NCBI GenBank assembly: GCA_020725025.1
Contig: DYFV01000024.1
Location: 1 to 64,000 of the forward strand
DNA length: 64,000 nucleotides
Origin: Azoarcus sp.
GTDB lineage: Bacteria; Pseudomonadota; Gammaproteobacteria; Burkholderiales; Rhodocyclaceae
Direction: 5' to 3'
This document shows positions 1 through 64,000 of this stretch, piece after piece (positions within the stretch are counted from its first letter, which is position 1; the number at the start of each line of letters is the position of its first letter). Under the pieces are notes generated by a model. The model saw only the letters and a list, made by a program, of their open reading frames with translations, had not been told where the DNA came from and made no database searches. The translations under genes were made by a program, and so were the position numbers.

Positions 1-35
1 ACCTCTCGCGGCTGCTCGAGGAGCGGGTGTTCTGA
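1..35 (+). CDS. 3' end of a probable glucose-1-phosphate thymidylyltransferase gene (partial)
   Basis: Only the last ten codons are present, ending LLEERVF before TGA. That ending suits the tail of RmlA-type enzymes, which make dTDP-glucose for the dTDP-rhamnose pathway. The call leans mainly on context: the stop overlaps by one base the start of a sequence that clearly begins like RmlC, and rmlA-rmlC is a common order. Ten residues cannot prove the family. Confidence 0.35.
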   Translation, partial: LSRLLEERVF

Positions 36-142
36 TGCGCGTGATCCATACCGATGTTCCCGAGGTCGTCATCCTCGAGCCGAAGGTCTTCGGCTCTCGC
101 CCGAGGGCCGCACCGGCCTGCCGCGCTTCAAATGCGAGGTAG
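35..142 (+). pseudogene. rmlC: truncated dTDP-4-dehydrorhamnose 3,5-epimerase (RmlC) start
   Basis: The 35-codon frame opens with about 20 residues typical of the RmlC N-terminus (a DVPEVVILEPKVFG stretch; the family usually reads IPDVLIIEPKVFGD). It then runs into unrelated residues and stops at TAG. The cupin domain with its catalytic His and Tyr, which needs about 180 residues, is absent and does not resume in another frame that I can recognise before the VanZ gene. It is read as the 5' stub of a broken gene. The dTDP-rhamnose pathway would then need another rmlC copy outside the window. A sequencing deletion is the alternative. Confidence 0.6.
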
Positions 143-190
143 TCGATTGGCGCGACTGGCGAGTGGCGACGGGGTCGAGCGAGGGGCGTC

Positions 191-922
191 GTGATCTATC
201 CGATCGGAGGATCGCACGCGACGTGTTGGCGCATCGGGACGACGGCGCTCGTGGCCCTCAGCGTCATCGCCTCGGCAGTAGGGACGTTCGGCGAGCCGTC
301 ATACCGCGGGCTCGCTTCCGGGGAGTTCCAGGAATTCCCGTGGTTCGTGACGACCATGGCGATCGGGTGGGCCGGGGCGCTCGTTTGGGGAGTTCGCGCA
401 CTCGTGGGGTCGGCTGCTCGATGGTCGCGCGGCGTTTTCGTGGTCGCCTTCGTCGCTGTCTTGATTGGGGTATTGTTGCCCGGTGAAGCGAAGGTGTCGT
501 TGGAGGCTTGGGTGCTTGATCTGGTTGGCCCGAGGGATTACTTCGGCGGCTCGGTGTCGCCGAGTACGATCGCGCACGGACTGATGTTCGGGATATTGGC
601 GGCAGTGCTCGCCTTGGCGCGTATGGATCTTCGGGGCGGGGGGCTGGTGTTGGACCTCGCGCTGCTGGCGATCGCGACGGAGGTGCTGCAGCTCTTCGTG
701 GCAGGGCGCGAGGCGAGTCTGGTGGATGCCGGAGTGGATATGGTGGGGGTGGTCGTTGGTGTTGGTTTGGTGCGGGGGGCAGTGACGGTCGTTCGCATGG
801 CGACGAACCCGTCCCCCTCCTGTCCGGGAGTCTCCGCTTCGCTCCGCCGTTCGGCAGGCTGCGAGCAGGCTCGCCGAAACTCCTCCCTCACCCCCCTTGA
901 AGGGGGAGGGGCCTGCTCATGA
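191..922 (+). CDS. VanZ-family membrane protein
   Basis: The 243-residue protein starts at GTG after an AGGGG ribosome-binding sequence. Hydrophobic segments lie near residues 15-32, 50-72, 82-98, 125-145, 150-170 and 180-200. The VanZ signature is visible as AHGLMFGILA (about 128-137) and EVLQLFVAGREASLVD (164-179). VanZ-like proteins are inner-membrane proteins of mostly unknown role, and in Betaproteobacteria they often sit in exopolysaccharide loci, which fits the rml remnant before it and the Yjb/Wza locus nearby. The last 35 or so residues, after VVRMATNPSPS, are encoded by a dispersed intergenic repeat and are probably not part of the fold, so the original stop may have been lost. Function is inferred from the family only. 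Confidence 0.75.
   Translation: MIYPIGGSHATCWRIGTTALVALSVIASAVGTFGEPSYRGLASGEFQEFPWFVTTMAIGWAGALVWGVRALVGSAARWSRGVFVVAFVAVLIGVLLPGEAKVSLEAWVLDLVGPRDYFGGSVSPSTIAHGLMFGILAAVLALARMDLRGGGLVLDLALLAIATEVLQLFVAGREASLVDAGVDMVGVVVGVGLVRGAVTVVRMATNPSPSCPGVSASLRRSAGCEQARRNSSLTPLEGGGACS
825..866 (+). repeat. dispersed 42-bp repeat, copy 1
   Basis: This stretch matches 27616-27657 at 39 of 42 positions (core CTCCGCTTCGCTCCG). Here it lies inside the 3' end of the VanZ reading frame, and it is followed by a C-rich/G-rich inverted segment (CCCCTTGAAGGGG) at about 893-907. The other copy lies between tetR and glnD, outside any gene, so this is an intergenic element that the VanZ frame has run into. Confidence 0.7.
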
Positions 923-974
923 CGTCGCCGTTAATCTCCGGCGTCGTCGAAATGTCGATTGCAATGCTATCAGG

Positions 975-1529
975 ATGAATGACCAATTGGCTTCCACTAC
1001 CTTGCGCACCACCGCCGTGGCGTTCGTGCTTGCGTTGAGCTCGGCGACCGGCTTTGCTTCCGACGATCGCTTCGATACGGCAAGCGATGTGCTCGCAGCC
1101 GGACTGCCGCTGGTCGCGGCGGGGATTTCCTATGCCCAGGATGATCGCGCAGGTTTGTACCAGCTCGCCAAGTCCGAGGCGGCGACGGTGGCCTTTACCG
1201 AGCTGCTGAAGCATTCGACGCAGAAGACCCGCCCCAACGGGCGGGACGACAAGAGCTTCCCCTCCGGCCATACCGCGGTCGCGTTCGCTGCGGCTCAGTA
1301 CATGCAGACGAGAGTAGGTTGGGAGGCTGGCGTTCCGGCCTACGTGGCGGCGTCCCTCGTGGGCTACAGTCGCGTACGCGCCGATCAGCATTATTGGCGG
1401 GACGTGGTGGTCGGCGCTGCGCTCGGGATCGGATCTAGTATGTATTTCACCGAGCCGAGGGAAAAAAGCCGGTTCAGCGTCCTGGCTGCGCCTGGCGCGG
1501 CCTATGTGCACTACTTTGCGGCGTGGTGA
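975..1529 (+). CDS. PAP2-superfamily lipid phosphatase
   Basis: The 184-residue protein has all three motifs of the acid-phosphatase/PAP2 family: K79 with RP at 85-86, PSGH at 96-99, and SR at 132-133 followed by His139 and Asp143. ATG at 975 was chosen over the upstream GTG because it starts a clean signal sequence (hydrophobic core about residues 13-27), so the enzyme should act at the periplasmic face. Likely substrates are phosphatidic acid, undecaprenyl diphosphate or a lipid A phosphate; the sequence does not decide. The next gene is dgkA, 33 bp downstream, which makes the phosphorylated lipids that such an enzyme hydrolyses, so the two may form a lipid-recycling pair. Confidence 0.85.
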   Translation: MNDQLASTTLRTTAVAFVLALSSATGFASDDRFDTASDVLAAGLPLVAAGISYAQDDRAGLYQLAKSEAATVAFTELLKHSTQKTRPNGRDDKSFPSGHTAVAFAAAQYMQTRVGWEAGVPAYVAASLVGYSRVRADQHYWRDVVVGAALGIGSSMYFTEPREKSRFSVLAAPGAAYVHYFAAW

Positions 1530-1562
1530 AGGTTCGGAGCCGCTGCGCCTTGTCCGTTTGAA

Positions 1563-1934
1563 ATGTCCCTGTCCTCTTACCTGCGCGCTCGCAAGAACGG
1601 CTTCCGTTATGCCGCCAACGGCGTTCGTGTCGTGCTTGCGACCCAGGCCCATGCCCGGATTCATCTCCTCGCGGCGGTCGGCGTCGTGCTGCTCGCGTGG
1701 GGTCTGGACGTGTCGGCGGTGGAGTGGTGCATCCTGCTGCTGGCCATCGGCATGGTGTGGACCGGGGAGGCGGTCAACACCGCGATCGAGCTCACCATCG
1801 ATCTCGCGTCGCCCGACTACCATCCATTGGCGGGGAAGGCCAAGGATGTCGCGGCGGGGGCGGTGCTTCTGGCCTCGTGCCTCGCGGCGGTGATCGGGGC
1901 GATCGTGTTCGTTCCGAAGCTGGTCGCTTTGTAG
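1563..1934 (+). CDS. dgkA: diacylglycerol kinase
   Basis: The 123-residue protein has the length and three transmembrane helices of prokaryotic DgkA. The family block is intact: GEAVNTAIE at about 68-76, followed by the Asp, His and K-AKD residues (DLASPDYHPLAGKAKDVAAGA, residues 80-100) that form the active site. The enzyme phosphorylates diacylglycerol in the inner membrane to return it to phosphatidic acid, mainly after headgroup transfer to periplasmic glucans or lipopolysaccharide. It follows the PAP2 gene on the same strand and is probably cotranscribed with it. A REP-like repeat lies directly downstream. Confidence 0.93.
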   Translation: MSLSSYLRARKNGFRYAANGVRVVLATQAHARIHLLAAVGVVLLAWGLDVSAVEWCILLLAIGMVWTGEAVNTAIELTIDLASPDYHPLAGKAKDVAAGAVLLASCLAAVIGAIVFVPKLVAL

Positions 1935-1948
1935 CGCGGTCGCAGCCG

Positions 1949-1982
1949 CGTAGCCAGGATGGCGCCGAAGGCGGAATCCGGG
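1949..1982 (+). repeat. REP-like repeat, degenerate copy A
   Basis: CGTAGCCAGGATGG followed by GGCGGAATCCGGG, a diverged copy of the imperfect palindrome found at six other places in the window. It lies between the convergent dgkA and yjbH-like genes. Confidence 0.6.
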
Positions 1983-2000
1983 TTATGGGGGCTGGGGTGG

Positions 2001-4097
2001 TCAGTCCTTGATTCGGCCGAAGTTCTGGTGGAAGAAGTCGACGTTGCGGCCTTCGGTCAGGTCGAAGAGGCGCCAGTCGCGGGCCAGGCGGGCGCCGCCG
2101 TCGCGGGTGAGGGGGGCGATGGCGATGTTCGCGCGGCGCAGCGTGGAGCGGGTGGCCATCTCGTCGAAGGGGATGGAGATGTAGAAGCCCTTGTCGAAGC
2201 TGCCTTCGCCGTACTCTTCCTTCGAGACGTTCGTCAGGGTGGCCCAGGCGCCGAAGCGCACGCCGTTGGTGAACTCCCGGGCGAGGTCCAGTGTTACGCC
2301 GTAGTCGCCGGCGAGGTAGCGGCCGGCGCTGGCGGTGACGAGCACGTTCGGGATGCCGCGGTAGTAGCCGCTGACGTGGCCGGTGAGCACGTCGTAGTCC
2401 CGTAGCCCGAAGCCGACGTCGAAGTCGCGTTGCTTGACCCAGTTGAGGTCCAGGCCGATCGCCCATGGCTCGTTGAGCGGGCGGTAGAGCAGCTCGCCGC
2501 CCACGCCGGCGAACATGACCTCCATGTAGCCGCCATAGACGATTCCGTAGAGACCTTCCCCGAGCCGGCGAGCGTGGTTCAGCTGCAGCAGCGGCAGGGT
2601 GACGTCCGAGGAGGTCCAGTACTCGCGCAGGAAGGTGCGCACGCGCGGGAGGCGGCTCGGCGCGGTGTAGCGGAACTTGTCGAAGTTGTTGTGGAGGTTG
2701 CCGCTGATGGTGCCGGCGAGCCAGGTGCCGGGCTCGAATTGGTACTCGGCGTTCAGGTTGGCGCTGAACTGGTAGAGGATGAAGCTGTCCGGGCCGCCGA
2801 GGTTCTGACGGTAGCCGACGCTGGCGCCGTAGGTGAGCCGGTCCTGGTCTTCGGGTTCGTAAAGCGTGGTCTCCTGGCGGGGGCGCGGCTCGACCTGCTC
2901 GGTGCTCCGCCGCAGCGTGTCGAGCGGGACGTCGTCCTGGAGCGCCTTGCGGAAGGTGTCGCGCTTCACGCTGGTTTCGGTAAGCGGCAAGCCGTCGCGC
3001 GACTCCGAAACGGTGAGCCAGTCGACCTCGGGGCCGGCGGCGTTGTCCAGCACGCGGGCACCGCGGCCGACGCCTACGGGGGCGTGGAAGAAGCGGGTCT
3101 GTTCGCCGTAGACGACCACCTCCCGCTCGCGCTGGGCGATACGCTGCACGCGGTAGCCGGCGCTGTCCTCGATCCGTTTCGCCACGTCGGCCCAATCGGG
3201 CGAGCCGGCCGGGCGTGCGGCGTCCGGACGGACCGCTTCGGGCGCCGGATCGGAGACCTTCGGGGGCGAGGGCGTGCGGCCGCCGACGTCGGTTTGCATC
3301 GTCAGCGCCAGCATCGCGGTGTTGCCGCGCTCCCAGCCCGCGTGGAGCGTCAGCCAGCTGTTGAGACGATAGGTCGCGCCGAGATTGAGGGGAGAGTCCT
3401 GCTTGACGCCCGGGCCACCGAACTCGTTGCGGTAATCGTTGCCGTCGTACTCGAGCTTCAGCTGCAGCGGCGCCCAGGGCGTCTGCCACTGTACGCCGCC
3501 GAAGAGGGCCACCGGGCCCCGAAAATAACTGTCTAGGTCGATATCGCCGACGGCAGCGTTGTCGACGGCGGGGCGCCTTCTGAACCTGTCGTCTAGCCAG
3601 CCCAGCGGGTTGTCGAAATGCGCCTGTTTGCCGAGATACCCCCAGCCGAGGCCGAGACTGAAATCGAAGTCTTCCCAGCGCTTGTTCGCGACGATGTACT
3701 CGCTGGCGAAGAGGCCGGTGCCGCCGATGTCGCGCGCGCCGACCGCGATCTCGGGCAGCCAGCGGCTTTCCTCCCAGAGACGCAGCTTGAGGTCGAAGGA
3801 CTTGTCCTTGTAGCTCTGGTCACCGCTGAGCGCCTCGGCTCCGTATAGCCGGCTGCTGACGGAGGTGTAGCGGTAGATGGCCTCGAGCCAGTCGAAGGGC
3901 TGGACGATGACGGCATAGCGCCCGTACGGCGCGACGCGGCTCAGGTTGAGGCCGAAGCTGCCCGCCGGCGCCATGCGCGCGGTCGGGGTCTGCAGGAGAC
4001 CGATTCCGCCGAAGTCGCCCTGGGTGGGCTCGGTCGCCGCCAGGCTCAGCTCGGCGCACGCGGCGCAGACCGCGAGTACGATCACGCGACGCTTCAT
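2001..4097 (-). CDS. yjbH: YjbH-family exopolysaccharide outer-membrane protein
   Basis: The 698-residue protein begins with a signal peptide (MKRRVIVLAVCAACAELSLAA). Right after it comes the YjbH/DUF940 opening GGIGLLQTPTARMAPAG, then long alternating segments rich in aromatic residues and glycine that suggest an outer-membrane beta-barrel. In E. coli, YjbH is the last protein of the yjbEFGH exopolysaccharide operon and is thought to act at the outer membrane. The start ATG at 4097 overlaps the 3' end of the yjbG-like gene by 4 bp, so the genes are translationally coupled. A proline-rich linker near residues 260-290 separates two barrel-like halves. The polysaccharide it handles is unknown. 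Confidence 0.85.
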   Translation of the reverse strand: MKRRVIVLAVCAACAELSLAATEPTQGDFGGIGLLQTPTARMAPAGSFGLNLSRVAPYGRYAVIVQPFDWLEAIYRYTSVSSRLYGAEALSGDQSYKDKSFDLKLRLWEESRWLPEIAVGARDIGGTGLFASEYIVANKRWEDFDFSLGLGWGYLGKQAHFDNPLGWLDDRFRRRPAVDNAAVGDIDLDSYFRGPVALFGGVQWQTPWAPLQLKLEYDGNDYRNEFGGPGVKQDSPLNLGATYRLNSWLTLHAGWERGNTAMLALTMQTDVGGRTPSPPKVSDPAPEAVRPDAARPAGSPDWADVAKRIEDSAGYRVQRIAQREREVVVYGEQTRFFHAPVGVGRGARVLDNAAGPEVDWLTVSESRDGLPLTETSVKRDTFRKALQDDVPLDTLRRSTEQVEPRPRQETTLYEPEDQDRLTYGASVGYRQNLGGPDSFILYQFSANLNAEYQFEPGTWLAGTISGNLHNNFDKFRYTAPSRLPRVRTFLREYWTSSDVTLPLLQLNHARRLGEGLYGIVYGGYMEVMFAGVGGELLYRPLNEPWAIGLDLNWVKQRDFDVGFGLRDYDVLTGHVSGYYRGIPNVLVTASAGRYLAGDYGVTLDLAREFTNGVRFGAWATLTNVSKEEYGEGSFDKGFYISIPFDEMATRSTLRRANIAIAPLTRDGGARLARDWRLFDLTEGRNVDFFHQNFGRIKD

Positions 4098-4945
4098 CGC
4101 GTGCTGCCCTCCGCCGGTAGCGGCTGCGTCGCGATGAAGGCCGCCAGATCGGCGTTGAGCGCCTCGGTCGCGTTTCCGGGGACGTCCCGGAGCGGGACAA
4201 GGATCCGCGCGCCGGGAGCCAGCGGCTGCGGCGCGGTTCGGTTCCATGCCGCATTGCCATGCCGGGAGACGGCGCCGTCCGGCTGGATGACGTAGATCCA
4301 GTCGGGATCCGCGTCGCCGTGCGGCGCGCATTCCTGCGCATAGTCGGCGGCCGGCTTGAGGCCCACGAAGGGCAGGGTGCAGTCTTCGGCGACCGCGCCC
4401 AGCACCGCGATGGTGTCGGGGCGGGAGGGGTAATACAGCTGATCGCCGGCGTGGATCGGGCGATTGTGCTTCAGCTCGAGCTCCAGGCGCACCGGATCGA
4501 GGTTGCCGGTCAGGCGGCCGGTCACCGGCAGGGCCTCGACCCGCTGTCGCAGTCGGTCACCGAGCGCCGCGCGGTCCCGGTGACCGACGAGGTGGGCGTG
4601 CCGGACCAGTACGGTGAGCTCGTGGATGAGCCCGACCTTCAGGCCGCGCTGGGTCGCCTCGGCCGGACGGTGAAACCAGGCGGCGCCGGTGAGGAAGGCG
4701 TCCGGGCGCACGCCTGCGGCCTGCGCCGCATCGAAGAGGCGCGAGCCGGGGGCGAGCTCGTGACGGCCGGGGTTGTGCACCATCCCGGTGACCCGAACCG
4801 GTATGGCGGCGGTCGGCGTGGCGACGGCTTCGGCGGCGAGCGCGGAGCCGTCGAGCATCAGCATGACGGTGATCGCAAGGGCAAGGTCGCCAATGCGCGG
4901 CCCGAATCGGAGGGCGAGTCTCAACGCTGCCCCTCCGGCCGCCAT
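4094..4945 (-). CDS. yjbG: YjbG/GfcC-like capsule biosynthesis protein
   Basis: The 283-residue exported protein has a hydrophobic N-terminal segment ending around SALAAEA. It then has two SLBB-like stretches: VRVTGMVHNPGRHELAPGSR near residues 50-69, and PVTGRLTGNLDPVRLELELK in the middle. This matches the GfcC/YjbG family, periplasmic partners in group 4 capsule and Yjb polysaccharide secretion. ATG at 4945 overlaps the yjbF-like gene by 25 bp. A shorter start cannot be excluded, but it would lose part of the signal peptide. It belongs to the minus-strand operon wza-yjbF-yjbG-yjbH. Confidence 0.8.
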   Translation of the reverse strand: MAAGGAALRLALRFGPRIGDLALAITVMLMLDGSALAAEAVATPTAAIPVRVTGMVHNPGRHELAPGSRLFDAAQAAGVRPDAFLTGAAWFHRPAEATQRGLKVGLIHELTVLVRHAHLVGHRDRAALGDRLRQRVEALPVTGRLTGNLDPVRLELELKHNRPIHAGDQLYYPSRPDTIAVLGAVAEDCTLPFVGLKPAADYAQECAPHGDADPDWIYVIQPDGAVSRHGNAAWNRTAPQPLAPGARILVPLRDVPGNATEALNADLAAFIATQPLPAEGSTR

Positions 4946-5598
4946 GGGCGAAGGGCCGTGAGCACGAGGCGCAAGCTCGGGGTGACCTGCTGCTCGCTCT
5001 TGAGCACGGTGCCGTCCGACGGGTCGACCCAATAGTGATTGAGCGCCTCGAAGTCGGCGGAGGGCGAGGCGAGATGCTCGTCTACGCGCAGGAGATCGAA
5101 GCCTTCGCCCAGGATCTCGACCCGTTCCCGCCCCTTCGGTTCGAAACGGCCGTGGAGGGGGGCGCCGAACCGGTATCCGGGCATCCAGTCGGCCGTCCGC
5201 TCGACGGGCGTACCTGTCGCGACACGATGCAGGCCGGCCGCGAACGGGTCCGCACCCTCCACGCGCGTGCCCTCCAGCGTTTCGGGGAAGCCGATGATCC
5301 GGCGTACGAGTCCATTCTCGATCACCACCACGTGGCCGGTGGAGGCGACCCAGAACTGCTGCCCGTCGGTGACCCGTGCGAGCACGAGCACGGCCGAGCC
5401 GAGGGCGCTGTCGAGCCGAAGCTGATAGTACGGGCGCGAGAACACGGCCTCGCGGGTCACTTCGATCGGCGGTGGGCCGCGGAAGGCGACGATCGCGGTG
5501 TCGCGCGCCGCCTGCATGGCGGGCGTGCACCCCGCCGAGCCGAGCGCTGCCGCGAGAAGCACGATTGCCGTGACGATGCCGGACGGCATGAGGCGCAT
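4921..5598 (-). CDS. yjbF: YjbF-family lipoprotein
   Basis: The 225-residue protein starts with a short hydrophobic signal and a lipobox (LGSAGC, Cys at residue 24), so it should be an acylated outer-membrane lipoprotein. The body matches the YjbF/GfcB family: an early AIVAFRGPPPIEVTRE segment, a YQLRLDSALGSAVLVLAR strand, and the C-terminal HYWVDPSDGTVLKSEQQVTP motif. In the related gfc and yjb operons this lipoprotein takes part in polysaccharide export, with no known enzymatic activity. The start is 5 bp after the stop of the wza-like gene. Confidence 0.82.
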   Translation of the reverse strand: MRLMPSGIVTAIVLLAAALGSAGCTPAMQAARDTAIVAFRGPPPIEVTREAVFSRPYYQLRLDSALGSAVLVLARVTDGQQFWVASTGHVVVIENGLVRRIIGFPETLEGTRVEGADPFAAGLHRVATGTPVERTADWMPGYRFGAPLHGRFEPKGRERVEILGEGFDLLRVDEHLASPSADFEALNHYWVDPSDGTVLKSEQQVTPSLRLVLTALRPWRPEGQR

Positions 5599-5603
5599 CC
5601 CGG

Positions 5604-6707
5604 TCAGCGGGTACGAAGATCGGCTTCGAGGTCGGTGCCGGTCCGCAGCAGAGAACCCGTCGGGATCAGCTGGGTGATGACGCGGTTCCAGCGGGTGATG
5701 TCGGCCGGGCCGACGAACACCACGTCGCGCGGCATCACTTCGAACTGGGAGGCGAGGGCGAAGGCGACCGGCGACTTCGCTTCGAGCTGGAACACCCGCA
5801 CCGGGCGCTGCTCGACATCGTCGATGCCGCGGATCACATAGACCGCGTTGCCGTCCGACGTTTCCTGGCGCATGCCGCCGGCGTTGCCGAGCGCTTCGGT
5901 AAGGCTGATGCTGCGCGCCTTGAAGGTGATCGTGGTCGGGCGCAGGACTTCGCCCATCACGTAGGCCTTCCTGCGGTCGTTGTAGGGCAGGTGGATGTGG
6001 TCGCCGTGCTTCAGGTAGACCGCGTCGAGATTCGACCTGCCACGGTTGAGGGCGTCGAGATCGAGCCGGAACTCGCGTCCGTCGCGCTTCAGCGTCAGGC
6101 CGGTGAGATCGGCCTCGGCGGTCTTGATGCCGGCGGCGCCGAGGGCGGCGAGCAGGGTCAGGGGTGTCTGCGTGATCGGCTGTTCCGCCGCCTTCTCGAA
6201 GGCGCCCGAGAACTGCACCTTGGCGCTGTTGTAGCGGATGACGGCGACGTCTACCTGCGGCTGCTCGAGCCACTTGGTGAGACGGCTGGTGAGCGTCGCG
6301 CGGAGTTCGGCGAGGGTGGCGCCGCCGGCTTTCACGGAGCCTGCGTAGGGGAAGAACAGCGTTCCGTCCGCGTGCACGATGCGTCCGTTTGCCTCGGGCT
6401 GCTGCTGCTGGCCGGAGGGAACCGTCAGTTCGGGGTGCTCCCACACGGTGACGTGAAGGATGTCGCCGGCGCCGATGCGATATGGGCCGGGCTGGAATGC
6501 GAGCAATTCGTCGGGGATCTGTTCGGCGCTGCGTTCGGCCGACTGGACCGCGAGAAGCTTGGGCGTGATGGAGACGAGCTCGACCATGCTGCTTTCGGCG
6601 TCGTTCTTGTCAAGCAGGGCGCTGCGGTCGAGGTGCTGTCCCGGGGCGAGCATGCAGCCCGAAACGGTGGTGAGAAGTGCGAGCGCGACGGGAACGAGGG
6701 TTTTCAT
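5604..6707 (-). CDS. wza: Wza-type polysaccharide export lipoprotein
   Basis: The 367-residue protein has a lipoprotein signal (TTVSGC, Cys at 18), then the Poly_export domain starting at PYRIGAGDILHVTVWEHPEL near residue 75. Two SLBB repeats follow (VQFSGAFEKAAEQPI and AYVMGEVLRPTTI). The family forms octameric outer-membrane channels for capsule or exopolysaccharide. The C-terminal part resembles the amphipathic helix region of Wza, though I cannot prove a pore from sequence. It is the first gene of the wza-yjbF-yjbG-yjbH run and lies downstream of a terminator-like hairpin, so its expression may differ from that of the YjbE-like peptide. Confidence 0.88.
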   Translation of the reverse strand: MKTLVPVALALLTTVSGCMLAPGQHLDRSALLDKNDAESSMVELVSITPKLLAVQSAERSAEQIPDELLAFQPGPYRIGAGDILHVTVWEHPELTVPSGQQQQPEANGRIVHADGTLFFPYAGSVKAGGATLAELRATLTSRLTKWLEQPQVDVAVIRYNSAKVQFSGAFEKAAEQPITQTPLTLLAALGAAGIKTAEADLTGLTLKRDGREFRLDLDALNRGRSNLDAVYLKHGDHIHLPYNDRRKAYVMGEVLRPTTITFKARSISLTEALGNAGGMRQETSDGNAVYVIRGIDDVEQRPVRVFQLEAKSPVAFALASQFEVMPRDVVFVGPADITRWNRVITQLIPTGSLLRTGTDLEADLRTR

Positions 6708-6742
6708 GCAGCGATGACGATCGAGTTGGCGACGAAGGCGCG

Positions 6743-6776
6743 AAAAAATACCCGCAGCCGGTGGCCGCGGGTATTT
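6743..6776 (-). terminator. intrinsic terminator or attenuator between the YjbE-like gene and wza
   Basis: Read on the minus strand, an AAATACCCGC arm, a short GC-rich loop region and a GCGGGTATTT arm are followed directly by a run of Ts. The stem is about 13 bp and the T-run lies only on the minus-strand side. It sits 18 bp after the YjbE-like stop and 36 bp before the wza start, so it would end or thin out transcription entering wza. Confidence 0.8.
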
Positions 6777-6793
6777 CCGGGAAACGACAGAAA

Positions 6794-7093
6794 TCAGGGC
6801 GTCGTGCCGGTGGTCCCGGTCGTTCCGGTGGTGCCGGTGGAGCCGCTGCCGCTGCCGCCGCCGTCCGAGGTCGCGGCCGCGATGCCGCCGACCACGGCCA
6901 CGCCGAGGGCAACGGTGCCGCCGACGCCGAGGGTGGAGACGATCCCGCCCGTCTTGGCGGCGGTTACGCTACCGGTGGTGGCGGCGGTGGTTCCGCCGCC
7001 GTTCGCCGGGGGCGGGGTGTTGGTGCCGCTCTGGGCCAGCACCGGGGATGAAGCGAACAGCGCGGCGAGCGCAAGGCTGACGACTGCTTTCAT
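6794..7093 (-). CDS. yjbE: YjbE-like small exported Gly/Thr-rich protein
   Basis: The 99-residue protein has a signal peptide (MKAVVSLALAALFASSPVLA). The rest is low-complexity Thr/Gly/Ala sequence with a hydrophobic glycine-rich segment (STLGVGGTVALGVAVVGGIA) and a C-terminal run of GTT repeats. E. coli YjbE has the same plan, and its gene is also first in the yjbEFGH operon, which supports the name despite little residue identity. ATG at 7093 was preferred because it begins the signal peptide and has AGGAG upstream. A strong hairpin terminator follows it. It may be an abundant structural component of the extracellular matrix; this is inference. Confidence 0.65.
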   Translation of the reverse strand: MKAVVSLALAALFASSPVLAQSGTNTPPPANGGGTTAATTGSVTAAKTGGIVSTLGVGGTVALGVAVVGGIAAATSDGGGSGSGSTGTTGTTGTTGTTP

Positions 7094-7140
7094 GGATCGA
7101 GGGCTCCTGTATGTACGTTGTCGCACGGATGATTGTAAAG

Positions 7141-7178
7141 GAATACGGTAGGCGTGTTGTTGACAGATTTCCGTATTC
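7141..7178. repeat. inverted repeat in the yjbE-like upstream region
   Basis: GAATACGG and CCGTATTC form 8-bp perfect arms separated by 22 bp, between the BY-kinase stop and the yjbE-like start. A minus-strand TACAAT that could serve as a -10 element lies just downstream of it. An operator for a dimeric regulator of the exopolysaccharide genes is possible. Confidence 0.4.
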
Positions 7179-7203
7179 GATAAGCAGATGTGTATAAGTA
7201 CCG

Positions 7204-9429
7204 CTACTTCTCGGACTTGTACTCGTACTGGTAGTAGCTGTACCCGCCGTACTTCCCGTAGACCGAGGCGCGCTTCTCCATGCCGTTGAAGATGGCGCCC
7301 TTGATCTCGATGCCGTTCTGCGCGAACCGGCGCACCGTGAGCTCCACCTCCTTGGCGGGATTCACGCCGAACCGGGTCACGATCAGGCTCGTGCCGGCCA
7401 GCCGGCCGACGATCGCGGCATCGGTGACGGCGAGCAGTGGCGGCGTGTCCACGATCACCAGGTCGAAGGCCGCGCTCGCCTGCTCCAGGAAAGCGCCGAA
7501 ATTGGGGTGCATCAGCAGCTCGGAGGGGTTGGGCGGGATCTTGCCGCGGGCGATCACGCTCAGGCCCGGGATGCGCGTTTCGCGCACCGCCTGCTCGAAA
7601 GTCACATCGCGCGCCAGGAGATTCGAAAGACCGCCCTCGGGTTCGATTTCGAAGAAGCGGTGCAGATGCCCCTTGCGCAGGTCCGCGTCCACCAGCAGCA
7701 CGCGCTGCCCCGCCTGGGCGATGATCGCGGCAAGGTTGGAGGACACGAAGGATTTGCCCACACCGGGGCTGGGGCCGGAGATCATGATCCGGTTGTTGCT
7801 CGCCTCCAGCATGGCGAAGTGCAGGCTGGTACGAAGGCTGCGCAGGGCTTCGACGGCGAGGTCGTGGGGATGGGCGACCGAGAGCAGGGCGCTCGCGCCC
7901 GATTTGCGTCCGCCCGCCTTCTGCAGGATGGTTTCGAAGGTGCGCTGCTGCTCGCTGAGGGGCACGGTGGCGTACACCGGCAGGCCGAGCTTCTCGATCT
8001 CTTCCGGCGATTCGACGCCCCGGTTCAGCGCACGCCGGACCAGCACGAAGGCCGAGGCAAGCAGGCCGCCGAGCAGGGTCGCGATGGCGACGATCAAGGC
8101 CTTCTTCGGGGCTACGGGGTGGCGGGTGTCGACGGCGGCGGTGTCGATGATGCGCGCGTTGCCGACGGTGCCGGCCCGCACGACGTCGAGCTCCTGCGCC
8201 TTGTTCAGGAGCTGGGTGTAGATCTGGGTGCCGACCTCCACGTCGCGGGACAGCCGCAGGACCTCCTGCTGGGTCTCGGGCAGGTTGCGGATGCTGCCGG
8301 ACAGCTCCCGCTGCTGGCGGGTGAGCTCGTCGATCTGGCGCAGCAGGGCCTGGTAGGTGGGGTGCTGGCGGGTGAACTTGCGGTCGAATTCCGCCTGCTG
8401 GAACTTGAGCTCGGTGAGCTTCGTCTCGATCGCCACCGACTTGTCGAGAACGGCCTGGGTCTCCAGGCTTACGTCGATCGACTGGGCTCGGCGCTGGAAG
8501 TCGTTGAGCGCGGCCTCGGCCCTTTCGAGCTGGGTGCGGACCTCGGGCAGCTGCGACCGCAGGAACTCCAGGCTGTTTGCCGCTTCCGCCGACATGCGCT
8601 CGACGTTCTGGCGGACGAACTGCTGGGCGATCTCGTCGAGGATGTGCGAGATCTTGTCGGGAACCGGCCCCTCGAGGCCGAGGCTGAGGATGCCCGAATC
8701 CTTGCCCCGCTCGCCGACCGCGAGCAATTCCTGATATTCGACGATGGTGTCGAGCCGCTTCTTGCGCATCAGGTCGAAACGGGTGCCGGGCCGCGCGTGA
8801 AGCTCGCGTACCTGGATGCGCACGCCGTTGCTCGCGACGTCACTCCCCACTTGCCCCTGGAGGATCAGGTTGTCCTCGTCGTCGAACAGGGTGAAAGACC
8901 CGGCTTCACCGGCGACCAGCGTGAGCTCGACGTCGAGGAGGTGTTCGGGAACCTGGAGCTCGCGGAGATCGATGCGCTCTCCGCCCCAGGCGTAATCGTC
9001 CAGGCCGAACAGGGGTTCGGCGAGCTGATCCGGGCTGTCCGGGCTGAAGCGCCGTGCGACGGCTTTTCCGAGCGCCGGCAGATGACGGGGCTCGGCTTGC
9101 AGGTCCAGCCGGAGCCGGTCGACCGCCTTGCCCACGACGTTGCGCGACTTGATGAGCTCGATCTCGGTCACCGCCTTGGATTCGGTGCCCAGGGCCTCGG
9201 AGATCTCCGACAGCCCCAGCATGCCGGAGCTCTTCTTCTCGATCTGGATCAGCGCGTTGGCACGATAGACGGGCTCGGCGAGCAGGCTGTAGGCGACGCT
9301 GCCGGCCATGAAGAGGGCGGTAACGCCCCCGATCAGCCATTTGTGATCGAGCAGGGTCCCGACGAGCGCGAGCAGATCGATTTCGTCATCGTCGTTATTG
9401 TCTTGTGAGGCGACTTGGTTCGTTTGCAT
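7204..9429 (-). CDS. wzc: Wzc-type bacterial tyrosine kinase / chain-length determinant
   Basis: The 741-residue inner-membrane protein has the standard BY-kinase plan. Transmembrane helices lie at about 31-50 and 443-463 and flank a periplasmic Wzz/GNVR region with coiled coils (about 280-400). The cytoplasmic kinase has Walker A GPSPGVGKS (552-560), Walker A' LLVDADLRKG (578-587), Walker B VIVDTPPL (658-665) and a C-terminal tyrosine cluster (seven Tyr between 724 and 737) for autophosphorylation. Such proteins control polymerisation and export with a Wza channel. The cognate phosphatase gene lies directly upstream and the Wza-type gene downstream on the same strand, so this is the regulatory core of the exopolysaccharide locus. 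Confidence 0.93.
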   Translation of the reverse strand: MQTNQVASQDNNDDDEIDLLALVGTLLDHKWLIGGVTALFMAGSVAYSLLAEPVYRANALIQIEKKSSGMLGLSEISEALGTESKAVTEIELIKSRNVVGKAVDRLRLDLQAEPRHLPALGKAVARRFSPDSPDQLAEPLFGLDDYAWGGERIDLRELQVPEHLLDVELTLVAGEAGSFTLFDDEDNLILQGQVGSDVASNGVRIQVRELHARPGTRFDLMRKKRLDTIVEYQELLAVGERGKDSGILSLGLEGPVPDKISHILDEIAQQFVRQNVERMSAEAANSLEFLRSQLPEVRTQLERAEAALNDFQRRAQSIDVSLETQAVLDKSVAIETKLTELKFQQAEFDRKFTRQHPTYQALLRQIDELTRQQRELSGSIRNLPETQQEVLRLSRDVEVGTQIYTQLLNKAQELDVVRAGTVGNARIIDTAAVDTRHPVAPKKALIVAIATLLGGLLASAFVLVRRALNRGVESPEEIEKLGLPVYATVPLSEQQRTFETILQKAGGRKSGASALLSVAHPHDLAVEALRSLRTSLHFAMLEASNNRIMISGPSPGVGKSFVSSNLAAIIAQAGQRVLLVDADLRKGHLHRFFEIEPEGGLSNLLARDVTFEQAVRETRIPGLSVIARGKIPPNPSELLMHPNFGAFLEQASAAFDLVIVDTPPLLAVTDAAIVGRLAGTSLIVTRFGVNPAKEVELTVRRFAQNGIEIKGAIFNGMEKRASVYGKYGGYSYYQYEYKSEK

Positions 9430-9577
9430 TCGTTGTCAGGAGCTTTCGGTTTGCAGGGCTCGAACGGGGTTTCCCGTCTTCGTCGCCAGGACTGGCGCTG
9501 CAGGTTCGGTTGGCCGCGGTCCGCAGCTTAAACAGGTCGCGTTGCCGGCGCCTTGTCACATGGTGAATTCGTGTCGC

Positions 9578-10015
9578 TCAGCGAATGCGCGTGGCCCATG
9601 CCGCCACGCCCTCGCCGATGTAATCGTAGGCGGCCGCAAAGGCCGCGTCGTCCTTGCGGTACGGATCGGGTACTTCCCGTTCGCCCTGCCACTTGCCGAG
9701 CAGGAACACCTTTCCGCGCGCCTCGGGTGCCATGCGCTGGATGTGCTCGATGTGCGGCCGCTCCATCACGAGTACCAGGTCGGCCTCGCGCAACATCTCG
9801 CGGGTGAGTTGCCGGGCACGATGCTCGTGCGGCTGGTGCCCGCGGGCACGGAGGATCTCCTCCGCCTGTGGGTCGATCGGCTTGTCGACCAGCGCACCGA
9901 TACCGGCAGACGAAACGACGACGCCTCGATCGGAGAGTGCTTCGCGGAGGAGATTCTCGGCGGTCGGGCTACGGCAGATGTTGCCGATGCAGACGACGAG
10001 GATGTTCTTGAACAC
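9578..10015 (-). CDS. wzb: low molecular weight protein-tyrosine phosphatase (Wzb type)
   Basis: The 145-residue protein carries the P-loop CIGNICRS at residues 9-16, starting at the catalytic Cys, and the DPYRKD motif with the general acid Asp near residue 117. GTG at 10015 was chosen because it places the first strand (FKNILVVCIG) at the usual distance from the N-terminus; the longer frame adds 25 residues with no family match. In exopolysaccharide loci these enzymes dephosphorylate the BY-kinase, and that gene follows 148 bp downstream on the same strand. Confidence 0.9.
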   Translation of the reverse strand: MFKNILVVCIGNICRSPTAENLLREALSDRGVVVSSAGIGALVDKPIDPQAEEILRARGHQPHEHRARQLTREMLREADLVLVMERPHIEHIQRMAPEARGKVFLLGKWQGEREVPDPYRKDDAAFAAAYDYIGEGVAAWATRIR

Positions 10016-10395
10016 TTGCGCTTCTTGCTCTTGCTGATGCGCCCGCCCGTGCCGTACGAAGCACAAACGATGATGGCCGCCCCCTCGCATCCATCATCAA
10101 ACGAACGAAAGTCAAAAATCCGGTGGAGGGTATCCGAATCACTACAGCTAAACAAGTACGAAAATTACAAACGGCATGTACGGAGCCGCTAAACGGGGTA
10201 GAAGGCCCTGAGGGGGCGGTGCAGCCTGACCGCGCCGTCCTTGCGGTGAGCGTGACCGGCGCGATCGTCCGCACGCATGGCCTTTCGTGGCTGCCAGTGA
10301 TCGGGCGCGGCGATGTCCCGGGCTTGCGCCGGAGCCGCTGCAGAGCAGGTGGGTAGAATAGGGGGGCGTCATGACATGGGCTGCGTGAGAGGGGG
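10016..10395. other. 380-bp intergenic region between wzb and cysQ
   Basis: No gene is supported here. The part near 10090-10195 is clearly more AT-rich than its surroundings and probably holds the minus-strand promoter of the exopolysaccharide operon, but no convincing -35/-10 pair could be fixed. An inverted repeat lies at 10069-10098. Sequence next to cysQ is GC-rich without a recognisable motif. Confidence 0.5.
10069..10098. repeat. inverted repeat upstream of wzb
   Basis: GATGATGG and CCATCATC form perfect 8-bp arms around a 14-bp GC-rich centre, 53 bp upstream of the phosphatase start. It could be an mRNA leader hairpin or an operator. Confidence 0.4.
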
Positions 10396-11178
10396 ATGCG
10401 TGCGATGAGCGGCGTAGCGTGCAGTGACTTGCTGCAGCGGTTGGTGCCCATCGTGCGGGCCGCCGGTGACGTGGTGATGGCCGTATATCGTTCCGGCTTC
10501 TCCGTGCGCGGAAAGGACGATGCGTCGCCGGTGACGGAGGCCGACGAGAAGGCGGAGGAGCTCATCCTGCACGGGCTTTGCGCTCTTGCGCCCGATATTC
10601 CCGTCGTGGCGGAGGAGGCTGTCGCGGCCGGCAGAATACCCGACGTCGCCGACCGTTTCTGGCTGGTCGATCCGCTGGATGGAACGAAGGAGTTCATCAG
10701 CCGCAATGGCGAGTTCACGGTGAACGTGGCGCTGGTCGAACATGGCGTGCCCGTTCTGGGCGTCGTGCTGGCGCCTGCGCTGGGGCGGTTGTTCGGTGGC
10801 CTCACGGGGAAAGGAGCGTTCGTCGAGGACTCGAACGGACGGCGTCCCGTTCGTTGCCGCATGCCACCGCCGGAGGGATTGACCGTCGTGGCGAGCCGCT
10901 CCCATGGCGATGCAGTCGCGCTCGAGGCGTTTCTTGCAGGGCGCAAGGTGGCGAAGCTCGCGCGCGCCGGCTCGTCGCTGAAACTGTGCCTGATCGCCGC
11001 GGGCGAGGCCGACCTCTACCCGCGGCTCGGACGGACGATGGAGTGGGATATCGCGGCCGGCCATGCGGTGCTGGCTGCGGCCGGCGGGCGGGTCACGACC
11101 TTGGACGGTGAGGCGCTTACCTACGGCAAGCCGGACTTCGCGAATCCGCACTTCGTCGCGTGGGGCCTCGGGCACTGA
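10396..11178 (+). CDS. cysQ: 3'(2'),5'-bisphosphate nucleotidase CysQ
   Basis: The 260-residue protein belongs to the inositol monophosphatase-like metal-dependent phosphatases. The metal site is intact: EE at 73-74, DPLDGT at 92-97, and the late EWDIAAGHAVLAAAGG block near 216-231. CysQ hydrolyses 3'-phosphoadenosine 5'-phosphate left over from sulfate assimilation; other IMPase-family substrates are possible. Two in-frame ATGs (10396 and 10405) are available; the first has GAGAGGGGG just before it. The stop is followed, in the same frame, by a remnant of another gene. Confidence 0.88.
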   Translation: MRAMSGVACSDLLQRLVPIVRAAGDVVMAVYRSGFSVRGKDDASPVTEADEKAEELILHGLCALAPDIPVVAEEAVAAGRIPDVADRFWLVDPLDGTKEFISRNGEFTVNVALVEHGVPVLGVVLAPALGRLFGGLTGKGAFVEDSNGRRPVRCRMPPPEGLTVVASRSHGDAVALEAFLAGRKVAKLARAGSSLKLCLIAAGEADLYPRLGRTMEWDIAAGHAVLAAAGGRVTTLDGEALTYGKPDFANPHFVAWGLGH

Positions 11179-11400
11179 CGGCCGGAGTGGATGGGGCACA
11201 TCGGCTTCTCAGATCTGAAGATCAAGCTGATCGGCTCCATCGTGGCGATCTCGGGGATCGAGCTGCTGAAGGCCTTCATGAACGTGGGCAACCTTGACGA
11301 CCGCCACGTGGCCTGGATGGTCGGCATCCACCTCACCTTCGTCCTGTCGGGCGTGCTCTACGCCGTGATGGACCGGGTGCATCACAGCAACGGTCATTGA
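11179..11400 (+). pseudogene. C-terminal remnant of a UPF0114 (YqhA-type) membrane protein
   Basis: Directly after the cysQ stop the same frame reads RPEWMG, then SDLKIKLIGSIVAISGIELL and GIHLTFVLSG. This matches the last 70 or so residues of UPF0114 proteins (E. coli YqhA ends NWLGKMD...KVAASIVAISSIHLLRVFM...IIHLTFVLSAF). The family is about 165 residues long with three or more membrane helices; the N-terminal half is missing. An ATG at 11191 could start a 69-residue product, but homology begins upstream of it, so this is better read as what remains after a deletion joined cysQ to the middle of the gene. Confidence 0.75.
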
Positions 11401-11993
11401 TTCGCCCCGACACCGGGCGGACTCGGTGGAGGGAAGGCCGGGGGCGGAGGAGCGGCGCGATTCCCGCCGCCCGGCCGCGGGCTCCGGGAATGCGGGTGGC
11501 GAGGTTCCGTCCGGCGATTCTGTCGTGCCGCAACGACGCTCGGTGGCGAAGCGCCGCCCAATGGCTTGTTCCGCCCGGGCTCGACGTGTCGGCACACGGA
11601 GACATCCGCCTGTTTTCGGGCGGCCTCGCCGGGCAGGGCGTCCTGGTGGTGGAGTGGTCGCCGCGCTTGGGCACAAAGACCAAATAAAACAGCAGGTTGC
11701 GTGTCGGTTCGGCGAGTCGGTCGCGGCGCGGTTCTGCCATGGCGTGAAAGAGCTAGCCGTTATCCGTCGCGGCTCGCACCGGTGCGAGCCTGCCTCCGGC
11801 CGGCGCCGACTCGCACGGATAAAATCTCTTGAATTCAGTCTATTAGCTGTGTTCCGCGGCTGCCTCGGGAGTCGTTTCGTCATCCTTCCGGCAATCGGGC
11901 CCGCATCTTGCGAGATGGCCCGTGCGTCATGAACGGTCCTCGTCCCTCCGGGCGAGGCGATGCAACCTGAGCCGCAAGGCAGGAGGATGACAA
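11401..11993. other. 593-bp region without a recognisable gene
   Basis: Several overlapping frames are open here, but none has a recognisable product and they read like GC-rich noise. The region holds a strong palindromic structure at 11761-11821, followed by an AT-rich stretch (about 11817-11860) that probably contains the promoter of the PRC-barrel gene. Nothing else is seen. Confidence 0.55.
11761..11821. repeat. nested palindrome with a perfect 20-bp core
   Basis: GGCTCGCACCGGTGCGAGCC (11771-11790) is a perfect 20-bp palindrome. Outside it, TATCCGT (11761-11767) is complementary to ACGGATA (11815-11821). It could form a cruciform in DNA or a branched hairpin in RNA. It has no T-run, so it is not a typical terminator. 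Confidence 0.6.
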
Positions 11994-12593
11994 ATGACCA
12001 CTATCTTTCGTAAATCGTTGATCGCTGGCGCCATTGCCGCTTTGATCAGCTCCCCGGGCTGGGCCGCCGGGACGAGCGCCGAGGCGGGTGCGCAAGGCGG
12101 CGCCAGCCCGGCCGCCGAAACCCAGGCGGGCACCCCGGCCGCGACCAACAGCCTCTACTCCATGACTCCCCAGCAACTGCGCCGGATGGACGTGGTAGGG
12201 GCGGCCGGCGAGGAGATCGGCGACGTGAAGCAGGTCGTACGCGGTCGCGACGAGGAGAAGATCCACGTCGTGATCAACGCGGGCGGTTTCCTGGGCGTGG
12301 GTGGCAAGGAGATCGCGGTGCCGCTGGAGGACCTTACCCTGGTCGAAGACAAGCTTCGCCTGAACGCGACCAAGGAGGAGCTGCAGGCGCGTCCGGAGTA
12401 TGTGGAAGAGCAGTATGTGGAGCTGCAGCCTTCGGACCAGCCGATCAGCGACTTCGCGGCCTTCGAGCCGACACCTGGGCAGGAAGGCCAGCAGCAGCCG
12501 CAGACGAGCCCGATGCCGGGTGAGCAAGGCGGCGCGACCACACCGGGCGTCCAAAGCGCGCCGATGGAGTCTCCCACTCAGGAGCAGCGTTGA
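11994..12593 (+). CDS. exported PRC-barrel domain protein
   Basis: The 199-residue protein has a signal peptide (cut near SSPGWA-AG), an Ala/Gly-rich linker, and a PRC-barrel-like domain: MDVVGAAGEEIGDVKQVVRG at about 64-83, then VVINAGGFLGVGGKEIAVPL near 96-115. The tail is rich in Gln, Pro and Gly and looks disordered. AGGAGG lies 8 bp before the ATG. PRC barrels usually bind other proteins or RNA, and exported versions in Proteobacteria are linked to envelope or stress responses. No enzymatic role is predicted. It is a single-gene unit, with a hairpin about 100 bp downstream. Confidence 0.75.
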   Translation: MTTIFRKSLIAGAIAALISSPGWAAGTSAEAGAQGGASPAAETQAGTPAATNSLYSMTPQQLRRMDVVGAAGEEIGDVKQVVRGRDEEKIHVVINAGGFLGVGGKEIAVPLEDLTLVEDKLRLNATKEELQARPEYVEEQYVELQPSDQPISDFAAFEPTPGQEGQQQPQTSPMPGEQGGATTPGVQSAPMESPTQEQR

Positions 12594-12691
12594 GCGATGC
12601 CGCTACCTGCCGGCGTGACCGCCGTGCGCTGAGCGCCGGGCGCTGATGCGTCGGGACTGCGACACGGCCCAGGGCCGGCAGACGGTGCGGC

Positions 12692-12719
12692 GGCCGGCGC
12701 GTCTTCGGGCGCGCCGGCC
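12692..12719 (+). terminator. GC-rich hairpin between convergent genes
   Basis: GGCCGGCGCG and CGCGCCGGCC form a perfect 10-bp stem with an 8-base loop, followed on the plus strand by CTTATTTG. It ends the PRC-barrel transcript and probably also serves the convergent protease gene, whose stop codon is only 2 bp away. Confidence 0.6.
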
Positions 12720-12720
12720 C

Positions 12721-13233
12721 TTATTTGTCGAGCGCGGCGACGTCGGCCTCTGTGACCGGGGCGGCCTGCCCGCAGTTGCTCAGCTGCAGGCGCGGCGGCT
12801 CGACCGAGAAGATGAAGGGCGCGGTGCGCTGCAGGGCGTTGAGGCCGAGAATGGGCCGCGTCTTGCCCGGGAACACGGCGACTTCGACGTCGTTGAGCCA
12901 GCAGTTGGCGCCGATGCTGATCGCCTCCACCATGTAAACGGGCACGTCGATCTCGCTGCCGTTGGCAAGGCGGCCGCGCAGCTGCCGCAGATAGCGCACG
13001 TCGCTGTTTCCCTGGAGGCGGGCGAGGATTTCCTCGTTGATCGTCGTATAGCCCGATCCCGTGTCGACCATGAGCTCGACCGGGCCGAGGCCCGCGATCC
13101 GGCTCTCGACGACGAAGGTCGCGGCGCCCTTGCCGCGCATATCTACCATGGTGGCGAAGTCGGCGGCCGCGACGGCCGAGCCGGCGGCGGCGCCGGCCAG
13201 AAGCCCTGCAAGCAGGCTCATCAGTTTCCGCAT
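12721..13233 (-). CDS. retropepsin-like aspartic protease, exported
   Basis: The 170-residue protein has a signal peptide (MRKLMSLLAGLLAGAAAGSAVAA) and a single pepsin/retropepsin half-domain. The catalytic motif is VDTGSGYTTIN at about 63-73; later come VEVAVFPGKTRPILGLNALQ, the family's ILGLN/LLGxD-type strand, and a C-terminal Cys. Such proteins work as homodimers with one Asp from each chain. The mature domain should be periplasmic. ATG at 13233 was chosen over the much longer frame because it begins the signal peptide. It stands alone, with no known substrate. Confidence 0.75.
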   Translation of the reverse strand: MRKLMSLLAGLLAGAAAGSAVAAADFATMVDMRGKGAATFVVESRIAGLGPVELMVDTGSGYTTINEEILARLQGNSDVRYLRQLRGRLANGSEIDVPVYMVEAISIGANCWLNDVEVAVFPGKTRPILGLNALQRTAPFIFSVEPPRLQLSNCGQAAPVTEADVAALDK

Positions 13234-13568
13234 GAGTCGATTCCTTCCGCTAAAAATGCGCGCAGGAGTCCGCGGTCGCCGCTGGCTGCGGGGATCTATA
13301 CCCTGGGCCCGAACCGTCTCCTCCGTACTCGCCGCGCGGGCGGACGAGCGGAAAAAACCGTTTGAACTCAACGGAAAAGGACACGAACTCCGATTGGTCT
13401 GGAACGAGTATCGCGGACTTTGTGCGGTGCAATCAAGGCTCGATTCGGCTGGGGCCGACGAACGGCGGGCCGCTGCGCGCGGTGTCCGCACATTCGCGAA
13501 CTGCACGTCATTCAGGGGTGTTGCCCCTATCGCACCGCGGGGCGGGGCGATGCGCCGAGCTTGGAGTT
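13234..13568. other. 335-bp intergenic region upstream of the protease gene
   Basis: No gene is supported. It should hold the promoter of the minus-strand protease gene; a candidate is listed separately. No repeat or RNA gene is recognised. Confidence 0.5.
13407..13436 (-). promoter_or_regulatory. candidate sigma-70 promoter for the aspartic protease gene
   Basis: On the minus strand, TTGATT (13431-13436) and GATACT (13407-13412) are separated by 18 bp, about 170 bp upstream of the start codon. The match is moderate and the leader would be long. Confidence 0.35.
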
Positions 13569-14378
13569 TCAGGCTTTCGACGAAGCGAGTGAGACGTCAT
13601 TCGGCGTGATGCCGGACGAATCGGCGGAATTTTCCCGAACGGTCAGCCAGTCGCGAACCCGGCACGCGACCCAGCGCGGATCGTCGAGCGGCAGGTCGTG
13701 ACCTGCCAGGGGATGCTCGACGAGCCGGCACCCCCAGGGCGCGGCGATGTCGTGGCTCGCCCGGGGCGAGACGAGCGCATCGCGCGCGCCGCACAGCAGG
13801 AGCAGGGGCACGCCCGGGGCGGTTTCCGGCGCCCGGAAGCGGCTTGCCGCGGCCAGCTGGCGGAAGGCGTTGGCGGCCGAGACCGGATGCTCGGCGCGAT
13901 AACGTACCCAGTCCGGCACGACGCCCTCGTCCGCCATCCGGCTGGTGAGCCGGAAGACGGTGCGCTCGGCGCGCAGGCCGTCACTTCCCGCCAGGATGAC
14001 GCGAAGCAGCGCCGGGTAGCTCGCCGGGCGCAAGCGGCGGTAGAACGGGCTGAAGGGGCGCAGGCTGGTGTTGATCAGGACGCAGGCGCCGATCTCCCGG
14101 GGATGTGCCGCGGCCCAGGCCACGGCCGTCATGGCGCCGAGCGACAGTCCCAGGAGGTAGTAGGGCGGCGTCGCGCCCCGGCGCAGGACCTCGCCGCGCA
14201 CATGGGCGGCGAGCGCCTCGACCGTCGGGGGACTGGTCGCGCCGTTCAGGCGCCCGTTTCCGGGGAGGTCCAGGGCGAGGATGCGCGCGTCGGGCATCGC
14301 GTCCCGGAAGACCTCGGGGAAAGCGCCCCAGTGGCGGGCTTCGCGGGTGAGTCCGCGCAGGAAGACCCAGGTCCTCAT
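13569..14378 (-). CDS. alpha/beta-hydrolase fold protein
   Basis: The 269-residue protein has the alpha/beta-hydrolase order: early strand WVFLRGLTREARHWGAF with an oxyanion-type turn, nucleophile elbow GLSLGA near residue 96, Asp in LLCGARDALVSP, and His in PLAGHDLPLDDPRWV near the end. The start overlaps the stop of the M14 peptidase gene by 4 bp, so the two are cotranslated. Family members include esterases, lipases and peptidases; no substrate can be named. It most resembles short-chain esterase or MenH-like proteins by length. Confidence 0.8.
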   Translation of the reverse strand: MRTWVFLRGLTREARHWGAFPEVFRDAMPDARILALDLPGNGRLNGATSPPTVEALAAHVRGEVLRRGATPPYYLLGLSLGAMTAVAWAAAHPREIGACVLINTSLRPFSPFYRRLRPASYPALLRVILAGSDGLRAERTVFRLTSRMADEGVVPDWVRYRAEHPVSAANAFRQLAAASRFRAPETAPGVPLLLLCGARDALVSPRASHDIAAPWGCRLVEHPLAGHDLPLDDPRWVACRVRDWLTVRENSADSSGITPNDVSLASSKA

Positions 14379-15400
14379 GGGAGCAGCCGCGGATACCAGC
14401 GGGCGAGGGCCTGCTCCCGGTGCCGCGCGCGGATCGAGCCGTCGGGCAGCCAGCGGAGGTAGCTGCAGGCCGAGCGTGCCAGGAAGTCGAGCAGGAAGAG
14501 GTGGCGCCGCAGCACCCGCGCCTGGCGATGTGCGATCAGCGGATTGAACATGCCCTCCCGGGAGAACAACTGGCGCGGATTCTTCTTCACCCAGAGCCAG
14601 GAGCCCATCTCCAGGGTGAGCGGGAGGAAGGCGCGCTGCGGATCGCCGCCGCCGCGCAGGTACAAGTAGTCCCACAGATCGCCGTGGGCGAGGTACTGGC
14701 GGCTCTGGGGCTCGATCACGTAGCGGTGGTTGCAGTAGCTTTCGTCGAGGATGACCTTGAGCGCGTGGACGTCGGCAAGGTGCGCGATCGGAAGCGCCGA
14801 GTGCGCATAGGGAAACCAGATCCGGTCGCACAGCCCGAAGCCGGAGTGGCAGTCCAGGGCGATGCTGAACGGGCGCGTCAGCAGCTCCTCTTCGACCACC
14901 CGGCACAAGGCGGCGCTTTCGGCCTCCATCGGTGCGCCGGGAAGTCCGCGGTACCAGGGCAGGGCGGCGCTGATCCGCTGGCCGCCCACAAGGAAGGCCA
15001 CCGGCTCGCGGGCCTCCAGCGGGGCGTTGCGCATGAGATCCACACCGTTCGGATTCGCCCGGGTGCCGCGCCACATGCCGCCCGGGTTGACCAGCGGCAC
15101 GAAGACCATGCGCAGGGTCTCGAGCATGCGGTGGAGGGAGGCGTCCCAGCGCAGGCGCATCAGCACGCTGCGCAGATAGGCGATCACGACCGCGCTGCCG
15201 ATGCGCTCGAGCCCGTGCACGCCGCCGAAGAAGCCCACCGAGGGGGCGTCGCGGTCGGTGCTGCCCAGACTCACCGCGAGGATGGGAAAGGCGCGTTCGT
15301 CCGACGTGACGCGGCCCACCACGCGCGCCTGCACATCGTCGCCGGCCATGTCGACCAGGCGTTCGAGTTCGTCGAGCTCGCTCAATGTGCCGCCGCCCAT
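14375..15400 (-). CDS. M14-family zinc carboxypeptidase / deacylase-like protein
   Basis: The 341-residue protein has the M14 zinc ligands: GGVHGLERIG (H-x-x-E, near 60-69) and DCHSGFG (the third ligand, about 184-190). The catalytic Glu is probably in LTLEMGSW, near residue 280. There is no signal peptide, so it is probably cytoplasmic. The spacing and short C-terminal region place it nearer to succinylglutamate desuccinylase/aspartoacylase-type enzymes and small M14 peptidases than to secreted carboxypeptidases. It is translationally coupled to the hydrolase gene behind it. A substrate is not predictable. Confidence 0.78.
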   Translation of the reverse strand: MGGGTLSELDELERLVDMAGDDVQARVVGRVTSDERAFPILAVSLGSTDRDAPSVGFFGGVHGLERIGSAVVIAYLRSVLMRLRWDASLHRMLETLRMVFVPLVNPGGMWRGTRANPNGVDLMRNAPLEAREPVAFLVGGQRISAALPWYRGLPGAPMEAESAALCRVVEEELLTRPFSIALDCHSGFGLCDRIWFPYAHSALPIAHLADVHALKVILDESYCNHRYVIEPQSRQYLAHGDLWDYLYLRGGGDPQRAFLPLTLEMGSWLWVKKNPRQLFSREGMFNPLIAHRQARVLRRHLFLLDFLARSACSYLRWLPDGSIRARHREQALARWYPRLLP

Positions 15401-15487
15401 TGTTCCCCCCGCCGATCACACGTCGCCCGTCGCGTGCGGATGGCATGCGACGGGATCCCGGGCGGCCTCGAAGGCTCCACCGCCCTT

Positions 15488-15520
15488 CCCGGATTCCGCT
15501 GGGGCTCCATCCGGGGTACG
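15488..15520 (-). repeat. REP-like repeat, copy B
   Basis: CCCGGATTCCGCTGGGGCTCC then ATCCGGGGTACG: the reverse orientation of the CGTAGCC-GGATG-GGAATCCGGG element, in the gap before the M14 peptidase gene. Confidence 0.75.
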
Positions 15521-15600
15521 AACACCGCCGGCGCCCCCTTAGGGTCGTCTGTGAACAGGAAAGCCGAGCGGTGGGTGCTGCGCAAGTGCGCCGCGAAAAA

Positions 15601-16437
15601 TCAGCGCTCCGGCCGTTCCACCACCGCCACGATCACGGTGACCCGCTCCTCGCGCAGGTTGTGCAGCAGGTTCTCGAACTTCGCCGGTGCGCTGGGACCC
15701 ATCAGGAGGTGCAGCCCGAGCGGTGGCCTGCCCTTGGTGCGAAAGCGCTCGAGCAGCACCTCGAACCAGTCAGCGGTGCGCGCCGTCGTGTCCTCCCACA
15801 TCCGCACGCGCAGTCCCATGCGCTCGAGCAGGGCCCGCACCTCGTCGGCGGCCGCGAGGTGGCTGATGTCCGGCGCCTCGGCCCAGGGCACCGGGAAGCG
15901 CGGCTCGCCGCCCGGTCCGCTGAAGACGTCGTGGAAGGCCACCCGGCCCCCAGGGGTGACCACCCGGGCCAACTCGCGGAAGAACCCCTCCTTGTCGGGG
16001 ATGTTCATCTGCGCGTGCTCGGTCCACGCCACGTCGAAGGTTTCGTCGGGGAAGGGGAGCTCGAGCGCGTTGGCCTGGCGGAACTCGGCCTGCCCGGCGA
16101 GGCCCACCATGGCGGCCAGCGCCTGCGCCGTCTCGATGTACTCCTGCGTGAGGTCCACCCCGGTGACCCGGCAGCCGTACTTCTCGGCCAGATAACGCGC
16201 GGACCCGCCCAGGCCGCAGCCGACGTCGAGCACCGTCAGGCCGGGCGTGAGCCCCGCGCAGGCGGCCAGCTCGGCGGTCGCCTCGCGGCCACGGACGTGG
16301 AATTCGTCCACCGGGGCGAGGTCGGCCAGGGTGAGTCGTGAGGGGTCCTTCCCCGTCGCACGCAGGGCCTCCACGATGGCGGACAGCAGGCCGCCGCAGG
16401 CGTAGTGGCGTTCGACTGGGTCGTGGGAGGTGCTCAT
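15601..16437 (-). CDS. class I SAM-dependent methyltransferase
   Basis: The 278-residue protein has motif I VLDVGCGLGGSARYLAE near 79-95, the acidic residue of motif II in VTGVDLT, and the motif IV region DVAWTEHAQMNIPDK. This pattern resembles the methyltransferase group with glycine/sarcosine and tocopherol-type enzymes rather than UbiE itself. ATG at 16437 gives a normal short N-terminus (HYACGGLLSAIVEAL). It lies 133 bp downstream of the aldehyde dehydrogenase gene on the same strand. The methyl acceptor is unknown. Confidence 0.78.
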   Translation of the reverse strand: MSTSHDPVERHYACGGLLSAIVEALRATGKDPSRLTLADLAPVDEFHVRGREATAELAACAGLTPGLTVLDVGCGLGGSARYLAEKYGCRVTGVDLTQEYIETAQALAAMVGLAGQAEFRQANALELPFPDETFDVAWTEHAQMNIPDKEGFFRELARVVTPGGRVAFHDVFSGPGGEPRFPVPWAEAPDISHLAAADEVRALLERMGLRVRMWEDTTARTADWFEVLLERFRTKGRPPLGLHLLMGPSAPAKFENLLHNLREERVTVIVAVVERPER

Positions 16438-16570
16438 CGGGGATCTCCATCGCAAGGCCTGGAATCGTGTATTAGGCCTCGCGGTGGAGGGGAAGGCAAC
16501 CCATTCGGGGTTGTTCCGAAGCGGGCGAAAACCGCGAATTGCGGATCCGGCTCGCCGCGCGGCGCCCGGC

Positions 16571-18022
16571 TCAGAGCCCGCCCTGGCACAGGTACTTGAT
16601 CTCCAGGTACTCCTCGATCCCGTATCTCGAGCCCTCCCGGCCGATGCCCGACTGCTTGACGCCGCCGAAGGGTGCCACCTCGTTGGAGATGAGGCCGGTG
16701 TTGATTCCCACGATGCCGTATTCGAGCGCCTCGCCCACACGCACGCAGCGGGCCGCGTCGCGCGAGTAGAAGTAGGCGGCGAGCCCGAACTCGGTGTCGT
16801 TGGCGAGGTGGATGGCCTCGCGCTCGGTGTCGAAACGGAAGAGGGGGGCGAAGGGACCGAAGGTCTCCTCCTGCGCGCACAGCATCTCGGGTGTGGCGTC
16901 GGCGAGCACGGTGGGCTCGAAGAAGTTGCCGCCCAGGGCGTGGCGCTTGCCGCCGGCGAGGAGCCGCCCGCCCTTGGCTAGCGCGTCGGACACGTGCCGC
17001 TCCACCTTGGCCACGGCCTTGTCGTCGATGAGCGGGCCCTGCACCACGCCGGACTCCAGCCCGTTGCCCACCCGCAGCGCCGCCGCGCGGGCGGCGAGCT
17101 TCTCGCCGAAGGCCTCGTACACACCCGCCTGCACCAGGATGCGGTTGGCGCACACGCAGGTCTGGCCGGTGTTGCGATAGCGCGAGGTGAGCGCACCCTC
17201 GACCGCGGCATCGAGGTCCGCGTCGTCGAAGACGATGAAGGGGGCGTTGCCGCCGAGCTCGAGGGAGAGCTTCTTGATCGTCGGTGCACAGGCGGCCATC
17301 AGCTGGCGGCCGGTCTCGGTGGAGCCGGTGAAGGAGAGTTTGGCGACCTTGGGGTTGGCCGTGAGCTCGGCCCCGATCTGGGCTGCGCCGCCCGTGACCA
17401 GGTTCAGCACGCCCGCGGGCATCCCGGCGCGCAGCGCCAGGTCGGCCAGCGCCAGCGCGGTGAGCGGCGTCTGGGAGGCGGGTTTGGCCACCACCGTGCA
17501 GCCGGCCGCGAGCGCAGGTGCGGCCTTGCGGGTGAGCATCGCCGCCGGGAAGTTCCAGGGCGTGATCATCGCGCACACGCCCACCGGCTGCTTGACGACG
17601 TAGAGACGCTTGTCCGCGGTCGGCGAGGGGATGGTGTCGCCGTAGACGCGCTTCGCCTCCTCGGCGAACCACTCCACGAAGCTCGCCGCGTAGCCGATCT
17701 CGCCGCGCGCCTCGACCAGCGGCTTGCCCTGCTCGCGGGTCATGATGAGGGCGAGCTCTTCGGTGTGGACGGTGATGAGCTCGAACCAGCGCTTCAGGAT
17801 CGCCGCGCGCTCCTTGGCGGTGCGCGCGCGCCAGGCGGGCAGGGCGCGGTGCGCGGCGTCGATCGCCCGCGCGGTCTCCGCCCCGCCCATGCGCGGCACC
17901 CGGGCGAGCATCTCCCCGGTGGCCGGATCGTTCACCTCCAGGGTGGCGTTGTCGTCGGCCGCGACCCATTCCCCGTCGATCAGGCAGTGGTCGCGCAGCA
18001 GCGTCGTGTCTTGCAAGTCCAT
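16571..18022 (-). CDS. gabD: succinate-semialdehyde dehydrogenase (NADP-type)
   Basis: The 483-residue protein aligns over its full length with class I aldehyde dehydrogenases. Catalytic Cys289 is in GQTCVCANR, the general base Glu256 is in LELGGN, and the cofactor fold shows FTGSTETGR at 231-239. The second Cys two residues after the nucleophile, the PWNFP block and the C-terminal [17 protein letters not shown] are typical of GabD, which oxidises succinate semialdehyde to succinate in 4-aminobutyrate and related catabolism. No gabT lies next to it, so the actual aldehyde could differ. AGGAGG precedes the start. Confidence 0.85.
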
Positions 18023-18104
18023 GGAGAAACCTCCTGCGCATTCATGGCAGGAGTGACTTGCCGGCGGGGCGATCGTTCTCGTGCCCGGCGCAGCCGCCTG
18101 GTCG

Positions 18105-18137
18105 CGTAGCCTGGATGCAGCCCCAGCGGAATCCGGG
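18105..18137 (+). repeat. REP-like repeat, copy C
   Basis: CGTAGCCTGGATGCAGCCCC followed by AGCGGAATCCGGG, a near-consensus copy in the gap between the thioesterase and gabD genes. Confidence 0.78.
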
Positions 18138-18163
18138 ATCGGCCTCTCACCGGGTGCCCCAGG

Positions 18164-18652
18164 TCACGCAGCCCCCGGCCCGCGCAGCTCCCGGTAGCGC
18201 TGCTCGAGCTCGCCGCGCAGCTGGCGGCGTACCTTGGCGGCCTCGAAGCGCCGCTTCTCGTCGGGCGAGAACGGGCGCAGCGGGGGGACGGGCGCCGGCT
18301 TGTGGTGCTCGTCGACCGCCACCATGGTGAAGAAGCAGCTGTTGGCGTGGCGCACCTCCTGGGTGGTGATGTTCTCGGCGAGCACCTTGATGCCGATCTC
18401 CATGGAGGAGGTGCCGGTGTAGTTCACCGAGGCGAGGAAGGTCACCAGCTCGCCCACGTGGATCGGCTGACGGAACATCACCTGGTCCACCGAGAGGGTG
18501 ACCACGTAGCGCCCGGCGTAGCGGCTCGCGCAGGCGAAGGCGACCTGGTCGAGAAGCTTGAGGAGCGCCCCGCCGTGCACATTGCCCGAGAAGTTGGCCA
18601 TGTCGGGCGTCATGAGGACGGTCATCGTGAGCTGGTGCGCGGGCAGATCCAT
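18164..18652 (-). CDS. acyl-CoA thioesterase, YciA-type hotdog protein
   Basis: The 162-residue protein is a single hotdog domain with the family block NFSGNVHGGALLKLLDQVAF at about 21-40 and SVDQVMFRQPIHVGELVTF after it. These match cytosolic acyl-CoA thioester hydrolases (YciA/BFIT group). The charged C-terminal helix (FSPDEKRRFEAAKVRRQL) is common in the family. The enzyme would hydrolyse acyl-CoA to free acid and CoA; chain-length preference is unknown. Confidence 0.85.
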   Translation of the reverse strand: MDLPAHQLTMTVLMTPDMANFSGNVHGGALLKLLDQVAFACASRYAGRYVVTLSVDQVMFRQPIHVGELVTFLASVNYTGTSSMEIGIKVLAENITTQEVRHANSCFFTMVAVDEHHKPAPVPPLRPFSPDEKRRFEAAKVRRQLRGELEQRYRELRGPGAA

Positions 18653-18762
18653 GGGGGCTCCTGTGGGGGTCGATGAGGCGCCCCTCGGTGGGGCGACGCG
18701 GCTTTTCCGCGAGTGTAATCGACCGCCCCTATCGAGGAGCTTTCAACGACCCGCCCGGTCCC

Positions 18763-19281
18763 TCAGGGGAAGGAGGGAATCGTCGGCTCGGTGCCTTCGA
18801 TCTCCGCCTCCGGATGGTGGCGGCGGATCATGTCCTCGAACTCGCCCACCCGGTCCTTGGGCACATCCACCATCATCAGGATCATCCCGTCCTCGATCGC
18901 CTGCTCGAAGCGTTCCAGCCGGGAATTGGGCAGGCTCACGCCGATCATCGACGACACCCAGGCGCCGAAGCCGGCGCCGCCCAGGGCCCCGAACAGGATC
19001 GCTCCGCCCGCAACCACGGGACCGACGGGCGGAAAGGCGAGGGCGAGCAGCCCGGCGAGCGCGCCGGCGGTACCGCCCACCGCGAGCCCGCGCTCGAGGG
19101 CCGGCACGAGATCGGTGCGCTGCGCCACCCCCGCCTCGGGCAGCTCCTCCAGCGGCGTGCCGGCGCGCGCGAGGACGTGCATGTGCTCGTAGGGGACGCG
19201 CGCCAGCAGCAGCTCGTCCACGATCTTCCGCGTCGTATCGACACCGGGCAGAAGGAAGTAAAGGCGCTTCAGACCTAACAT
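18763..19281 (-). CDS. putative membrane-associated protein with glycine-rich hydrophobic core
   Basis: I do not recognise a named family with confidence; the plan is like DUF1269-type proteins. The 172-residue product has an N-terminal soluble part (GLKRLYFLLPGVDTTRKIVD, like a small alpha/beta fold) and a central glycine-zipper-like hydrophobic stretch (about 68-118, many G-x-x-x-G). The acidic C-terminal part carries the DGMILMMVDVPKDRVGEFE strand-helix. ATG at 19281 was chosen because GAGGAG lies 6 bp upstream; an ATG at 19287 is too close to it. It could insert in or associate with the inner membrane. It lies between a thioesterase and a DUF502 gene with no clear functional link. Confidence 0.6.
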   Translation of the reverse strand: MLGLKRLYFLLPGVDTTRKIVDELLLARVPYEHMHVLARAGTPLEELPEAGVAQRTDLVPALERGLAVGGTAGALAGLLALAFPPVGPVVAGGAILFGALGGAGFGAWVSSMIGVSLPNSRLERFEQAIEDGMILMMVDVPKDRVGEFEDMIRRHHPEAEIEGTEPTIPSFP

Positions 19282-19368
19282 GGACATCTCCTCGTCCCCT
19301 TCATCTTGCGGGATAGCCGGGGGAGGGGGATTTGGCAAGGAGGGGGCCTCCGCGCGGACCCGAATTCC

Positions 19369-19998
19369 CTAACCCTTCTCCCGTAACGCCTCTGCCGACG
19401 GCGGCGGAGGCGGCAGCGCCCCCGTGACTCCGGCGGTCAGCACGAAGCGCATGGCCTCGTCCATGCTCATGTCGAGCGGACGCAGGCGGCTGCGGGGCAC
19501 GAGGACGGCGTAGCCGCCGATCATGTAGCTCATCGGGAGGTACACCAGCACGCTGTCCACCTGTCCCAGCCCGGCGGGCAGGCGCGCGGGGTCGGGCTGC
19601 GTCACCAGTCCGATCACCTCCATGCCCGTTTCGCCCAAGGTCACCGCGACCACCTGCTGGAACTCCTTCTTCTTCATCGGCGAGAAGTAGTCGACGAAGT
19701 CGCGCAGCGCGGGATACACGAGCCGCACCAGCGGCAGGCGGTAGAGCAGCCGCTCGGTGCGGGCGAAGATGCGCCGCACCGCGTACGCGTTCATCAGCAC
19801 GCCGACCAGGAAGGCCAGCGCGAGCCCTGCCGCCACGCCCATGCCCGGTACGTAGAGGGTCCACGGCATCCACTGGGTGAGCTGCCGGCCGAGCAGAGCC
19901 TCGGTGCTCACCACCAGCCAGTAGAAGAGGTAGAAGGTGAGCACGATGGGCAGGATGGTGATGATCCCGATCAGGATGTTGCGTGTCACAACGGCCAT
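19369..19998 (-). CDS. DUF502 family inner-membrane protein
   Basis: The 209-residue protein has two transmembrane helices near the N-terminus (about 7-28 and 50-75), followed by the DUF502 core: FVDYFSPMKKKEFQQVVAVTL, a phosphate-like turn, and VLVYLPMSYMIGGYAVLVP. DUF502 proteins are widespread in Proteobacteria and plants and lack a known biochemical role. ATG at 19998 was chosen because the family begins with the first helix there. The C-terminus is proline-rich (GALPPPPPSAE). Confidence 0.82.
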   Translation of the reverse strand: MAVVTRNILIGIITILPIVLTFYLFYWLVVSTEALLGRQLTQWMPWTLYVPGMGVAAGLALAFLVGVLMNAYAVRRIFARTERLLYRLPLVRLVYPALRDFVDYFSPMKKKEFQQVVAVTLGETGMEVIGLVTQPDPARLPAGLGQVDSVLVYLPMSYMIGGYAVLVPRSRLRPLDMSMDEAMRFVLTAGVTGALPPPPPSAEALREKG

Positions 19999-20150
19999 GG
20001 TTGTCGCCTGTTCCTTGAGGGTTGGGGTAGGGGTGCGGCGCGGTTCCCGCCGCGCGCGTCCAGCATATCGGGTCGCGGGCCGCGGGAGGAGCCGAACCCG
20101 GGCCCGGCGCTTGCTGTCGACTCGGAACCGTGCAAGCGAGGAGCCCGGCC

Positions 20151-20783
20151 ATGACCCCACCCGATCCCCCCGTCGCCGCCGTTTCCGGCGCGCGTCCGAC
20201 GCGCGAGCAGGCCGAAGAGGCGGTGCGCACCCTGATCCGCTGGGCGGGCGACGACCCGAACCGCGAAGGGCTGCGCGACACCCCGGGGCGCGTGGTGCGC
20301 GCCTACGAGGAGTTCTTCGCGGGCTACGACTGCGACCCGCGGGACATCCTGGCGCGGACCTTCACCGAGGTGGACGGCTACGACGAAATCATCGTTCTGA
20401 AGGACATCCGCTTCGAGAGTCACTGCGAGCACCACATGGTTCCCATCGTGGGCAAGGTGCATATCGGCTACCTGCCCGCCCATCGCGTGGTGGGTATCTC
20501 GAAGCTCGCGCGCCTGGTGGAGGTGTACGCGCGGCGGCTGCAGATCCAGGAGAAGATGACGGTGCAGATCGCCGACACCCTGGACGAGGTGCTGCGCCCG
20601 CGCGGGGTGGCGGTGGTGGTCCAGGCGGCCCACGAGTGCATGACCACCCGCGGCGTGCACAAGCCGGGCGCCGCCCTGGTGACGAGCCGCATGGTGGGCG
20701 CCTTCCGCGACGATCCCTCCACCCGCCGCGAGTTTCTCGGGATCATCGGGCTCGCGGGGGCGGGGGTGTTGAGCAACACCTGA
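20151..20783 (+). CDS. folE: GTP cyclohydrolase I
   Basis: The 210-residue enzyme converts GTP to dihydroneopterin triphosphate, the first step of tetrahydrofolate (and biopterin) synthesis. The active site is intact: [10 protein letters not shown] with the zinc Cys and His residues near 87-95, [14 protein letters not shown], and [14 protein letters not shown] with the second zinc Cys. ATG at 20151 is preceded by AGGAG; an in-frame GTG at 20130 is possible but adds residues outside the family. The C-terminal SNT tail matches folE proteins. Confidence 0.93.
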
Positions 20784-20808
20784 GGTCCTTCGGAGGGGCG
20801 GCGCCGTT

Positions 20809-20840
20809 CCCGGATTCCGTCGCACTCCATCCGGGCTACG
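20809..20840 (-). repeat. REP-like repeat, copy D
   Basis: CCCGGATTCCGTCGCACTCC followed by ATCCGGGCTACG. Together with copy E, 16 bp away in opposite orientation, it forms an inverted pair. Confidence 0.75.
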
Positions 20841-20855
20841 GAGCGCAGCGGTCTG

Positions 20856-20888
20856 CGTAGCGCGGATGGAGCCCAGGCGGAATCCGGG
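20856..20888 (+). repeat. REP-like repeat, copy E
   Basis: CGTAGCGCGGATGGAGCCCA then GGCGGAATCCGGG. Copies D and E are inverted to each other and lie between the convergent ends of folE and the efflux operon, a usual place for REP pairs that stabilise mRNA 3' ends. Confidence 0.78.
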
Positions 20889-20898
20889 GATTTGGGCG

Positions 20899-22335
20899 TC
20901 AATCGGCGCTTGGGTCTACCCAACCCCCGCCCAGCGCCTTCACCAGATCCGCGATCGCCGCGCGGCCGGCGCGCACGGCGTCGAGCCGGGCGAGCTCCGC
21001 CGCGAGGTAGCCGCGCTCCGCGTCGAGCGTCTCCAGCCGGCCGGAGAGGCCCGCCTCGTAGCGCTGCTCGGCGAGCCGCAGCGCCGCCCGCAAGGCTTCC
21101 GCGCGCTCGGACTCGGCAAGCGCCGTCTCGCGGGCGGCGCGCTGGGCGGCCAGGGCGGTGCGTACGTCGGCAAAGGCGTTGGCGACCGCGCGCCGGTACT
21201 CTGCCAGCGCCTGATCCCGCTGGGCCTCGGCGGCGGCGGTCGCGTAGCCCAGGCGGCCGGCGTTGAAGATCGGCTGGGCGAGGCCCATGGCGAACTGGAA
21301 CACGCCCGCCGGGCCGGTGAAGAGCCGCGCGAGTTGCTCGCTTTCCGAGCCGACGTAGCCGGTGAGGCTCACTGCCGGGAAGTATTCGGCCCGGGCCGCG
21401 CCGATGCGGGCGTTGGCGGCGACCAGCCGTTGTTCCGCTTCGAGGAGGTCGGGGCGGCGCAGCAGCAGGTCGGAGGGCAGGCCGGCGGGGACCATCGGGG
21501 CGTCGTCGATGCGCGCCGTAGCCTCCGGCGCGGTACGGGCGACGGCGCCCTGCATGGCGGCGCGCGGCGACCGTCCCAGCAGCACGGCGAGCGCGGCCTC
21601 CTGTGCCTCGCGGGCCCGTTCCAGATCGGCGAGCTGGCTGCGCGCGCTCGCCACCTCGGCCTCGGACTGGCGCAGATCGAGCTCGGACGCGATCCCGGCG
21701 TCGAGCCGCTGGCGCATGAGCTCCACCGTCTCGGCCCGGGTGGCGAGGACCTGGCGGACGGTCTGGACCTGGGCGTCCAGGGCGAGCAGCGCGAAGTAGC
21801 GCTGGGCCACCTCCGCGGCGAGGGCAAGCCGCACGGCCTCGCGCGCCGCCTCGGCAGCGAAGGCCTCGGCGTGCGCCGCTTCGGAAGCGCGCCGGTACTT
21901 GCCCCACAGGTCCAGCTCCCAGGCGACGTCGAGCGTCGCCCGGTGGGCGTTGGTCACCCGCGGCACGCCGGGCGGGGTGAAGGCCGTCTCGCGGCTGGAT
22001 TGGGTGCGGTTGGCGCCGACGTTCAGGCCCGCCGCGGGGTAGCGGTCGGCGTCCGCGATGCCGGCCCGTGCGCGCGCTTCGAGCACGCGGGCGGCGGCGA
22101 TCTGCGTGTCGGCGCCCTGCGCCAGGGCTTCGTCGACGAGGCGGTCGAGCGCCGGGTCTCCGTAGAGCGTCCACCAGCGCTCGGGGACGCGGGCGGGACG
22201 GGCCTCGGGAGCGGCCGCGGCGGACCAGCTCTCGGGCAGCTCGAACTCCGGCCGGGCATAGTCCGGTCCGGTGGCGCAGCCGGCCAGGATCAGGGCGGCC
22301 GCCAGGGCGGGGAGGGTGCGGAATCGGATGTTCAT
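20899..22335 (-). CDS. RND efflux outer-membrane lipoprotein (OprM/TolC-like)
   Basis: The 478-residue protein has a lipobox (LILAGC, Cys at 19) and two OEP domains made of long Ala/Arg/Leu-rich helices. The family markers RWWTLYGDPALDRLVDEAL near 52-70, LLRRPDLLEAEQRLVAANA and FNAGRLGYATAAAEAQRDQA are present, as in NodT-family factors. It forms the trimeric outer-membrane channel of the tripartite pump. It is the third gene of the operon, with only 5 bp between it and the RND gene. Drug substrates cannot be inferred. Confidence 0.9.
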   Translation of the reverse strand: MNIRFRTLPALAAALILAGCATGPDYARPEFELPESWSAAAAPEARPARVPERWWTLYGDPALDRLVDEALAQGADTQIAAARVLEARARAGIADADRYPAAGLNVGANRTQSSRETAFTPPGVPRVTNAHRATLDVAWELDLWGKYRRASEAAHAEAFAAEAAREAVRLALAAEVAQRYFALLALDAQVQTVRQVLATRAETVELMRQRLDAGIASELDLRQSEAEVASARSQLADLERAREAQEAALAVLLGRSPRAAMQGAVARTAPEATARIDDAPMVPAGLPSDLLLRRPDLLEAEQRLVAANARIGAARAEYFPAVSLTGYVGSESEQLARLFTGPAGVFQFAMGLAQPIFNAGRLGYATAAAEAQRDQALAEYRRAVANAFADVRTALAAQRAARETALAESERAEALRAALRLAEQRYEAGLSGRLETLDAERGYLAAELARLDAVRAGRAAIADLVKALGGGWVDPSAD

Positions 22336-22340
22336 GGCGA

Positions 22341-25300
22341 TCACTCCTCCGCGGCCTGACGGAACTGCGCCTCGCGCGCCGGGTGGCGATGCACCTCGCG
22401 TACCTCGGCGAAGAGCTCCTCGCTGCTGCGCGGCTCCGAGAGCCGCCGCTCGTAGATCAGGCGATAGAAGAGCGGCACGAAGAAGATGGCGAGGAAGGTC
22501 GCCGCCAGCATCCCGCCCATGACGCCCGTGCCCACCGCATGGCGGGCGCCGGCGCCGGCGCCGGTGGAGATGGCGAGCGGCACCACGCCCAGGATGAAGG
22601 CGAGCGAGGTCATCAGGATGGGGCGGAAGCGCAGGCGCGCGGCCTCGATCGCCGCCGCCGAGGCGCTCATGCCCTCGCGGTGCTTGTAGAGCGCGAACTC
22701 CACGATCAGGATCGCGTTCTTCGCGGCGAGCCCGAGCAGCGTCACCAGGCCGATCTGGAAGTAGATGTCGTTGGTGAGCCCGCGCAGCCACACCGCGGCC
22801 AGCGCACCGAAGGTGCCGAAGGGCAGGGCCAGCATCACCGCCAGCGGCAGGGACCAGCGCTCGTACTGGGCGGCGAGGATGAGGAAGACCATCACCGCGC
22901 CCATGGCGATCGCCAGGCCGGCGGTGCCGGAGGCACGCTTCTCCTGGTAGGAGGCGCCGCTCCAGTCGAGGCTGAAGTCTGCCGGCAGCACCTCGGCGGC
23001 GATCGCCTCGACGCGCGCGAGCGCCTGGCCGGAAGACACGCCCGGTGCGCCGCTGCCGAGGATCTTCACCGCGGGCAGGTTGTTGAAGCGCTCGAGGGTC
23101 TCGGGGCCGGTGTCGAAGCGCACGGTGGCCAGCGCCGAGAGCGGCACCATCTCCCCGTGGCTGGAGCGCACGTAGAGGCTGCCCACGTCGGTCGGGCGGC
23201 TGCGGTAGGCCGGGTCGGCCGACATCAGCACCTGCCAGGAGCGGCCGTACTTGTTGAAGTCGTTCACGTAGAAGCTGCCCAGGGTGGCGGCCAGGGTGTC
23301 GTAGAGACCGTCGAGGGGCACGCCCAGCGACTTCGCCTTCTCCCGGTCGAGGTCCACGTAGAGCTGGGGCGTGTTCGAGCGCCACAGGGTGGACACGCCG
23401 GCGAGCATCGGGTCCTGGGCTGCCTTCGCGAGGAAGGCCTGACTCACCTCGGCGAGCCGCTTGGGGTCCGAGTCGCCGCGGTTCTGCAGGTAGAACTCGA
23501 AGCCGCCCGCCGTGCCCAGCCCGAAGATGGCGGGCGGGTTGAAGGCGAGCACCAGCGCCTCGCGGATGTGGGCGGTCTTCATGAACACCTCGCCCACCAG
23601 CTCGGGCGCGGCGACGTCGCGCTCGTCCCAGTGCTTGAGGGTGACGAAGAAGGTGGCCGCGTTGTTCTTGAAGCTGCCGCCGAGGAAGTCGAAACCGGTG
23701 AAGGCGATGGTGTTCTTCACCACCGGGTTCTGGCGGATGAGGGCGTCCACCTCCTTCACCACCGCATCGGTGCGCTGCAGGCTCGAGCCGTCGGGCAGGA
23801 ACACCGCGGTGATGAAGAAGCCCTGGTCCTCGTCGGGCACGAGGCTGCCCGGGGTGATGCGCCATAGCCCGGCGGCGAGCGCCACCATGCCGGCGAAGAG
23901 CAGGAGCCCGATGGCGCCGCGCCGGATCATCCACGCGACACCCCGCGTGTAGCGGTGCGTGGCCCGCGCGAAGAAGCGGTTGAAGGCGGCGAAGAAGCGG
24001 TTCTCGGCCTTGTGCTCGTGCTTGAGGATCAGCACGCACAGGGAGGGCGTCAGGGTGAGCGCCACCAGGCCGGAGATGGCCACCGCGATGGCGATGGTGA
24101 CCGCGAACTGGCGGTAGAGCTCGCCGGAGAGCCCGCCCAGGAAGGCGATGGGCACGAACACCGAGGTGAGCACCAGCACGATGGCGATCACCGGGCCGGT
24201 CACCTCGCGCATCGCCTGGATGGCGGCCTCGCGCACCGGCTTGTGCTCCTCGTGCATGATGCGCTCGACGTTCTCCAGGACGACGATGGCGTCGTCCACC
24301 ACGATGCCGATGGCGAGCACCATGCCGAAGAGGGTGAGCGTGTTGATCGAGTAGCCGAGGAGCAGCAGCCCGGCGAAGGTGCCGATGAGGGACACCGGCA
24401 CGGCGACGAGGGGGATCAGGGTGGCGCGCCAGTTCTGCAGGAACAGGAAGACCACCAGGAAGACCAGCAGCATCGCCTCGGCGAGGGTCTTCAGCACTTC
24501 GCGTATGGAGACCTTCACGAAGTCGGTCGTGTCGTACACCACCGAGTAGGTGAGGCCGTCGGGGAAGCGGGTGGAGAGCTCCCCGACGGTGGCGCGCACC
24601 TCGTCGGCGACGTCCACCGCGTTGGCCCCGGGGGCGAGGAAGATGCCGACCAGGGTGGCCGGGCGGCCGTTCTCGCGGCCGATGAAGTCGTAGTCCTTGG
24701 AGCCGAGCTCGACCCGGGCCACGTCGCCCAGGCGCAGGATCGAACCGTCGCCGTTGGCGCGCAGCACGATGTTCTCGAACTCGCCCACTTCCGAGAGCCG
24801 CCCGCGGGTGTTGATGGTCAGCGCGAGCTCCTGGCCGCTCAGGGTGGGCGGCTGGCCGATGCGCCCGACCGCGTACTGGGCGTTCTGCTCGTTGATCGCG
24901 GCGGCGAGGTCCGCCGTGGTGAGTTTCAACTGCGCGAGCCGGTCCGGGCGCACCCACACCCGCATCGCGTAGTCCTTGGCGCCGAAGATCTGCACGTTGG
25001 TCGTGCCCGGGATGCGCTTGAGGACGTCCAGGACGTTGAGGGTGACGTAGTTGGAGGTGAAGAGGTCGTCGTAGCGGCCGTCCGGCGAGGTGAAGGAGAG
25101 CACCTGCAGGAAGGAGCCGGAGGCCTTCTCCACCTCGATGCCCTGGCGGCGGACTTCCTGCGGCAGCCGCGCCTCGGCCTGCTTGACGCGGTTGTTGACG
25201 TTGATCACCGCCTGGTCGATGTCGGTGCCGATGTCGAAGGTGACGTAGATCTCCACCCGGCCGTTGGAGGCCGAGGTGGAGTTCATGTAGATCATGCCCT

Positions 25301-25520
25301 CGACCCCGTTGATCTGCGTCTCGAGGGGCGCGGCCACGGTGCGCTCGAGGACTTCGGAGGAAGCGCCCGGATAGTTGGCGGCCACCAGCACCTGCGGCGG
25401 TGCGATCTCCGGGTACTGGGCGAGCGGCAGCACGCGGATGGCGGCGAGCCCCGCGAGCACGATGAAGAGCGAGATCACCGCCGCGAAGATCGGGCGGTCG
25501 ATGAAGAAGCGGGAGAACAT
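22341..25520 (-). CDS. RND multidrug efflux transporter, HAE1 family
   Basis: The 1059-residue inner-membrane proton/drug antiporter is close in length to AcrB/MexB. Visible marks are the N-terminal MFSRFFIDRPIFAAVISLFI, the helix-4 GIVVDDAIVVLENVER motif with the paired Asp residues of proton transfer, and twelve predicted helices in two sets with large periplasmic loops. The C-terminal half has the FVPLFYRLI helix. It sits between the adaptor (13 bp upstream) and the outer-membrane factor. AcrB/MexB type is clear; the substrate range is not. Confidence 0.94.
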   Translation of the reverse strand: MFSRFFIDRPIFAAVISLFIVLAGLAAIRVLPLAQYPEIAPPQVLVAANYPGASSEVLERTVAAPLETQINGVEGMIYMNSTSASNGRVEIYVTFDIGTDIDQAVINVNNRVKQAEARLPQEVRRQGIEVEKASGSFLQVLSFTSPDGRYDDLFTSNYVTLNVLDVLKRIPGTTNVQIFGAKDYAMRVWVRPDRLAQLKLTTADLAAAINEQNAQYAVGRIGQPPTLSGQELALTINTRGRLSEVGEFENIVLRANGDGSILRLGDVARVELGSKDYDFIGRENGRPATLVGIFLAPGANAVDVADEVRATVGELSTRFPDGLTYSVVYDTTDFVKVSIREVLKTLAEAMLLVFLVVFLFLQNWRATLIPLVAVPVSLIGTFAGLLLLGYSINTLTLFGMVLAIGIVVDDAIVVLENVERIMHEEHKPVREAAIQAMREVTGPVIAIVLVLTSVFVPIAFLGGLSGELYRQFAVTIAIAVAISGLVALTLTPSLCVLILKHEHKAENRFFAAFNRFFARATHRYTRGVAWMIRRGAIGLLLFAGMVALAAGLWRITPGSLVPDEDQGFFITAVFLPDGSSLQRTDAVVKEVDALIRQNPVVKNTIAFTGFDFLGGSFKNNAATFFVTLKHWDERDVAAPELVGEVFMKTAHIREALVLAFNPPAIFGLGTAGGFEFYLQNRGDSDPKRLAEVSQAFLAKAAQDPMLAGVSTLWRSNTPQLYVDLDREKAKSLGVPLDGLYDTLAATLGSFYVNDFNKYGRSWQVLMSADPAYRSRPTDVGSLYVRSSHGEMVPLSALATVRFDTGPETLERFNNLPAVKILGSGAPGVSSGQALARVEAIAAEVLPADFSLDWSGASYQEKRASGTAGLAIAMGAVMVFLILAAQYERWSLPLAVMLALPFGTFGALAAVWLRGLTNDIYFQIGLVTLLGLAAKNAILIVEFALYKHREGMSASAAAIEAARLRFRPILMTSLAFILGVVPLAISTGAGAGARHAVGTGVMGGMLAATFLAIFFVPLFYRLIYERRLSEPRSSEELFAEVREVHRHPAREAQFRQAAEE

Positions 25521-25533
25521 GGCGGTCCTCCCG

Positions 25534-26757
25534 TCAGCGTTGCGCAGCCGGGGCGACGGGCTCGCCTTCGGTGGCGGCGGCGGGGGCGTTGGGGGCCTCG
25601 GCGGCCACCGGGGCTCCCGGTCCGAGCTTGAGCACGCCGTCGGTGATGACCCGGTCGCCCGCGGCGAGCCCGCCGTGGATCACCCAGTCGTCGCCCGACC
25701 AGTCGCCCACCTCGACCGGCCGCATCGCGGCCTTGCCGTCCTTGTCGATCACGTACACGTACTTGCCCTGGGGGCCTTCGAGCACCGCGCGCTGGGGCAC
25801 CTTGAAGGCGCCGTGGCGCTCCGCGCCGGTGAGGCGCACGCGCACGAACTGCCCAGGATGGAGCAGGCCGGCCGGGTTGGGCACCTCGGCGCGGGCCTCT
25901 GCGGTGCCGGTCTCGCCGCTGATGCGCACGTCGGCGAAGTCCACCACGCCGGCCTGCGGTGCCTCGCTGCCGTCCGAGAGGATCAGCGTGGCCTTGAAGC
26001 GGCCGTCCTCGGGCAGGCGCACCCGCCCATCGGCGATCTCGCGGCGCAGCTTGAGGCGCTCGCTGTCGGGGATGCCGAAGAGCACGTGCATCGGATCCAT
26101 CTGCGTCACGGTGGTGAGCAGCATGTCGGGTCCGGACACGAGAGAGCCTTCCGAGGCCAGGGCTCGGCTGGCGACGCCGGCGATCGGGGAGGTGACCCGG
26201 GTCCAGTCGAGGTTGAGGCGCGCCTCGTCGACACGCGCCCGGGCCGCCTGCACGTCGGCTTCGGCGATCGCCTGGGCGGAGACCGCGTCGTCGTACTCGC
26301 GCTGGCTCACCGCGCGGGACGCGATCAGCGGGGCGAGCCGCTCGGCCTCGCGCTTCGCCTGGGCGAGGCGCGCCCGGGCTCCGGCGAGGTCGGCCTCGGC
26401 GCGGGCGAGGGCGGCGCGATAGGGTGCGGGATCGATGGTAAACAGCGACTGGCCGGCCTTCACCGGCTGGCCTTCGCGATAATTGCGCGATTCGAGGATG
26501 CCGGTCACCCGCGCGCGGATCTGCGCCTCGCGCGAGCCCTTGATCTGTCCGGTGTATTCGTAGGTGACCGGGACCGTCTGAGGGTGTACGGTGACCGCCT
26601 TCACGGGCACGGGGCCGCCGAACATGCCGGCGGGACCGTTGCCGGCGCCACTGTCGGCACCGCAGCCGGCGAGCAGGGCGAGCGAGACGACGAGGGGGAG
26701 GGCGAGCCGACGTGTCGCGCGGCGCCCGGGTGTCGGGCGCTGGGTGAGTCTTGTCAT
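25534..26757 (-). CDS. RND efflux periplasmic adaptor lipoprotein (AcrA/MexA type)
   Basis: The 407-residue membrane fusion protein has a lipobox (LALLAGC), the biotinyl-lipoyl-like half-motif VPVTYEYTGQIKGSREAQIRA and RVTGILESRNYREGQPVKAGQ, and an Ala/Arg-rich hairpin of about 80 residues. The second lipoyl half (LNLDWTRVTSPIAGVASRAL) and the beta-barrel region follow. It links the RND pump to the outer-membrane channel. It is the first gene of the operon, transcribed from a promoter that overlaps the TetR operator. Confidence 0.92.
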   Translation of the reverse strand: MTRLTQRPTPGRRATRRLALPLVVSLALLAGCGADSGAGNGPAGMFGGPVPVKAVTVHPQTVPVTYEYTGQIKGSREAQIRARVTGILESRNYREGQPVKAGQSLFTIDPAPYRAALARAEADLAGARARLAQAKREAERLAPLIASRAVSQREYDDAVSAQAIAEADVQAARARVDEARLNLDWTRVTSPIAGVASRALASEGSLVSGPDMLLTTVTQMDPMHVLFGIPDSERLKLRREIADGRVRLPEDGRFKATLILSDGSEAPQAGVVDFADVRISGETGTAEARAEVPNPAGLLHPGQFVRVRLTGAERHGAFKVPQRAVLEGPQGKYVYVIDKDGKAAMRPVEVGDWSGDDWVIHGGLAAGDRVITDGVLKLGPGAPVAAEAPNAPAAATEGEPVAPAAQR

Positions 26758-26838
26758 TGTTTTTCCTCGAATACGTTGCGAGGGCGCGCTTCGTGAGCGC
26801 TCCCCGCGGGGTCAGGGGCGATGCCAGGGGGAAGCCGA

Positions 26839-26867
26839 ATCCTACGCGCAGGCTGTCATACATTCAA
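26839..26867 (-). promoter_or_regulatory. sigma-70 promoter of the efflux operon
   Basis: On the minus strand, TTGAAT (26862-26867) and TAGGAT (26839-26844) lie 17 bp apart, about 80 bp upstream of the adaptor start. The -35 element is inside the palindromic operator, so repressor binding would block RNA polymerase. Confidence 0.7.
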
Positions 26868-26882
26868 GCATGTATGTAAAAT
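26853..26882 (+). promoter_or_regulatory. candidate promoter of the tetR gene
   Basis: CTGTCA (26853-26858) and TAAAAT (26877-26882) are separated by 18 bp, and the operator fills the spacer. This gives negative autoregulation in the common acrR/ttgR layout. Confidence 0.55.
26857..26876. promoter_or_regulatory. palindromic operator for the divergent TetR regulator
   Basis: CATACAT and ATGTATG are perfect 7-bp arms with a 6-bp spacer (CATACATTCAAGCATGTATG). This resembles the AcrR/TtgR-type operators, which also contain TACAT/ATGTA arms. It lies in the -35 of the pump operon and the spacer of the tetR promoter. Confidence 0.72.
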
Positions 26883-26953
26883 AGTCTTTGCCGGCGTCGC
26901 AATGCCGCAACACCGGGGAGGATGGGCCGCAACGATTGCGGAGGAGTGAAAGA

Positions 26954-27613
26954 ATGGTCCGAAAAACCAAGGAAGAGGCGCTGGAAACGCGGGAACGCAT
27001 CCTGGATGCGGCCGAGCGGGTGTTCCAGCAAAAGGGCGTGTCGCGCACCTCGCTGCACGAGGTGGCCGCCGCGGCGGGCGTCACCCGCGGGGCGATCTAC
27101 TGGCATTTCCAGAACAAGGCCGAGCTCTTCGACGCGATGATCGAGCGCGTCTGCGCGCCCTTCGAGAACCTGTGCTCCGGCCCGCAGATCCTGGTCGGGC
27201 GGGAAGACAAGCTCGGCTTCGTGCGCGAGATGGCGATCGACTTCCTGCGGCGCGTGGAGAGCGACCAGCGCTACGGCCAGGTCTTCGAGATCGCGTGGCA
27301 CAAGTGCGAGTACGTGGATGAGATGTGCGCCATCCGCGACAAGTATCTGGAGGTGGGCAACCGCTATCTCGCGGTGCTGGAGACGGCGATCCGGGACGCC
27401 CAGGAGAAAGGGCGCTTGCGGGCGGACGTCGATCCCCGCCAGGCGGCGATCGGCTTGCACGCCCTGGTGGACGGGCTGGCGATCAACTGGACGCTGGCAC
27501 CGGGCGGGTTTCCCCTGGGGGAGATGGCTCCGGGGATCATCGATGCGTATCTGGCGGGGTTGGGGACGGCGTGCATGGTTGGGGGCGGCGCCGTCCATCC
27601 ATCCCCACCCTGA
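26954..27613 (+). CDS. TetR/AcrR-family repressor of the efflux operon
   Basis: The 219-residue protein has an N-terminal helix-turn-helix (TRERILDAAERVFQQKGVSRTS then VAAAAGVTRGAIYWHFQNKAEL, about 11-55) that is nearly identical in pattern to AcrR/TtgR/MexZ-type regulators. The C-terminal domain is all-helical ligand-binding sequence. ATG at 26954 has GAGGAG 8 bp upstream. It is divergent from the RND operon, and the palindrome between them is its likely site. Inducers are unknown. The last residues run towards a dispersed repeat. Confidence 0.9.
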   Translation: MVRKTKEEALETRERILDAAERVFQQKGVSRTSLHEVAAAAGVTRGAIYWHFQNKAELFDAMIERVCAPFENLCSGPQILVGREDKLGFVREMAIDFLRRVESDQRYGQVFEIAWHKCEYVDEMCAIRDKYLEVGNRYLAVLETAIRDAQEKGRLRADVDPRQAAIGLHALVDGLAINWTLAPGGFPLGEMAPGIIDAYLAGLGTACMVGGGAVHPSPP

Positions 27614-27615
27614 CC

Positions 27616-27657
27616 CGGGAGCCTCCGCTTCGCTCCGTCGTTCGGCAGGCGGCGAGC
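27616..27657 (+). repeat. dispersed 42-bp repeat, copy 2
   Basis: Matches 825-866 at 39 of 42 positions. Here it is intergenic, between the convergent tetR and glnD genes, and no ORF uses it. Confidence 0.7.
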
Positions 27658-27675
27658 GGTGCTTCGCGCCGGTTG

Positions 27676-30261
27676 TTACACCTGCAAGCGCTCCAGCAGC
27701 TCCCGCTCGATCTTCACCACCCGCGCCTCCTGCGACAGCCCGCGGCCGGTGAGCAGGAAGGTGTCCTCCACCCGCTCGCCCAGGGTCGCGATCTTGGCCG
27801 TGTGCAGGTCGATGTCGTTGCGCGCCAGCACTTCGGCCACCGAATACAGCAGGCCGGGGCGGTCGGCGGCGGTCAGCGAGAGGATGTAGTACTTGCCCGA
27901 CTCGTCGGGCAGGATGCTCACCTGCGGGGTGATCGGGAAGTGCCGCACCTGGCGGGACAGCCGGCCGCCGGCGGGGCGGTCGGGCGGGCCGGGGTGGCGC
28001 AGGCGCTCGGTGAGCTCGTGCTCGATCAGCGCGATCACGTCGCGGTAGTGCTCGGCGTTGCCCGGGTCCTGGAGCATGAAGCTGTCGAGCGCGTAGCCGT
28101 GGCGGGTGGTGTGCACCTTGGCGTCGAGGATGGTGAAGCCCATGCGGCCGAAGAAGCCGGTGAGCCGCACGAAGAGATCCTTCTGGTCGGGGGTGAACAC
28201 CATCACCTGCACGCCCTGGTCCTCCTCCGACACGCGGGCCTTCACCACCGGCTCGTCCGATGTCGGGCGGTAGTAGAGCAGGCGCGTGTGCCAGGCGATC
28301 TCCTCCGGGGAGTGGCGCATGAAATAGACCGCGTCGAGCTCCGACCATAGCTCGTCTTCCACCCCGGGACGCAGACCGTGGAAGCGCAGCATCCGCCGCG
28401 CGTCCTCCTGGCGGTCGTCGAGGCCCAGGGCCTGCTGAGGCGTCGCGCCGCGCAGCAGCCGCTGGGTGGCGAAGAAGAGATCCTCGAGGAGCTTGCCCTT
28501 CCAGCCGTTCCACACTTTCGGGCTGGTGCCGCGGATGTCGGCGTGGGTGAGGAGGTAGAGCGCGGTCAGGCGCCGCTCGGTCTGCACCACGTCGGCGAAG
28601 CGGCGGATCACCGCCGGGTCGTAGGTGTCCTCCTTCTGCGCCACGTGGGACATGGTGAGGTGGTGCTCCACCAGCCACACCACCAGCGCGGTGTCTTCCG
28701 GGGCCAGGGCGTGCTGCTCGCAGAACTCCCGCGCGTCGGCCATCCCGAGCTTGGAGTGGTCGCCTCCGCGGCCCTTGGCGATGTCGTGGAAGAGGGCCGC
28801 CACGTAGAGCAGCCAGTGCCTGTCGAATCCCAGGATGAGCCGCGTCATCAGCGGATACTCGTGGGCGTGCTCGCCCATGGTGAAGCGGCGCACGTTCCGC
28901 AGCACCATCAGGATGTGCTGGTCCACCGTGTAGACGTGGAACAGGTCGTGCTGCATCTGGCCCACGATGCGGCGCCAGGGCGGGATGTAGCGGGACAGGA
29001 TCCCGTACTGGTTCATGCGCCGGAACTCGTGCACGATGCCGCGCTTCTGCTGCAGGATCTGCAGGAAGAGGGCGCGGTTGGCCGGATCCGCACGGAAGGC
29101 GGCGTTGACCCGGGTGCGGTTGAGCCACAGGGCACGCAGCGTGCGCGCCGTCATGCCCTTGAGCTCGGAGCGCTGCTGCAGCAGCAGGAAGCATTCGAGC
29201 AGCGCCGACGGATGGCGCTGGAAGGTGTCCTCGGCGCGGATATCGAGCAGCTCGCGCACAGCCTGGAAGTGGTCGTTGATGACGATGGCGGTGCCGCCGC
29301 GGTCGGGGAAGAACTCGGTGGCGTAGTTCTGCAGCAGGATGATGTTGGTCTGGGTGACCTTCTTCGCCGTCAGGTAGTAGCGCTGCATCAGCACTTCCGA
29401 GGCGCGCTTGGCGGCCGTGCCCTCGATCCCCAGGGCGCGGGCGAGCTTCTCCTGATAGTCGAAGAGGAGCCGGTCCTCGGCGCGCCCGGTGAGGTAGTGC
29501 AGCCGGATGCGCAGGTGCTGCAGGAAGCGCTCGATGCTGCGCAGGTCACTCGCTTCGGCACCGGTGATCAGGCGCCGCCGGGCGAGATCGCGCCAGTTGT
29601 GCCCGAGGCCTGCGGCGCGGGCGATCCAGCCCAGCATCTGCAGGTCGCGCAGCCCCCCCGGGCTTTCCTTGCAGTTCGGCTCGAGCGAGAAGGGGGTGTC
29701 GTTGTAACGGGCGTAGCGCTGCTCCTGCTCGAGCTGCTTGGCCTTGTAGAAGGCGCGCGGATCGAGCATGGCGTGATAGCGCTCGTCGAAGGCGGCGAAG
29801 AGTTTCGCGTTGCCGTGCAGCAGGCGCGCCTCGAGCAGATTGGTCTGGACCGTGATGTCCTGGGCCGCCGCCTCGAGGCATTCGTCCAGGGTGCGCACGC
29901 TGTACCCGATCTCGAGACCGACGTCCCACAGGGCGCCGACCAGGGTCGACAGGCGCGCCTGGAGGTCGCCGTCGGCGGGGGACGGCAGCAGGACCAGCAG
30001 GTCGACGTCCGAGTGGGGAAAGAGCTCGCCCCGGCCGTAGCCGCCCACCGCAAGCAGGGCTCCGTTGCGCGGCATCCCGCACACTTCCCAGAGCGCGACG
30101 ATCGCCTGGTCCACCAGCCTGGCCCGGCCCTTGAGCACCGTGGCGGTGGCCGGCCGCGCCTCGTAGGCGGCGCGGATCGACGCGGAGCCCTCGACCAGGC
30201 CGGCGCGAGCGCGCTGGATGGCCTCCTGGATCTCGTCGGTGGAGATGGGCAGCGAGCTCAT
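27676..30261 (-). CDS. glnD: [protein-PII] uridylyltransferase / uridylyl-removing enzyme
   Basis: The 861-residue bifunctional nitrogen sensor has the nucleotidyltransferase motif GGYGRGELFPHSDVDLLVL near 73-91. The GlnD-specific helical region follows, then an HD domain (LFHDIAKGRGGDHSKLG) for uridylyl removal, and two C-terminal ACT domains that sense glutamine. It modifies PII proteins to control glutamine synthetase and Ntr regulation. ATG at 30261 was chosen; an in-frame TTG at 30282 would overlap map but has no support. It is the last gene of the minus-strand map-glnD pair. Confidence 0.95.
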   Translation of the reverse strand: MSSLPISTDEIQEAIQRARAGLVEGSASIRAAYEARPATATVLKGRARLVDQAIVALWEVCGMPRNGALLAVGGYGRGELFPHSDVDLLVLLPSPADGDLQARLSTLVGALWDVGLEIGYSVRTLDECLEAAAQDITVQTNLLEARLLHGNAKLFAAFDERYHAMLDPRAFYKAKQLEQEQRYARYNDTPFSLEPNCKESPGGLRDLQMLGWIARAAGLGHNWRDLARRRLITGAEASDLRSIERFLQHLRIRLHYLTGRAEDRLLFDYQEKLARALGIEGTAAKRASEVLMQRYYLTAKKVTQTNIILLQNYATEFFPDRGGTAIVINDHFQAVRELLDIRAEDTFQRHPSALLECFLLLQQRSELKGMTARTLRALWLNRTRVNAAFRADPANRALFLQILQQKRGIVHEFRRMNQYGILSRYIPPWRRIVGQMQHDLFHVYTVDQHILMVLRNVRRFTMGEHAHEYPLMTRLILGFDRHWLLYVAALFHDIAKGRGGDHSKLGMADAREFCEQHALAPEDTALVVWLVEHHLTMSHVAQKEDTYDPAVIRRFADVVQTERRLTALYLLTHADIRGTSPKVWNGWKGKLLEDLFFATQRLLRGATPQQALGLDDRQEDARRMLRFHGLRPGVEDELWSELDAVYFMRHSPEEIAWHTRLLYYRPTSDEPVVKARVSEEDQGVQVMVFTPDQKDLFVRLTGFFGRMGFTILDAKVHTTRHGYALDSFMLQDPGNAEHYRDVIALIEHELTERLRHPGPPDRPAGGRLSRQVRHFPITPQVSILPDESGKYYILSLTAADRPGLLYSVAEVLARNDIDLHTAKIATLGERVEDTFLLTGRGLSQEARVVKIERELLERLQV

Positions 30262-30274
30262 GGGGCGGGGCGGG

Positions 30275-31090
30275 TCAGGCAAACCGCTCGGCGACGAGCG
30301 GAGGCGGGGGCGGGCATTGCTCCGACACGGTGAGGACCTCGACGCCGCTGTCGGTCACCAGCACGGTGTGCTCCCACTGGGCGGACAGGCTGCGGTCCTT
30401 GGTCACGATGGTCCAGCCGTCGGGCAGCTCCGAGATGGCGGCCTTGCCGGCGTTGATCATCGGCTCGATGGTGAAGATCATGCCGGATCTGACCTCGACG
30501 CCGGTGCCGGGCTTGCCGTAATGCAGCACCTGGGGCTCCTCGTGGAACTTGGCGCCGATGCCGTGGCCGCAGAACTCGCGCACCACGGAGAAGCCGTTGC
30601 CCTCGGCGTGCTTCTGGATGGCGTAGCCGATGTCGCCCAGGCGGGCGCCCGGCCGCACCGCGGCGATCCCGAGCCACAGGCACTCGAAGGTCACGTGGCA
30701 CAGGCGCTTGGCGAGGATGCTCCCCTCGCCGCCGACGATGAACATGCGGCTCGTGTCGCCGTGGTAGCCGTCCTTGATGACCGTGATGTCGAGGTTGACG
30801 ATGTCCCCGCGCTTCAAGGCCTTGTCGCCGGGAATGCCGTGGCACACCTGGTGGTTCACAGAGGTGCAGATGGACTTCGGATAGGGGACGTAGCCGGGCG
30901 GGGCGTAGTTGAGCGGCGCCGGGATCGTGCCCTGCACGTTCACCATGTAGTCGTGGCACAGGCGGTCGAGCTCGCCCGTGGTGACGCCTGGCTTCACGTG
31001 CGGCGTGATGTAGTCGAGCACTTCGGCGGCCAGGCGGCCGGCTACGCGCATCTTCTGGATTTCTTCCGGAGTTTTTATGGTGATGCTCAT
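30275..31090 (-). CDS. map: type I methionine aminopeptidase
   Basis: The 271-residue enzyme removes the initiator Met from new proteins. The five metal ligands are visible: Asp in NLDITVIKDGYHGD (two), His in CGHGIGAKFHEEP, Glu in TIEPMINAG and Glu in QWEHTVLVT. It lacks the N-terminal zinc finger of longer types. It is divergent from rpsB across 285 bp, the standard map/rpsB arrangement, and lies 13 bp upstream of glnD. Confidence 0.95.
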   Translation of the reverse strand: MSITIKTPEEIQKMRVAGRLAAEVLDYITPHVKPGVTTGELDRLCHDYMVNVQGTIPAPLNYAPPGYVPYPKSICTSVNHQVCHGIPGDKALKRGDIVNLDITVIKDGYHGDTSRMFIVGGEGSILAKRLCHVTFECLWLGIAAVRPGARLGDIGYAIQKHAEGNGFSVVREFCGHGIGAKFHEEPQVLHYGKPGTGVEVRSGMIFTIEPMINAGKAAISELPDGWTIVTKDRSLSAQWEHTVLVTDSGVEVLTVSEQCPPPPPLVAERFA

Positions 31091-31189
31091 CGTGTGGGGG
31101 TCGGACGCAAAGGTGGAAGGCTAGCGCATGCCCGATTCGCGGGCAAATTCGCAGGGTTGGCGACTTAAGGCCGATTGCATGAGGCCGGC

Positions 31190-31219
31190 TTGAGGCGGTG
31201 CTCCGTTAGCTGCTATTAT
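31190..31219 (+). promoter_or_regulatory. sigma-70 promoter of the rpsB-tsf operon
   Basis: TTGAGG (31190-31195) and TATTAT (31214-31219) are separated by 18 bp. Transcription would begin near 31226, leaving a leader of about 150 bases before rpsB. Confidence 0.65.
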
Positions 31220-31226
31220 CTCGCGC

Positions 31227-31311
31227 TTGCCTGCCGAAGGTGGTAGGCAAAATCCCCACGCCCGGCTTCAGAGCCGATTGGGTCCGTCGCGAACGGGGCA
31301 GAGCCCCGCGG
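31227..31311 (+). promoter_or_regulatory. structured rpsB leader RNA
   Basis: A hairpin TTGCCTGCC / GGTAGGCAA (31227-31250, one G-U pair, 6-base loop) begins at the predicted transcription start, and a second small hairpin GGGGC-AGA-GCCCC follows near 31298-31310. rpsB leaders in other Proteobacteria bind S2 for autogenous control. Here the structure is seen, but the control is inferred. Confidence 0.45.
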
Positions 31312-31375
31312 CGGTCGATAGGCCGCGCAAGCGGTCGGGTCGGGCGGAGGTTCAACCCTTAGACTCGGAGTTACC

Positions 31376-32131
31376 ATGACTGTCACGATGCGTCAGATGC
31401 TCGAAGCGGGCGTCCATTTCGGCCACCAGACCCGTTTCTGGAATCCGCGCATGGCCCCCTATATCTTCGGCCAGCGCAACAAGATCCATATCGTCAACCT
31501 CGAGAAGACCATGGCCATGTACACCGAGGCCATGAACTTCGTGCGCAAGCTCGCTGCGAACCGCGGAACCATCCTGTTCGTGGGCACCAAGCGCCAGGCG
31601 CGCGAGATCGTCGCCGAGGAAGCCCGCCGCGCCGGCATGCCCTACGTTGACGAGCGCTGGCTGGGCGGCATGCTCACCAACTTCAAGACCGTCAAGCAGT
31701 CGATCAAGCGCCTGAAGGAAATGGAGGCGATGGTCGAGGACGGTTCCATCGAGCGCCTGTCCAAGAAGGAAGCGCTGATGGCCACGCGCGAAATGGAGAA
31801 GCTGCAGAAGTCGATCGGCGGCATCAAGGACATGGGCGGCCTGCCCGATGCGCTGTTCGTGATCGACGTGGGCTACCACAAGATCGCCATCACCGAAGCC
31901 CAGAAGCTCGGTATCCCGGTCATCGCCGTGGTCGATACCAACCACTCGCCCGAAGGCGTCGATTACGTGATCCCCGGCAACGACGACTCCTCGCGCGCCA
32001 TCCGCCTGTACGCCCGCGGCGTCGCCGATGCGGTGCTGGAAGGCCGCAACCAGGTGCTGCAGGACATCGTCGCCGCCGGTTCCGACGAATTTGTCGAGGT
32101 CGAGGAAGAGGGCTCGGGCGACGAGGCCTGA
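31376..32131 (+). CDS. rpsB: 30S ribosomal protein S2
   Basis: The 251-residue S2 is full length: [20 protein letters not shown] near 5-24, [20 protein letters not shown] and [19 protein letters not shown] follow in order. It binds the head of the small subunit and is needed to recruit S1. It is the first gene of the rpsB-tsf-pyrH-frr run; the 49-bp gap before tsf is normal for this operon. Confidence 0.98.
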
Positions 32132-32180
32132 TCTCCGCGATCCGCGACCGTACCGAAACGATTAAGACTCAGGAGTTAGC

Positions 32181-33068
32181 ATGGCGGAAATTACCGCGAG
32201 CATGGTCAAGGAGCTGCGCGAGAAGACCGACGCGCCCATGATGGAATGCAAGAAGGCGCTGACGGAAGCGGCCGGCGACATGGCCAAGGCCGAAGAGATC
32301 CTGCGCGTCAAGCTCGGCAGCAAGGCGAGCAAGGCCGCCTCCCGCGTCACCGCGGAAGGCGTGGTCGGCACCTATCTGTCGGCCGACGGCAAGCTCGCCG
32401 CAATGGTGGAAGTGAACTGCGAGACCGACTTCGTCGCCAAGAACGACGATTTCCTGGCGCTCACCGCCTCGCTCGCCGAGCTGGTGGCCACCAAGAACCC
32501 GGCCGACGTGGCGGCGCTGTCGGCGCTGGAGCTCGACGGCCAGACCGTCGAGGCCGTGCGTACCGCGCTGGTGGGCAAGATCGGCGAGAACATGACGATC
32601 CGCCGCTTCGTGCGTGTCGAGGCGAAGGGCCAGGTGGCGAGCTATGTGCACGCCGGCGCCAAGATCGGCGTGCTGATCGACCTGGTCGGCGGCGACGAGC
32701 AGCTCGGCAAGGATCTGGCGATGCACATCGCCGCCTCCAAGCCGAAGGCGCTCACCGCGGCCGAGATCCCGGCCGAGCTGACCGACGCCGAGCGCCGCAT
32801 CGCCATCGAGAAGGCGCGCGAAGCCGGCAAGCCGGAAGCGATGCTGGACAAGATCGCCGAAGGCTCGGTGCAGAAGTTTCTGAAGGAAGTCACGCTGCTC
32901 GGCCAGCCCTTCGTCAAGGACGACAAGCTCACCGTCGAGGCGCTGCTGAAGTCCAAGGGCGCTTCGGTCGCGAGCTTCGCCCTCTACGTGGTGGGCGAGG
33001 GCATCGAGAAGAAGGTGACCGACTTCGCGGCGGAAGTCGCCGCCCAGGCCGCGGCCGCGCAGAAGTAA
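32181..33068 (+). CDS. tsf: elongation factor Ts
   Basis: The 295-residue protein exchanges GDP for GTP on EF-Tu. It has the N-terminal UBA-like domain ([20 protein letters not shown]) and the EF-Tu contact motif [12 protein letters not shown] near residues 79-90. Two core subdomains and the coiled-coil region ([20 protein letters not shown]) follow. It is cotranscribed with rpsB and followed 11 bp later by pyrH. Confidence 0.98.
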
Positions 33069-33079
33069 GGAAGCATCCG

Positions 33080-33796
33080 ATGACTGTCGCCGCCTACAAG
33101 CGCATCATGTTGAAGCTCTCTGGCGAAGCCCTGATGGGCGACGACCAGTACGGCATCAACGAAGAGGTGGTCAGCCGCATCGTGACCGAGATCGCCGAGG
33201 TCATCCGCCTCGGCGTGCAGGTCGGGGTGGTGATCGGCGGCGGCAACATCTTTCGCGGGATGAAGGGCGCGGCCTCCGGCATGGACCGCGCCACCGCCGA
33301 CTACATGGGCATGCTCGCGACCGTCATGAACGCGATGGCGCTCGCGGACGCGATGCGCCGCGCCGACGTGGAGGCGCGCGTGCAGTCGGCGCTGCGCATC
33401 GACCAGGTGGTCGAGCCCTACATTCGCGGACGTGCCATCCGGCACATGGAAGAAGGCCGTGTCGTGATCTTCGCCGCCGGTACCGGCAACCCCTTCTTCA
33501 CCACCGACACCGCGGCGGCGCTGCGCGGTTCGGAGATGGGGGCGCAGATCGTGCTCAAGGCCACCAAGGTCGACGGCGTCTATACGGCCGACCCCAAGAA
33601 GGATCCGCAGGCGCAGCGTTATCACCGCATCAGTTTCGACGAGGCCATCGGGCGCAACCTGGCGGTGCTCGACGCGACCGCCTTCGCCCTGTGCCGCGAT
33701 CAGAAACTGCCGATCAACGTGTTCTCGATCTTCAAGCCGGGCGCATTGAAGCGCGTGGTGCTGGGCGAAGACGAGGGCACGCTGGTCCATTCCTGA
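33080..33796 (+). CDS. pyrH: UMP kinase
   Basis: The 238-residue amino-acid-kinase-fold enzyme phosphorylates UMP to UDP. Family marks are KLSGEALMG near 11-19, [12 protein letters not shown] with the glycine-rich phosphate loop, and [20 protein letters not shown] at 33080 begins the usual short N-terminus ([11 protein letters not shown]). It is the third gene of the operon and is normally regulated by UTP and GTP at the protein level. Confidence 0.97.
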
Positions 33797-33806
33797 GGAC
33801 TCGACG

Positions 33807-34364
33807 ATGATTCCGGAACTCAAGAAGACGACCGAACAGAAGATGCAGAAGTCGGTCGAGGTGCTCAAGACCGACCTCGCCAAGGTGCGCACGGGTCGCG
33901 CGCACACCGGCCTGCTCGATCACGTGCAGGTCGAGTACTACGGCAGCATGGTGCCGGTCAACCAGGTGGCCAACGTCACCCTGATCGACGCGCGCACCAT
34001 CGGCGTGCAGCCGTGGGAAAAGAACATGGTGTCCAAGGTCGAGAAGGCGATCCGCGACAGCGACCTCGGGCTGAACCCGGCCACCATGGGCGAGCTCATC
34101 CGCGTGCCGATGCCCGCGCTCACCGAGGAGCGCCGCCGCGACCTCACCAAGGTCGTGCGCCACGAAGGCGAGACCGCCAAGGTGGCGGTGCGCAATCTTC
34201 GCCGCGATGCGAATCAGCACCTGAAGGACGGCGTCAAGGACAAGACGATCTCGGAGGACGAGGAGCGTCGTGCCCAGGACGATATCCAGAAGCTCACCGA
34301 CAAGTACATCGCCGAAATCGACAAGCTGCTCGCTCAGAAAGAGCAGGAACTGATGCAGATCTGA
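33807..34364 (+). CDS. frr: ribosome recycling factor
   Basis: The 185-residue protein is the normal length for RRF, with the three-helix-bundle ends ([29 protein letters not shown]) and the inserted domain II ([20 protein letters not shown]). The C-terminal helix [13 protein letters not shown] is conserved. With EF-G it splits the post-termination ribosome. It lies 10 bp after pyrH. Confidence 0.97.
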
Positions 34365-34411
34365 TCCGGTCCGGATCCGATCTTCGACTCTGCGACTCGC
34401 GGGAGGCCTGC

Positions 34412-35227
34412 ATGGCGGACCGAAACTTCACCAGTTCGACGCGTGAGATCCCCGACGTGTCGGCCGCTCCGCGCCACATCGCGATCATCATGGACGGCAA
34501 CGGGCGTTGGGCGCGCAAGCGCTTCATGCCCCGCGTGGCCGGTCACGGCCGCGGCGTGGAAGCAGTGCGCAACGTCATCCGCGGCTGCATGGAGCGGGGC
34601 GTCAGCCATCTCACGCTCTTCGCCTTCAGCTCCGAGAACTGGCGTCGCCCGGCCGACGAGGTCTCCTTTCTGATGCAGCTCTTCATGCGCTCGCTGCAGA
34701 AGGAGGTGGACCGGCTGCACCAGAACGGCATCCGCTTCCGGGTGATCGGCGACCTCTCGCGTTTCGAGGCGCCGCTCGTGGAGATGATCCGCAATGCCGA
34801 GCGCGTCACCGCCGACAACGACAAGCTGACCCTCACCGTCGCCGCCAACTACGGCGGGCGCTGGGACATCATGCAGGCGGTCAACCGCATGCTGGCGAAG
34901 CATCCGGAGCGGCGCGACGACTTCACCGAAGAGGAGCTCGCCGCGGAGCTCTCGCTCAACTACGGCCCGGAGCCCGATCTCTTCATCCGTACCGGCGGCG
35001 AGAAGCGCATCAGCAACTTCCTGCTGTGGCAGCTCGCCTACACCGAGCTCTATTTCACCGACGTCCTGTGGCCCGACTTCGACGACGCCGCGCTCGACGA
35101 GGCGATCCGTTCCTACCAGTCGCGCGAGCGGCGCTTCGGTCGCACCAGCGAGCAGGTGCAGGCAGCGGCGAAGGACCCGAAGGCGCAGGCCGAATCTCGC
35201 AGCCGCCGCTCGGGTGGCCATGCTTAG
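34412..35227 (+). CDS. uppS: undecaprenyl diphosphate synthase
   Basis: The 271-residue cis-prenyltransferase has the catalytic Asp in [12 protein letters not shown] near 26-37, the FSSENW block, and YGGRWDI followed by [24 protein letters not shown]. It makes the C55 lipid carrier for peptidoglycan and O-antigen. Gly-Gly-Ala-rich residues at the C-terminus run into the overlapping cdsA start. GGGAGG lies 6 bp upstream of the ATG. Confidence 0.96.
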
Positions 35228-36047
35228 AACGCGGGTCATCACCGCACTGGTTCTCGTCACCGCGCTGCTCGCGGCGCTGTTCCTCCTTCCGGCCGCCGGC
35301 TGGCTCGTGCTCGCCGCCCTGGTCTGCGCCGGAGCGGCGTGGGAGTGGGGCGGCCTGAGCGGCTTCTCGGTGCGCGCGCGCGTCGTTTTCGCGGCGCTGA
35401 TGGGCGCCACCTGCCTGCTCGTCGGCGTGATGAGCGGGCTCGCCGTCGACGGCGGTGCGGCGACCGGCGGCCTGGCCGCCCTGTATGCCGCCGGCGGACT
35501 CTTCTGGCTCCTCGTGGCGCCGTTCTGGCTGTCGCGGAAATGGCGCCTGCAGGGCGCGGGCGCCGCGGTGGCGGTCGGGTTGATCGTGCTGCTGCCGCCG
35601 GCGCTCGCGTTCGCGCACCTGCGCCTGGTGAGCCCCTGGGTGCTCCTGGCGGCGATGGCTTTCGTGTGGGTGGCGGACATCGCCGCCTACTTCGCCGGAC
35701 GCGCCTTCGGCCGCCACAAGCTGGCGCCCGCCATCAGCCCGGGCAAGACCTGGGAAGGGGCGGGTGGGGCCGTGATCGGGGTCGTGCTCTTCGGGCTGCT
35801 CCTGATCGTCACCGCGCTGCCGGCTGCGCTCGACGCGGTATCCCTCGTCGCGGCGGTGCTGCTGCTTGTCGCGCTCACCGCGCTGAGCATCCAGGGCGAC
35901 CTCTTCGAGTCCCTGCTCAAGCGCCAGGCCGGGGTGAAGGACAGCGGAACGCTGCTGCCCGGCCACGGCGGCATCCTCGATCGTATCGACAGCCTGACTT
36001 CGACCTTGCCGCTGGTCGGCCTCCTGACCCTCTGGTTCGCCCGCTGA
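35220..36047 (+). CDS. cdsA: phosphatidate cytidylyltransferase
   Basis: The 275-residue polytopic membrane enzyme makes CDP-diacylglycerol, the precursor of all phospholipid headgroup reactions. It has about eight hydrophobic helices and the C-terminal CdsA signature [21 protein letters not shown] with the metal-binding Asp residues. ATG at 35220 overlaps uppS by 8 bp; a GTG at 35214 would be an alternative start. Confidence 0.94.
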
Positions 36048-36050
36048 TTC

Positions 36051-37247
36051 ATGCCTGAGTCCCTGCCCCAACGCATCACCGTGCTCGGCGCCACCGGCTC
36101 CATCGGCACGAGCACCCTCGATGTCATCGCCCGCCATCCCGAGCGCTTCGAGGCCTTCGCGCTCACCGCGCACGTGCAGGTCGATCGCCTGTTCGAGCTC
36201 GCAGTGCGCTTTGCGCCGCGCTACGCCGTCCTCGGCGACCCGGCCGCCGCGGCAGAACTCAGGTACCGGCTGACGGCGCACGGGTCGCGCACCGAGGTGC
36301 TGGTGGGCCCCGAGGCGCTGCTCGAGGTCGCGGCGCACCCGGAGGTGGACGCGGTCATGGCGGCCATCGTGGGCGCAGCCGGGCTCGCCCCGACGCTGGC
36401 CGCCGCGCGTGCCGGCAAGCGGGTGCTGCTCGCCAACAAGGAGGCGCTGGTGCTGTCCGGGCGCCTCTTCATGGATGCGGTCGCCGCGAGCGGGGCGGTG
36501 CTGCTGCCCATCGACAGCGAGCACAACGCGGTCTTCCAGGCGCTGCCCCACGGTTATGCGCGCGATCCCCAGGCGTGCGGCGTGCGCCGCGTGCTGCTGA
36601 CCGCGTCGGGTGGTCCGTTCCGCGAACGGCCCGTCGACACGCTCGAGGCGGTCACGCCCGAGGAGGCCTGCGCCCACCCCAACTGGGTGATGGGGCGCAA
36701 GATCTCGGTCGATTCGGCGACAATGATGAACAAGGGTCTCGAGGTGATCGAGGCGCACTGGCTCTTCGGCGTGTCCGCTCGGCGCATCGAGGTGGTGATC
36801 CATCCGCAGAGCGTGATCCATTCGCTGGTGGACTACGTGGACGGCTCCGTCCTCGCGCAGCTGGGCAATCCCGACATGCGCACGCCCATCGCGCATGCGC
36901 TCGCGTGGCCGCAGCGCATCGACGCGGGGGTCCGGCCGCTCGATCTGTTCGAGATCGCGCGACTCACCTTCGAGCGTCCCGATCTGACGCGCTTCCCCTG
37001 CCTGGCGCTCGCCTACCGTGCGCTGGAAGCAGGTGGTGCCGCGCCGGCGGTGCTCAATGCCGCCAACGAGGAGGCGGTTGCGGCCTTCCTCGATCGCCGT
37101 CTCGGCTTCCGTCGAATCCCCGAGGTGATCGCGGCGACCCTGGAACGCGCCTCGGGGCTGTCGGTCGACTCCATCGAGGCGGTCATGGAGGCGGACGCCC
37201 GGGCGCGGGATCTCGCGCGAGACGAAATCCGCCTCCGCCAAGGCTGA
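36051..37247 (+). CDS. dxr: 1-deoxy-D-xylulose 5-phosphate reductoisomerase
   Basis: The 398-residue enzyme makes 2-C-methyl-D-erythritol 4-phosphate, committing carbon to the MEP isoprenoid pathway that feeds uppS. The N-terminal NADPH site [18 protein letters not shown], the metal-binding and substrate region ([42 protein letters not shown]) and the helical C-terminus are all present. It starts 3 bp after the cdsA stop. Confidence 0.96.
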
Positions 37248-37250
37248 CGA

Positions 37251-38615
37251 ATGAACATCTTCGAATACCTGATCCCCTTCATTCTCGCGCTGGGGCTGCT
37301 GATCCTGGTGCACGAGCTCGGCCACTACCTCGTCGCGCGCTGGTGCGGGGTGAAGGTGCTGCGCTTCTCGATCGGCTTCGGACGTCCGCTGGTAAGCTGG
37401 CGCGCCGGCCGCGACCGCACCGAATGGGCGCTCGCCGCCTTCCCGCTCGGCGGCTACGTGAAGATGCTCGACGAGCGCGAGGGCGAGGTTCCCGCCGGCG
37501 AGCTGCAGCGAGCCTTCAACCGGCAGTCGGTGTGGCGGCGCTTCGCCATCGTGGCGGCCGGGCCGCTTGCCAATTTCCTGCTCGCCATCGTCCTCTACTG
37601 GGGGCTGTTCGCGACGGGCAGCCAGGAGCTGAAGCCGCGCGTGGCCCTCATGCCCGGCGACAGCGTGGCGATGGAGGCGGGCGTGCAGGAGGGCGACCTG
37701 GTGAAGGCGGTCGACGACGAGCCGGTGCGCAGCTGGCAGGAGCTGCGCTGGGTGCTGTTGCGCCATGCGCTCGACGCTCGTCAGGTGGTGCTGCGGGTGG
37801 AGACGGCGTCCGGTGGCGAGGGGCTGCGCCGGCTCGATCTTTCCGGCATCAGCATCGACGAAGGCGAGACGGATCTCATCGCCACCATCGGCCTGCGCCC
37901 CTGGCGTCCGGCCATTCCGCCCGTGGTCGGCCGCATCGTCGACGACGGTGCCGCCGCGAAGGCGGGGCTGCAGCCGGGCGACCGTTTCGTCTCGCTCGAC
38001 GGCGCGCCGATCGATTCGTGGATGGATCTCGTCGAGCAGGTCCGCAATCGTCCCGGCCAGTCGCTTCCCGTGACGGTGCTGCGCGGTGATCGGACAATCG
38101 AAACGACCCTGGTGCCGGATGCCGCCGAAGAGAACGGCACGCGGATCGGACGCATCGGCGTGGCGGTGGCCGAGCCGGACGACGTGCAGGAGAGCCTGTT
38201 CACCGTGGTCCGCTACGGGCCGGTCGAAGGCTTCGTCAAGTCGCTGCGCCAGACCTGGGAGACCAGCGCGCTGAGCCTCAAGATGATCGGGAGGATGATT
38301 ACCGGAGACGTGTCGTGGAAGAATCTGTCCGGCCCGGTCACGATAGCCGATTATGCCGGGCAGACGGCCAAGCTCGGGCTCAGCCACTATCTGAAGTTCG
38401 TGGCGCTCATCAGCATCAGCCTGGGAGTGCTGAACCTGCTGCCCATTCCGGTGCTGGATGGCGGGCATTTGCTGTATTATACGATCGAGATTATAAAAGG
38501 CGGTCCCATCCCCGAGCGCGTCATGGAGATCGGCCAGCAGATCGGTCTGATCGCGCTCGCGATGCTCATGGCATTCGCCTTCTACAACGACATCAATCGT
38601 CTCATTTCCGGCTGA
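37251..38615 (+). CDS. rseP: RseP-type site-2 zinc metalloprotease
   Basis: The 454-residue intramembrane protease has [20 protein letters not shown] with the HExxH zinc motif near 22-26, two PDZ domains ([18 protein letters not shown] and [18 protein letters not shown]), and the C-terminal [16 protein letters not shown], which supplies the third ligand. In E. coli the homologue cleaves the anti-sigma factor RseA in the envelope stress response; the exact substrate here is inferred. It lies directly upstream of bamA. Confidence 0.95.
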
Positions 38616-38622
38616 CTCCCTG

Positions 38623-40932
38623 ATGAAAGTGAAGCTCCTGTCCGGGCTGATGGCAGCCCTGTTCGCGGCTGCGCCCGCGCTCGCCTTCGATCCGTTCGTC
38701 GTCAAGGACATTCGGGTAGAGGGCATCCAGAGAACGGAAGCTGGAACGGTCTTCAACTATCTTCCGGTGAGGGTGGGCGAGACCTTCACCGAGGAGAAGG
38801 CGGCCGAGTCGATCCGCGCCCTTTTCGCCACCGGTTTTTTTCGTGACGTTCGCATCGAAGTCGAGGACGGCGTGCTCGTCGTGCTGGTCGACGAGCGGCC
38901 CGCCATCGCCCAGATCGACTTCACCGGGGTGAAGGAATTCGACACGGAGGCGCTGCGCAAGGGCCTGCGCGAAGTGGGACTGGCCGAGTCGCGAATCTTC
39001 GACCGTGCGCTGCTCGAGCGTGCCGAGCAGGAGCTCAAGCGCCAGTATCTTTCCCGCGGGAAGTATGCGGCGGTGATCACGACGACGGTCACGCCGCTGG
39101 AGCGCAACCGGGTGGCGGTGAATTTCAACGTGCTGGAAGGCGATGTCGCCAAGATCCGCCAGATCCGGATCATCGGCAACAAGGCCGTCGACGAGGACGA
39201 TCTGCTCGACCTCTTCCAGCTCACCACGCCTGGCTGGCTCACCTGGTATACCAAGAACGACCAGTATTCCCGCCAAAAGCTCGCCGCGGATCTGGAGACC
39301 CTGCGCTCGTATTACCTCAACCGCGGCTACCTCGATTTCAATATCGATTCCACCCAGGTTTCGATCACGCCCGACAAGAAGGACATCTACATCACGGTGA
39401 GCATCACCGAGGGCGAGAAGTACACCGTGTCCGGCGTGAGCTTCGCGGGCGACCTGGTGCTGCCGGAAGAGGAGTACCGCGCGCTCGCGACCATTCGGCC
39501 CGGCGACGTGTTCTCGCGCGAGCGTCTGAACGAGACCACCAAAGCGGTGGCCGACCGGCTTGGCAACGAGGGCTACGCCTTTGCCAACGTCAATGCCGCG
39601 CCCGAGGTCGATCGCGAGAAGCGCCAGGTGGCCTTCACCATCTTCGTCGATCCCGGCCGGCGGGTGTACGTGCGTCGCATCAACATCGGCGGCAACACCA
39701 AGACGCGCGACGAGGTGATCCGTCGCGAGATGCGTCAGCTGGAAGGCGCGTGGTACGACGCGGAGAAGATCAACCGCTCGCGCACCCGCATCGACCGGCT
39801 GGGGCACTTCGAGGAGGTAACGGTGGAGACGCCTGCGGTACCGGGCACCACCGACCTTGTCGACGTCAATTTCGGGGTGAAGGAGCGCGCGACCGGCAAC
39901 CTTTCCCTCGGGGCGGGCTTCTCCAGCTCGGAAAAGGTCGTGCTGTCGGCGTCCGTCTCGCAGCAGAACCTGTTCGGCACGGGCAACGCGCTTTCGCTGT
40001 CGGTCAACACCAGCAAGGCGAGCCGTACCTACGCGCTGTCCTTCACCAACCCGTACTACACGGTCGACGGCGTGAGTCTCGGCTGGGACCTCTACCACCG
40101 GACCTTCGATCCGTCCACCTCCTACACGGTGGCGCGCTACAAGACGGTGTCCACCGGTGCCGGTCTGCGTCTCGGCTGGCCCATCGGCGAAGAGGATTCG
40201 ATCAACTTCGGATTGGGCGTCGATCGCACGGTCATCACGACCTACGCCGACAGCCCCAGCCAGTACATTCAGTTCTGCCAGGACTTCGGTTGCAGCGAGC
40301 CGAACGGTATCGGCGACGTCACCGTGAACAGCCTGCTCGCGACGGCCGGCTGGGCGCGCGACTCGCGCGACAGCTTCCTCTATCCGCGCAAGGGCACTTA
40401 CCAGCGCGTGTTCGGCGAGGTGGCGGTGCCGCCGGGTGAGCTGCGCTACGGCAAGTTCAGCTACCAATATCAGCACTGGTTCCCGATCGGGCGCGACTTC
40501 GCGTTGATGCTCAATGGCGAAGTCGGCTACGCCAAGGGCTACGGCGGCAAGCCGCTTCCCTTCTACAAGAACTTCTACGCGGGCGGTATCGGCTCGGTAC
40601 GCGGCTTCGAGCAGAGCTCGATCGGTCCGAAGGACAGCGACGGGGATGCGCTCGGCGGCAACCGGCGAGTGGTCGGCAATGCCGAGTTCTACTTCCCGCT
40701 GCCGGGTTCGGGCATGGACCGCTCCTTCCGCATGTCGGCCTTCTTCGACGCCGGCACGGTCTGGGCGGAGGACGGCCGGGCGAACTTCGGCGACCTGCGC
40801 TACAGTACCGGTTTGGCGTTCTCGTGGAGCTCGCCCATCGGCCCCCTGAAATTCAGCCTGGGTTTCCCGCTGAAGAAGCAGGACGACGACGAGCTGCAGA
40901 AATTCCAGTTCCAGTTGGGCACGGTGTTCTGA
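38623..40932 (+). CDS. bamA: outer-membrane assembly factor BamA
   Basis: The 769-residue Omp85 protein has a signal peptide (cut near ALA-FDP), five POTRA domains through about residue 345 (the first begins [19 protein letters not shown]), and a C-terminal 16-stranded barrel. The barrel contains the VRGFEQ motif ([12 protein letters not shown]) of the conserved L6 loop and the final strand ending in F. It folds and inserts outer-membrane proteins. It is cotranscribed with rseP and skp. Confidence 0.97.
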
Positions 40933-40967
40933 CAGGCCCGCTCCGCCCGATCCCGTTGGAGGCATAA

Positions 40968-41471
40968 GTGAAAGTTAGCACCCTATCCGTTCTTGCCGGC
41001 ATCGTGCTCGGTGTGGCCGCGATGCCCGCCGCGGCCGAGTCCAAGATCGGCTTCGTCAATTCCGACCGGGTCATGCGCGAGGCCGCGCCCGCGGTGCGTG
41101 CCCAGCAGCGGCTGGAGAAGGAGTTCGAGAAGCGCGACCAGGAACTGCAACGCATGGCGAAGGACCTGCAGGCGCTGCAGGAGGATCTCGAGCGCAACGG
41201 CATGACCATGGCCGAGAACGACCGGCGCAACAAGGAGCGCAGCTTCAACGAGCTCAACCGCGACTTCCAGCGCAAGCAGCGCGAGTTCCGGGAGGATCTG
41301 AACCAGCGCCGCAACGAGGAGCTGGCCTCGGTCCTCGAGCGAGCCAACCGTGCGATCAAGCAGATAGCCGAGTCGGAGAAGTACGACGTGATCCTCCAGG
41401 AAGCGGTGTATGCCAGCCCGCGCATCGACATCACCGACAAGGTGATCAAGGCGCTCGCCGACGGGCGCTAG
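40968..41471 (+). CDS. skp: periplasmic chaperone Skp/OmpH
   Basis: The 167-residue protein has a signal peptide ([19 protein letters not shown]), a [14 protein letters not shown] first strand and a long coiled coil (about 50-125), as expected for the jellyfish-shaped trimer that carries unfolded outer-membrane proteins. It follows bamA by 35 bp and precedes lpxD. Confidence 0.93.
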
Positions 41472-41484
41472 GCCGGCGCAGCGC

Positions 41485-42507
41485 ATGTTCCGGCTCGACG
41501 AACTGGTCGCCCGCCTCGGCGGCGAGGTGGTGGGCGACCCCGCGATCCGCATCGGCCGGGTCGCCACCCTGGATCAGGCGAGCGAGGGTGATCTCGCCTT
41601 CCTCGCGAACCCCAAGTACGTCTCGAAGCTGTCCGCCTGCCGGGCCTCGGCGGTGATCGTCGGGCCGGCGGCGCGCGAGCTCACCGACCGGCCGCGCATC
41701 GTGGCGCCGGATCCGTATCTCTACTTTGCCCGTGTGGCGCAGCTGCTCAATCCCGCCGAGGTATTCGCGCCGGGTGTGCACCCGCTCGCGAGCGTGGCCG
41801 CTCCACTGCCTGCCAGCGTCACGGTCGGGCCCGGTGCCTCCATCGAGGAGGGGGCGGTGATCGGCGAGCGGGTGGTGATCGGGGCCGGCTGCCGCATCGG
41901 GCGCGGCGCAAGGATCGGCGACGACAGCCGCCTCAATCCCAACGTGACGATCTACCACGACTGCGTTCTCGGCCGGGGCTGCCTGGTGCATTCCGGCGCG
42001 GTCATCGGCAGCGACGGCTTCGGCTTCGCGCGCGAGCGCGACGGGCGCTGGGTGAAGATTCCCCAGGTCGGGCGCGTGATCGTGGGCGACGAGGTCGAGA
42101 TCGGCGCCAACACGACGATCGACCGCGGCGCCCTCGACGACACGGTGATCGGCGACGGGGTGAAGCTCGACAACCAGATCCAGATCGGCCACAACGTGAG
42201 GATCGGCGACCACACCGCCATCGCCGGCTGCGTCGGGATCGCGGGCAGCACCACGATCGGCGCGCGCTGCATGATCGGCGGCCAGGCGGGCATCATCGGC
42301 CATCTGGCGATCGCCGACGACGTGGTGATCTCGGCCGGCACCCTGGTGACCAAGTCGATCCGCCAGGCCGGCGTCTATACCGCCAACCTTCCGGTGCAGG
42401 GGCACGCCGAGTGGGTGAAAAACTTCGCACACCTGCGCCATCTGGACGCGCTGGTCGATAGAATACGCGCCCTCGAACAACGCCTCGAAGAACGGAAAGG
42501 CTCCTGA
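41485..42507 (+). CDS. lpxD: UDP-3-O-acyl-glucosamine N-acyltransferase
   Basis: The 340-residue enzyme adds the N-linked acyl chain in lipid A synthesis. The N-terminal uridine-binding domain ([19 protein letters not shown]) is followed by a left-handed beta-helix of hexapeptide repeats. The catalytic His lies in [15 protein letters not shown], and a C-terminal helix ([19 protein letters not shown]) follows. It is the first of the lpxD-fabZ-lpxA-lpxB run. Confidence 0.96.
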
Positions 42508-42512
42508 TCGCC

Positions 42513-42947
42513 ATGAACATCAACGAGATCCTCGAATACCTCCCGCATCGCTACCCCTTTCTCCTGGTCGATCGGGTGGTCGAGATGGAAGAGGGCAAGC
42601 GCATCCTCGCGCTCAAGAACGTGACCATGAACGAGCCGTTCTTCCCTGGCCATTTCCCCCATCACCCGGTGATGCCGGGCGTGCTGATCGTGGAAGCCAT
42701 GGCGCAGGCCGCCGCTGTGCTCTCGTTCAAGAGCATGGGCATCAAGCCGGACGCGAACTCGGTGGTGTACTTCGCCGGGATCGACAACGTGCGCTTCAAG
42801 CGGCCGGTCGTCCCGGGCGACCAGCTGCTGCTCGACGTGGAGATCACCCAGAGCAAGCGCAACATCTACAAGTACAAGGGGGTCGCCCGCGTCGGAGAGG
42901 AAGTGGCGACCGAGGCCGAACTGATGTGCGCGCTCAAGACCCTGTGA
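42513..42947 (+). CDS. fabZ: 3-hydroxyacyl-ACP dehydratase FabZ
   Basis: The 144-residue hotdog enzyme has the catalytic His in [20 protein letters not shown] (about 48-67), with the catalytic Glu further along the same helix. It dehydrates 3-hydroxyacyl-ACP for chain elongation, in competition with LpxA for the same substrate pool. The start is 5 bp after lpxD and the stop overlaps lpxA by one base. Confidence 0.96.
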
Positions 42948-43717
42948 TGATTCATCCGACCGCCATCATCCATCCGGGCGCCAAGCTCGGCGCCAACGTA
43001 TCCGTCGGGCCGTACTCCATCGTCGGCGAGCACGTCGAGATCGGCGACGGCACCCGCATCGGTCCCCACGTGGTGATCGAGGGGCGTACCCGCATCGGGC
43101 GTGACAACGAGATCTTCCAGTTCTGCTCCATCGGCGCGGTGCCTCAGGACAAGAAGTACGACGAGGAGCCCACCGAGCTCGAGATCGGCGACCGCAACAC
43201 CATCCGCGAGTTCTGCTCCTTCAACGTCGGCACCAGCCAGGATGCCCATGTGACCCGCATCGGGAGCGACAACTGGATCATGGCCTACGTGCACATCGCG
43301 CACGACTGCCAGGTGGGCGATCACACCATCTTCGCCAACAACGCGACCCTCGCGGGCCATGTGCACGTGGGCGACTGGGCGATCCTCGGCGGCTTCACCG
43401 GCGTGCACCAGTTCGTGCGCGTGGGTGCGCACAGCTTCTGTGGCGTGGGCACGGTGCTGCTGCAGGACCTGCCGCCCTTCGTCACGGTGGCGGGCAACCC
43501 GGCCAAGCCCCACGGGATCAACAGCGAGGGTCTGCGCCGGCGCGGCTACTCGGCGGAGGCGATCGCCGGCATCAAGCGCGCCTACCGGGCACTCTACCGT
43601 TCGGGCCTGTCCCTGGACGAGGCGCGCCAGGCGATCGACGCGATCGTCGCCGAGCGGCCCGAAGTCCAGCCCTTCCGCGAATTCATCTCCTCTTCCGCGC
43701 GCGGCGTCGTGCGGTAG
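42947..43717 (+). CDS. lpxA: UDP-N-acetylglucosamine O-acyltransferase
   Basis: The 256-residue enzyme starts lipid A synthesis. It begins [20 protein letters not shown] and continues as hexapeptide repeats with the catalytic His in YVHIAHDCQVGDH. The C-terminal helices are normal. ATG at 42947 overlaps the fabZ TGA by one base; the longer upstream frame is rejected because it lies inside fabZ and adds nothing. Confidence 0.96.
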   Translation: MIHPTAIIHPGAKLGANVSVGPYSIVGEHVEIGDGTRIGPHVVIEGRTRIGRDNEIFQFCSIGAVPQDKKYDEEPTELEIGDRNTIREFCSFNVGTSQDAHVTRIGSDNWIMAYVHIAHDCQVGDHTIFANNATLAGHVHVGDWAILGGFTGVHQFVRVGAHSFCGVGTVLLQDLPPFVTVAGNPAKPHGINSEGLRRRGYSAEAIAGIKRAYRALYRSGLSLDEARQAIDAIVAERPEVQPFREFISSSARGVVR

Positions 43718-43744
43718 CCCGGATCTTTCGTCAGACCTGAATCC

Positions 43745-44920
43745 ATGGGCAAGCGCATCGCGATGGTGGCGGGGGAGGCCTCCGGGGATCTCCTCGCCGC
43801 GCACCTGATCCGGGCGCTGAAGCAGCACCTGCCCGATGCCGAGTTCTTCGGCATCGGCGGGCCCAAGATGCAGGCCGAGGGCTTCGAGGTGCTGTGGCCC
43901 TGTGAGCGGCTCGCGGTGCATGGCTACGTGGATGCGCTGAAGCGCTACCGCGAGCTGTCCGGGATCCGCAAGGCGCTGCTCGCCCGCATCCGCCGCGAGC
44001 GTCCCGACGCCTTCATCGGGGTCGACGCGCCCGACTTCAACCTGTGGCTCGAGCGCAAGGTGCGCGAGGCCGGGATGCCGGCGGTGCACTTCGTGAGCCC
44101 CTCGATCTGGGCCTGGCGGGGCGGGCGCATCAAGACGATCGCGCGCTCGGTCAGCCACATGCTTTGTCTCTTCCCCTTCGAGCCGGCGCTCTATGAGAAG
44201 GCCGGAGTTCCGGTGAGCTACGTCGGCCATCCCCTCGCCGATGTGTTCCCGCTCGAGCCCAAGCGCGCGCTGGCACGCGAGGTGCTGGAGCTGCCGCCCG
44301 AGGGGATGGTCGTCGCGCTCCTGCCGGGCAGCCGCCAGTCGGAGGTGCGCAACCTCGCGCCCACCTACATCGAGACGGCACGCATCCTCCTCGAGCGCCA
44401 TCCCGGCATCCGCTTCGTGGTGCCCCTGGCCACTCGCGAGACCCGCGAGCTCTTTCTCGCCGCATTGGCCGAGGCGCAGGCCGAAGACCTGCCCATCCGC
44501 CTGCTGTTCGGGCACGCGGTGGAGGCGATGACGGCCTCCGACGTGGTGCTGGTGGCGAGCGGCACCGCAAGCCTGGAGGCGGCGCTGCTCAAGCGGCCGA
44601 TGGTGATCAGCTACCGCATGGGCAAGTGGCAGTACCGGCTGATGAAGCGCATGGCCTACCTGCCATGGGTGGGGCTGCCCAACATCCTGTGCAGCGAGAC
44701 GGTCGTGCCGGAGCTTCTGCAGGACGCGGCCACGCCTCTCGCACTCGCCGACGCGCTCGATCGCTGGCTCGCCGACCCGGAGGCCCGTGCGTCGCTCGAG
44801 CAACGATTCACCGAGTTGCACCTGAAACTGCGGCAGAACACCGCGGAGCGTGCCGCCGCGGCGATCCTGCCCTATCTGAAGGGAGATGCAGCATGGAAAC
44901 CGTCCCCGCGCGCGGCCTGA
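43745..44920 (+). CDS. lpxB: lipid A disaccharide synthase
   Basis: The 391-residue GT19 glycosyltransferase has the N-terminal [16 protein letters not shown] motif and [14 protein letters not shown]. The central [17 protein letters not shown] and the GT-B nucleotide-binding block ([29 protein letters not shown]) are intact. It joins two acyl-glucosamines for lipid A. It overlaps rnhB by 28 bp. Confidence 0.96.
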
Positions 44921-45507
44921 TCTGCGGCGTCGACGAGGCCGGGCGCGGTCCGCTTGCCGGCCCGGTGGTGGCGGCCGCGGTCATCCTCGATCCCGCCCGT
45001 CTCATCCCGGGGCTCAACGACTCCAAGAAGCTCACCGAGACCGCGCGCGATCGCCTCGCGGTGCAGATCCGCGAGCATGCCGCGGCGTGGGCGGTGGCCG
45101 AGGCGAGCGTGGAGGAGATCGACCGCCTCAACATCCTGCACGCCACCATGCTGGCCATGCAGCGGGCCGTGGCGGCGCTCGGCCGCGTGCCCGATCTGGT
45201 GCGGGTGGACGGCAATCGTTGCCCGGAGCTCCCCGTGCCGAGCGAGGCGGTGGTGGGGGGCGACGCATCGGTGCCGGCCATCGCCGCCGCCTCCATCCTC
45301 GCCAAGACCGTGCGCGACGCGCGGATGTGCGAGCTCGACGTGCTGCATCCCCAGTACGGCTTCGCCGCCCACAAGGGCTACCCGACCCCGGCCCACCTCG
45401 CCGCGCTGCGGGTCCATGGCGTGATCGCGTGCCACCGCCGCAGTTTCGCACCGGTGCGCGACGTGCTCGTCAATCCGGAGCTGTGGCCCGCAGGGAGCCT
45501 GACATGA
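44893..45507 (+). CDS. rnhB: ribonuclease HII
   Basis: The 204-residue enzyme removes RNA from DNA, mainly single ribonucleotides. Catalytic residues are visible in [19 protein letters not shown] (D14, E15), the [11 protein letters not shown] block and the later [10 protein letters not shown] with its Asp. It overlaps lpxB at the front and the next gene by 4 bp at the end, both signs of coupled translation. Confidence 0.95.
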
Positions 45508-45959
45508 CCTATCACCACCTGATGCTCTTCCTGCACGTTGTCGGCGTGGTGGTCTGGGTCGGTGGCATGGCCTTCGCCTACCTGTGCCTGCGCCCGGCGG
45601 CCTCGGCGCTGCCGCCTGCGCAGCGGCTGCCGCTGTGGGCCGCGGTGTTCGCCCGCTTCTTTCCGCTGGTATGGATCTCGGTCGCGCTCATCGGCGTCTC
45701 GGGGCTCGGCATGCTCCTCGAGGTGGGCTTCGCCGGCGCGCCGCGGGCCTGGCACGTGATGATGGTCACCGGCGCGGTGATGATCGTGGTGTTCGTGTCG
45801 CTGTGGGTCGACCCGTGGCGGACGCTGCGCGGGGCAGTGGCGCGCGAGGACTGGGCGGCCGGCGCGGTGGCGCTGAACCGGATCCGCCAGCGGGTGGGTT
45901 TCAATCTCGTGCTCGGCATGGTCACGATCGCGATCGCCACCCTCGGGCTGGGGCTCTAG
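45504..45959 (+). CDS. CopD-like four-helix membrane protein
   Basis: The 151-residue protein has four hydrophobic helices (about 5-28, 47-70, 82-100 and 128-150). Histidines sit near the first ([20 protein letters not shown]) and in the linker, as in CopD/DUF2269-type membrane proteins, which have been proposed to bind heme or copper. Its ATG overlaps the rnhB TGA (ATGA). No copper genes are adjacent, so the metal role is only a family-based guess. Confidence 0.65.
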
Positions 45960-45965
45960 CCCGGC

Positions 45966-46745
45966 ATGAAGGAGATCAGCTCCCGCGCCAATCCCGTGGT
46001 CAAGCGCCTGCATGCGCTCGCCACGTCCGCACGGGCGCGCCGCGACGCCGGCCAGACCCTGCTCGACGGCCCCCACCTGGTGCAGGCGGCGCTCGAGGCC
46101 GGTTGGCCGATGCGGGAGGTGGTGGTGAGCGAGCAGGGGCTCGCCCGGGCAGAGATCTCGGATCTCGTGGCACGGCTTCCGTGGCTGCCCGCCTTGCGCC
46201 TGCCCGATCCGCTCTTCGCCCACGTGAGCCCGGTGGAAACGCCTTCGGGCATCCTCGCCGTCGTCGATCTGCCGGCAGCGCCTCCGGCCGGCCCGCTCAC
46301 CGACTCCGTGCTCGTGCTCGACGGGGTGCAGGACGCCGGCAACCTGGGCACGATCCTGCGCAGCGCTGCGGCGGCCGGCGTGCGCGACGTGCTTCTCACC
46401 CCGGGCTGCGCCCAGGCATGGTCGCCGCGGGCGCTCCGCGCCGGCATGGGCGGGCAGTTCCGGCTGCGCATCCAGGAGCACGCCGACGTCGCGCAGCGCC
46501 TCGCCCATTACCCCGGGCTCATTCTCGCGACCGCCCTCGACGACGCCGCGCGCTCGCTCTACGCGCTCGACCTGCGCGGCCCGGTGGCCTGGCTTTTCGG
46601 CGCCGAAGGCCGCGGCCTGTCGCCCGAGATCGCGGCGCTTGCGAATGCCCGGGTCGCCATCCCCATGCCCGGCGCCCTCGAATCCCTCAACGTCGCCGCG
46701 GCCGCGGCGGTCTGTCTCTTCGAGCAGGTCCGGCAACGCCTTTGA
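45966..46745 (+). CDS. SpoU/TrmH-family RNA 2'-O-methyltransferase
   Basis: The 259-residue protein has an N-terminal L30e-like substrate domain (ISSRANPVVKRLHALATSAR) and the knotted SPOUT domain. The SPOUT motifs are LDGVQDAGNLGTILRSAAAA, WLFGAEGRGLS and IPMPGALESLNVAAAAAV. These are shared by RlmB and related rRNA 2'-O-methyltransferases, but the target position cannot be assigned. It follows the CopD-like gene by 6 bp, so it probably belongs to the same transcript. Confidence 0.85.
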   Translation: MKEISSRANPVVKRLHALATSARARRDAGQTLLDGPHLVQAALEAGWPMREVVVSEQGLARAEISDLVARLPWLPALRLPDPLFAHVSPVETPSGILAVVDLPAAPPAGPLTDSVLVLDGVQDAGNLGTILRSAAAAGVRDVLLTPGCAQAWSPRALRAGMGGQFRLRIQEHADVAQRLAHYPGLILATALDDAARSLYALDLRGPVAWLFGAEGRGLSPEIAALANARVAIPMPGALESLNVAAAAAVCLFEQVRQRL

Positions 46746-46759
46746 CCACGGTCAAAGGC
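46738..46759. promoter_or_regulatory. FNR/DNR/NNR-like palindrome
   Basis: GCCTTTGACC-AC-GGTCAAAGGC is a perfect 22-bp palindrome with the CRP/FNR-family core TTGAC-N4-GTCAA. It overlaps the stop of the RNA methyltransferase gene and lies 149 bp upstream of the next start. A short-loop terminator is the alternative, but no T-run follows. Confidence 0.55.
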
Positions 46760-46788
46760 GCCGTTTGTCCGGCGTGCATCGTCCGAGG

Positions 46789-46817
46789 TTGACAGCTTGC
46801 CCCACTGGACGCACTCT
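46789..46817 (+). promoter_or_regulatory. candidate promoter for the unknown gene at 46908
   Basis: A perfect TTGACA (46789-46794) is followed 17 bp later by a poor -10 (CACTCT). A weak -10 suits a promoter that needs an activator at the upstream palindrome. The exact start is uncertain. Confidence 0.35.
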
Positions 46818-46907
46818 TGCGCCCTGACTCGATTCGCATCGGATATTCAGGAGGAGTGAGACCGCAAGAACTTTCGCGTATGCGAATTCGCACGGAGGAG
46901 ACAAGGA

Positions 46908-47423
46908 GTGACTTACTTCAAGACCCGCAAAGGGCAGGAAGAGATCGAGAGCCGAAGTGGAGGCCTGACCCCGCGCGCCCGGCGCCTCCTGATCATGATC
47001 GACGGCAAACGTCCGGTCGACGAGCTTCGGGCGCTCATCGCCGATCCTGCCCTGGACGAGACCCTGGCGATGCTTGAGGGCGAAGGCTATATCGCCCAGC
47101 CGGAGGTCGCGGCGCCGGAACCGCCGCCCGAAACGCCGGAGCCCGCGGAGGATGCCGCGCCTGCCGCCTTCGACCCGAAGCAGCTCGAGATGGCCCGCAA
47201 CTTCATGATGAACACGATCACCAAGTTCAACGGGCCGTACACCAAGCTCGGCCTGATGAAGAAGGTGCACGAGTGCCGCCATCCCGACGAGCTCGACGGC
47301 CTGTTCGAGGAATGGCTGCGCGCCATCTGCGAGACACGCATGGGCAAGATGCGGGCCGACGAGCTGAAGGCACGACTGCGCGAGGTGCTCGACGCTGCCC
47401 GGAGCGTAGCGGCTCAGGCATAG
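46908..47423 (+). CDS. protein of unknown function
   Basis: I do not recognise this 171-residue soluble protein by name. GTG at 46908 has AAGGAG directly upstream and an earlier GGAGGAG. The N-terminal half (GGLTPRARRLLIMIDGKRPVDELRALI) looks like a winged-helix or small helical domain. An acidic Pro/Glu-rich linker (about 66-87) follows, then a helical C-terminal half with FMMNTITKFNGPYTKLGLMK and two Cys (HECRHP, AICETR). No signal peptide or membrane segment is seen. The FNR-like palindrome in front suggests control by oxygen or nitrogen oxides. Confidence 0.55.
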   Translation: MTYFKTRKGQEEIESRSGGLTPRARRLLIMIDGKRPVDELRALIADPALDETLAMLEGEGYIAQPEVAAPEPPPETPEPAEDAAPAAFDPKQLEMARNFMMNTITKFNGPYTKLGLMKKVHECRHPDELDGLFEEWLRAICETRMGKMRADELKARLREVLDAARSVAAQA

Positions 47424-47443
47424 CCGGGCTGCGAGGAGACGGA

Positions 47444-48121
47444 TTACGCCGGGAGCGTGAGGGCATCCGCCGCGGCGGCCGGGTCGCCGTCGGCGACGTG
47501 GGGAAGCGTGCCCAGCAGCGGGGCCTCGAGGCGCGCTTCGAGTGCCTCCCGGTTTTCCTCGAAGCGCAGCATTGCCGGGTCGACGCGGTTGGCGATCCAG
47601 CCCGCCAGGGTGAGCCCGCGGGCGGCGATGGCCTCGGCGGTGAGCAGCGCGTGGTTGATGCAGCCCAGGCGCATCCCGACCACCAGGATGACCGGCAGAC
47701 CGAGCGCCCGGGCGAGATCGGCGCTGTCCCAGTCCGGCCCCAGCGGCACGCGGAATCCGCCCACGCCTTCGACGATCACCACCTCGGCGCGCGCGCGCAG
47801 CGCTTCGAACCCGGCGACGATGCGCGCCGGATCGAGATCGACGCCCTCGACTGCGGCAGCGATGTGCGGCGCGACCGGCTGTTGCAGACAATAGGGATTG
47901 ATGGCCGCCAGGCCGGGGTCGAAGCTGCCTGCGGCGCGCAGCCGCGCGGCATCCTCGTTCACCCACTCTCCGTTCAGCCACTCTGCGCCGGCGGCCACCG
48001 GCTTCATGCCGAGCGCGGTGAGTCCCTGCCTTCGAGCGGCGTGGAGCAGGGCGCAGGTGGTGAAGGTCTTGCCGATCTCGGTGTCGGTTCCGGTAAGGAA
48101 CCAGGCTCGGGATGTGGTCAT
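47444..48121 (-). CDS. bioD: dethiobiotin synthetase
   Basis: The 225-residue ATP-dependent enzyme closes the ureido ring from 7,8-diaminopelargonate and CO2. The P-loop is [20 protein letters not shown] near 8-27; [11 protein letters not shown] and [13 protein letters not shown] follow. It is the last gene of the minus-strand bioA-F-H-C-D run and starts 7 bp after bioC. Confidence 0.95.
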
Positions 48122-48128
48122 GGGGCGT

Positions 48129-48926
48129 TCAGCTCCGGACGAGGGCGAGGTGGATGACGTCGTAGGTGGCCACGAGGAGACCGTCGGCACGCCTGTGGGT
48201 TTCGTAGCGGGCTTCCAGGGTGCGCCAGGCGGCGCGGCCCAGGGGCTGGCGCCGGCGGCCAGCGCCAACGCTGTGGGCCCCGATCGCCTTGATGTCGTGG
48301 AGGAGGTGGCGCAGATCCGTGCCGGTGGCCCAGGCCGGGGCGTTGTCGCTCGCCTGCACCGAGAACCCCGCGCCGGTCGCGGCCTCGATCCAGCGGGCGA
48401 GCGGATGGAAGGCGATGACGTGGTCGGCGTCGTCGACCGCGCCGAAGGCCTCCCGCAGCTCCCAAAGGGTGCGCGGGCCGAGGGTGGCGATCCAGGCGCT
48501 GCCGCCTGGGCGCAGCACCCGCGCGAGCTCGGCGAGCGCGACCGAGGGATCGCACCACTGCATCGCAAGACTGGACCAGGCGGCGTCTATCGAGGCGTCG
48601 GCGAGCGGCAGCGCCTCCAGGTCGCCGCACAGCGCGGCGGGAGCGGTCCCGGAGGCCGGGACGAGGCGGGCCAGCATGGCGGGTGCGAAGTCGAGGGCGA
48701 TGCACGCGGCTCCCGGAAAGCGGCGCGCGAGGAAGGGCAGGCCGTAACCTGTGCCGCAGCCGGCATCGAGCACCCGGCTCACCGGGCCGCTCGGCCCGTG
48801 GGGCGCGGCGAAGGCCGCCAGATGGCCGCAGATCTCCCGCTGCACCGCCGCCGCGCTGTCGTAGCTCGGTGCGGCGCGGTCGAAGGCGCGCCGCACGGCG
48901 CGCTTGTGTTCGCGGCGATCAGGCAC
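48129..48926 (-). CDS. bioC: malonyl-ACP O-methyltransferase BioC
   Basis: The 265-residue SAM-dependent enzyme makes malonyl-ACP methyl ester, the primer for pimeloyl synthesis. It has the family N-terminus ([20 protein letters not shown]), motif [20 protein letters not shown] near 52-70, and LALSxQWC-type [15 protein letters not shown] at 48926 overlaps the end of bioH by 8 bp. Confidence 0.92.
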
Positions 48927-49668
48927 GGGCGGCAGCCTCGACGAGGGCCGCGATCTCGACCGGCCGGGACAGGAGCGGGGCGTGGCCGCAGTCGTCGTAT
49001 ACCGTAAGCGTGGCGTTCGGCAGGGTCTCGGCGAGGCGGCGGGCGCCGGCCACCGGCATCAGCGCATCGCCCGTCCCGTGCGCCAGTGCGACCGGTTGGG
49101 CGACGCCGGGAAGTCCCGCGCGCAGATCGGTGTCCGCCAGGATGCGCAGCCCCTCCGCGAGCGCCGCCTGGCGTGCCGGGGCGACGGTGGCGAGCGCTTC
49201 GGCGAGACCTCCGCTCACCGCCCGCCGGCGGGCATCGCCCATCGCTTGCAGGGCGATGAAGCGGCGCAGGGTGGCGGCGGGGTCGTGGGCGAAGCCGTCC
49301 ATGAAGCCTTCGACCGTGGCGGCATCGAGTCCGTGCGGCCAAGGCGGCTCGCCCGTGCTCGAGACGAAGCAGGGCGAGGTGTCGACGAGCACCAGGCGTG
49401 CGACGCGGGTCGGGTGGCGGCGGGCGAGGTCGAGGGCGACAAGGCCGCCCAGGGACCAGCCGCAGAGCAGGCAGTTCTCCGGAATGGCGGGCGCGAGGGC
49501 GTCGCTCCAGGCGGCGAGGCCCGATCCGGCGTCCGGGGCGTCGGCGTCGTGGCCGGGCAGGGCGAGGGCGGACACCGGCAGATCGGCGGGAAGCGCCGCG
49601 CGTACCGCCGACCAGACGCGAGGGGTGAGGCCCCAGCCGTGGAGCAGGACGATTCGGGGAACGCTCAC
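48919..49668 (-). CDS. bioH: pimeloyl-ACP methyl ester esterase BioH
   Basis: The 249-residue alpha/beta hydrolase opens VLLHGWGLTPRVWSAV, has the nucleophile Ser in CGWSLGGLVALDLA near 69-82, the acid in HGTGDALMP and His in DDCGHAPLLSRP. It removes the methyl group from pimeloyl-ACP methyl ester when the chain is complete. GTG at 49668 has GAGGAG upstream. A repeat-filled gap of 151 bp separates it from bioF. Confidence 0.93.
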   Translation of the reverse strand: MSVPRIVLLHGWGLTPRVWSAVRAALPADLPVSALALPGHDADAPDAGSGLAAWSDALAPAIPENCLLCGWSLGGLVALDLARRHPTRVARLVLVDTSPCFVSSTGEPPWPHGLDAATVEGFMDGFAHDPAATLRRFIALQAMGDARRRAVSGGLAEALATVAPARQAALAEGLRILADTDLRAGLPGVAQPVALAHGTGDALMPVAGARRLAETLPNATLTVYDDCGHAPLLSRPVEIAALVEAAARA

Positions 49669-49696
49669 CTCGACTCCTCCGGCGAGGGCGCCATGG

Positions 49697-49727
49697 GTAG
49701 CCCGGACGGAATGTAACGGAATCCGGG
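49697..49727 (+). repeat. REP-like repeat, diverged copy F
   Basis: GTAGCCCGGACGGAATGTAA then CGGAATCCGGG. It forms an inverted pair with copy G, inside the bioF-bioH gap of the operon. Confidence 0.65.
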
Positions 49728-49757
49728 GCCGGCCTCCTTGATCCAGTCGCCCTCGAT

Positions 49758-49790
49758 CCCGGATTCCGCTGGGGCCCCATCCGGGCTACG
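49758..49790 (-). repeat. REP-like repeat, copy G
   Basis: CCCGGATTCCGCTGGGGCCCC then ATCCGGGCTACG, a near-consensus copy in inverse orientation to F, 30 bp away. The pair would fold in the mRNA between bioF and bioH. Confidence 0.78.
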
Positions 49791-49819
49791 CGGGCGCGGC
49801 GCGCGGGATGTGGCGTGTC

Positions 49820-50980
49820 TCATGCCCTTCGCTCCAGCTCGTTCAAGGTCTGTGCGAGGCGGCGCACGTCCTCCTCGGTGTGCGCGGCGGTCAGCGAGAT
49901 GCGCAGGCGGGCGCTGCCGTGGGGCACAGTGGGCGGGCGGATCGCCGGCACCCACAACCCTTCGTCCCACAAGGCGCGGGCGAGCGCGACCACCTCGGCG
50001 TTGTCGCCCACCACCACCGGCTGGATCGGCGTGCGCGAGGCCATCAGTTGCCAGCGCTCGAGGGCGAGCTCCTCGCGCAGGAGCCCGATGAGCGCGGCAA
50101 GGTGTGCGCGGCGGGCCGTGCCCGACTCGATGAGGTCGATGCTCGCGAGCAGCGCGTGCGCCAGCGCGGGCGGCGCTCCCGTGGTGAAGACGTAGGTGCG
50201 CGACTTCTGCAGGAGCCACTCGATGACTTCGGCCTGCCCGGCGACGAAAGCGCCGGACACGCCGGCGGCCTTGCCGAGGGTGCCCATGTAGACGATGCGC
50301 CAGGAGGCGAGGCCGGCCTCGGCGAGGGCGCCGCGTCCCTCGGGGCCGAGCACGCCGAAGCCGTGGGCGTCGTCGATCACCAGCCAGGCGTCGAAGCGTT
50401 CGGCGAGCTCGAGCAGCGCCCGCAGCGGCGCCACGTCCCCGTCCATGCTGAACACCGTGTCGGTGACGATGAGCTTGCGCCGCGCTTCGCTCGCGGCCAG
50501 CGCCCGCTCCAGGGCAGCCATGTCGCAGTGCGCGTAGCGGTGCAGGTCGGCCCGTGCGAGGAGCGCGCCGTCCACCAGCGAGGCGTGGTTCAGCCGGTCG
50601 GCGAAGATGGCGTCGCCCCGCCCGACCAGCGCGGGCAGGATGCCGCTGTTGGCCATGAAGCCGGTGGAGAAGTAGAGCGCCCGCTCGCAGCCGACGAAGG
50701 CCGCCAGGCGCGCCTCCAGGGCGTCGTGCACCGTGTAGTGGCCGCTCACCAGGTGGGAGGCGCCGGAGCCCGCACCCCAGCGCCGGGCACCCTCCTGCAG
50801 CGCCTCGGCGAGCGCGGGCTCGCCGGCGAGGCCCAGGTAGTCGTTGCTGCAGAAGGCAAGCATGTCGCGGCCATCCACCCGCGCGTGCGGTCCGCAGACC
50901 GTGTCGAGGCTGCGGCGGATGCGGCGCAGGGAACGGGCATCGAGCTCGGCCAGGTCGGCCCGCAGTTGATCGAGCAGCAT
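49820..50980 (-). CDS. bioF: 8-amino-7-oxononanoate synthase
   Basis: The 386-residue PLP enzyme joins pimeloyl-ACP (or -CoA) with alanine. The FCSNDYLGLAGEPALAEAL, GSGASHLVSGHYTVHDALEA and DDAHGFGVLGPEGRG blocks are intact. The PLP Lys should be in MGTLGKAAGVSG. ATG at 50980 lies 5 bp after the bioA stop; the long upstream frame is inside bioA and is rejected. Confidence 0.95.
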   Translation of the reverse strand: MLLDQLRADLAELDARSLRRIRRSLDTVCGPHARVDGRDMLAFCSNDYLGLAGEPALAEALQEGARRWGAGSGASHLVSGHYTVHDALEARLAAFVGCERALYFSTGFMANSGILPALVGRGDAIFADRLNHASLVDGALLARADLHRYAHCDMAALERALAASEARRKLIVTDTVFSMDGDVAPLRALLELAERFDAWLVIDDAHGFGVLGPEGRGALAEAGLASWRIVYMGTLGKAAGVSGAFVAGQAEVIEWLLQKSRTYVFTTGAPPALAHALLASIDLIESGTARRAHLAALIGLLREELALERWQLMASRTPIQPVVVGDNAEVVALARALWDEGLWVPAIRPPTVPHGSARLRISLTAAHTEEDVRRLAQTLNELERRA

Positions 50981-50985
50981 GGGCG

Positions 50986-52305
50986 TCAGGCCAGGGCGGC
51001 GGCGAGCGCGGCGGCCGCACCATCCATCAGGTGGGCGATCTCGCCGTCGTCCACCACGTAGGGCGGCATGAAGTAAACCGTGTTGCCGATCGGGCGCAGC
51101 AGCACCCCGTGCTCCAGGCCGGCGGAGAAGAAGCGCCGCGCGAAGTCCGAGGCGCCGGTCTCCACGTCGAAGGCGAGGATCATGCCGCACTGGCGCAGGT
51201 GGTGTACGGCCGGGTGGCCGGCGAAATGCTTCCGCGCGGCCTCGCCCAGTCGCTCGGCGCGGGCCCGGTTGGCCACGAGCACGTCGTCCTGCTCGAAGAT
51301 GTCCAGCGTGGCGAGCGCGGCGCGGCAGGCGAGGGGATTGCCGGTGTAGGAGTGCGAATGCAGGAAACCGCGCACGGTGGCGTCGTCGTAGAAGGCTGCG
51401 TACACCGTGTCGGTGGCGAGCACCAGCGAGAGCGGGAGATAGCCCCCCGAGATGCCCTTGGACAGGCACAGGAAGTCGGGCCAGATGCCCGCCTGCTCGC
51501 AGGCGAAGAAGGTCCCCGTGCGCCCGCAGCCCACCGCGATCTCGTCCGCCACCAGATGCACTTCGTAGCGGTCGCACAGCGCCCGCGCGAGGCGCAGGTA
51601 TTCCGGGTCGTACATCACCATGCCGGAGGCGCCCTGCACCAGTGGCTCCACGATCAGCGCGGCGGTGTCGGCGTGATGTTCGGCGAGATGGGCCTCCAGC
51701 GCCGCGGCGGCGCGGCGGGCGACGTCGGCGGCGCTCTCGCCCGGCCCGGCGAGGCGGGCGTCGGGGCAGGGCACGGTGGCGCCGGCGCGCACCAGCGGTG
51801 CATAGGCGTCGCGGAAGATGGCGACGTCGGTCACGGCGAGGGCCCCCACCGTCTCGCCGTGGTAGCTCCCGGCGAGGCTCACGAAGCGCGACTTTTCCGG
51901 GCGACCGGTGTTGCGCCAGTAGTGCGCGCTCATCTTGAGCGCGATCTCGGTCGCCGAAGCGCCGTCCGAGGCGTAGAAGGCATGGCCGAGCCGGTGCCCG
52001 GTGAGCGCGGCGAGCCGCTCGGAGAGCCGCACCACCGGCTCGTGGGTGAAGCCCGCGAGCATGACGTGCTCGAGGGTCTCCAGCTGCTCGCGCAGCGCCG
52101 CGTTGATGCGCGGGTTGCAGTGGCCGAAGAGGTTCACCCACCAGGAGCTCACGCCGTCGAGCAGCCGCCGGCCGTCGGCGTCGACCAGCCACGCGCCCTC
52201 GCCACGCACGATGGGCACGAGCGGCAGCGTCTCGTGCTGCTTCATCTGGGTGCAGGGATGCCAGACGCTGCGGAGCGAGCGCTGGAGCAGGGGGGATGAG
52301 GACAT
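50986..52305 (-). CDS. bioA: adenosylmethionine-8-amino-7-oxononanoate aminotransferase
   Basis: The 439-residue class III aminotransferase uses S-adenosylmethionine as amino donor. Marks are WHPCTQMKQHETLPLVPIVR near 15-34, the SSWWVNLFGH block, GSYHGETVGA, and the PLP Lys in CLSKGISGGYLPLS. It is first in the bioA-F-H-C-D operon. No BirA-type or BioR-type operator was found in front of it. Confidence 0.95.
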   Translation of the reverse strand: MSSSPLLQRSLRSVWHPCTQMKQHETLPLVPIVRGEGAWLVDADGRRLLDGVSSWWVNLFGHCNPRINAALREQLETLEHVMLAGFTHEPVVRLSERLAALTGHRLGHAFYASDGASATEIALKMSAHYWRNTGRPEKSRFVSLAGSYHGETVGALAVTDVAIFRDAYAPLVRAGATVPCPDARLAGPGESAADVARRAAAALEAHLAEHHADTAALIVEPLVQGASGMVMYDPEYLRLARALCDRYEVHLVADEIAVGCGRTGTFFACEQAGIWPDFLCLSKGISGGYLPLSLVLATDTVYAAFYDDATVRGFLHSHSYTGNPLACRAALATLDIFEQDDVLVANRARAERLGEAARKHFAGHPAVHHLRQCGMILAFDVETGASDFARRFFSAGLEHGVLLRPIGNTVYFMPPYVVDDGEIAHLMDGAAAALAAALA

Positions 52306-52334
52306 CTGGGGTTCGAACCGTCCGTAGGCGCCGA

Positions 52335-52363
52335 ATGGTGCGCAATCGGGGCGGGTGTGTCAA
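52335..52363 (-). promoter_or_regulatory. candidate promoter of the bio operon
   Basis: On the minus strand, a perfect TTGACA (52358-52363) is followed after 17 bp by a weak -10 (CACCAT), about 30 bp upstream of bioA. An AT-rich segment with a GTATATCC/GTGTATCC direct repeat lies further upstream. Confidence 0.45.
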
Positions 52364-52579
52364 ATGCCCAAGAATGAGTAAAGAGGGATATACCAATATT
52401 CAGGTACAGGATACACTTTCAGCCTGACCCGCATGGCATTCCAGGACGTCAACAGGCTGCGAGACCGAAAGGCGAAACGCGGCGACCAAATACCCCTGAG
52501 AGAGGCTCGGTTTACAGCCGAGCACGACGACGAAATGTCGCGTCGGACGAAGGCAAATCAACAAGAAAAGGGGAAGCAC

Positions 52580-54346
52580 ATGAGCACTCGATTGCAGGTC
52601 GAAAGGAAGGGATGGTGTGGCGTATCGCTCAGGCGCATTTCGCTGGCGCTTGCCTGTTCGGGCCTGGTCTCCTACGGATCTCCCGCGCTTGCGGGCACGA
52701 TCGGCTACGTCGTGCTGGGCAGTCCGGGGAGCACGTCCCCCGAGACCGCCATCACCGCCGCAGGCCATACGCCGCTCTCGCTCGGTACGCTCGCCGGAGC
52801 GAACCTGGCGAACGTGGACGTGCTGTGGATACTGAACCCGAGCAACAGTGGCTACGCGGCCGATCTGACGAGCAGTCAGGCGGCGGTCAATGCTTTTGTC
52901 GCCAACGGCGGTACTTTGTTGTTCCACGACCGGCGCGTCACCGAGGCTTCAACGGTGATTCCGGGCGCATCGGCCATCACGTTCGTGAGAGATTTCACCG
53001 ACGACGCCGAAATCCAGACGACCTCCGCCGCTCCCGACTTGCTCGATGGCCCGGGCGGGGTGATCACCGACGACACGCTCGACGGGGGAAATTCCTCCAG
53101 CCACGGGTACGCGCTGGTGGCGACACTGCCGGACGGGACGGTGGTCACGCTGACCCGGACCGATCCGAATCACGCCGTGGACGTACATTACGCGGTGGAT
53201 GGCGGGCACGTTTACTACTCGACCATCCCGCTCGACTTCTACCTTGGCGGAGCGAGCGATTTTGCGCAGATCTACGCGGTCAATCTCGCGGCCTACATCT
53301 TCAATCTGACCGGCGGTGCGGGCGCCGTCCCGACGCCCGTGCAGCATGTGCAGCAACCGGTGTTCTGGAACGCTGCAGGACGCATGGGCGACATCCGGCA
53401 TCGTCTGGCCAATATGCCGGGTTCGGGGCGCGACCGCGTGCTCGCCGCCTACGGTCCGATCAAGCTCGCCGCGGCCGGCCCGGTCTCGCTCGGGGCGAAT
53501 TCCCCGAGCGCGGGCGATCTGTTTGTCGAGGTGTCGGGCTCGGATAATTTCCGGGACGCCCACGGTACGCTGAACGGCTTCAAGAGCAGTACCGAGAGCA
53601 TCACCGTCGGCTACCAGAAGGCGCTCCGGCGCGATCTCTCGGTGGGCTTCGCGTTCGGCTACGATGACACGCGCTCCGATACCTCCGGCGCCGTCGGCAA
53701 GAGCAGCTCGGAGCTTTACGGTCTGTCCGCGTTCGGCCGGAAGTACCTGTCCGACCTCAACGCTGCCAAGGCGACCGACTGGTACGTGGACGGCGTCTTC
53801 GGCGTACGGAGCGGTGAAATCGACATTTCGCGGGGGAGCGGCATCAGCGGGGACACGGACGCGCTGCAGGGGCTGCTCTCGGTGAGCCTCGGTGCGGAAT
53901 ACGTCGTGAACGACACCCTGACCCTCTCGCCGTATGCCGGCACGCAGTACGTGCATACGACGATATCCGGCTTTACCGAAAGCGGGGCGGGAGCACTCGA
54001 GTATGGCAGCCAGGAGACGTCGCAGTGGGAGGCGTTCCTGGGCGGGCGTCTTGCGAAGAGCTTCCAGGCGGGTCCGCTGGACCTGACGGCGTCCGCTGCG
54101 CTAGAAGTGCATCAAGCGCTCGATCAGCGCAATCCCGACTTGAATGCGGGACTTGCCGGTATCGGCGGGACGACCTCCCGCATCGCGATGCACGACCTGC
54201 CGGAGACCTACGCCTCGGCGAAGCTCGGACTGCAGTTCTCGACGGGCAGGAAGGTTGCCGGCTACTTGGACCTCAGCGGCTACTCGAGTGAAAACGGTTC
54301 TGCCGACGGCTACTCCGTCGCGGCCGGTGTGCGTGTGAGTTTCTAA
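52580..54346 (+). CDS. autotransporter-barrel protein with a short amidotransferase-like passenger
   Basis: The 588-residue protein has an extended signal peptide (hydrophobic core ISLALACSGLVSYGSPALA, cut near residue 38), a passenger of about 250 residues, a linker, and a C-terminal autotransporter-type barrel (from about 325, ending in the aromatic residue of VAAGVRVSF). The passenger (VDVLWILNPSNSGYAADLTS, FVANGGTLLFHDRRV, GGHVYYSTIPLDFYL) has the strand-helix order of a class I glutamine amidotransferase/ThuA-like fold instead of the usual beta-helix. No catalytic Cys triad is obvious. ATG at 52580 has AGGGGA upstream. Confidence 0.7.
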   Translation: MSTRLQVERKGWCGVSLRRISLALACSGLVSYGSPALAGTIGYVVLGSPGSTSPETAITAAGHTPLSLGTLAGANLANVDVLWILNPSNSGYAADLTSSQAAVNAFVANGGTLLFHDRRVTEASTVIPGASAITFVRDFTDDAEIQTTSAAPDLLDGPGGVITDDTLDGGNSSSHGYALVATLPDGTVVTLTRTDPNHAVDVHYAVDGGHVYYSTIPLDFYLGGASDFAQIYAVNLAAYIFNLTGGAGAVPTPVQHVQQPVFWNAAGRMGDIRHRLANMPGSGRDRVLAAYGPIKLAAAGPVSLGANSPSAGDLFVEVSGSDNFRDAHGTLNGFKSSTESITVGYQKALRRDLSVGFAFGYDDTRSDTSGAVGKSSSELYGLSAFGRKYLSDLNAAKATDWYVDGVFGVRSGEIDISRGSGISGDTDALQGLLSVSLGAEYVVNDTLTLSPYAGTQYVHTTISGFTESGAGALEYGSQETSQWEAFLGGRLAKSFQAGPLDLTASAALEVHQALDQRNPDLNAGLAGIGGTTSRIAMHDLPETYASAKLGLQFSTGRKVAGYLDLSGYSSENGSADGYSVAAGVRVSF

Positions 54347-54353
54347 GCGTTCA

Positions 54354-54373
54354 GCGCGGGCGCGAGCCCGCGC
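54354..54373 (+). terminator. GC hairpin after the autotransporter gene
   Basis: GCGCGGGC and GCCCGCGC are separated by a four-base loop, 8 bp after the stop codon. No T-run follows; it acts together with the next hairpin or protects the mRNA end. Confidence 0.45.
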
Positions 54374-54385
54374 CCGCAAGAAGGG

Positions 54386-54417
54386 AAGGGGCCTCCGGGT
54401 GTCATCGGAGGCCCCTT
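54386..54417 (+). terminator. intrinsic terminator of the autotransporter gene
   Basis: AAGGGGCCTCCG and CGGAGGCCCCTT form a perfect 12-bp stem with an 8-base loop, followed by CGTCGTC. The strong stem and the position 40 bp after the stop support termination, although the T-tract is short. Confidence 0.7.
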
Positions 54418-54531
54418 CGTCGTCTGAATTCCGTGTGCCGCGAGCGCGGATACCGGAAGCAGGGTGCGCAAAGCATGGCGAGAGACGGGCGGTGCTAACA
54501 TGTCCCGCTCTTCGATCCTCAACCCCTATCC

Positions 54532-55317
54532 ATGATCTTCGTCATTTCTCCGGCCAAGGCGCTGGATTTCGAATCACAAATAACCATACCGACCCACACC
54601 CAGCCCGACTACCTCGACGATGCGGCGGCGCTGGTCGACATCCTGCGCGAATACTCGCCGGCCCAGGTGGCCGAGCTCATGAGCCTCTCGGACCAGCTGG
54701 CGACCCTGAATGTCGCCCGCTATGCGAGCTGGTCGCGCCCCTTCGGCCCGGACAACGCACGACCGGCGCTGTTCGCCTTCAACGGCGACGTCTACGATGG
54801 CCTGGACGCGAAGAGCCTGGACGCGGACGAGGTGGCCTGGGCGCAGGAGCGGCTGCGCATCCTCTCCGGCCTGTACGGCCTCCTGCGGCCCCTCGACCTG
54901 ATTCAGGCCTACCGGCTGGAGATGGGCACACGGCTACCCAACCCGCGCGGGCGCAACCTCTACGCATTCTGGGGCGAGACCCAGACCACGGCCCTGAACC
55001 GGCTCCTGTCCGCGCGCCGCGAGGCGGGCGGCGAGGCGGTGCTGGTGAACCTCGCCTCCGAGGAGTACTTCAAATCGGTGAAGCCGGCGCGGCTCGTGGG
55101 ACGGGTCGTCACGCCGGTCTTCGAGGACTGGAAGGACGGGCGCTACCGCATCATCAGCTTCTACGCCAAGCGCGCGCGGGGACTGATGGTCCGGCACGCG
55201 ATCCGCAATCGGGTGGAGGAGGTGGACGGCCTGCTCGACTTCGCCGCGGACGGCTACGCCTTTGCGCCCGAAGCCTCCGACGGCGACACCCTGGTGTTCC
55301 GCCGACGCCTGATGTGA
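54532..55317 (+). CDS. yaaA: YaaA-family (UPF0246) peroxide-stress protein
   Basis: The 261-residue protein is full length for YaaA: MIFVISPAKALDFESQ at the start, then LFAFNGDVYDGLDAKSL, RILSGLYGLLRPLDLIQAYRLEMGTRL and NLASEEYFKSVK. In E. coli YaaA lowers intracellular free iron and DNA damage during hydrogen peroxide stress. It is cytoplasmic, with no close functional neighbour; the next gene starts 22 bp downstream. Confidence 0.92.
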   Translation: MIFVISPAKALDFESQITIPTHTQPDYLDDAAALVDILREYSPAQVAELMSLSDQLATLNVARYASWSRPFGPDNARPALFAFNGDVYDGLDAKSLDADEVAWAQERLRILSGLYGLLRPLDLIQAYRLEMGTRLPNPRGRNLYAFWGETQTTALNRLLSARREAGGEAVLVNLASEEYFKSVKPARLVGRVVTPVFEDWKDGRYRIISFYAKRARGLMVRHAIRNRVEEVDGLLDFAADGYAFAPEASDGDTLVFRRRLM

Positions 55318-55339
55318 AGGGGCAACCCCAGGAGAAGGC

Positions 55340-56479
55340 ATGAGCCTCAAGATCAGCCACAACTTCGACGCCGGCGCCATCGAGGTGCTGAGCCTCGCCG
55401 ATCCGCAGGACATCCGGCTGCGGCTGCGGGCCGACAACGCCGCCGACTTCCGGCAGTGGTTCCACTTCCGCCTGCTGGACGCCGCCGGCCAGCGTATCCG
55501 CATGGTGTTCGAGAACGCCGCCGCGGCGGCCTATCCCGACGGCTGGCCGGGCTACCGCTGCGTCGCGTCCTACGACCGGCGCAACTGGTTCCGCGTCCCC
55601 GGCACGCGCTATGAGGACGGACAGCTCGTCGTCGAGCACACGCCCGATCGCAACAGCATCTACTACGCCTACTTCGAGCCGTATTCCTACGAGCGCCACC
55701 TGGATCTGCTCGGACGGGTGGAGATGTCCCCCTTCGCCCAGGTCGACAGCCTGGGGGCGACGGTGGAAGGGCGCGACCTGGACCGGGTAGTGGTCGGACG
55801 CGCCGCACCGGCGCGCCGGCCGGTGTGGATCATCGCGCGCCAGCACCCGGGCGAGACGATGGCGGAGTGGTTCGTCGAGGGGCTGCTGGAGCGCCTGCTC
55901 GACGCCGCCGATCCGGTCGCGCGGCGGGTGCGGGAGCGGGCGGTCCTGCACATCGTGCCCAACATGAACCCGGACGGGGCGGTGCGCGGCAACCTGCGCA
56001 CCAACGCCGCGGGGCGCAACCTCAACCGGGAATGGCGCGAGCCGGATCCGGTGCACTCGCCCGAGGTCTTCCTGGTGCGCGAGGAAATGGAGAAGACGGG
56101 CTGCGCGCTCTTCCTCGATATCCATGGGGACGAGACGCTGCCCTACGTGTTCTTCTCGACCGCCGAGGAGGTGCCGGGCTTCACCGAGGTGACGGCGCGG
56201 CAGCAGGCGCGCCTGGTGGCCGCGCTCGCGGCGGCGAGCCCCGACTTTCAGACCGAGCACGGCTACGAGCGCGGCCGCTTCGGCGAGGAGTTGCTCACCC
56301 TCGCCAGCAAGTGGGTGGCCCACCGTTTCGGCTGCGTGTCGCTCACCCTGGAGATGCCCTTCAAGGACAACGCCAACCTGCCCGATGGCCAGACCGGCTG
56401 GAACGGCCAGCGCAGCAAGCGGCTGGGCGGGGCCATGCTCAACGCCATCCTCGCCCATCTCGAAGGCGCGGACGCTTAG
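55340..56479 (+). CDS. cytosolic carboxypeptidase-like M14 metallopeptidase
   Basis: The 379-residue enzyme has the N-terminal beta-sandwich domain typical of cytosolic carboxypeptidases (IRLRLRADNAADFRQWFHFR and NSIYYAYFEPYSYERHLDLL). The M14 catalytic domain follows: RQHPGETMAEWF (HxxE, near 172-183), NMNPDGAVRGNLRTNAAGRN, FLDIHGDETLP (third ligand) and LTLEMPFKD with the catalytic Glu. The bacterial members have been proposed to trim acidic C-termini, but the target is unknown. It is not closely similar to the M14 protein at 14.4 kb. There is no signal peptide. Confidence 0.87.
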   Translation: MSLKISHNFDAGAIEVLSLADPQDIRLRLRADNAADFRQWFHFRLLDAAGQRIRMVFENAAAAAYPDGWPGYRCVASYDRRNWFRVPGTRYEDGQLVVEHTPDRNSIYYAYFEPYSYERHLDLLGRVEMSPFAQVDSLGATVEGRDLDRVVVGRAAPARRPVWIIARQHPGETMAEWFVEGLLERLLDAADPVARRVRERAVLHIVPNMNPDGAVRGNLRTNAAGRNLNREWREPDPVHSPEVFLVREEMEKTGCALFLDIHGDETLPYVFFSTAEEVPGFTEVTARQQARLVAALAAASPDFQTEHGYERGRFGEELLTLASKWVAHRFGCVSLTLEMPFKDNANLPDGQTGWNGQRSKRLGGAMLNAILAHLEGADA

Positions 56480-56530
56480 GCGCGGCGGAAGACGCGAACA
56501 TCCGCTCGCGCCTGCTCTCGCCGGCGCAGC

Positions 56531-57151
56531 TCAATGCCGGTGCGTCTTCCGACCCCGGTCGAAGACGCTCAGCAGCTCGTCCGTCACCGCGCCGGCGGCG
56601 AGCACTTCGCCGCCCCGTTCGGCGGCGAAGGCCTCGGCCGCTTCTCGGGTGGCGAAGGCGGGGAGATTGCCGTCGCGCATCGGACCCGCGGCGTCCGAGC
56701 CGTGCACGAAATGCGCGGCGTCTGCGGGCGTCCACTCGCCTGTCGTCGCGTCGGTGACGAAGCTCGCCGCCACGTCCGCGGCCGTATAGGCGCCGGTGTA
56801 GCGGCTCATGTTGCGCAGGTAGATGAAGAGATTCACCGGCGAGTCGAAGAACTGCGCCGCGCCGTCGCGGAAGATGAGCTGGGCCGCCCAGCGGGGCGAG
56901 CGCGCCGGGAACATGCCGCACACCGGGCAGCGGGCCTGGGGCGGGATGGGGCGCGGCGCGAGCATCGCCAGCCCGGAGGCAGGGTCGTAGGGAATCGGCG
57001 GGGCGACGATGCAGACTTCCTGGTCGAGCGGATCGAAGCTTGCGGTGCGCGGGCTGCCTGCCGGTACGGCGAGGGCGGCGGCCCCCGCCGCCAGGGCGAG
57101 GAGGGCCCCGGCGCCGAGCAGGCGGGCGGCGCGCACGCGCATCGGGCTCAC
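56531..57151 (-). CDS. second NosL-family protein
   Basis: The 206-residue protein has an N-terminal signal or membrane anchor (LLGAGALLALAAGAAALAVPA) and no lipobox. The NosL-like domain follows: CPVCGMFPARSPRWAAQLIF near 75-94, FFDSPVNLFIYLRNMSRY, and a C-terminal AFATREAAEAFAAERGG. The CxxCGM pattern replaces the C-x-LDGM of the upstream NosL, so metal binding may differ. GTG at 57151 overlaps the previous stop by 4 bp (GTGA); an ATG at 57142 is an alternative. It closes the nos operon as seen here. Confidence 0.75.
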   Translation of the reverse strand: MSPMRVRAARLLGAGALLALAAGAAALAVPAGSPRTASFDPLDQEVCIVAPPIPYDPASGLAMLAPRPIPPQARCPVCGMFPARSPRWAAQLIFRDGAAQFFDSPVNLFIYLRNMSRYTGAYTAADVAASFVTDATTGEWTPADAAHFVHGSDAAGPMRDGNLPAFATREAAEAFAAERGGEVLAAGAVTDELLSVFDRGRKTHRH

Positions 57152-57777
57152 ACCCCGGAGCCGAGCGTCGGCTCCGCGGTCAGGCGGTGCACGAGCCGGA
57201 TCACGTTCTCCGCGGGCGCGGCCTTCGGGTCCGTCACGGGGTCGGCCAGCGTGCGGCCGGCCGCGTCATGGAAGTGGTTGGGGGAGGTGGCGAGGTCGCG
57301 GTGCACGGGCGCGGTGTCGATGCCGCACTCGGCCTCCCCGCGCGTCCAGCGCAGGGAGTAGGCGTCGGGCGCGGCGTAGCGCACGGTGAGCTCGATGCCG
57401 TTCGCCAGCCGCAGCACGAGGGCGTCCAGGGCCGGCTGGGGCGCGGCCGCGAGCTCGGCGCCGAGCGCCTCGCCCAGGGTCTCGGCGAGCTCCAGATGCA
57501 GGCTCGCCGGAACGGCGGTGCCCTTCAGGTGCTCGGCGAGGGCCGTGCGCGCCGCCTCGCGGGTGTCGGCCAGGATGCGCGCGCCCAGGTAGTGCTCCCA
57601 GGCCGGATGTTCATCGAGCTCGCCGCACTCGATGCGGGCGCGCAGCTCGGTCTCGTCCGCGGCGCCGTAGTGAGCGAGCACCTGGTTGCGGTAATGGCGC
57701 AGCTCGAACAGCAGGCGCGAAAGGCGGTCGAGCTCGACGGCCTGCTCGGGGGGAAGAACGGAGCGGAAGGCGTCCAT
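57148..57777 (-). CDS. protein of unknown function in the nos operon
   Basis: I do not recognise this 209-residue protein. It is soluble with no signal peptide, so it should stay in the cytoplasm although both neighbours are exported. Residues 12-70 are helical and charged (LDRLSRLLFELRHYRNQVL), and a middle section is Ala/Leu-rich. The C-terminal third has beta-strand character and clustered histidines (APVHRDLATSPNHFHDAAG). That part has a weak resemblance to small DUF6516-type domains, which I would not rely on. It starts 4 bp after nosL and its stop overlaps the nosL-like gene, so it is cotranslated. Confidence 0.55.
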   Translation of the reverse strand: MDAFRSVLPPEQAVELDRLSRLLFELRHYRNQVLAHYGAADETELRARIECGELDEHPAWEHYLGARILADTREAARTALAEHLKGTAVPASLHLELAETLGEALGAELAAAPQPALDALVLRLANGIELTVRYAAPDAYSLRWTRGEAECGIDTAPVHRDLATSPNHFHDAAGRTLADPVTDPKAAPAENVIRLVHRLTAEPTLGSGV

Positions 57778-57781
57778 GGGC

Positions 57782-58318
57782 TCACATCCTGCTGTCGTGG
57801 AGGGCGCCGCCGTCGAGCACCACCATGTCCGGGGTGATCTCGGCGAAGCGCAGGACCTTGCCGCCATGCTCGGCGGCGAAGCGGTTCGCATCCTCGACCT
57901 GGGCGAAGCTCGCGATGGTGGGCCCCATGGAGCCGCGGCGCTTGCTGCCTTGCACGTACACTGCGGTCTTCGCGTCGATCCAGTGGCCGCGCGGCTCGTC
58001 CCAGTCGGCCTTGCCCATGTCCTGGACGTAGACCGCCTGCACCGGGCGGATCTGCTCGGGGCTGAGGATCATGTGGAACATCTCCACCGTGTCGCAGAAG
58101 AACTCCGGCTCGGCCTGGTTGGCGAAGTGGATCTGCGCCTTGGGGCCGCCGTAGTCGGCGAGCAGCATCCCGTCGAGGGCGCACGAGGTGTGGTGGTCGA
58201 TCTCCACGGGGACGAGGGCGGTGGCCTTGTCGGCGGGTTCGCCGCAGGCGGTGAGGAGGACCGCCGCAAGCGCGGCGGCGAGCGTGGTGGCGAAGGGGGT
58301 GCGTCGGGTTCGAATCAC
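57782..58318 (-). CDS. nosL: NosL copper chaperone lipoprotein
   Basis: The 178-residue lipoprotein has a lipobox (VLLTAC) and the NosL Cu(I) motif HTSCALDGMLLADYGGPKAQI, followed by FFCDTVEMFHMI with a second Cys. NosL delivers copper for assembly of the CuZ centre of nitrous oxide reductase, working with NosDFY. GTG at 58318 overlaps the nosY stop by 4 bp; the longer frame lies inside nosY. Confidence 0.93.
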   Translation of the reverse strand: MIRTRRTPFATTLAAALAAVLLTACGEPADKATALVPVEIDHHTSCALDGMLLADYGGPKAQIHFANQAEPEFFCDTVEMFHMILSPEQIRPVQAVYVQDMGKADWDEPRGHWIDAKTAVYVQGSKRRGSMGPTIASFAQVEDANRFAAEHGGKVLRFAEITPDMVVLDGGALHDSRM

Positions 58319-59130
58319 TTGCGGAATCTCCAGGCGGCCACGCCCAGGGGCGCGGCGATCCATGCGGCCATCACCAGACCGAGCAGCCAGGGCTCGGCCA
58401 GTGCGGGCGGGAACACGGTGGCGAGCCCGTACAGGGTACGGACGTCGTCCAGCGAAAAGATGTTGAGGATGCGGAACACGTCCGCGGGGTTGGCGAGCAG
58501 CAGGTAGGGGAAGATCTCGCCGCCCCAGGCACCGCCGGTGACGACCAGCCCGCCCAGGAGGATGAGGTCGAACACCAGCACGAAGAAGAACCACAGGGCG
58601 ATGGCGAGCCCCGAGGCGCGGGTGCGGTCGGAGGCGAACACCGAGACCATCACCGCGAGGCTGAGGAAGGCCATGCCCAGCAGGACCGAGCTCGCCATGA
58701 AGCCGAAGAAATGGAAGAGCGAGCCGACGTCCAGCTGCGCGGCGAGCACCACCGCCACCAGGCCGAAGCCGGCCACGGTGGAGAAGGCCAGCGCGGCAGC
58801 GAGGCCCAGGTATTTGCCCAGCAGGAGCTCGAAGCGGGTGATCGGCATCGACAGCAGCAGGTCGAGGGAGCCACGCTCGCGCTCGCCCACCACCGCGTCG
58901 AAGCCCAGCACAAGCGCGATGAGCGGGATGAGGTAGATCACCAGGCTCACCAGGCTCGCGATGGTGAACTCGATGGAGCGGAAACCCACTGCGCCCTGCT
59001 GGGCGCCGCCGAAGTAGGCGATCACCAGCGCGAACACGGTGAACACCAGCGCCACCGCGAGCACCCAGCGGTTGCGGATGCGGTCCCAGAATTCCTTGCC
59101 GGCAATCGTGCCGATCTGCCTGAGTTCCAT
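58315..59130 (-). CDS. nosY: NosY ABC transporter permease
   Basis: The 271-residue membrane protein has six hydrophobic helices and the ABC-2 opening MELRQIGTIAGKEFWDRIRN. VGERERGSLDLLLSMPITRFELLLGKY is conserved in NosY. With NosF it forms the ABC complex that moves or matures a sulfur or copper species for CuZ assembly together with NosD. It starts 5 bp after the nosF stop. Confidence 0.93.
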   Translation of the reverse strand: MELRQIGTIAGKEFWDRIRNRWVLAVALVFTVFALVIAYFGGAQQGAVGFRSIEFTIASLVSLVIYLIPLIALVLGFDAVVGERERGSLDLLLSMPITRFELLLGKYLGLAAALAFSTVAGFGLVAVVLAAQLDVGSLFHFFGFMASSVLLGMAFLSLAVMVSVFASDRTRASGLAIALWFFFVLVFDLILLGGLVVTGGAWGGEIFPYLLLANPADVFRILNIFSLDDVRTLYGLATVFPPALAEPWLLGLVMAAWIAAPLGVAAWRFRK

Positions 59131-59135
59131 GGGTT

Positions 59136-60077
59136 TCAGTCCGAAAAGCCGAAGAAGACGTCCTCGAGGGAAGGCTCGTCCACGTGCAGGTCGAGCACCC
59201 GGCCGTCGAGGGCGGCGAGCGCCTCGAGCACGACCATCTTCGATTCGCGCCGGCATTGCACGGCGACGTGGTCCTCGCGCGCCTCGACCGCAGTGACCGG
59301 CAGCCCGCCCAGCACGGCGCGCACCGGCTCGAAGTCCTCGCGGGCGAGCTTCACCCGGAACCACAGGGGCAGGTCCATCGCTTCGCGCAGGGCCTGCACC
59401 GTGCCGGCGGCCTGCACCTTGCCGGCGGCCATGATGGCGAGCCGGTCCACCCGCTCCTGGATCTCGGCGAGGATGTGGGAGGTGAGGATCATGGTGACGC
59501 CCTCGGCCTTGAGCCCGCGCAGGACGGCGTAGAACTCGCGGATCGCCTCCGGATCCAGGCCGGTCGTCGGCTCGTCGAGGAAGAGGATCTGCGGCCGGCC
59601 GAGCAGGGCCTGGGCGAAGCCCAGCCGCTGGCGCATGCCCTTGGAGTATTCGCGCACGCGCCTGCCGGCGGCGTGGGCGAGCCCCACGCGCTCGAGGGCC
59701 GGCGCGCATTCGGCGGCTGCCACCCCCTTGAGCTTCGCGAAGAAGGCCAGCGTCTCCAGTCCGGTGAGGTTGTCGTAGAGCACCACGTTCTCGGGCAGGT
59801 AGCCGATGCGCCGGCGCACCGCGCGGAAGTCCCGCCCGGTCACCGCCGCGCCGTCGATGCGGATCTCCCCCGAGGTGGCGGGGATGAGCCCCAGCATCAT
59901 CTTGAACAGCGTGCTCTTGCCCGCCCCGTTGTGGCCGATGAGGCCGAAGAGCTCCCCGCGGCCGACGCTGAGGTCGACGCCGTCGACCGCGCGCACCGCG
60001 CCGTAGTGCCGGGCGGCGTTGCGGACCTCGATCACCGCGTCGTTCGCCTCAGCGCGTGCCGGGATAGTGCTTGCCAC
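59136..60077 (-). CDS. nosF: NosF ABC transporter ATPase
   Basis: The 313-residue ATPase has Walker A GLIGHNGAGKSTLFKMM near 45-61, the signature YSKGMRQRLGFAQALLG, and Walker B PQILFLDEPTTGLDP. The C-terminal domain (FEPVRAVLGGLPVTAVEARE) is like other NosF proteins. It powers NosY. GTG at 60077 overlaps nosD by 29 bp. Confidence 0.94.
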   Translation of the reverse strand: MASTIPARAEANDAVIEVRNAARHYGAVRAVDGVDLSVGRGELFGLIGHNGAGKSTLFKMMLGLIPATSGEIRIDGAAVTGRDFRAVRRRIGYLPENVVLYDNLTGLETLAFFAKLKGVAAAECAPALERVGLAHAAGRRVREYSKGMRQRLGFAQALLGRPQILFLDEPTTGLDPEAIREFYAVLRGLKAEGVTMILTSHILAEIQERVDRLAIMAAGKVQAAGTVQALREAMDLPLWFRVKLAREDFEPVRAVLGGLPVTAVEAREDHVAVQCRRESKMVVLEALAALDGRVLDLHVDEPSLEDVFFGFSD

Positions 60078-61335
60078 GCCATTCGCTCCAGTTGGTGTTG
60101 TGCGGCGCGAGCCGCGGGTTGGGATCGACCACGCTCGGCGCCCGCAGCAGGGGAAACTGCCGGCCCACCAGGCGCAGGGTCTGCACCGCGGGGCTCGCCA
60201 GCAGCAGCTTCATCATCGGGTGCCGCCACGAGAGCCGGTCGACCAGGTCGTTGGCCTCGTAGGGCACGTCGCCCAGGCCGTCTCCGTTGCGGTCCCAGCC
60301 AAGATAATTGCTCCAGTGGTTGCCGTCCTTGATTCCCCACAATTCGTCCCGGGCGCCGATGTAACGGACCTGCTCGCGGTTGGCCACGAAGTCGTTCATC
60401 TCGACCTGGTTGTTCTTGGAGCCCGCCGAGATGTGCACGCCCACCACGTTGTCGGTGACGAGGTTGCCCCGCAGCGCGTTGTACTCGGCGTCGTAGATGA
60501 AGAAGCCGCGGGCGTTGCCCGCCACGATGTTGTTCTCCACCACCGCGTCCTGGATGGTGCGCAGCATGATCCCGTGGTCGGAGTTCCCCCACACCCGATT
60601 GTTGCGCACCAGCTGGTCGCGCACTTCCATCAGCGCGAGCCCGCCCCGGTTCATCCACACCTCGTTGTCCTCCCACAGGTTGCGGTAGGAGTTCATGTAG
60701 TGGGTGCCGTAGCGGCTGTGGTGCAGCTTGTTGCCGCGGAAGACCGCGTCGTGGGAGACGTCCACATAGACCGCGTCGCGCACGAAGCTCACCCGGTTGT
60801 GGAGGATCTGGGCGCGCCGCGTGTTGTAGAGCTGGATCCCGTTGCCCCGCTGGCTGGAGAGGTAGTCGCGCTTGCCGGTGATGTTGTTGCCCTCGATCAC
60901 CACGTCGTTGGCCTGCTCGATCCACAGGCCGAAGAGGTTGTAGGCGAGGTCGCAGTCGCGCACCACCGCGCCGTGGGCGCCGGGCTGGATGTAGATCCCC
61001 GCGTTCTGGTCCCGCAAGCTGTCGCCCGAGTCGGAGACGATGAGCCCTTCGATGGTCACGTTCTCGGCGACGACGCGGATCGTGTCGCCGGCCAGGCCGC
61101 CGCTGAGGGTGGGGCGGTTGATGCCGCGGAGGGTGAGCGCTTTCTCGATGCGCAGGTTCTCGGTGTAGCGGGCGCGGGCGATCTCGACGACGTCGCCGGG
61201 GGCGGCGCGGTCGATGGCGGCCTGGATTGATTCGCCGGGGGCGACGCTCCAGGTGGCGGCGATCGCGCCGGCCGGCAGCAATGCCAGCAGGCAGAGCCAG
61301 GCGAGGGCGACGCGAAGGGGCAGCGAATGCATCAT
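60049..61335 (-). CDS. nosD: NosD periplasmic copper-site maturation protein
   Basis: The 428-residue exported protein has a signal peptide (LAWLCLLALLPAGAIAA) and a right-handed parallel beta-helix of about ten turns. Repeats such as NNITGKRDYLSSQRGNGIQL and SHDAVFRGNKLHHSRYGTHY show the NosD/carbohydrate-binding-like pattern. NosD works with the NosFY transporter in loading the CuZ site of N2O reductase. The two Met codons at the start (61335 and 61332) are equivalent. Confidence 0.93.
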   Translation of the reverse strand: MMHSLPLRVALAWLCLLALLPAGAIAATWSVAPGESIQAAIDRAAPGDVVEIARARYTENLRIEKALTLRGINRPTLSGGLAGDTIRVVAENVTIEGLIVSDSGDSLRDQNAGIYIQPGAHGAVVRDCDLAYNLFGLWIEQANDVVIEGNNITGKRDYLSSQRGNGIQLYNTRRAQILHNRVSFVRDAVYVDVSHDAVFRGNKLHHSRYGTHYMNSYRNLWEDNEVWMNRGGLALMEVRDQLVRNNRVWGNSDHGIMLRTIQDAVVENNIVAGNARGFFIYDAEYNALRGNLVTDNVVGVHISAGSKNNQVEMNDFVANREQVRYIGARDELWGIKDGNHWSNYLGWDRNGDGLGDVPYEANDLVDRLSWRHPMMKLLLASPAVQTLRLVGRQFPLLRAPSVVDPNPRLAPHNTNWSEWRGKHYPGTR

Positions 61336-61348
61336 CGGGCGATTCGGC

Positions 61349-61774
61349 TCAGGCGAGCAGCAGGCCGGCGGACTTCAGGGCAAGGAACAGGCTCGCCCCG
61401 ACCAGCAGGTTCTTGAAGCCCACGTAGCACACCATGTCCATGGTGTTCGCCACCCGGTAGCGGCGGCCCCACCAGGGTCCTTCCTTCACGTAGGGCTTGG
61501 AGCCCATCCGCACCGCCACCTCGAACACGCTCCAGCCGAACCACCAGCCGATCACTGCGCCCGCTTCCAGCTGGCCCATTGCGGCGAGCACCCATACCAC
61601 GGTGGCGGCGAGGGCCAGGGCGAGGCCGCCGGCCTGGACCGCCCGCTGCCGCTGAAAGCCGCGGCGGCTCCAGGGCCACAAGTGGTCGCCGATCTCGGCG
61701 GCGAGGAGGGCTACTCCGCTGCGGGCGGCGTAGGGCGGCTCGGCAGGGTCGGTCATCATGCGTGGATCGACCAT
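61349..61774 (-). CDS. small membrane protein between nosR and nosD
   Basis: The 141-residue protein has a charged N-terminal part (about 1-45) and three hydrophobic helices (about 48-68, 70-85 and 112-138). The loop between the last two holds aromatic and basic residues (SKPYVKEGPWWGRRYRVANT). I do not know a named family for it. ATG at 61774 has TGGAG upstream. It begins 19 bp after nosR and ends 13 bp before nosD, so it is part of the nos operon. A role in electron transfer or membrane assembly is only a guess. Confidence 0.6.
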   Translation of the reverse strand: MVDPRMMTDPAEPPYAARSGVALLAAEIGDHLWPWSRRGFQRQRAVQAGGLALALAATVVWVLAAMGQLEAGAVIGWWFGWSVFEVAVRMGSKPYVKEGPWWGRRYRVANTMDMVCYVGFKNLLVGASLFLALKSAGLLLA

Positions 61775-61793
61775 GATTTCGATCTCCAGGGGC

Positions 61794-63965
61794 TCAGTTC
61801 CGGCCGGACGCGGCCGGGACGGGTTTGATGGGGATGAAGTAGCCGTCGGCGCCGATCGGGGTGAGCGCGAGGCCGGCCTTGGCGCGGCGCTTGCGCTCCT
61901 GGGCGAGGGGCGGGCAGGCGTGGTCGTCGGTGTAGAGCACCATGCAGTCGAGGCAGTGCAGGCACTCGCGCTGGTCGATGCGCCCGTCCGCGTCGATCGC
62001 CTGGGAGCCGCAGCCCGCCGCGCAGGCGTGGCAGTGGTCGCACTCCTGCTTGCGCTTGAGCCCGAACCAGCGGAAGGTCGAAGGCATCGCCAGCGAGGCG
62101 CCGAGCGGGCAGAGGTACTTGCAGAAGGGCCGCTCCATGAAGATGGACAGGCCCAGCAGCCCCGCGGCGAAGAGCGTGTACGGCCAGCTGCGGTTGAAGA
62201 GCCCGACGAGGAAGGTGGTCTTGAAAGGCTCCACCTCGGCGAGCTTCTCCGCCAGGCCCATGGAGAAGAAGGACACCGCCAGCAGCCCGAAGAACACGCC
62301 GTATTTCACCCATTTCAGCCGGTCGTGCCAGGGCTTGGGCAGCTTGAACTGGAAGCGCTTCAGGCCGATCGCGCCGCCCACCTTGAAGAGGAGCTCGGAG
62401 AGCGAGCCGAAGGGGCACAGCCAGCCGCAGAACAGGCCCCGTCCCCACAGGAAGACGGTGACGATGATGAAGATCCAGAACAGGAAGATGAAGGGGTCGG
62501 TGAGGAAGAGCTCCCACGTCCATTGGAAGAGCAGGGCGTGGAACCAGGTGAGCACCTGGGTGATCGAGGGCTGGGCGAGCAGCCCGAAGCCCACGAAGCC
62601 GATACTCGCGACCCAGGCGGTGTACTTGAAGGCGTTGACCGGCCACTTGTTCTTGCGCGTCGAGCGGCGGGTCAGCGCGTCGCGCTTGGCGTACACCACC
62701 GCCACCGCCACGAGCAGCGCGGCGAAGAGCGCGATCTCCAGCGCGCGCGTCTTCCACACCTTCACCCACGGCGCGTCGGGCTTCACGACCTCCGGGCGGC
62801 CGCCCTCGAGATAGCTCTCGGGCAGCCAGTACTCGGTGTCGAAGTTGGCGAAGCTCCGCGCCCCGGTGGCCCGGTCGATGCGGTTGCCGAGGAAGACGAA
62901 TTTCCACGGATAGGCCGCGGAGAAGGCCTCCGAGCGCACGATGAAGATGGCCGACTCGTCGAAGGCCGGCGCGCCGGCGGCGGCGACGCCGTACAGGTTG
63001 CGGTAGTCCAGGTCGCGGAAGGTGAAGGCGTCCATCCCCTGACGGAGCTGGACGCGGTCGTAGATGCCGCCGCGCACGAAGCCCGAGCCCTTGAAGGACT
63101 CCACGCCGCCGGTGCGGATAACGAAGATGGCGTGCTCGCCCTCGGCGAGCTGGTTCATGAGGTTGCGCCAGCTCGAATCGCCGAGGATGGCGCGGCCGAC
63201 GTCGGGCTGGTTGAGATACCCGAACCACAGGTCGATGAAGGGCTCGCCGGTGCGCGGCAGGCCCACCTGCTCGGGCTTCACGGTCAGGCGCCGGACGCTG
63301 CCTTCCTCGGCGAGGGTGGCCCAATCGGGCCGGTGGCCCCGCTCGACGAAGCGCGCCTGCTCGCGCACGGTGGGCTCCAGGATGCCGACCTGGCGGGCGA
63401 CCGCGGCGCCGGAGGTCATCATCACCTGGTTCTGCGCGATCACGGTTACGGTGGCGCCCGAGATCGCGTCCAGGCCGATGATCTCCTCCTCGGGGCGGGA
63501 GCGGCCGATCTCGATGTTGCTGCCCACGAACTTGCCGAGATACTGATCGTTGAAGCGCACCAGGGCGGATTCCGGGATGCCCAGCAGCAGGATGGGCTCG
63601 GAGTGCTTGAGGATCTTCACGCCGGCGAACTTGCCGGCCGTGTCCATGCCGATCAGCGTGATCACCGGCTTGCCGGAATAGGCGGGGATGTCGGTGATGT
63701 CGGTGGACAGCATCACGTAGCCCACCAGGCGCCGCCGGCCGTTTTCCTCCGCGTAGCCTTCCACGTAGTGCGGGCGCCCCTTGCGCTCCGAGAACACGGT
63801 GGCACCCGGCAGCACCTCGGCGCAGGGCGCGTAGTCGCAGAGCGCGGGCGCGGTATCGATCTCGGGCGGAAGCTTCGCCTCGTAGGCGTCCGCGTGGGCT
63901 GCGCCGGACACCAGGATTGCGGCGAACGCGAGCAATGCGGACCTGATTGAAGCCAGGATTCTCAT
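61794..63965 (-). CDS. nosR: NosR membrane flavo-iron-sulfur protein
   Basis: The 723-residue protein has a signal peptide, a periplasmic FMN-binding domain with the covalent-flavin motif LDAISGATVTV (threonine near 172-174), and a long membrane region. Two CxxxCP motifs (GLFCGWLCPFG and PFCKYLCPLGAS) are followed by two ferredoxin-like 4Fe-4S sites (CDHCHACAAGC and CLHCLDCMVLY). NosR passes electrons from quinol to N2O reductase and affects nos expression. The gene for the reductase itself (nosZ) is not visible; it may lie just past the end of the window. Confidence 0.96.
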   Translation of the reverse strand: MRILASIRSALLAFAAILVSGAAHADAYEAKLPPEIDTAPALCDYAPCAEVLPGATVFSERKGRPHYVEGYAEENGRRRLVGYVMLSTDITDIPAYSGKPVITLIGMDTAGKFAGVKILKHSEPILLLGIPESALVRFNDQYLGKFVGSNIEIGRSRPEEEIIGLDAISGATVTVIAQNQVMMTSGAAVARQVGILEPTVREQARFVERGHRPDWATLAEEGSVRRLTVKPEQVGLPRTGEPFIDLWFGYLNQPDVGRAILGDSSWRNLMNQLAEGEHAIFVIRTGGVESFKGSGFVRGGIYDRVQLRQGMDAFTFRDLDYRNLYGVAAAGAPAFDESAIFIVRSEAFSAAYPWKFVFLGNRIDRATGARSFANFDTEYWLPESYLEGGRPEVVKPDAPWVKVWKTRALEIALFAALLVAVAVVYAKRDALTRRSTRKNKWPVNAFKYTAWVASIGFVGFGLLAQPSITQVLTWFHALLFQWTWELFLTDPFIFLFWIFIIVTVFLWGRGLFCGWLCPFGSLSELLFKVGGAIGLKRFQFKLPKPWHDRLKWVKYGVFFGLLAVSFFSMGLAEKLAEVEPFKTTFLVGLFNRSWPYTLFAAGLLGLSIFMERPFCKYLCPLGASLAMPSTFRWFGLKRKQECDHCHACAAGCGSQAIDADGRIDQRECLHCLDCMVLYTDDHACPPLAQERKRRAKAGLALTPIGADGYFIPIKPVPAASGRN

Positions 63966-64000
63966 GGTGCGTTCCGTTTGACGGTCGGGAGCAAGTCTAA

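Follow-up and report, generated by a model that had tools for sequence, protein, structure and literature searches.

The genes yjbEFGH of Escherichia coli stand apart from wza-wzb-wzc, and a locus in which homologues of both sets lie side by side raises the question of whether two export systems have been joined there or whether a known system is present in an altered form. Such a locus occurs in the window, i.e. the whole 64,000-nucleotide stretch of Azoarcus sp. DNA analysed here, where seven genes, all on the minus strand, occupy positions 2001-10015 in the order wzb, wzc, yjbE-like gene, wza, yjbF, yjbG and yjbH. The initial annotation regarded this combination as an unusual hybrid by comparison with E. 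coli. It was right about the separation of yjbEFGH from wza-wzb-wzc but overlooked a third locus that joins both: of the three loci of E. coli K-12 that matter here, yjbEFGH, wza-wzb-wzc and gfcABCDE-etp-etk, the last, known as the group 4 capsule operon (PMC8592465, PMC11494523), holds both sets on one strand and encodes the same seven-protein set in a single operon. Because gfcABCDE-etp-etk unites paralogues of yjbEFGH and wza-wzb-wzc, the hybrid claim fails, and a comparison of gene order also speaks against it, the same set being found in Rhodocyclus purpureus and in one other genome of the family.

The local arrangement is an ordinary relative of gfc with a changed gene order, not a new hybrid, and the operon is very probably an export module of the group 4 capsule type (gfc-like), serving a capsule or exopolysaccharide made by the Wzy-dependent route. 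Modules of this kind are widespread, and no function has yet been defined for their four gfcABCD-type proteins; GfcD/YjbH-like genes have been counted beside many export-protein (wza-type) genes (PMC9603273).

Gene content and organization of the locus

The features of the locus are the following:

9578-10015, minus strand: wzb/etp-like low-molecular-weight tyrosine phosphatase, 145 aa, GTG start (Pfam LMWPc, 2.6e-38)
7204-9429, minus strand: wzc/etk-like BY-kinase and polysaccharide co-polymerase, 741 aa (Pfam Wzz, WZC_N, GNVR and AAA_31)
6794-7093, minus strand: yjbE/gfcA-like small secreted Thr/Gly-rich protein, 99 aa (architecture and position)
6744-6778, minus strand: intrinsic-terminator-like hairpin and U-run between the yjbE-like gene and wza (spacer folding)
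5604-6707, minus strand: wza/gfcE-like outer-membrane polysaccharide export lipoprotein, 367 aa (Pfam Poly_export, SLBB_2, Wza_C 6.2e-8)
4921-5598, minus strand: yjbF/gfcB-like lipoprotein (Pfam YjbF, 5.8e-35; GfcB structure 2IN5, E=1.8e-6)
4094-4945, minus strand: yjbG/gfcC-like periplasmic protein, overlapping yjbF (Pfam GfcC N and C domains, ~1e-8; 3P42)
2001-4097, minus strand: yjbH/gfcD-like predicted outer-membrane double beta-barrel, 698 aa, overlapping yjbG by 4 bases (Pfam YjbH, 2.5e-247)

Six of the seven proteins exceed the curated Pfam cut-offs, including YjbF, YjbH and both the N and C domains of GfcC; the yjbE-like ORF is the exception. The placement of all seven ORFs in the initial annotation is borne out, and so are its functional assignments, six through Pfam and the yjbE-like one, more tentatively, through architecture and position. 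Its remark that glycosyltransferase and polymerase genes are missing also holds: the ORFs called in the window, a subset of which was profile-searched, include no recognisable gene of either kind. In BLASTP comparisons the six proteins are 24-50% identical to their E. coli gfc and yjb or wza-wzb-wzc paralogues.

The phosphatase carries the C-I-G-N-I-C-R signature (CX5R) and a DPYRK loop, and is 50% identical to E. coli Wzb and 46% to Etp (BLASTP). The kinase has the Walker A motif GPSPGVGKS and seven tyrosines within its final 20 residues; its identity to both Wzc and Etk of E. coli is 43-44% (BLASTP), and solved Wzc structures align with it along nearly its whole length in a sequence search. 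Among NCBIfam families the two proteins score best with PRK10126 (Wzb) and PRK11519 (Wzc), respectively, both below the strict equivalog cut-offs. Wza is 38-40% identical to E. coli Wza and GfcE (BLASTP) and matches the solved Wza structure 2J58; because the C-terminal Wza_C segment is present, it is a Class 1 OPX protein in the scheme in which the export-protein (OPX) classes were defined (PMC9603273). YjbG matches the solved GfcC structure 3P42 (E=5.4e-12, sequence search).

YjbH is 44% identical to E. coli YjbH and 42% to GfcD (BLASTP). An AlphaFold2 model built on 25 sequences, of moderate confidence (mean pLDDT 72.5, pTM 0.72), predicts 12 strands in residues 47-270, then an alpha/beta domain at about 300-413, then another 13 strands in 421-660. 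These predicted 12 + 13 strands around a middle domain resemble the arrangement described for GfcD, whose second barrel has been proposed to contain a lateral gate for lipid-anchored chains (PMC11494523). A fold search of the model against solved structures returned general beta-barrels alone, with low TM-scores and no good match.

The seven genes share one strand, with two overlaps (yjbF/yjbG and yjbG/yjbH), but also with two long gaps, of 148 and 110 bases, separating wzb, wzc and the yjbE-like gene, and with one hairpin. A standard promoter/terminator scan found no promoter, and the same scan also missed the yjbE-wza hairpin; JUMPstart/ops-like sites gave no signal (19 one-mismatch matches against 14 expected). 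The terminator and the gaps allow for separate transcription units.

Genes for a PAP2 phosphatase and a diacylglycerol kinase, both lipid-phosphate enzymes, lie on the plus strand at window positions 975-1934, convergent with yjbH, and are possibly relevant to carrier-lipid recycling. A VanZ-like gene (191-922, plus strand; E=7.3e-06, under the Pfam cut-off) is also near the operon, and in 19 of 80 related loci such a gene immediately follows yjbH.

Gene order and distribution among relatives

Gene order was counted in the 80 closest named loci, which are mostly from Pseudomonas. The order wza-yjbF-yjbG-yjbH is present in all 80, and an ORF equivalent to the yjbE-like gene lies just upstream of wza in 78. 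The mobile part is the wzb-wzc pair, which is undetected within the fetched flanks in 72 of the 80 and divergent in 4; otherwise it is downstream in Rhodocyclus, and in a few loci a kinase gene is upstream of the exporter. Homologues of sugar-nucleotide, glycosyltransferase or initiating-transferase genes occur within about 10 kb in 76 of the 80 loci, a generous count, as NAD-dependent epimerases in general are picked up by the rmlB query too.

Within the family YjbH has a scattered distribution, occurring in 12 of 151 sampled genomes and in none of three congeners. The closest YjbH is that of Rhodocyclus purpureus, followed by those of Pseudomonas and then of Xanthomonadales; in the tree the window and Rhodocyclus proteins form a supported pair beside a gamma-proteobacterial group, apart from most family members. 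Horizontal transfer or differential loss would fit this distribution and tree. The cysQ gene neighbouring the operon is 78-79% identical to cysQ of congeners; it is present in two of them, where no empty insertion site was readable because the surroundings are not syntenic.

The yjbE-like gene and the hairpin that follows it

The yjbE-like ORF combines a signal peptide, small size, a hydrophobic segment, a Gly turn and a Thr/Gly tail TGTTGTTGTT. No Pfam or NCBIfam family exceeds its cut-off, BLASTP against E. coli YjbE and GfcA gave no meaningful match, and the ORF is assigned as the YjbE/GfcA counterpart by architecture and position alone. The Thr/Gly tail is common to YjbE-like proteins, with at least 6 Thr among the last 20 residues in 77 of 78, although the choice of the relatives' ORFs relied partly on richness in small residues and on a nearby wza.

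The hairpin has a stem of 16 bp, and the 66-nt stretch containing it folds at -26.3 kcal/mol (z -3.12). Of 78 related loci, 74 have a terminator-like hairpin in the yjbE-wza spacer. The corresponding control frequencies are 9 of 78 for the reverse strand, 7 of 70 for other co-directional spacers of comparable length and 10.8% for shuffled spacers. The 78 loci are related and so are not independent cases; their stem-loops are of 46 distinct kinds, and among 26 spacers from Pseudomonas both sides have changed in 8 of the 11 consensus pairs. No description of a conserved terminator after a yjbE/gfcA-type gene was found in the literature searched, and the conserved hairpin may be a new observation. 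Rho-dependent termination has been studied in the gfcA region of E. coli (PMC9160355); with an intrinsic hairpin here and a Rho zone there, termination downstream of the first small gene may therefore be common to such loci and achieved by different means. In two related loci a NusG/RfaH-like gene lies beside the kinase gene upstream of the exporter (L081, 428-1003, confirmed by Pfam; L083, 401-1021, by similarity), and RfaH-type antitermination could act on the hairpin there.

The position of the terminator after the yjbE-like gene suggests that more of this small, secreted, Thr/Gly-rich protein is produced than of the exporter. GfcA has been speculated to be a possible O-antigen carrier (Larson et al., PMC8592465). 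A stronger version appears unlikely: the YjbE/GfcA-like protein, with its Thr/Gly-repeat tail, would be no minor accessory but would be produced in abundance specifically to work with the polymer, as its protein anchor, as an acceptor or as part of the matrix, and the conserved terminator would set its excess over the export machinery. The conserved hairpin offers a simple way to probe the role of YjbE, the least understood of the gfcABCD-type proteins.

The polymer genes and the contig edge

The contig (C38) begins at window position 1. Within positions 1-94 rmlA ends and rmlC begins, and contig C100 has this sequence again at its end. The rmlC reading frame does not continue, the assembly breaking there, and since no rmlA exceeds the family cut-off in the whole assembly, the assembly probably lacks a stretch with rml genes. 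This missing stretch to the left of the window is a possible place for the polymer genes, as the initial annotation suggested; in the assembly itself no polymer cluster adjoins the operon.

The genome has two other OPX loci, each with kinase-like homologues of its own, and no unpaired Wzx/Wzy cluster was found in it: Wzx matches occur only on contigs C117 and C137, and Wzy_C matches only on C117 and C43. C117 and C137 were rejected as polymer clusters for the operon, each having its own OPX genes; by eye, C43 resembles an LPS core/ligase locus. On C117 there is a separate large EPS cluster (L037-L038), to which, from ORFs inspected by eye, belong OPX, chain-length and kinase-like genes and what is likely an exosortase.

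A proposed mechanism and its alternatives

Phosphorylation cycling between Wzc and Wzb and the Wza-Wzc channel are established from work in E. coli. By analogy, Wzc would control polymerisation and form with Wza an envelope-spanning conduit, Wzb would reset the phosphorylation of Wzc, and Wza would open the outer membrane. The lipoprotein YjbF and YjbG would be a periplasmic pair docking on YjbH, as in the GfcB-GfcC-GfcD complex of E. coli (PMC8592465), and the YjbH double beta-barrel may serve as a second, accessory portal for export or anchoring, perhaps for lipid-linked chains. YjbE would be secreted, probably in excess, with a terminator following its gene. We infer that the seven genes act as one machine in the source organism. 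What counts against a gfc-type module is the different gene order, the terminator and gaps that would permit separate transcription, the lack of an adjoining polymer cluster, a YjbE without profile support and the moderate confidence of a YjbH model that no solved structure matches well.

If the operon exported the O-antigen of the cell it would be a true group 4 (O-antigen) capsule locus; its position apart from any polymer cluster, like that of E. coli gfc, agrees with this, and the rml sequence found where the contig ends is consistent with an O-antigen locus. We nevertheless consider it rather doubtful, as in the relatives the module lies beside its own sugar genes, as a dedicated polymer would predict, and here the left flank is absent from the assembly. 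Less probable still is that wzb-wzc serves another polymer and lies by chance beside an independent yjbE-wza-yjbFGH exporter. This agrees with the pair being undetected near 72 of the 80 loci, divergent in 4 and elsewhere in others, with the gaps of 148 and 110 bases between wzb, wzc and yjbE and with the two further OPX-gene loci; against it, the pair is on the same strand as the exporter and directly adjacent to it, both other OPX loci have their own kinase-like homologues, and the pair adjoins the exporter also in Rhodocyclus, in the genome G134, in Frateuria and in Dyella. A Yjb-type locus, operating like E. coli yjbEFGH without its own Wza, Wzb and Wzc, is extremely improbable: YjbF, YjbG and YjbH are roughly equally similar to the yjb and gfc paralogues, but both here and in 80 of the 80 nearest loci wza is internal to the unit, with yjbE on one side and yjbF on the other.

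Comparison with known systems

Seen as a gfc-like module, the locus can be placed among several known arrangements. E. coli yjbEFGH has homologous genes, with a stem-loop between yjbE and yjbF, but lacks wza, wzb and wzc, whereas here wza is internal and wzb-wzc adjacent, so that the locus is not of the yjbEFGH type. Nor does it belong to the colanic acid/group 1 type: the E. coli wza-wzb-wzc locus encodes homologous Wza, Wzb and Wzc (38-50% identity), but yjb genes are absent there and polymer genes follow directly.

The Pseudomonas yjbE-wza-yjbFGH loci share the core order, the YjbE tail and the hairpin, but their kinase pair is usually undetected within 10 kb and polymer genes flank the module. 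The wcaJ-wzb cluster of P. fluorescens SBW25 yields a real capsule (PMC4357382), a comparison that concerns capsule production alone and not module content. The Rhodocyclus purpureus locus (L026/L056) has the same protein set and the nearest YjbH (65%), but its wzb-wzc pair is downstream of yjbH and is followed by Glycos_transf_4 (WecA-like) and manC-like genes.

The closest counterpart in E. coli is gfcABCDE-etp-etk, which likewise encodes the seven proteins on one strand, the yjbE-like protein being the putative GfcA counterpart, with B-C and C-D overlaps, a Class 1 Wza, a BY-kinase and a phosphatase; here too the BY-kinase and low-molecular-weight phosphatase genes adjoin the gfc-type genes. 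The order here is etp-etk-A-E-B-C-D with equal content and 25-46% identity to the gfc/etp/etk proteins, and a strong intrinsic hairpin follows the A gene where E. coli gfcA is reported to be a Rho-dependent terminator zone (PMC9160355).
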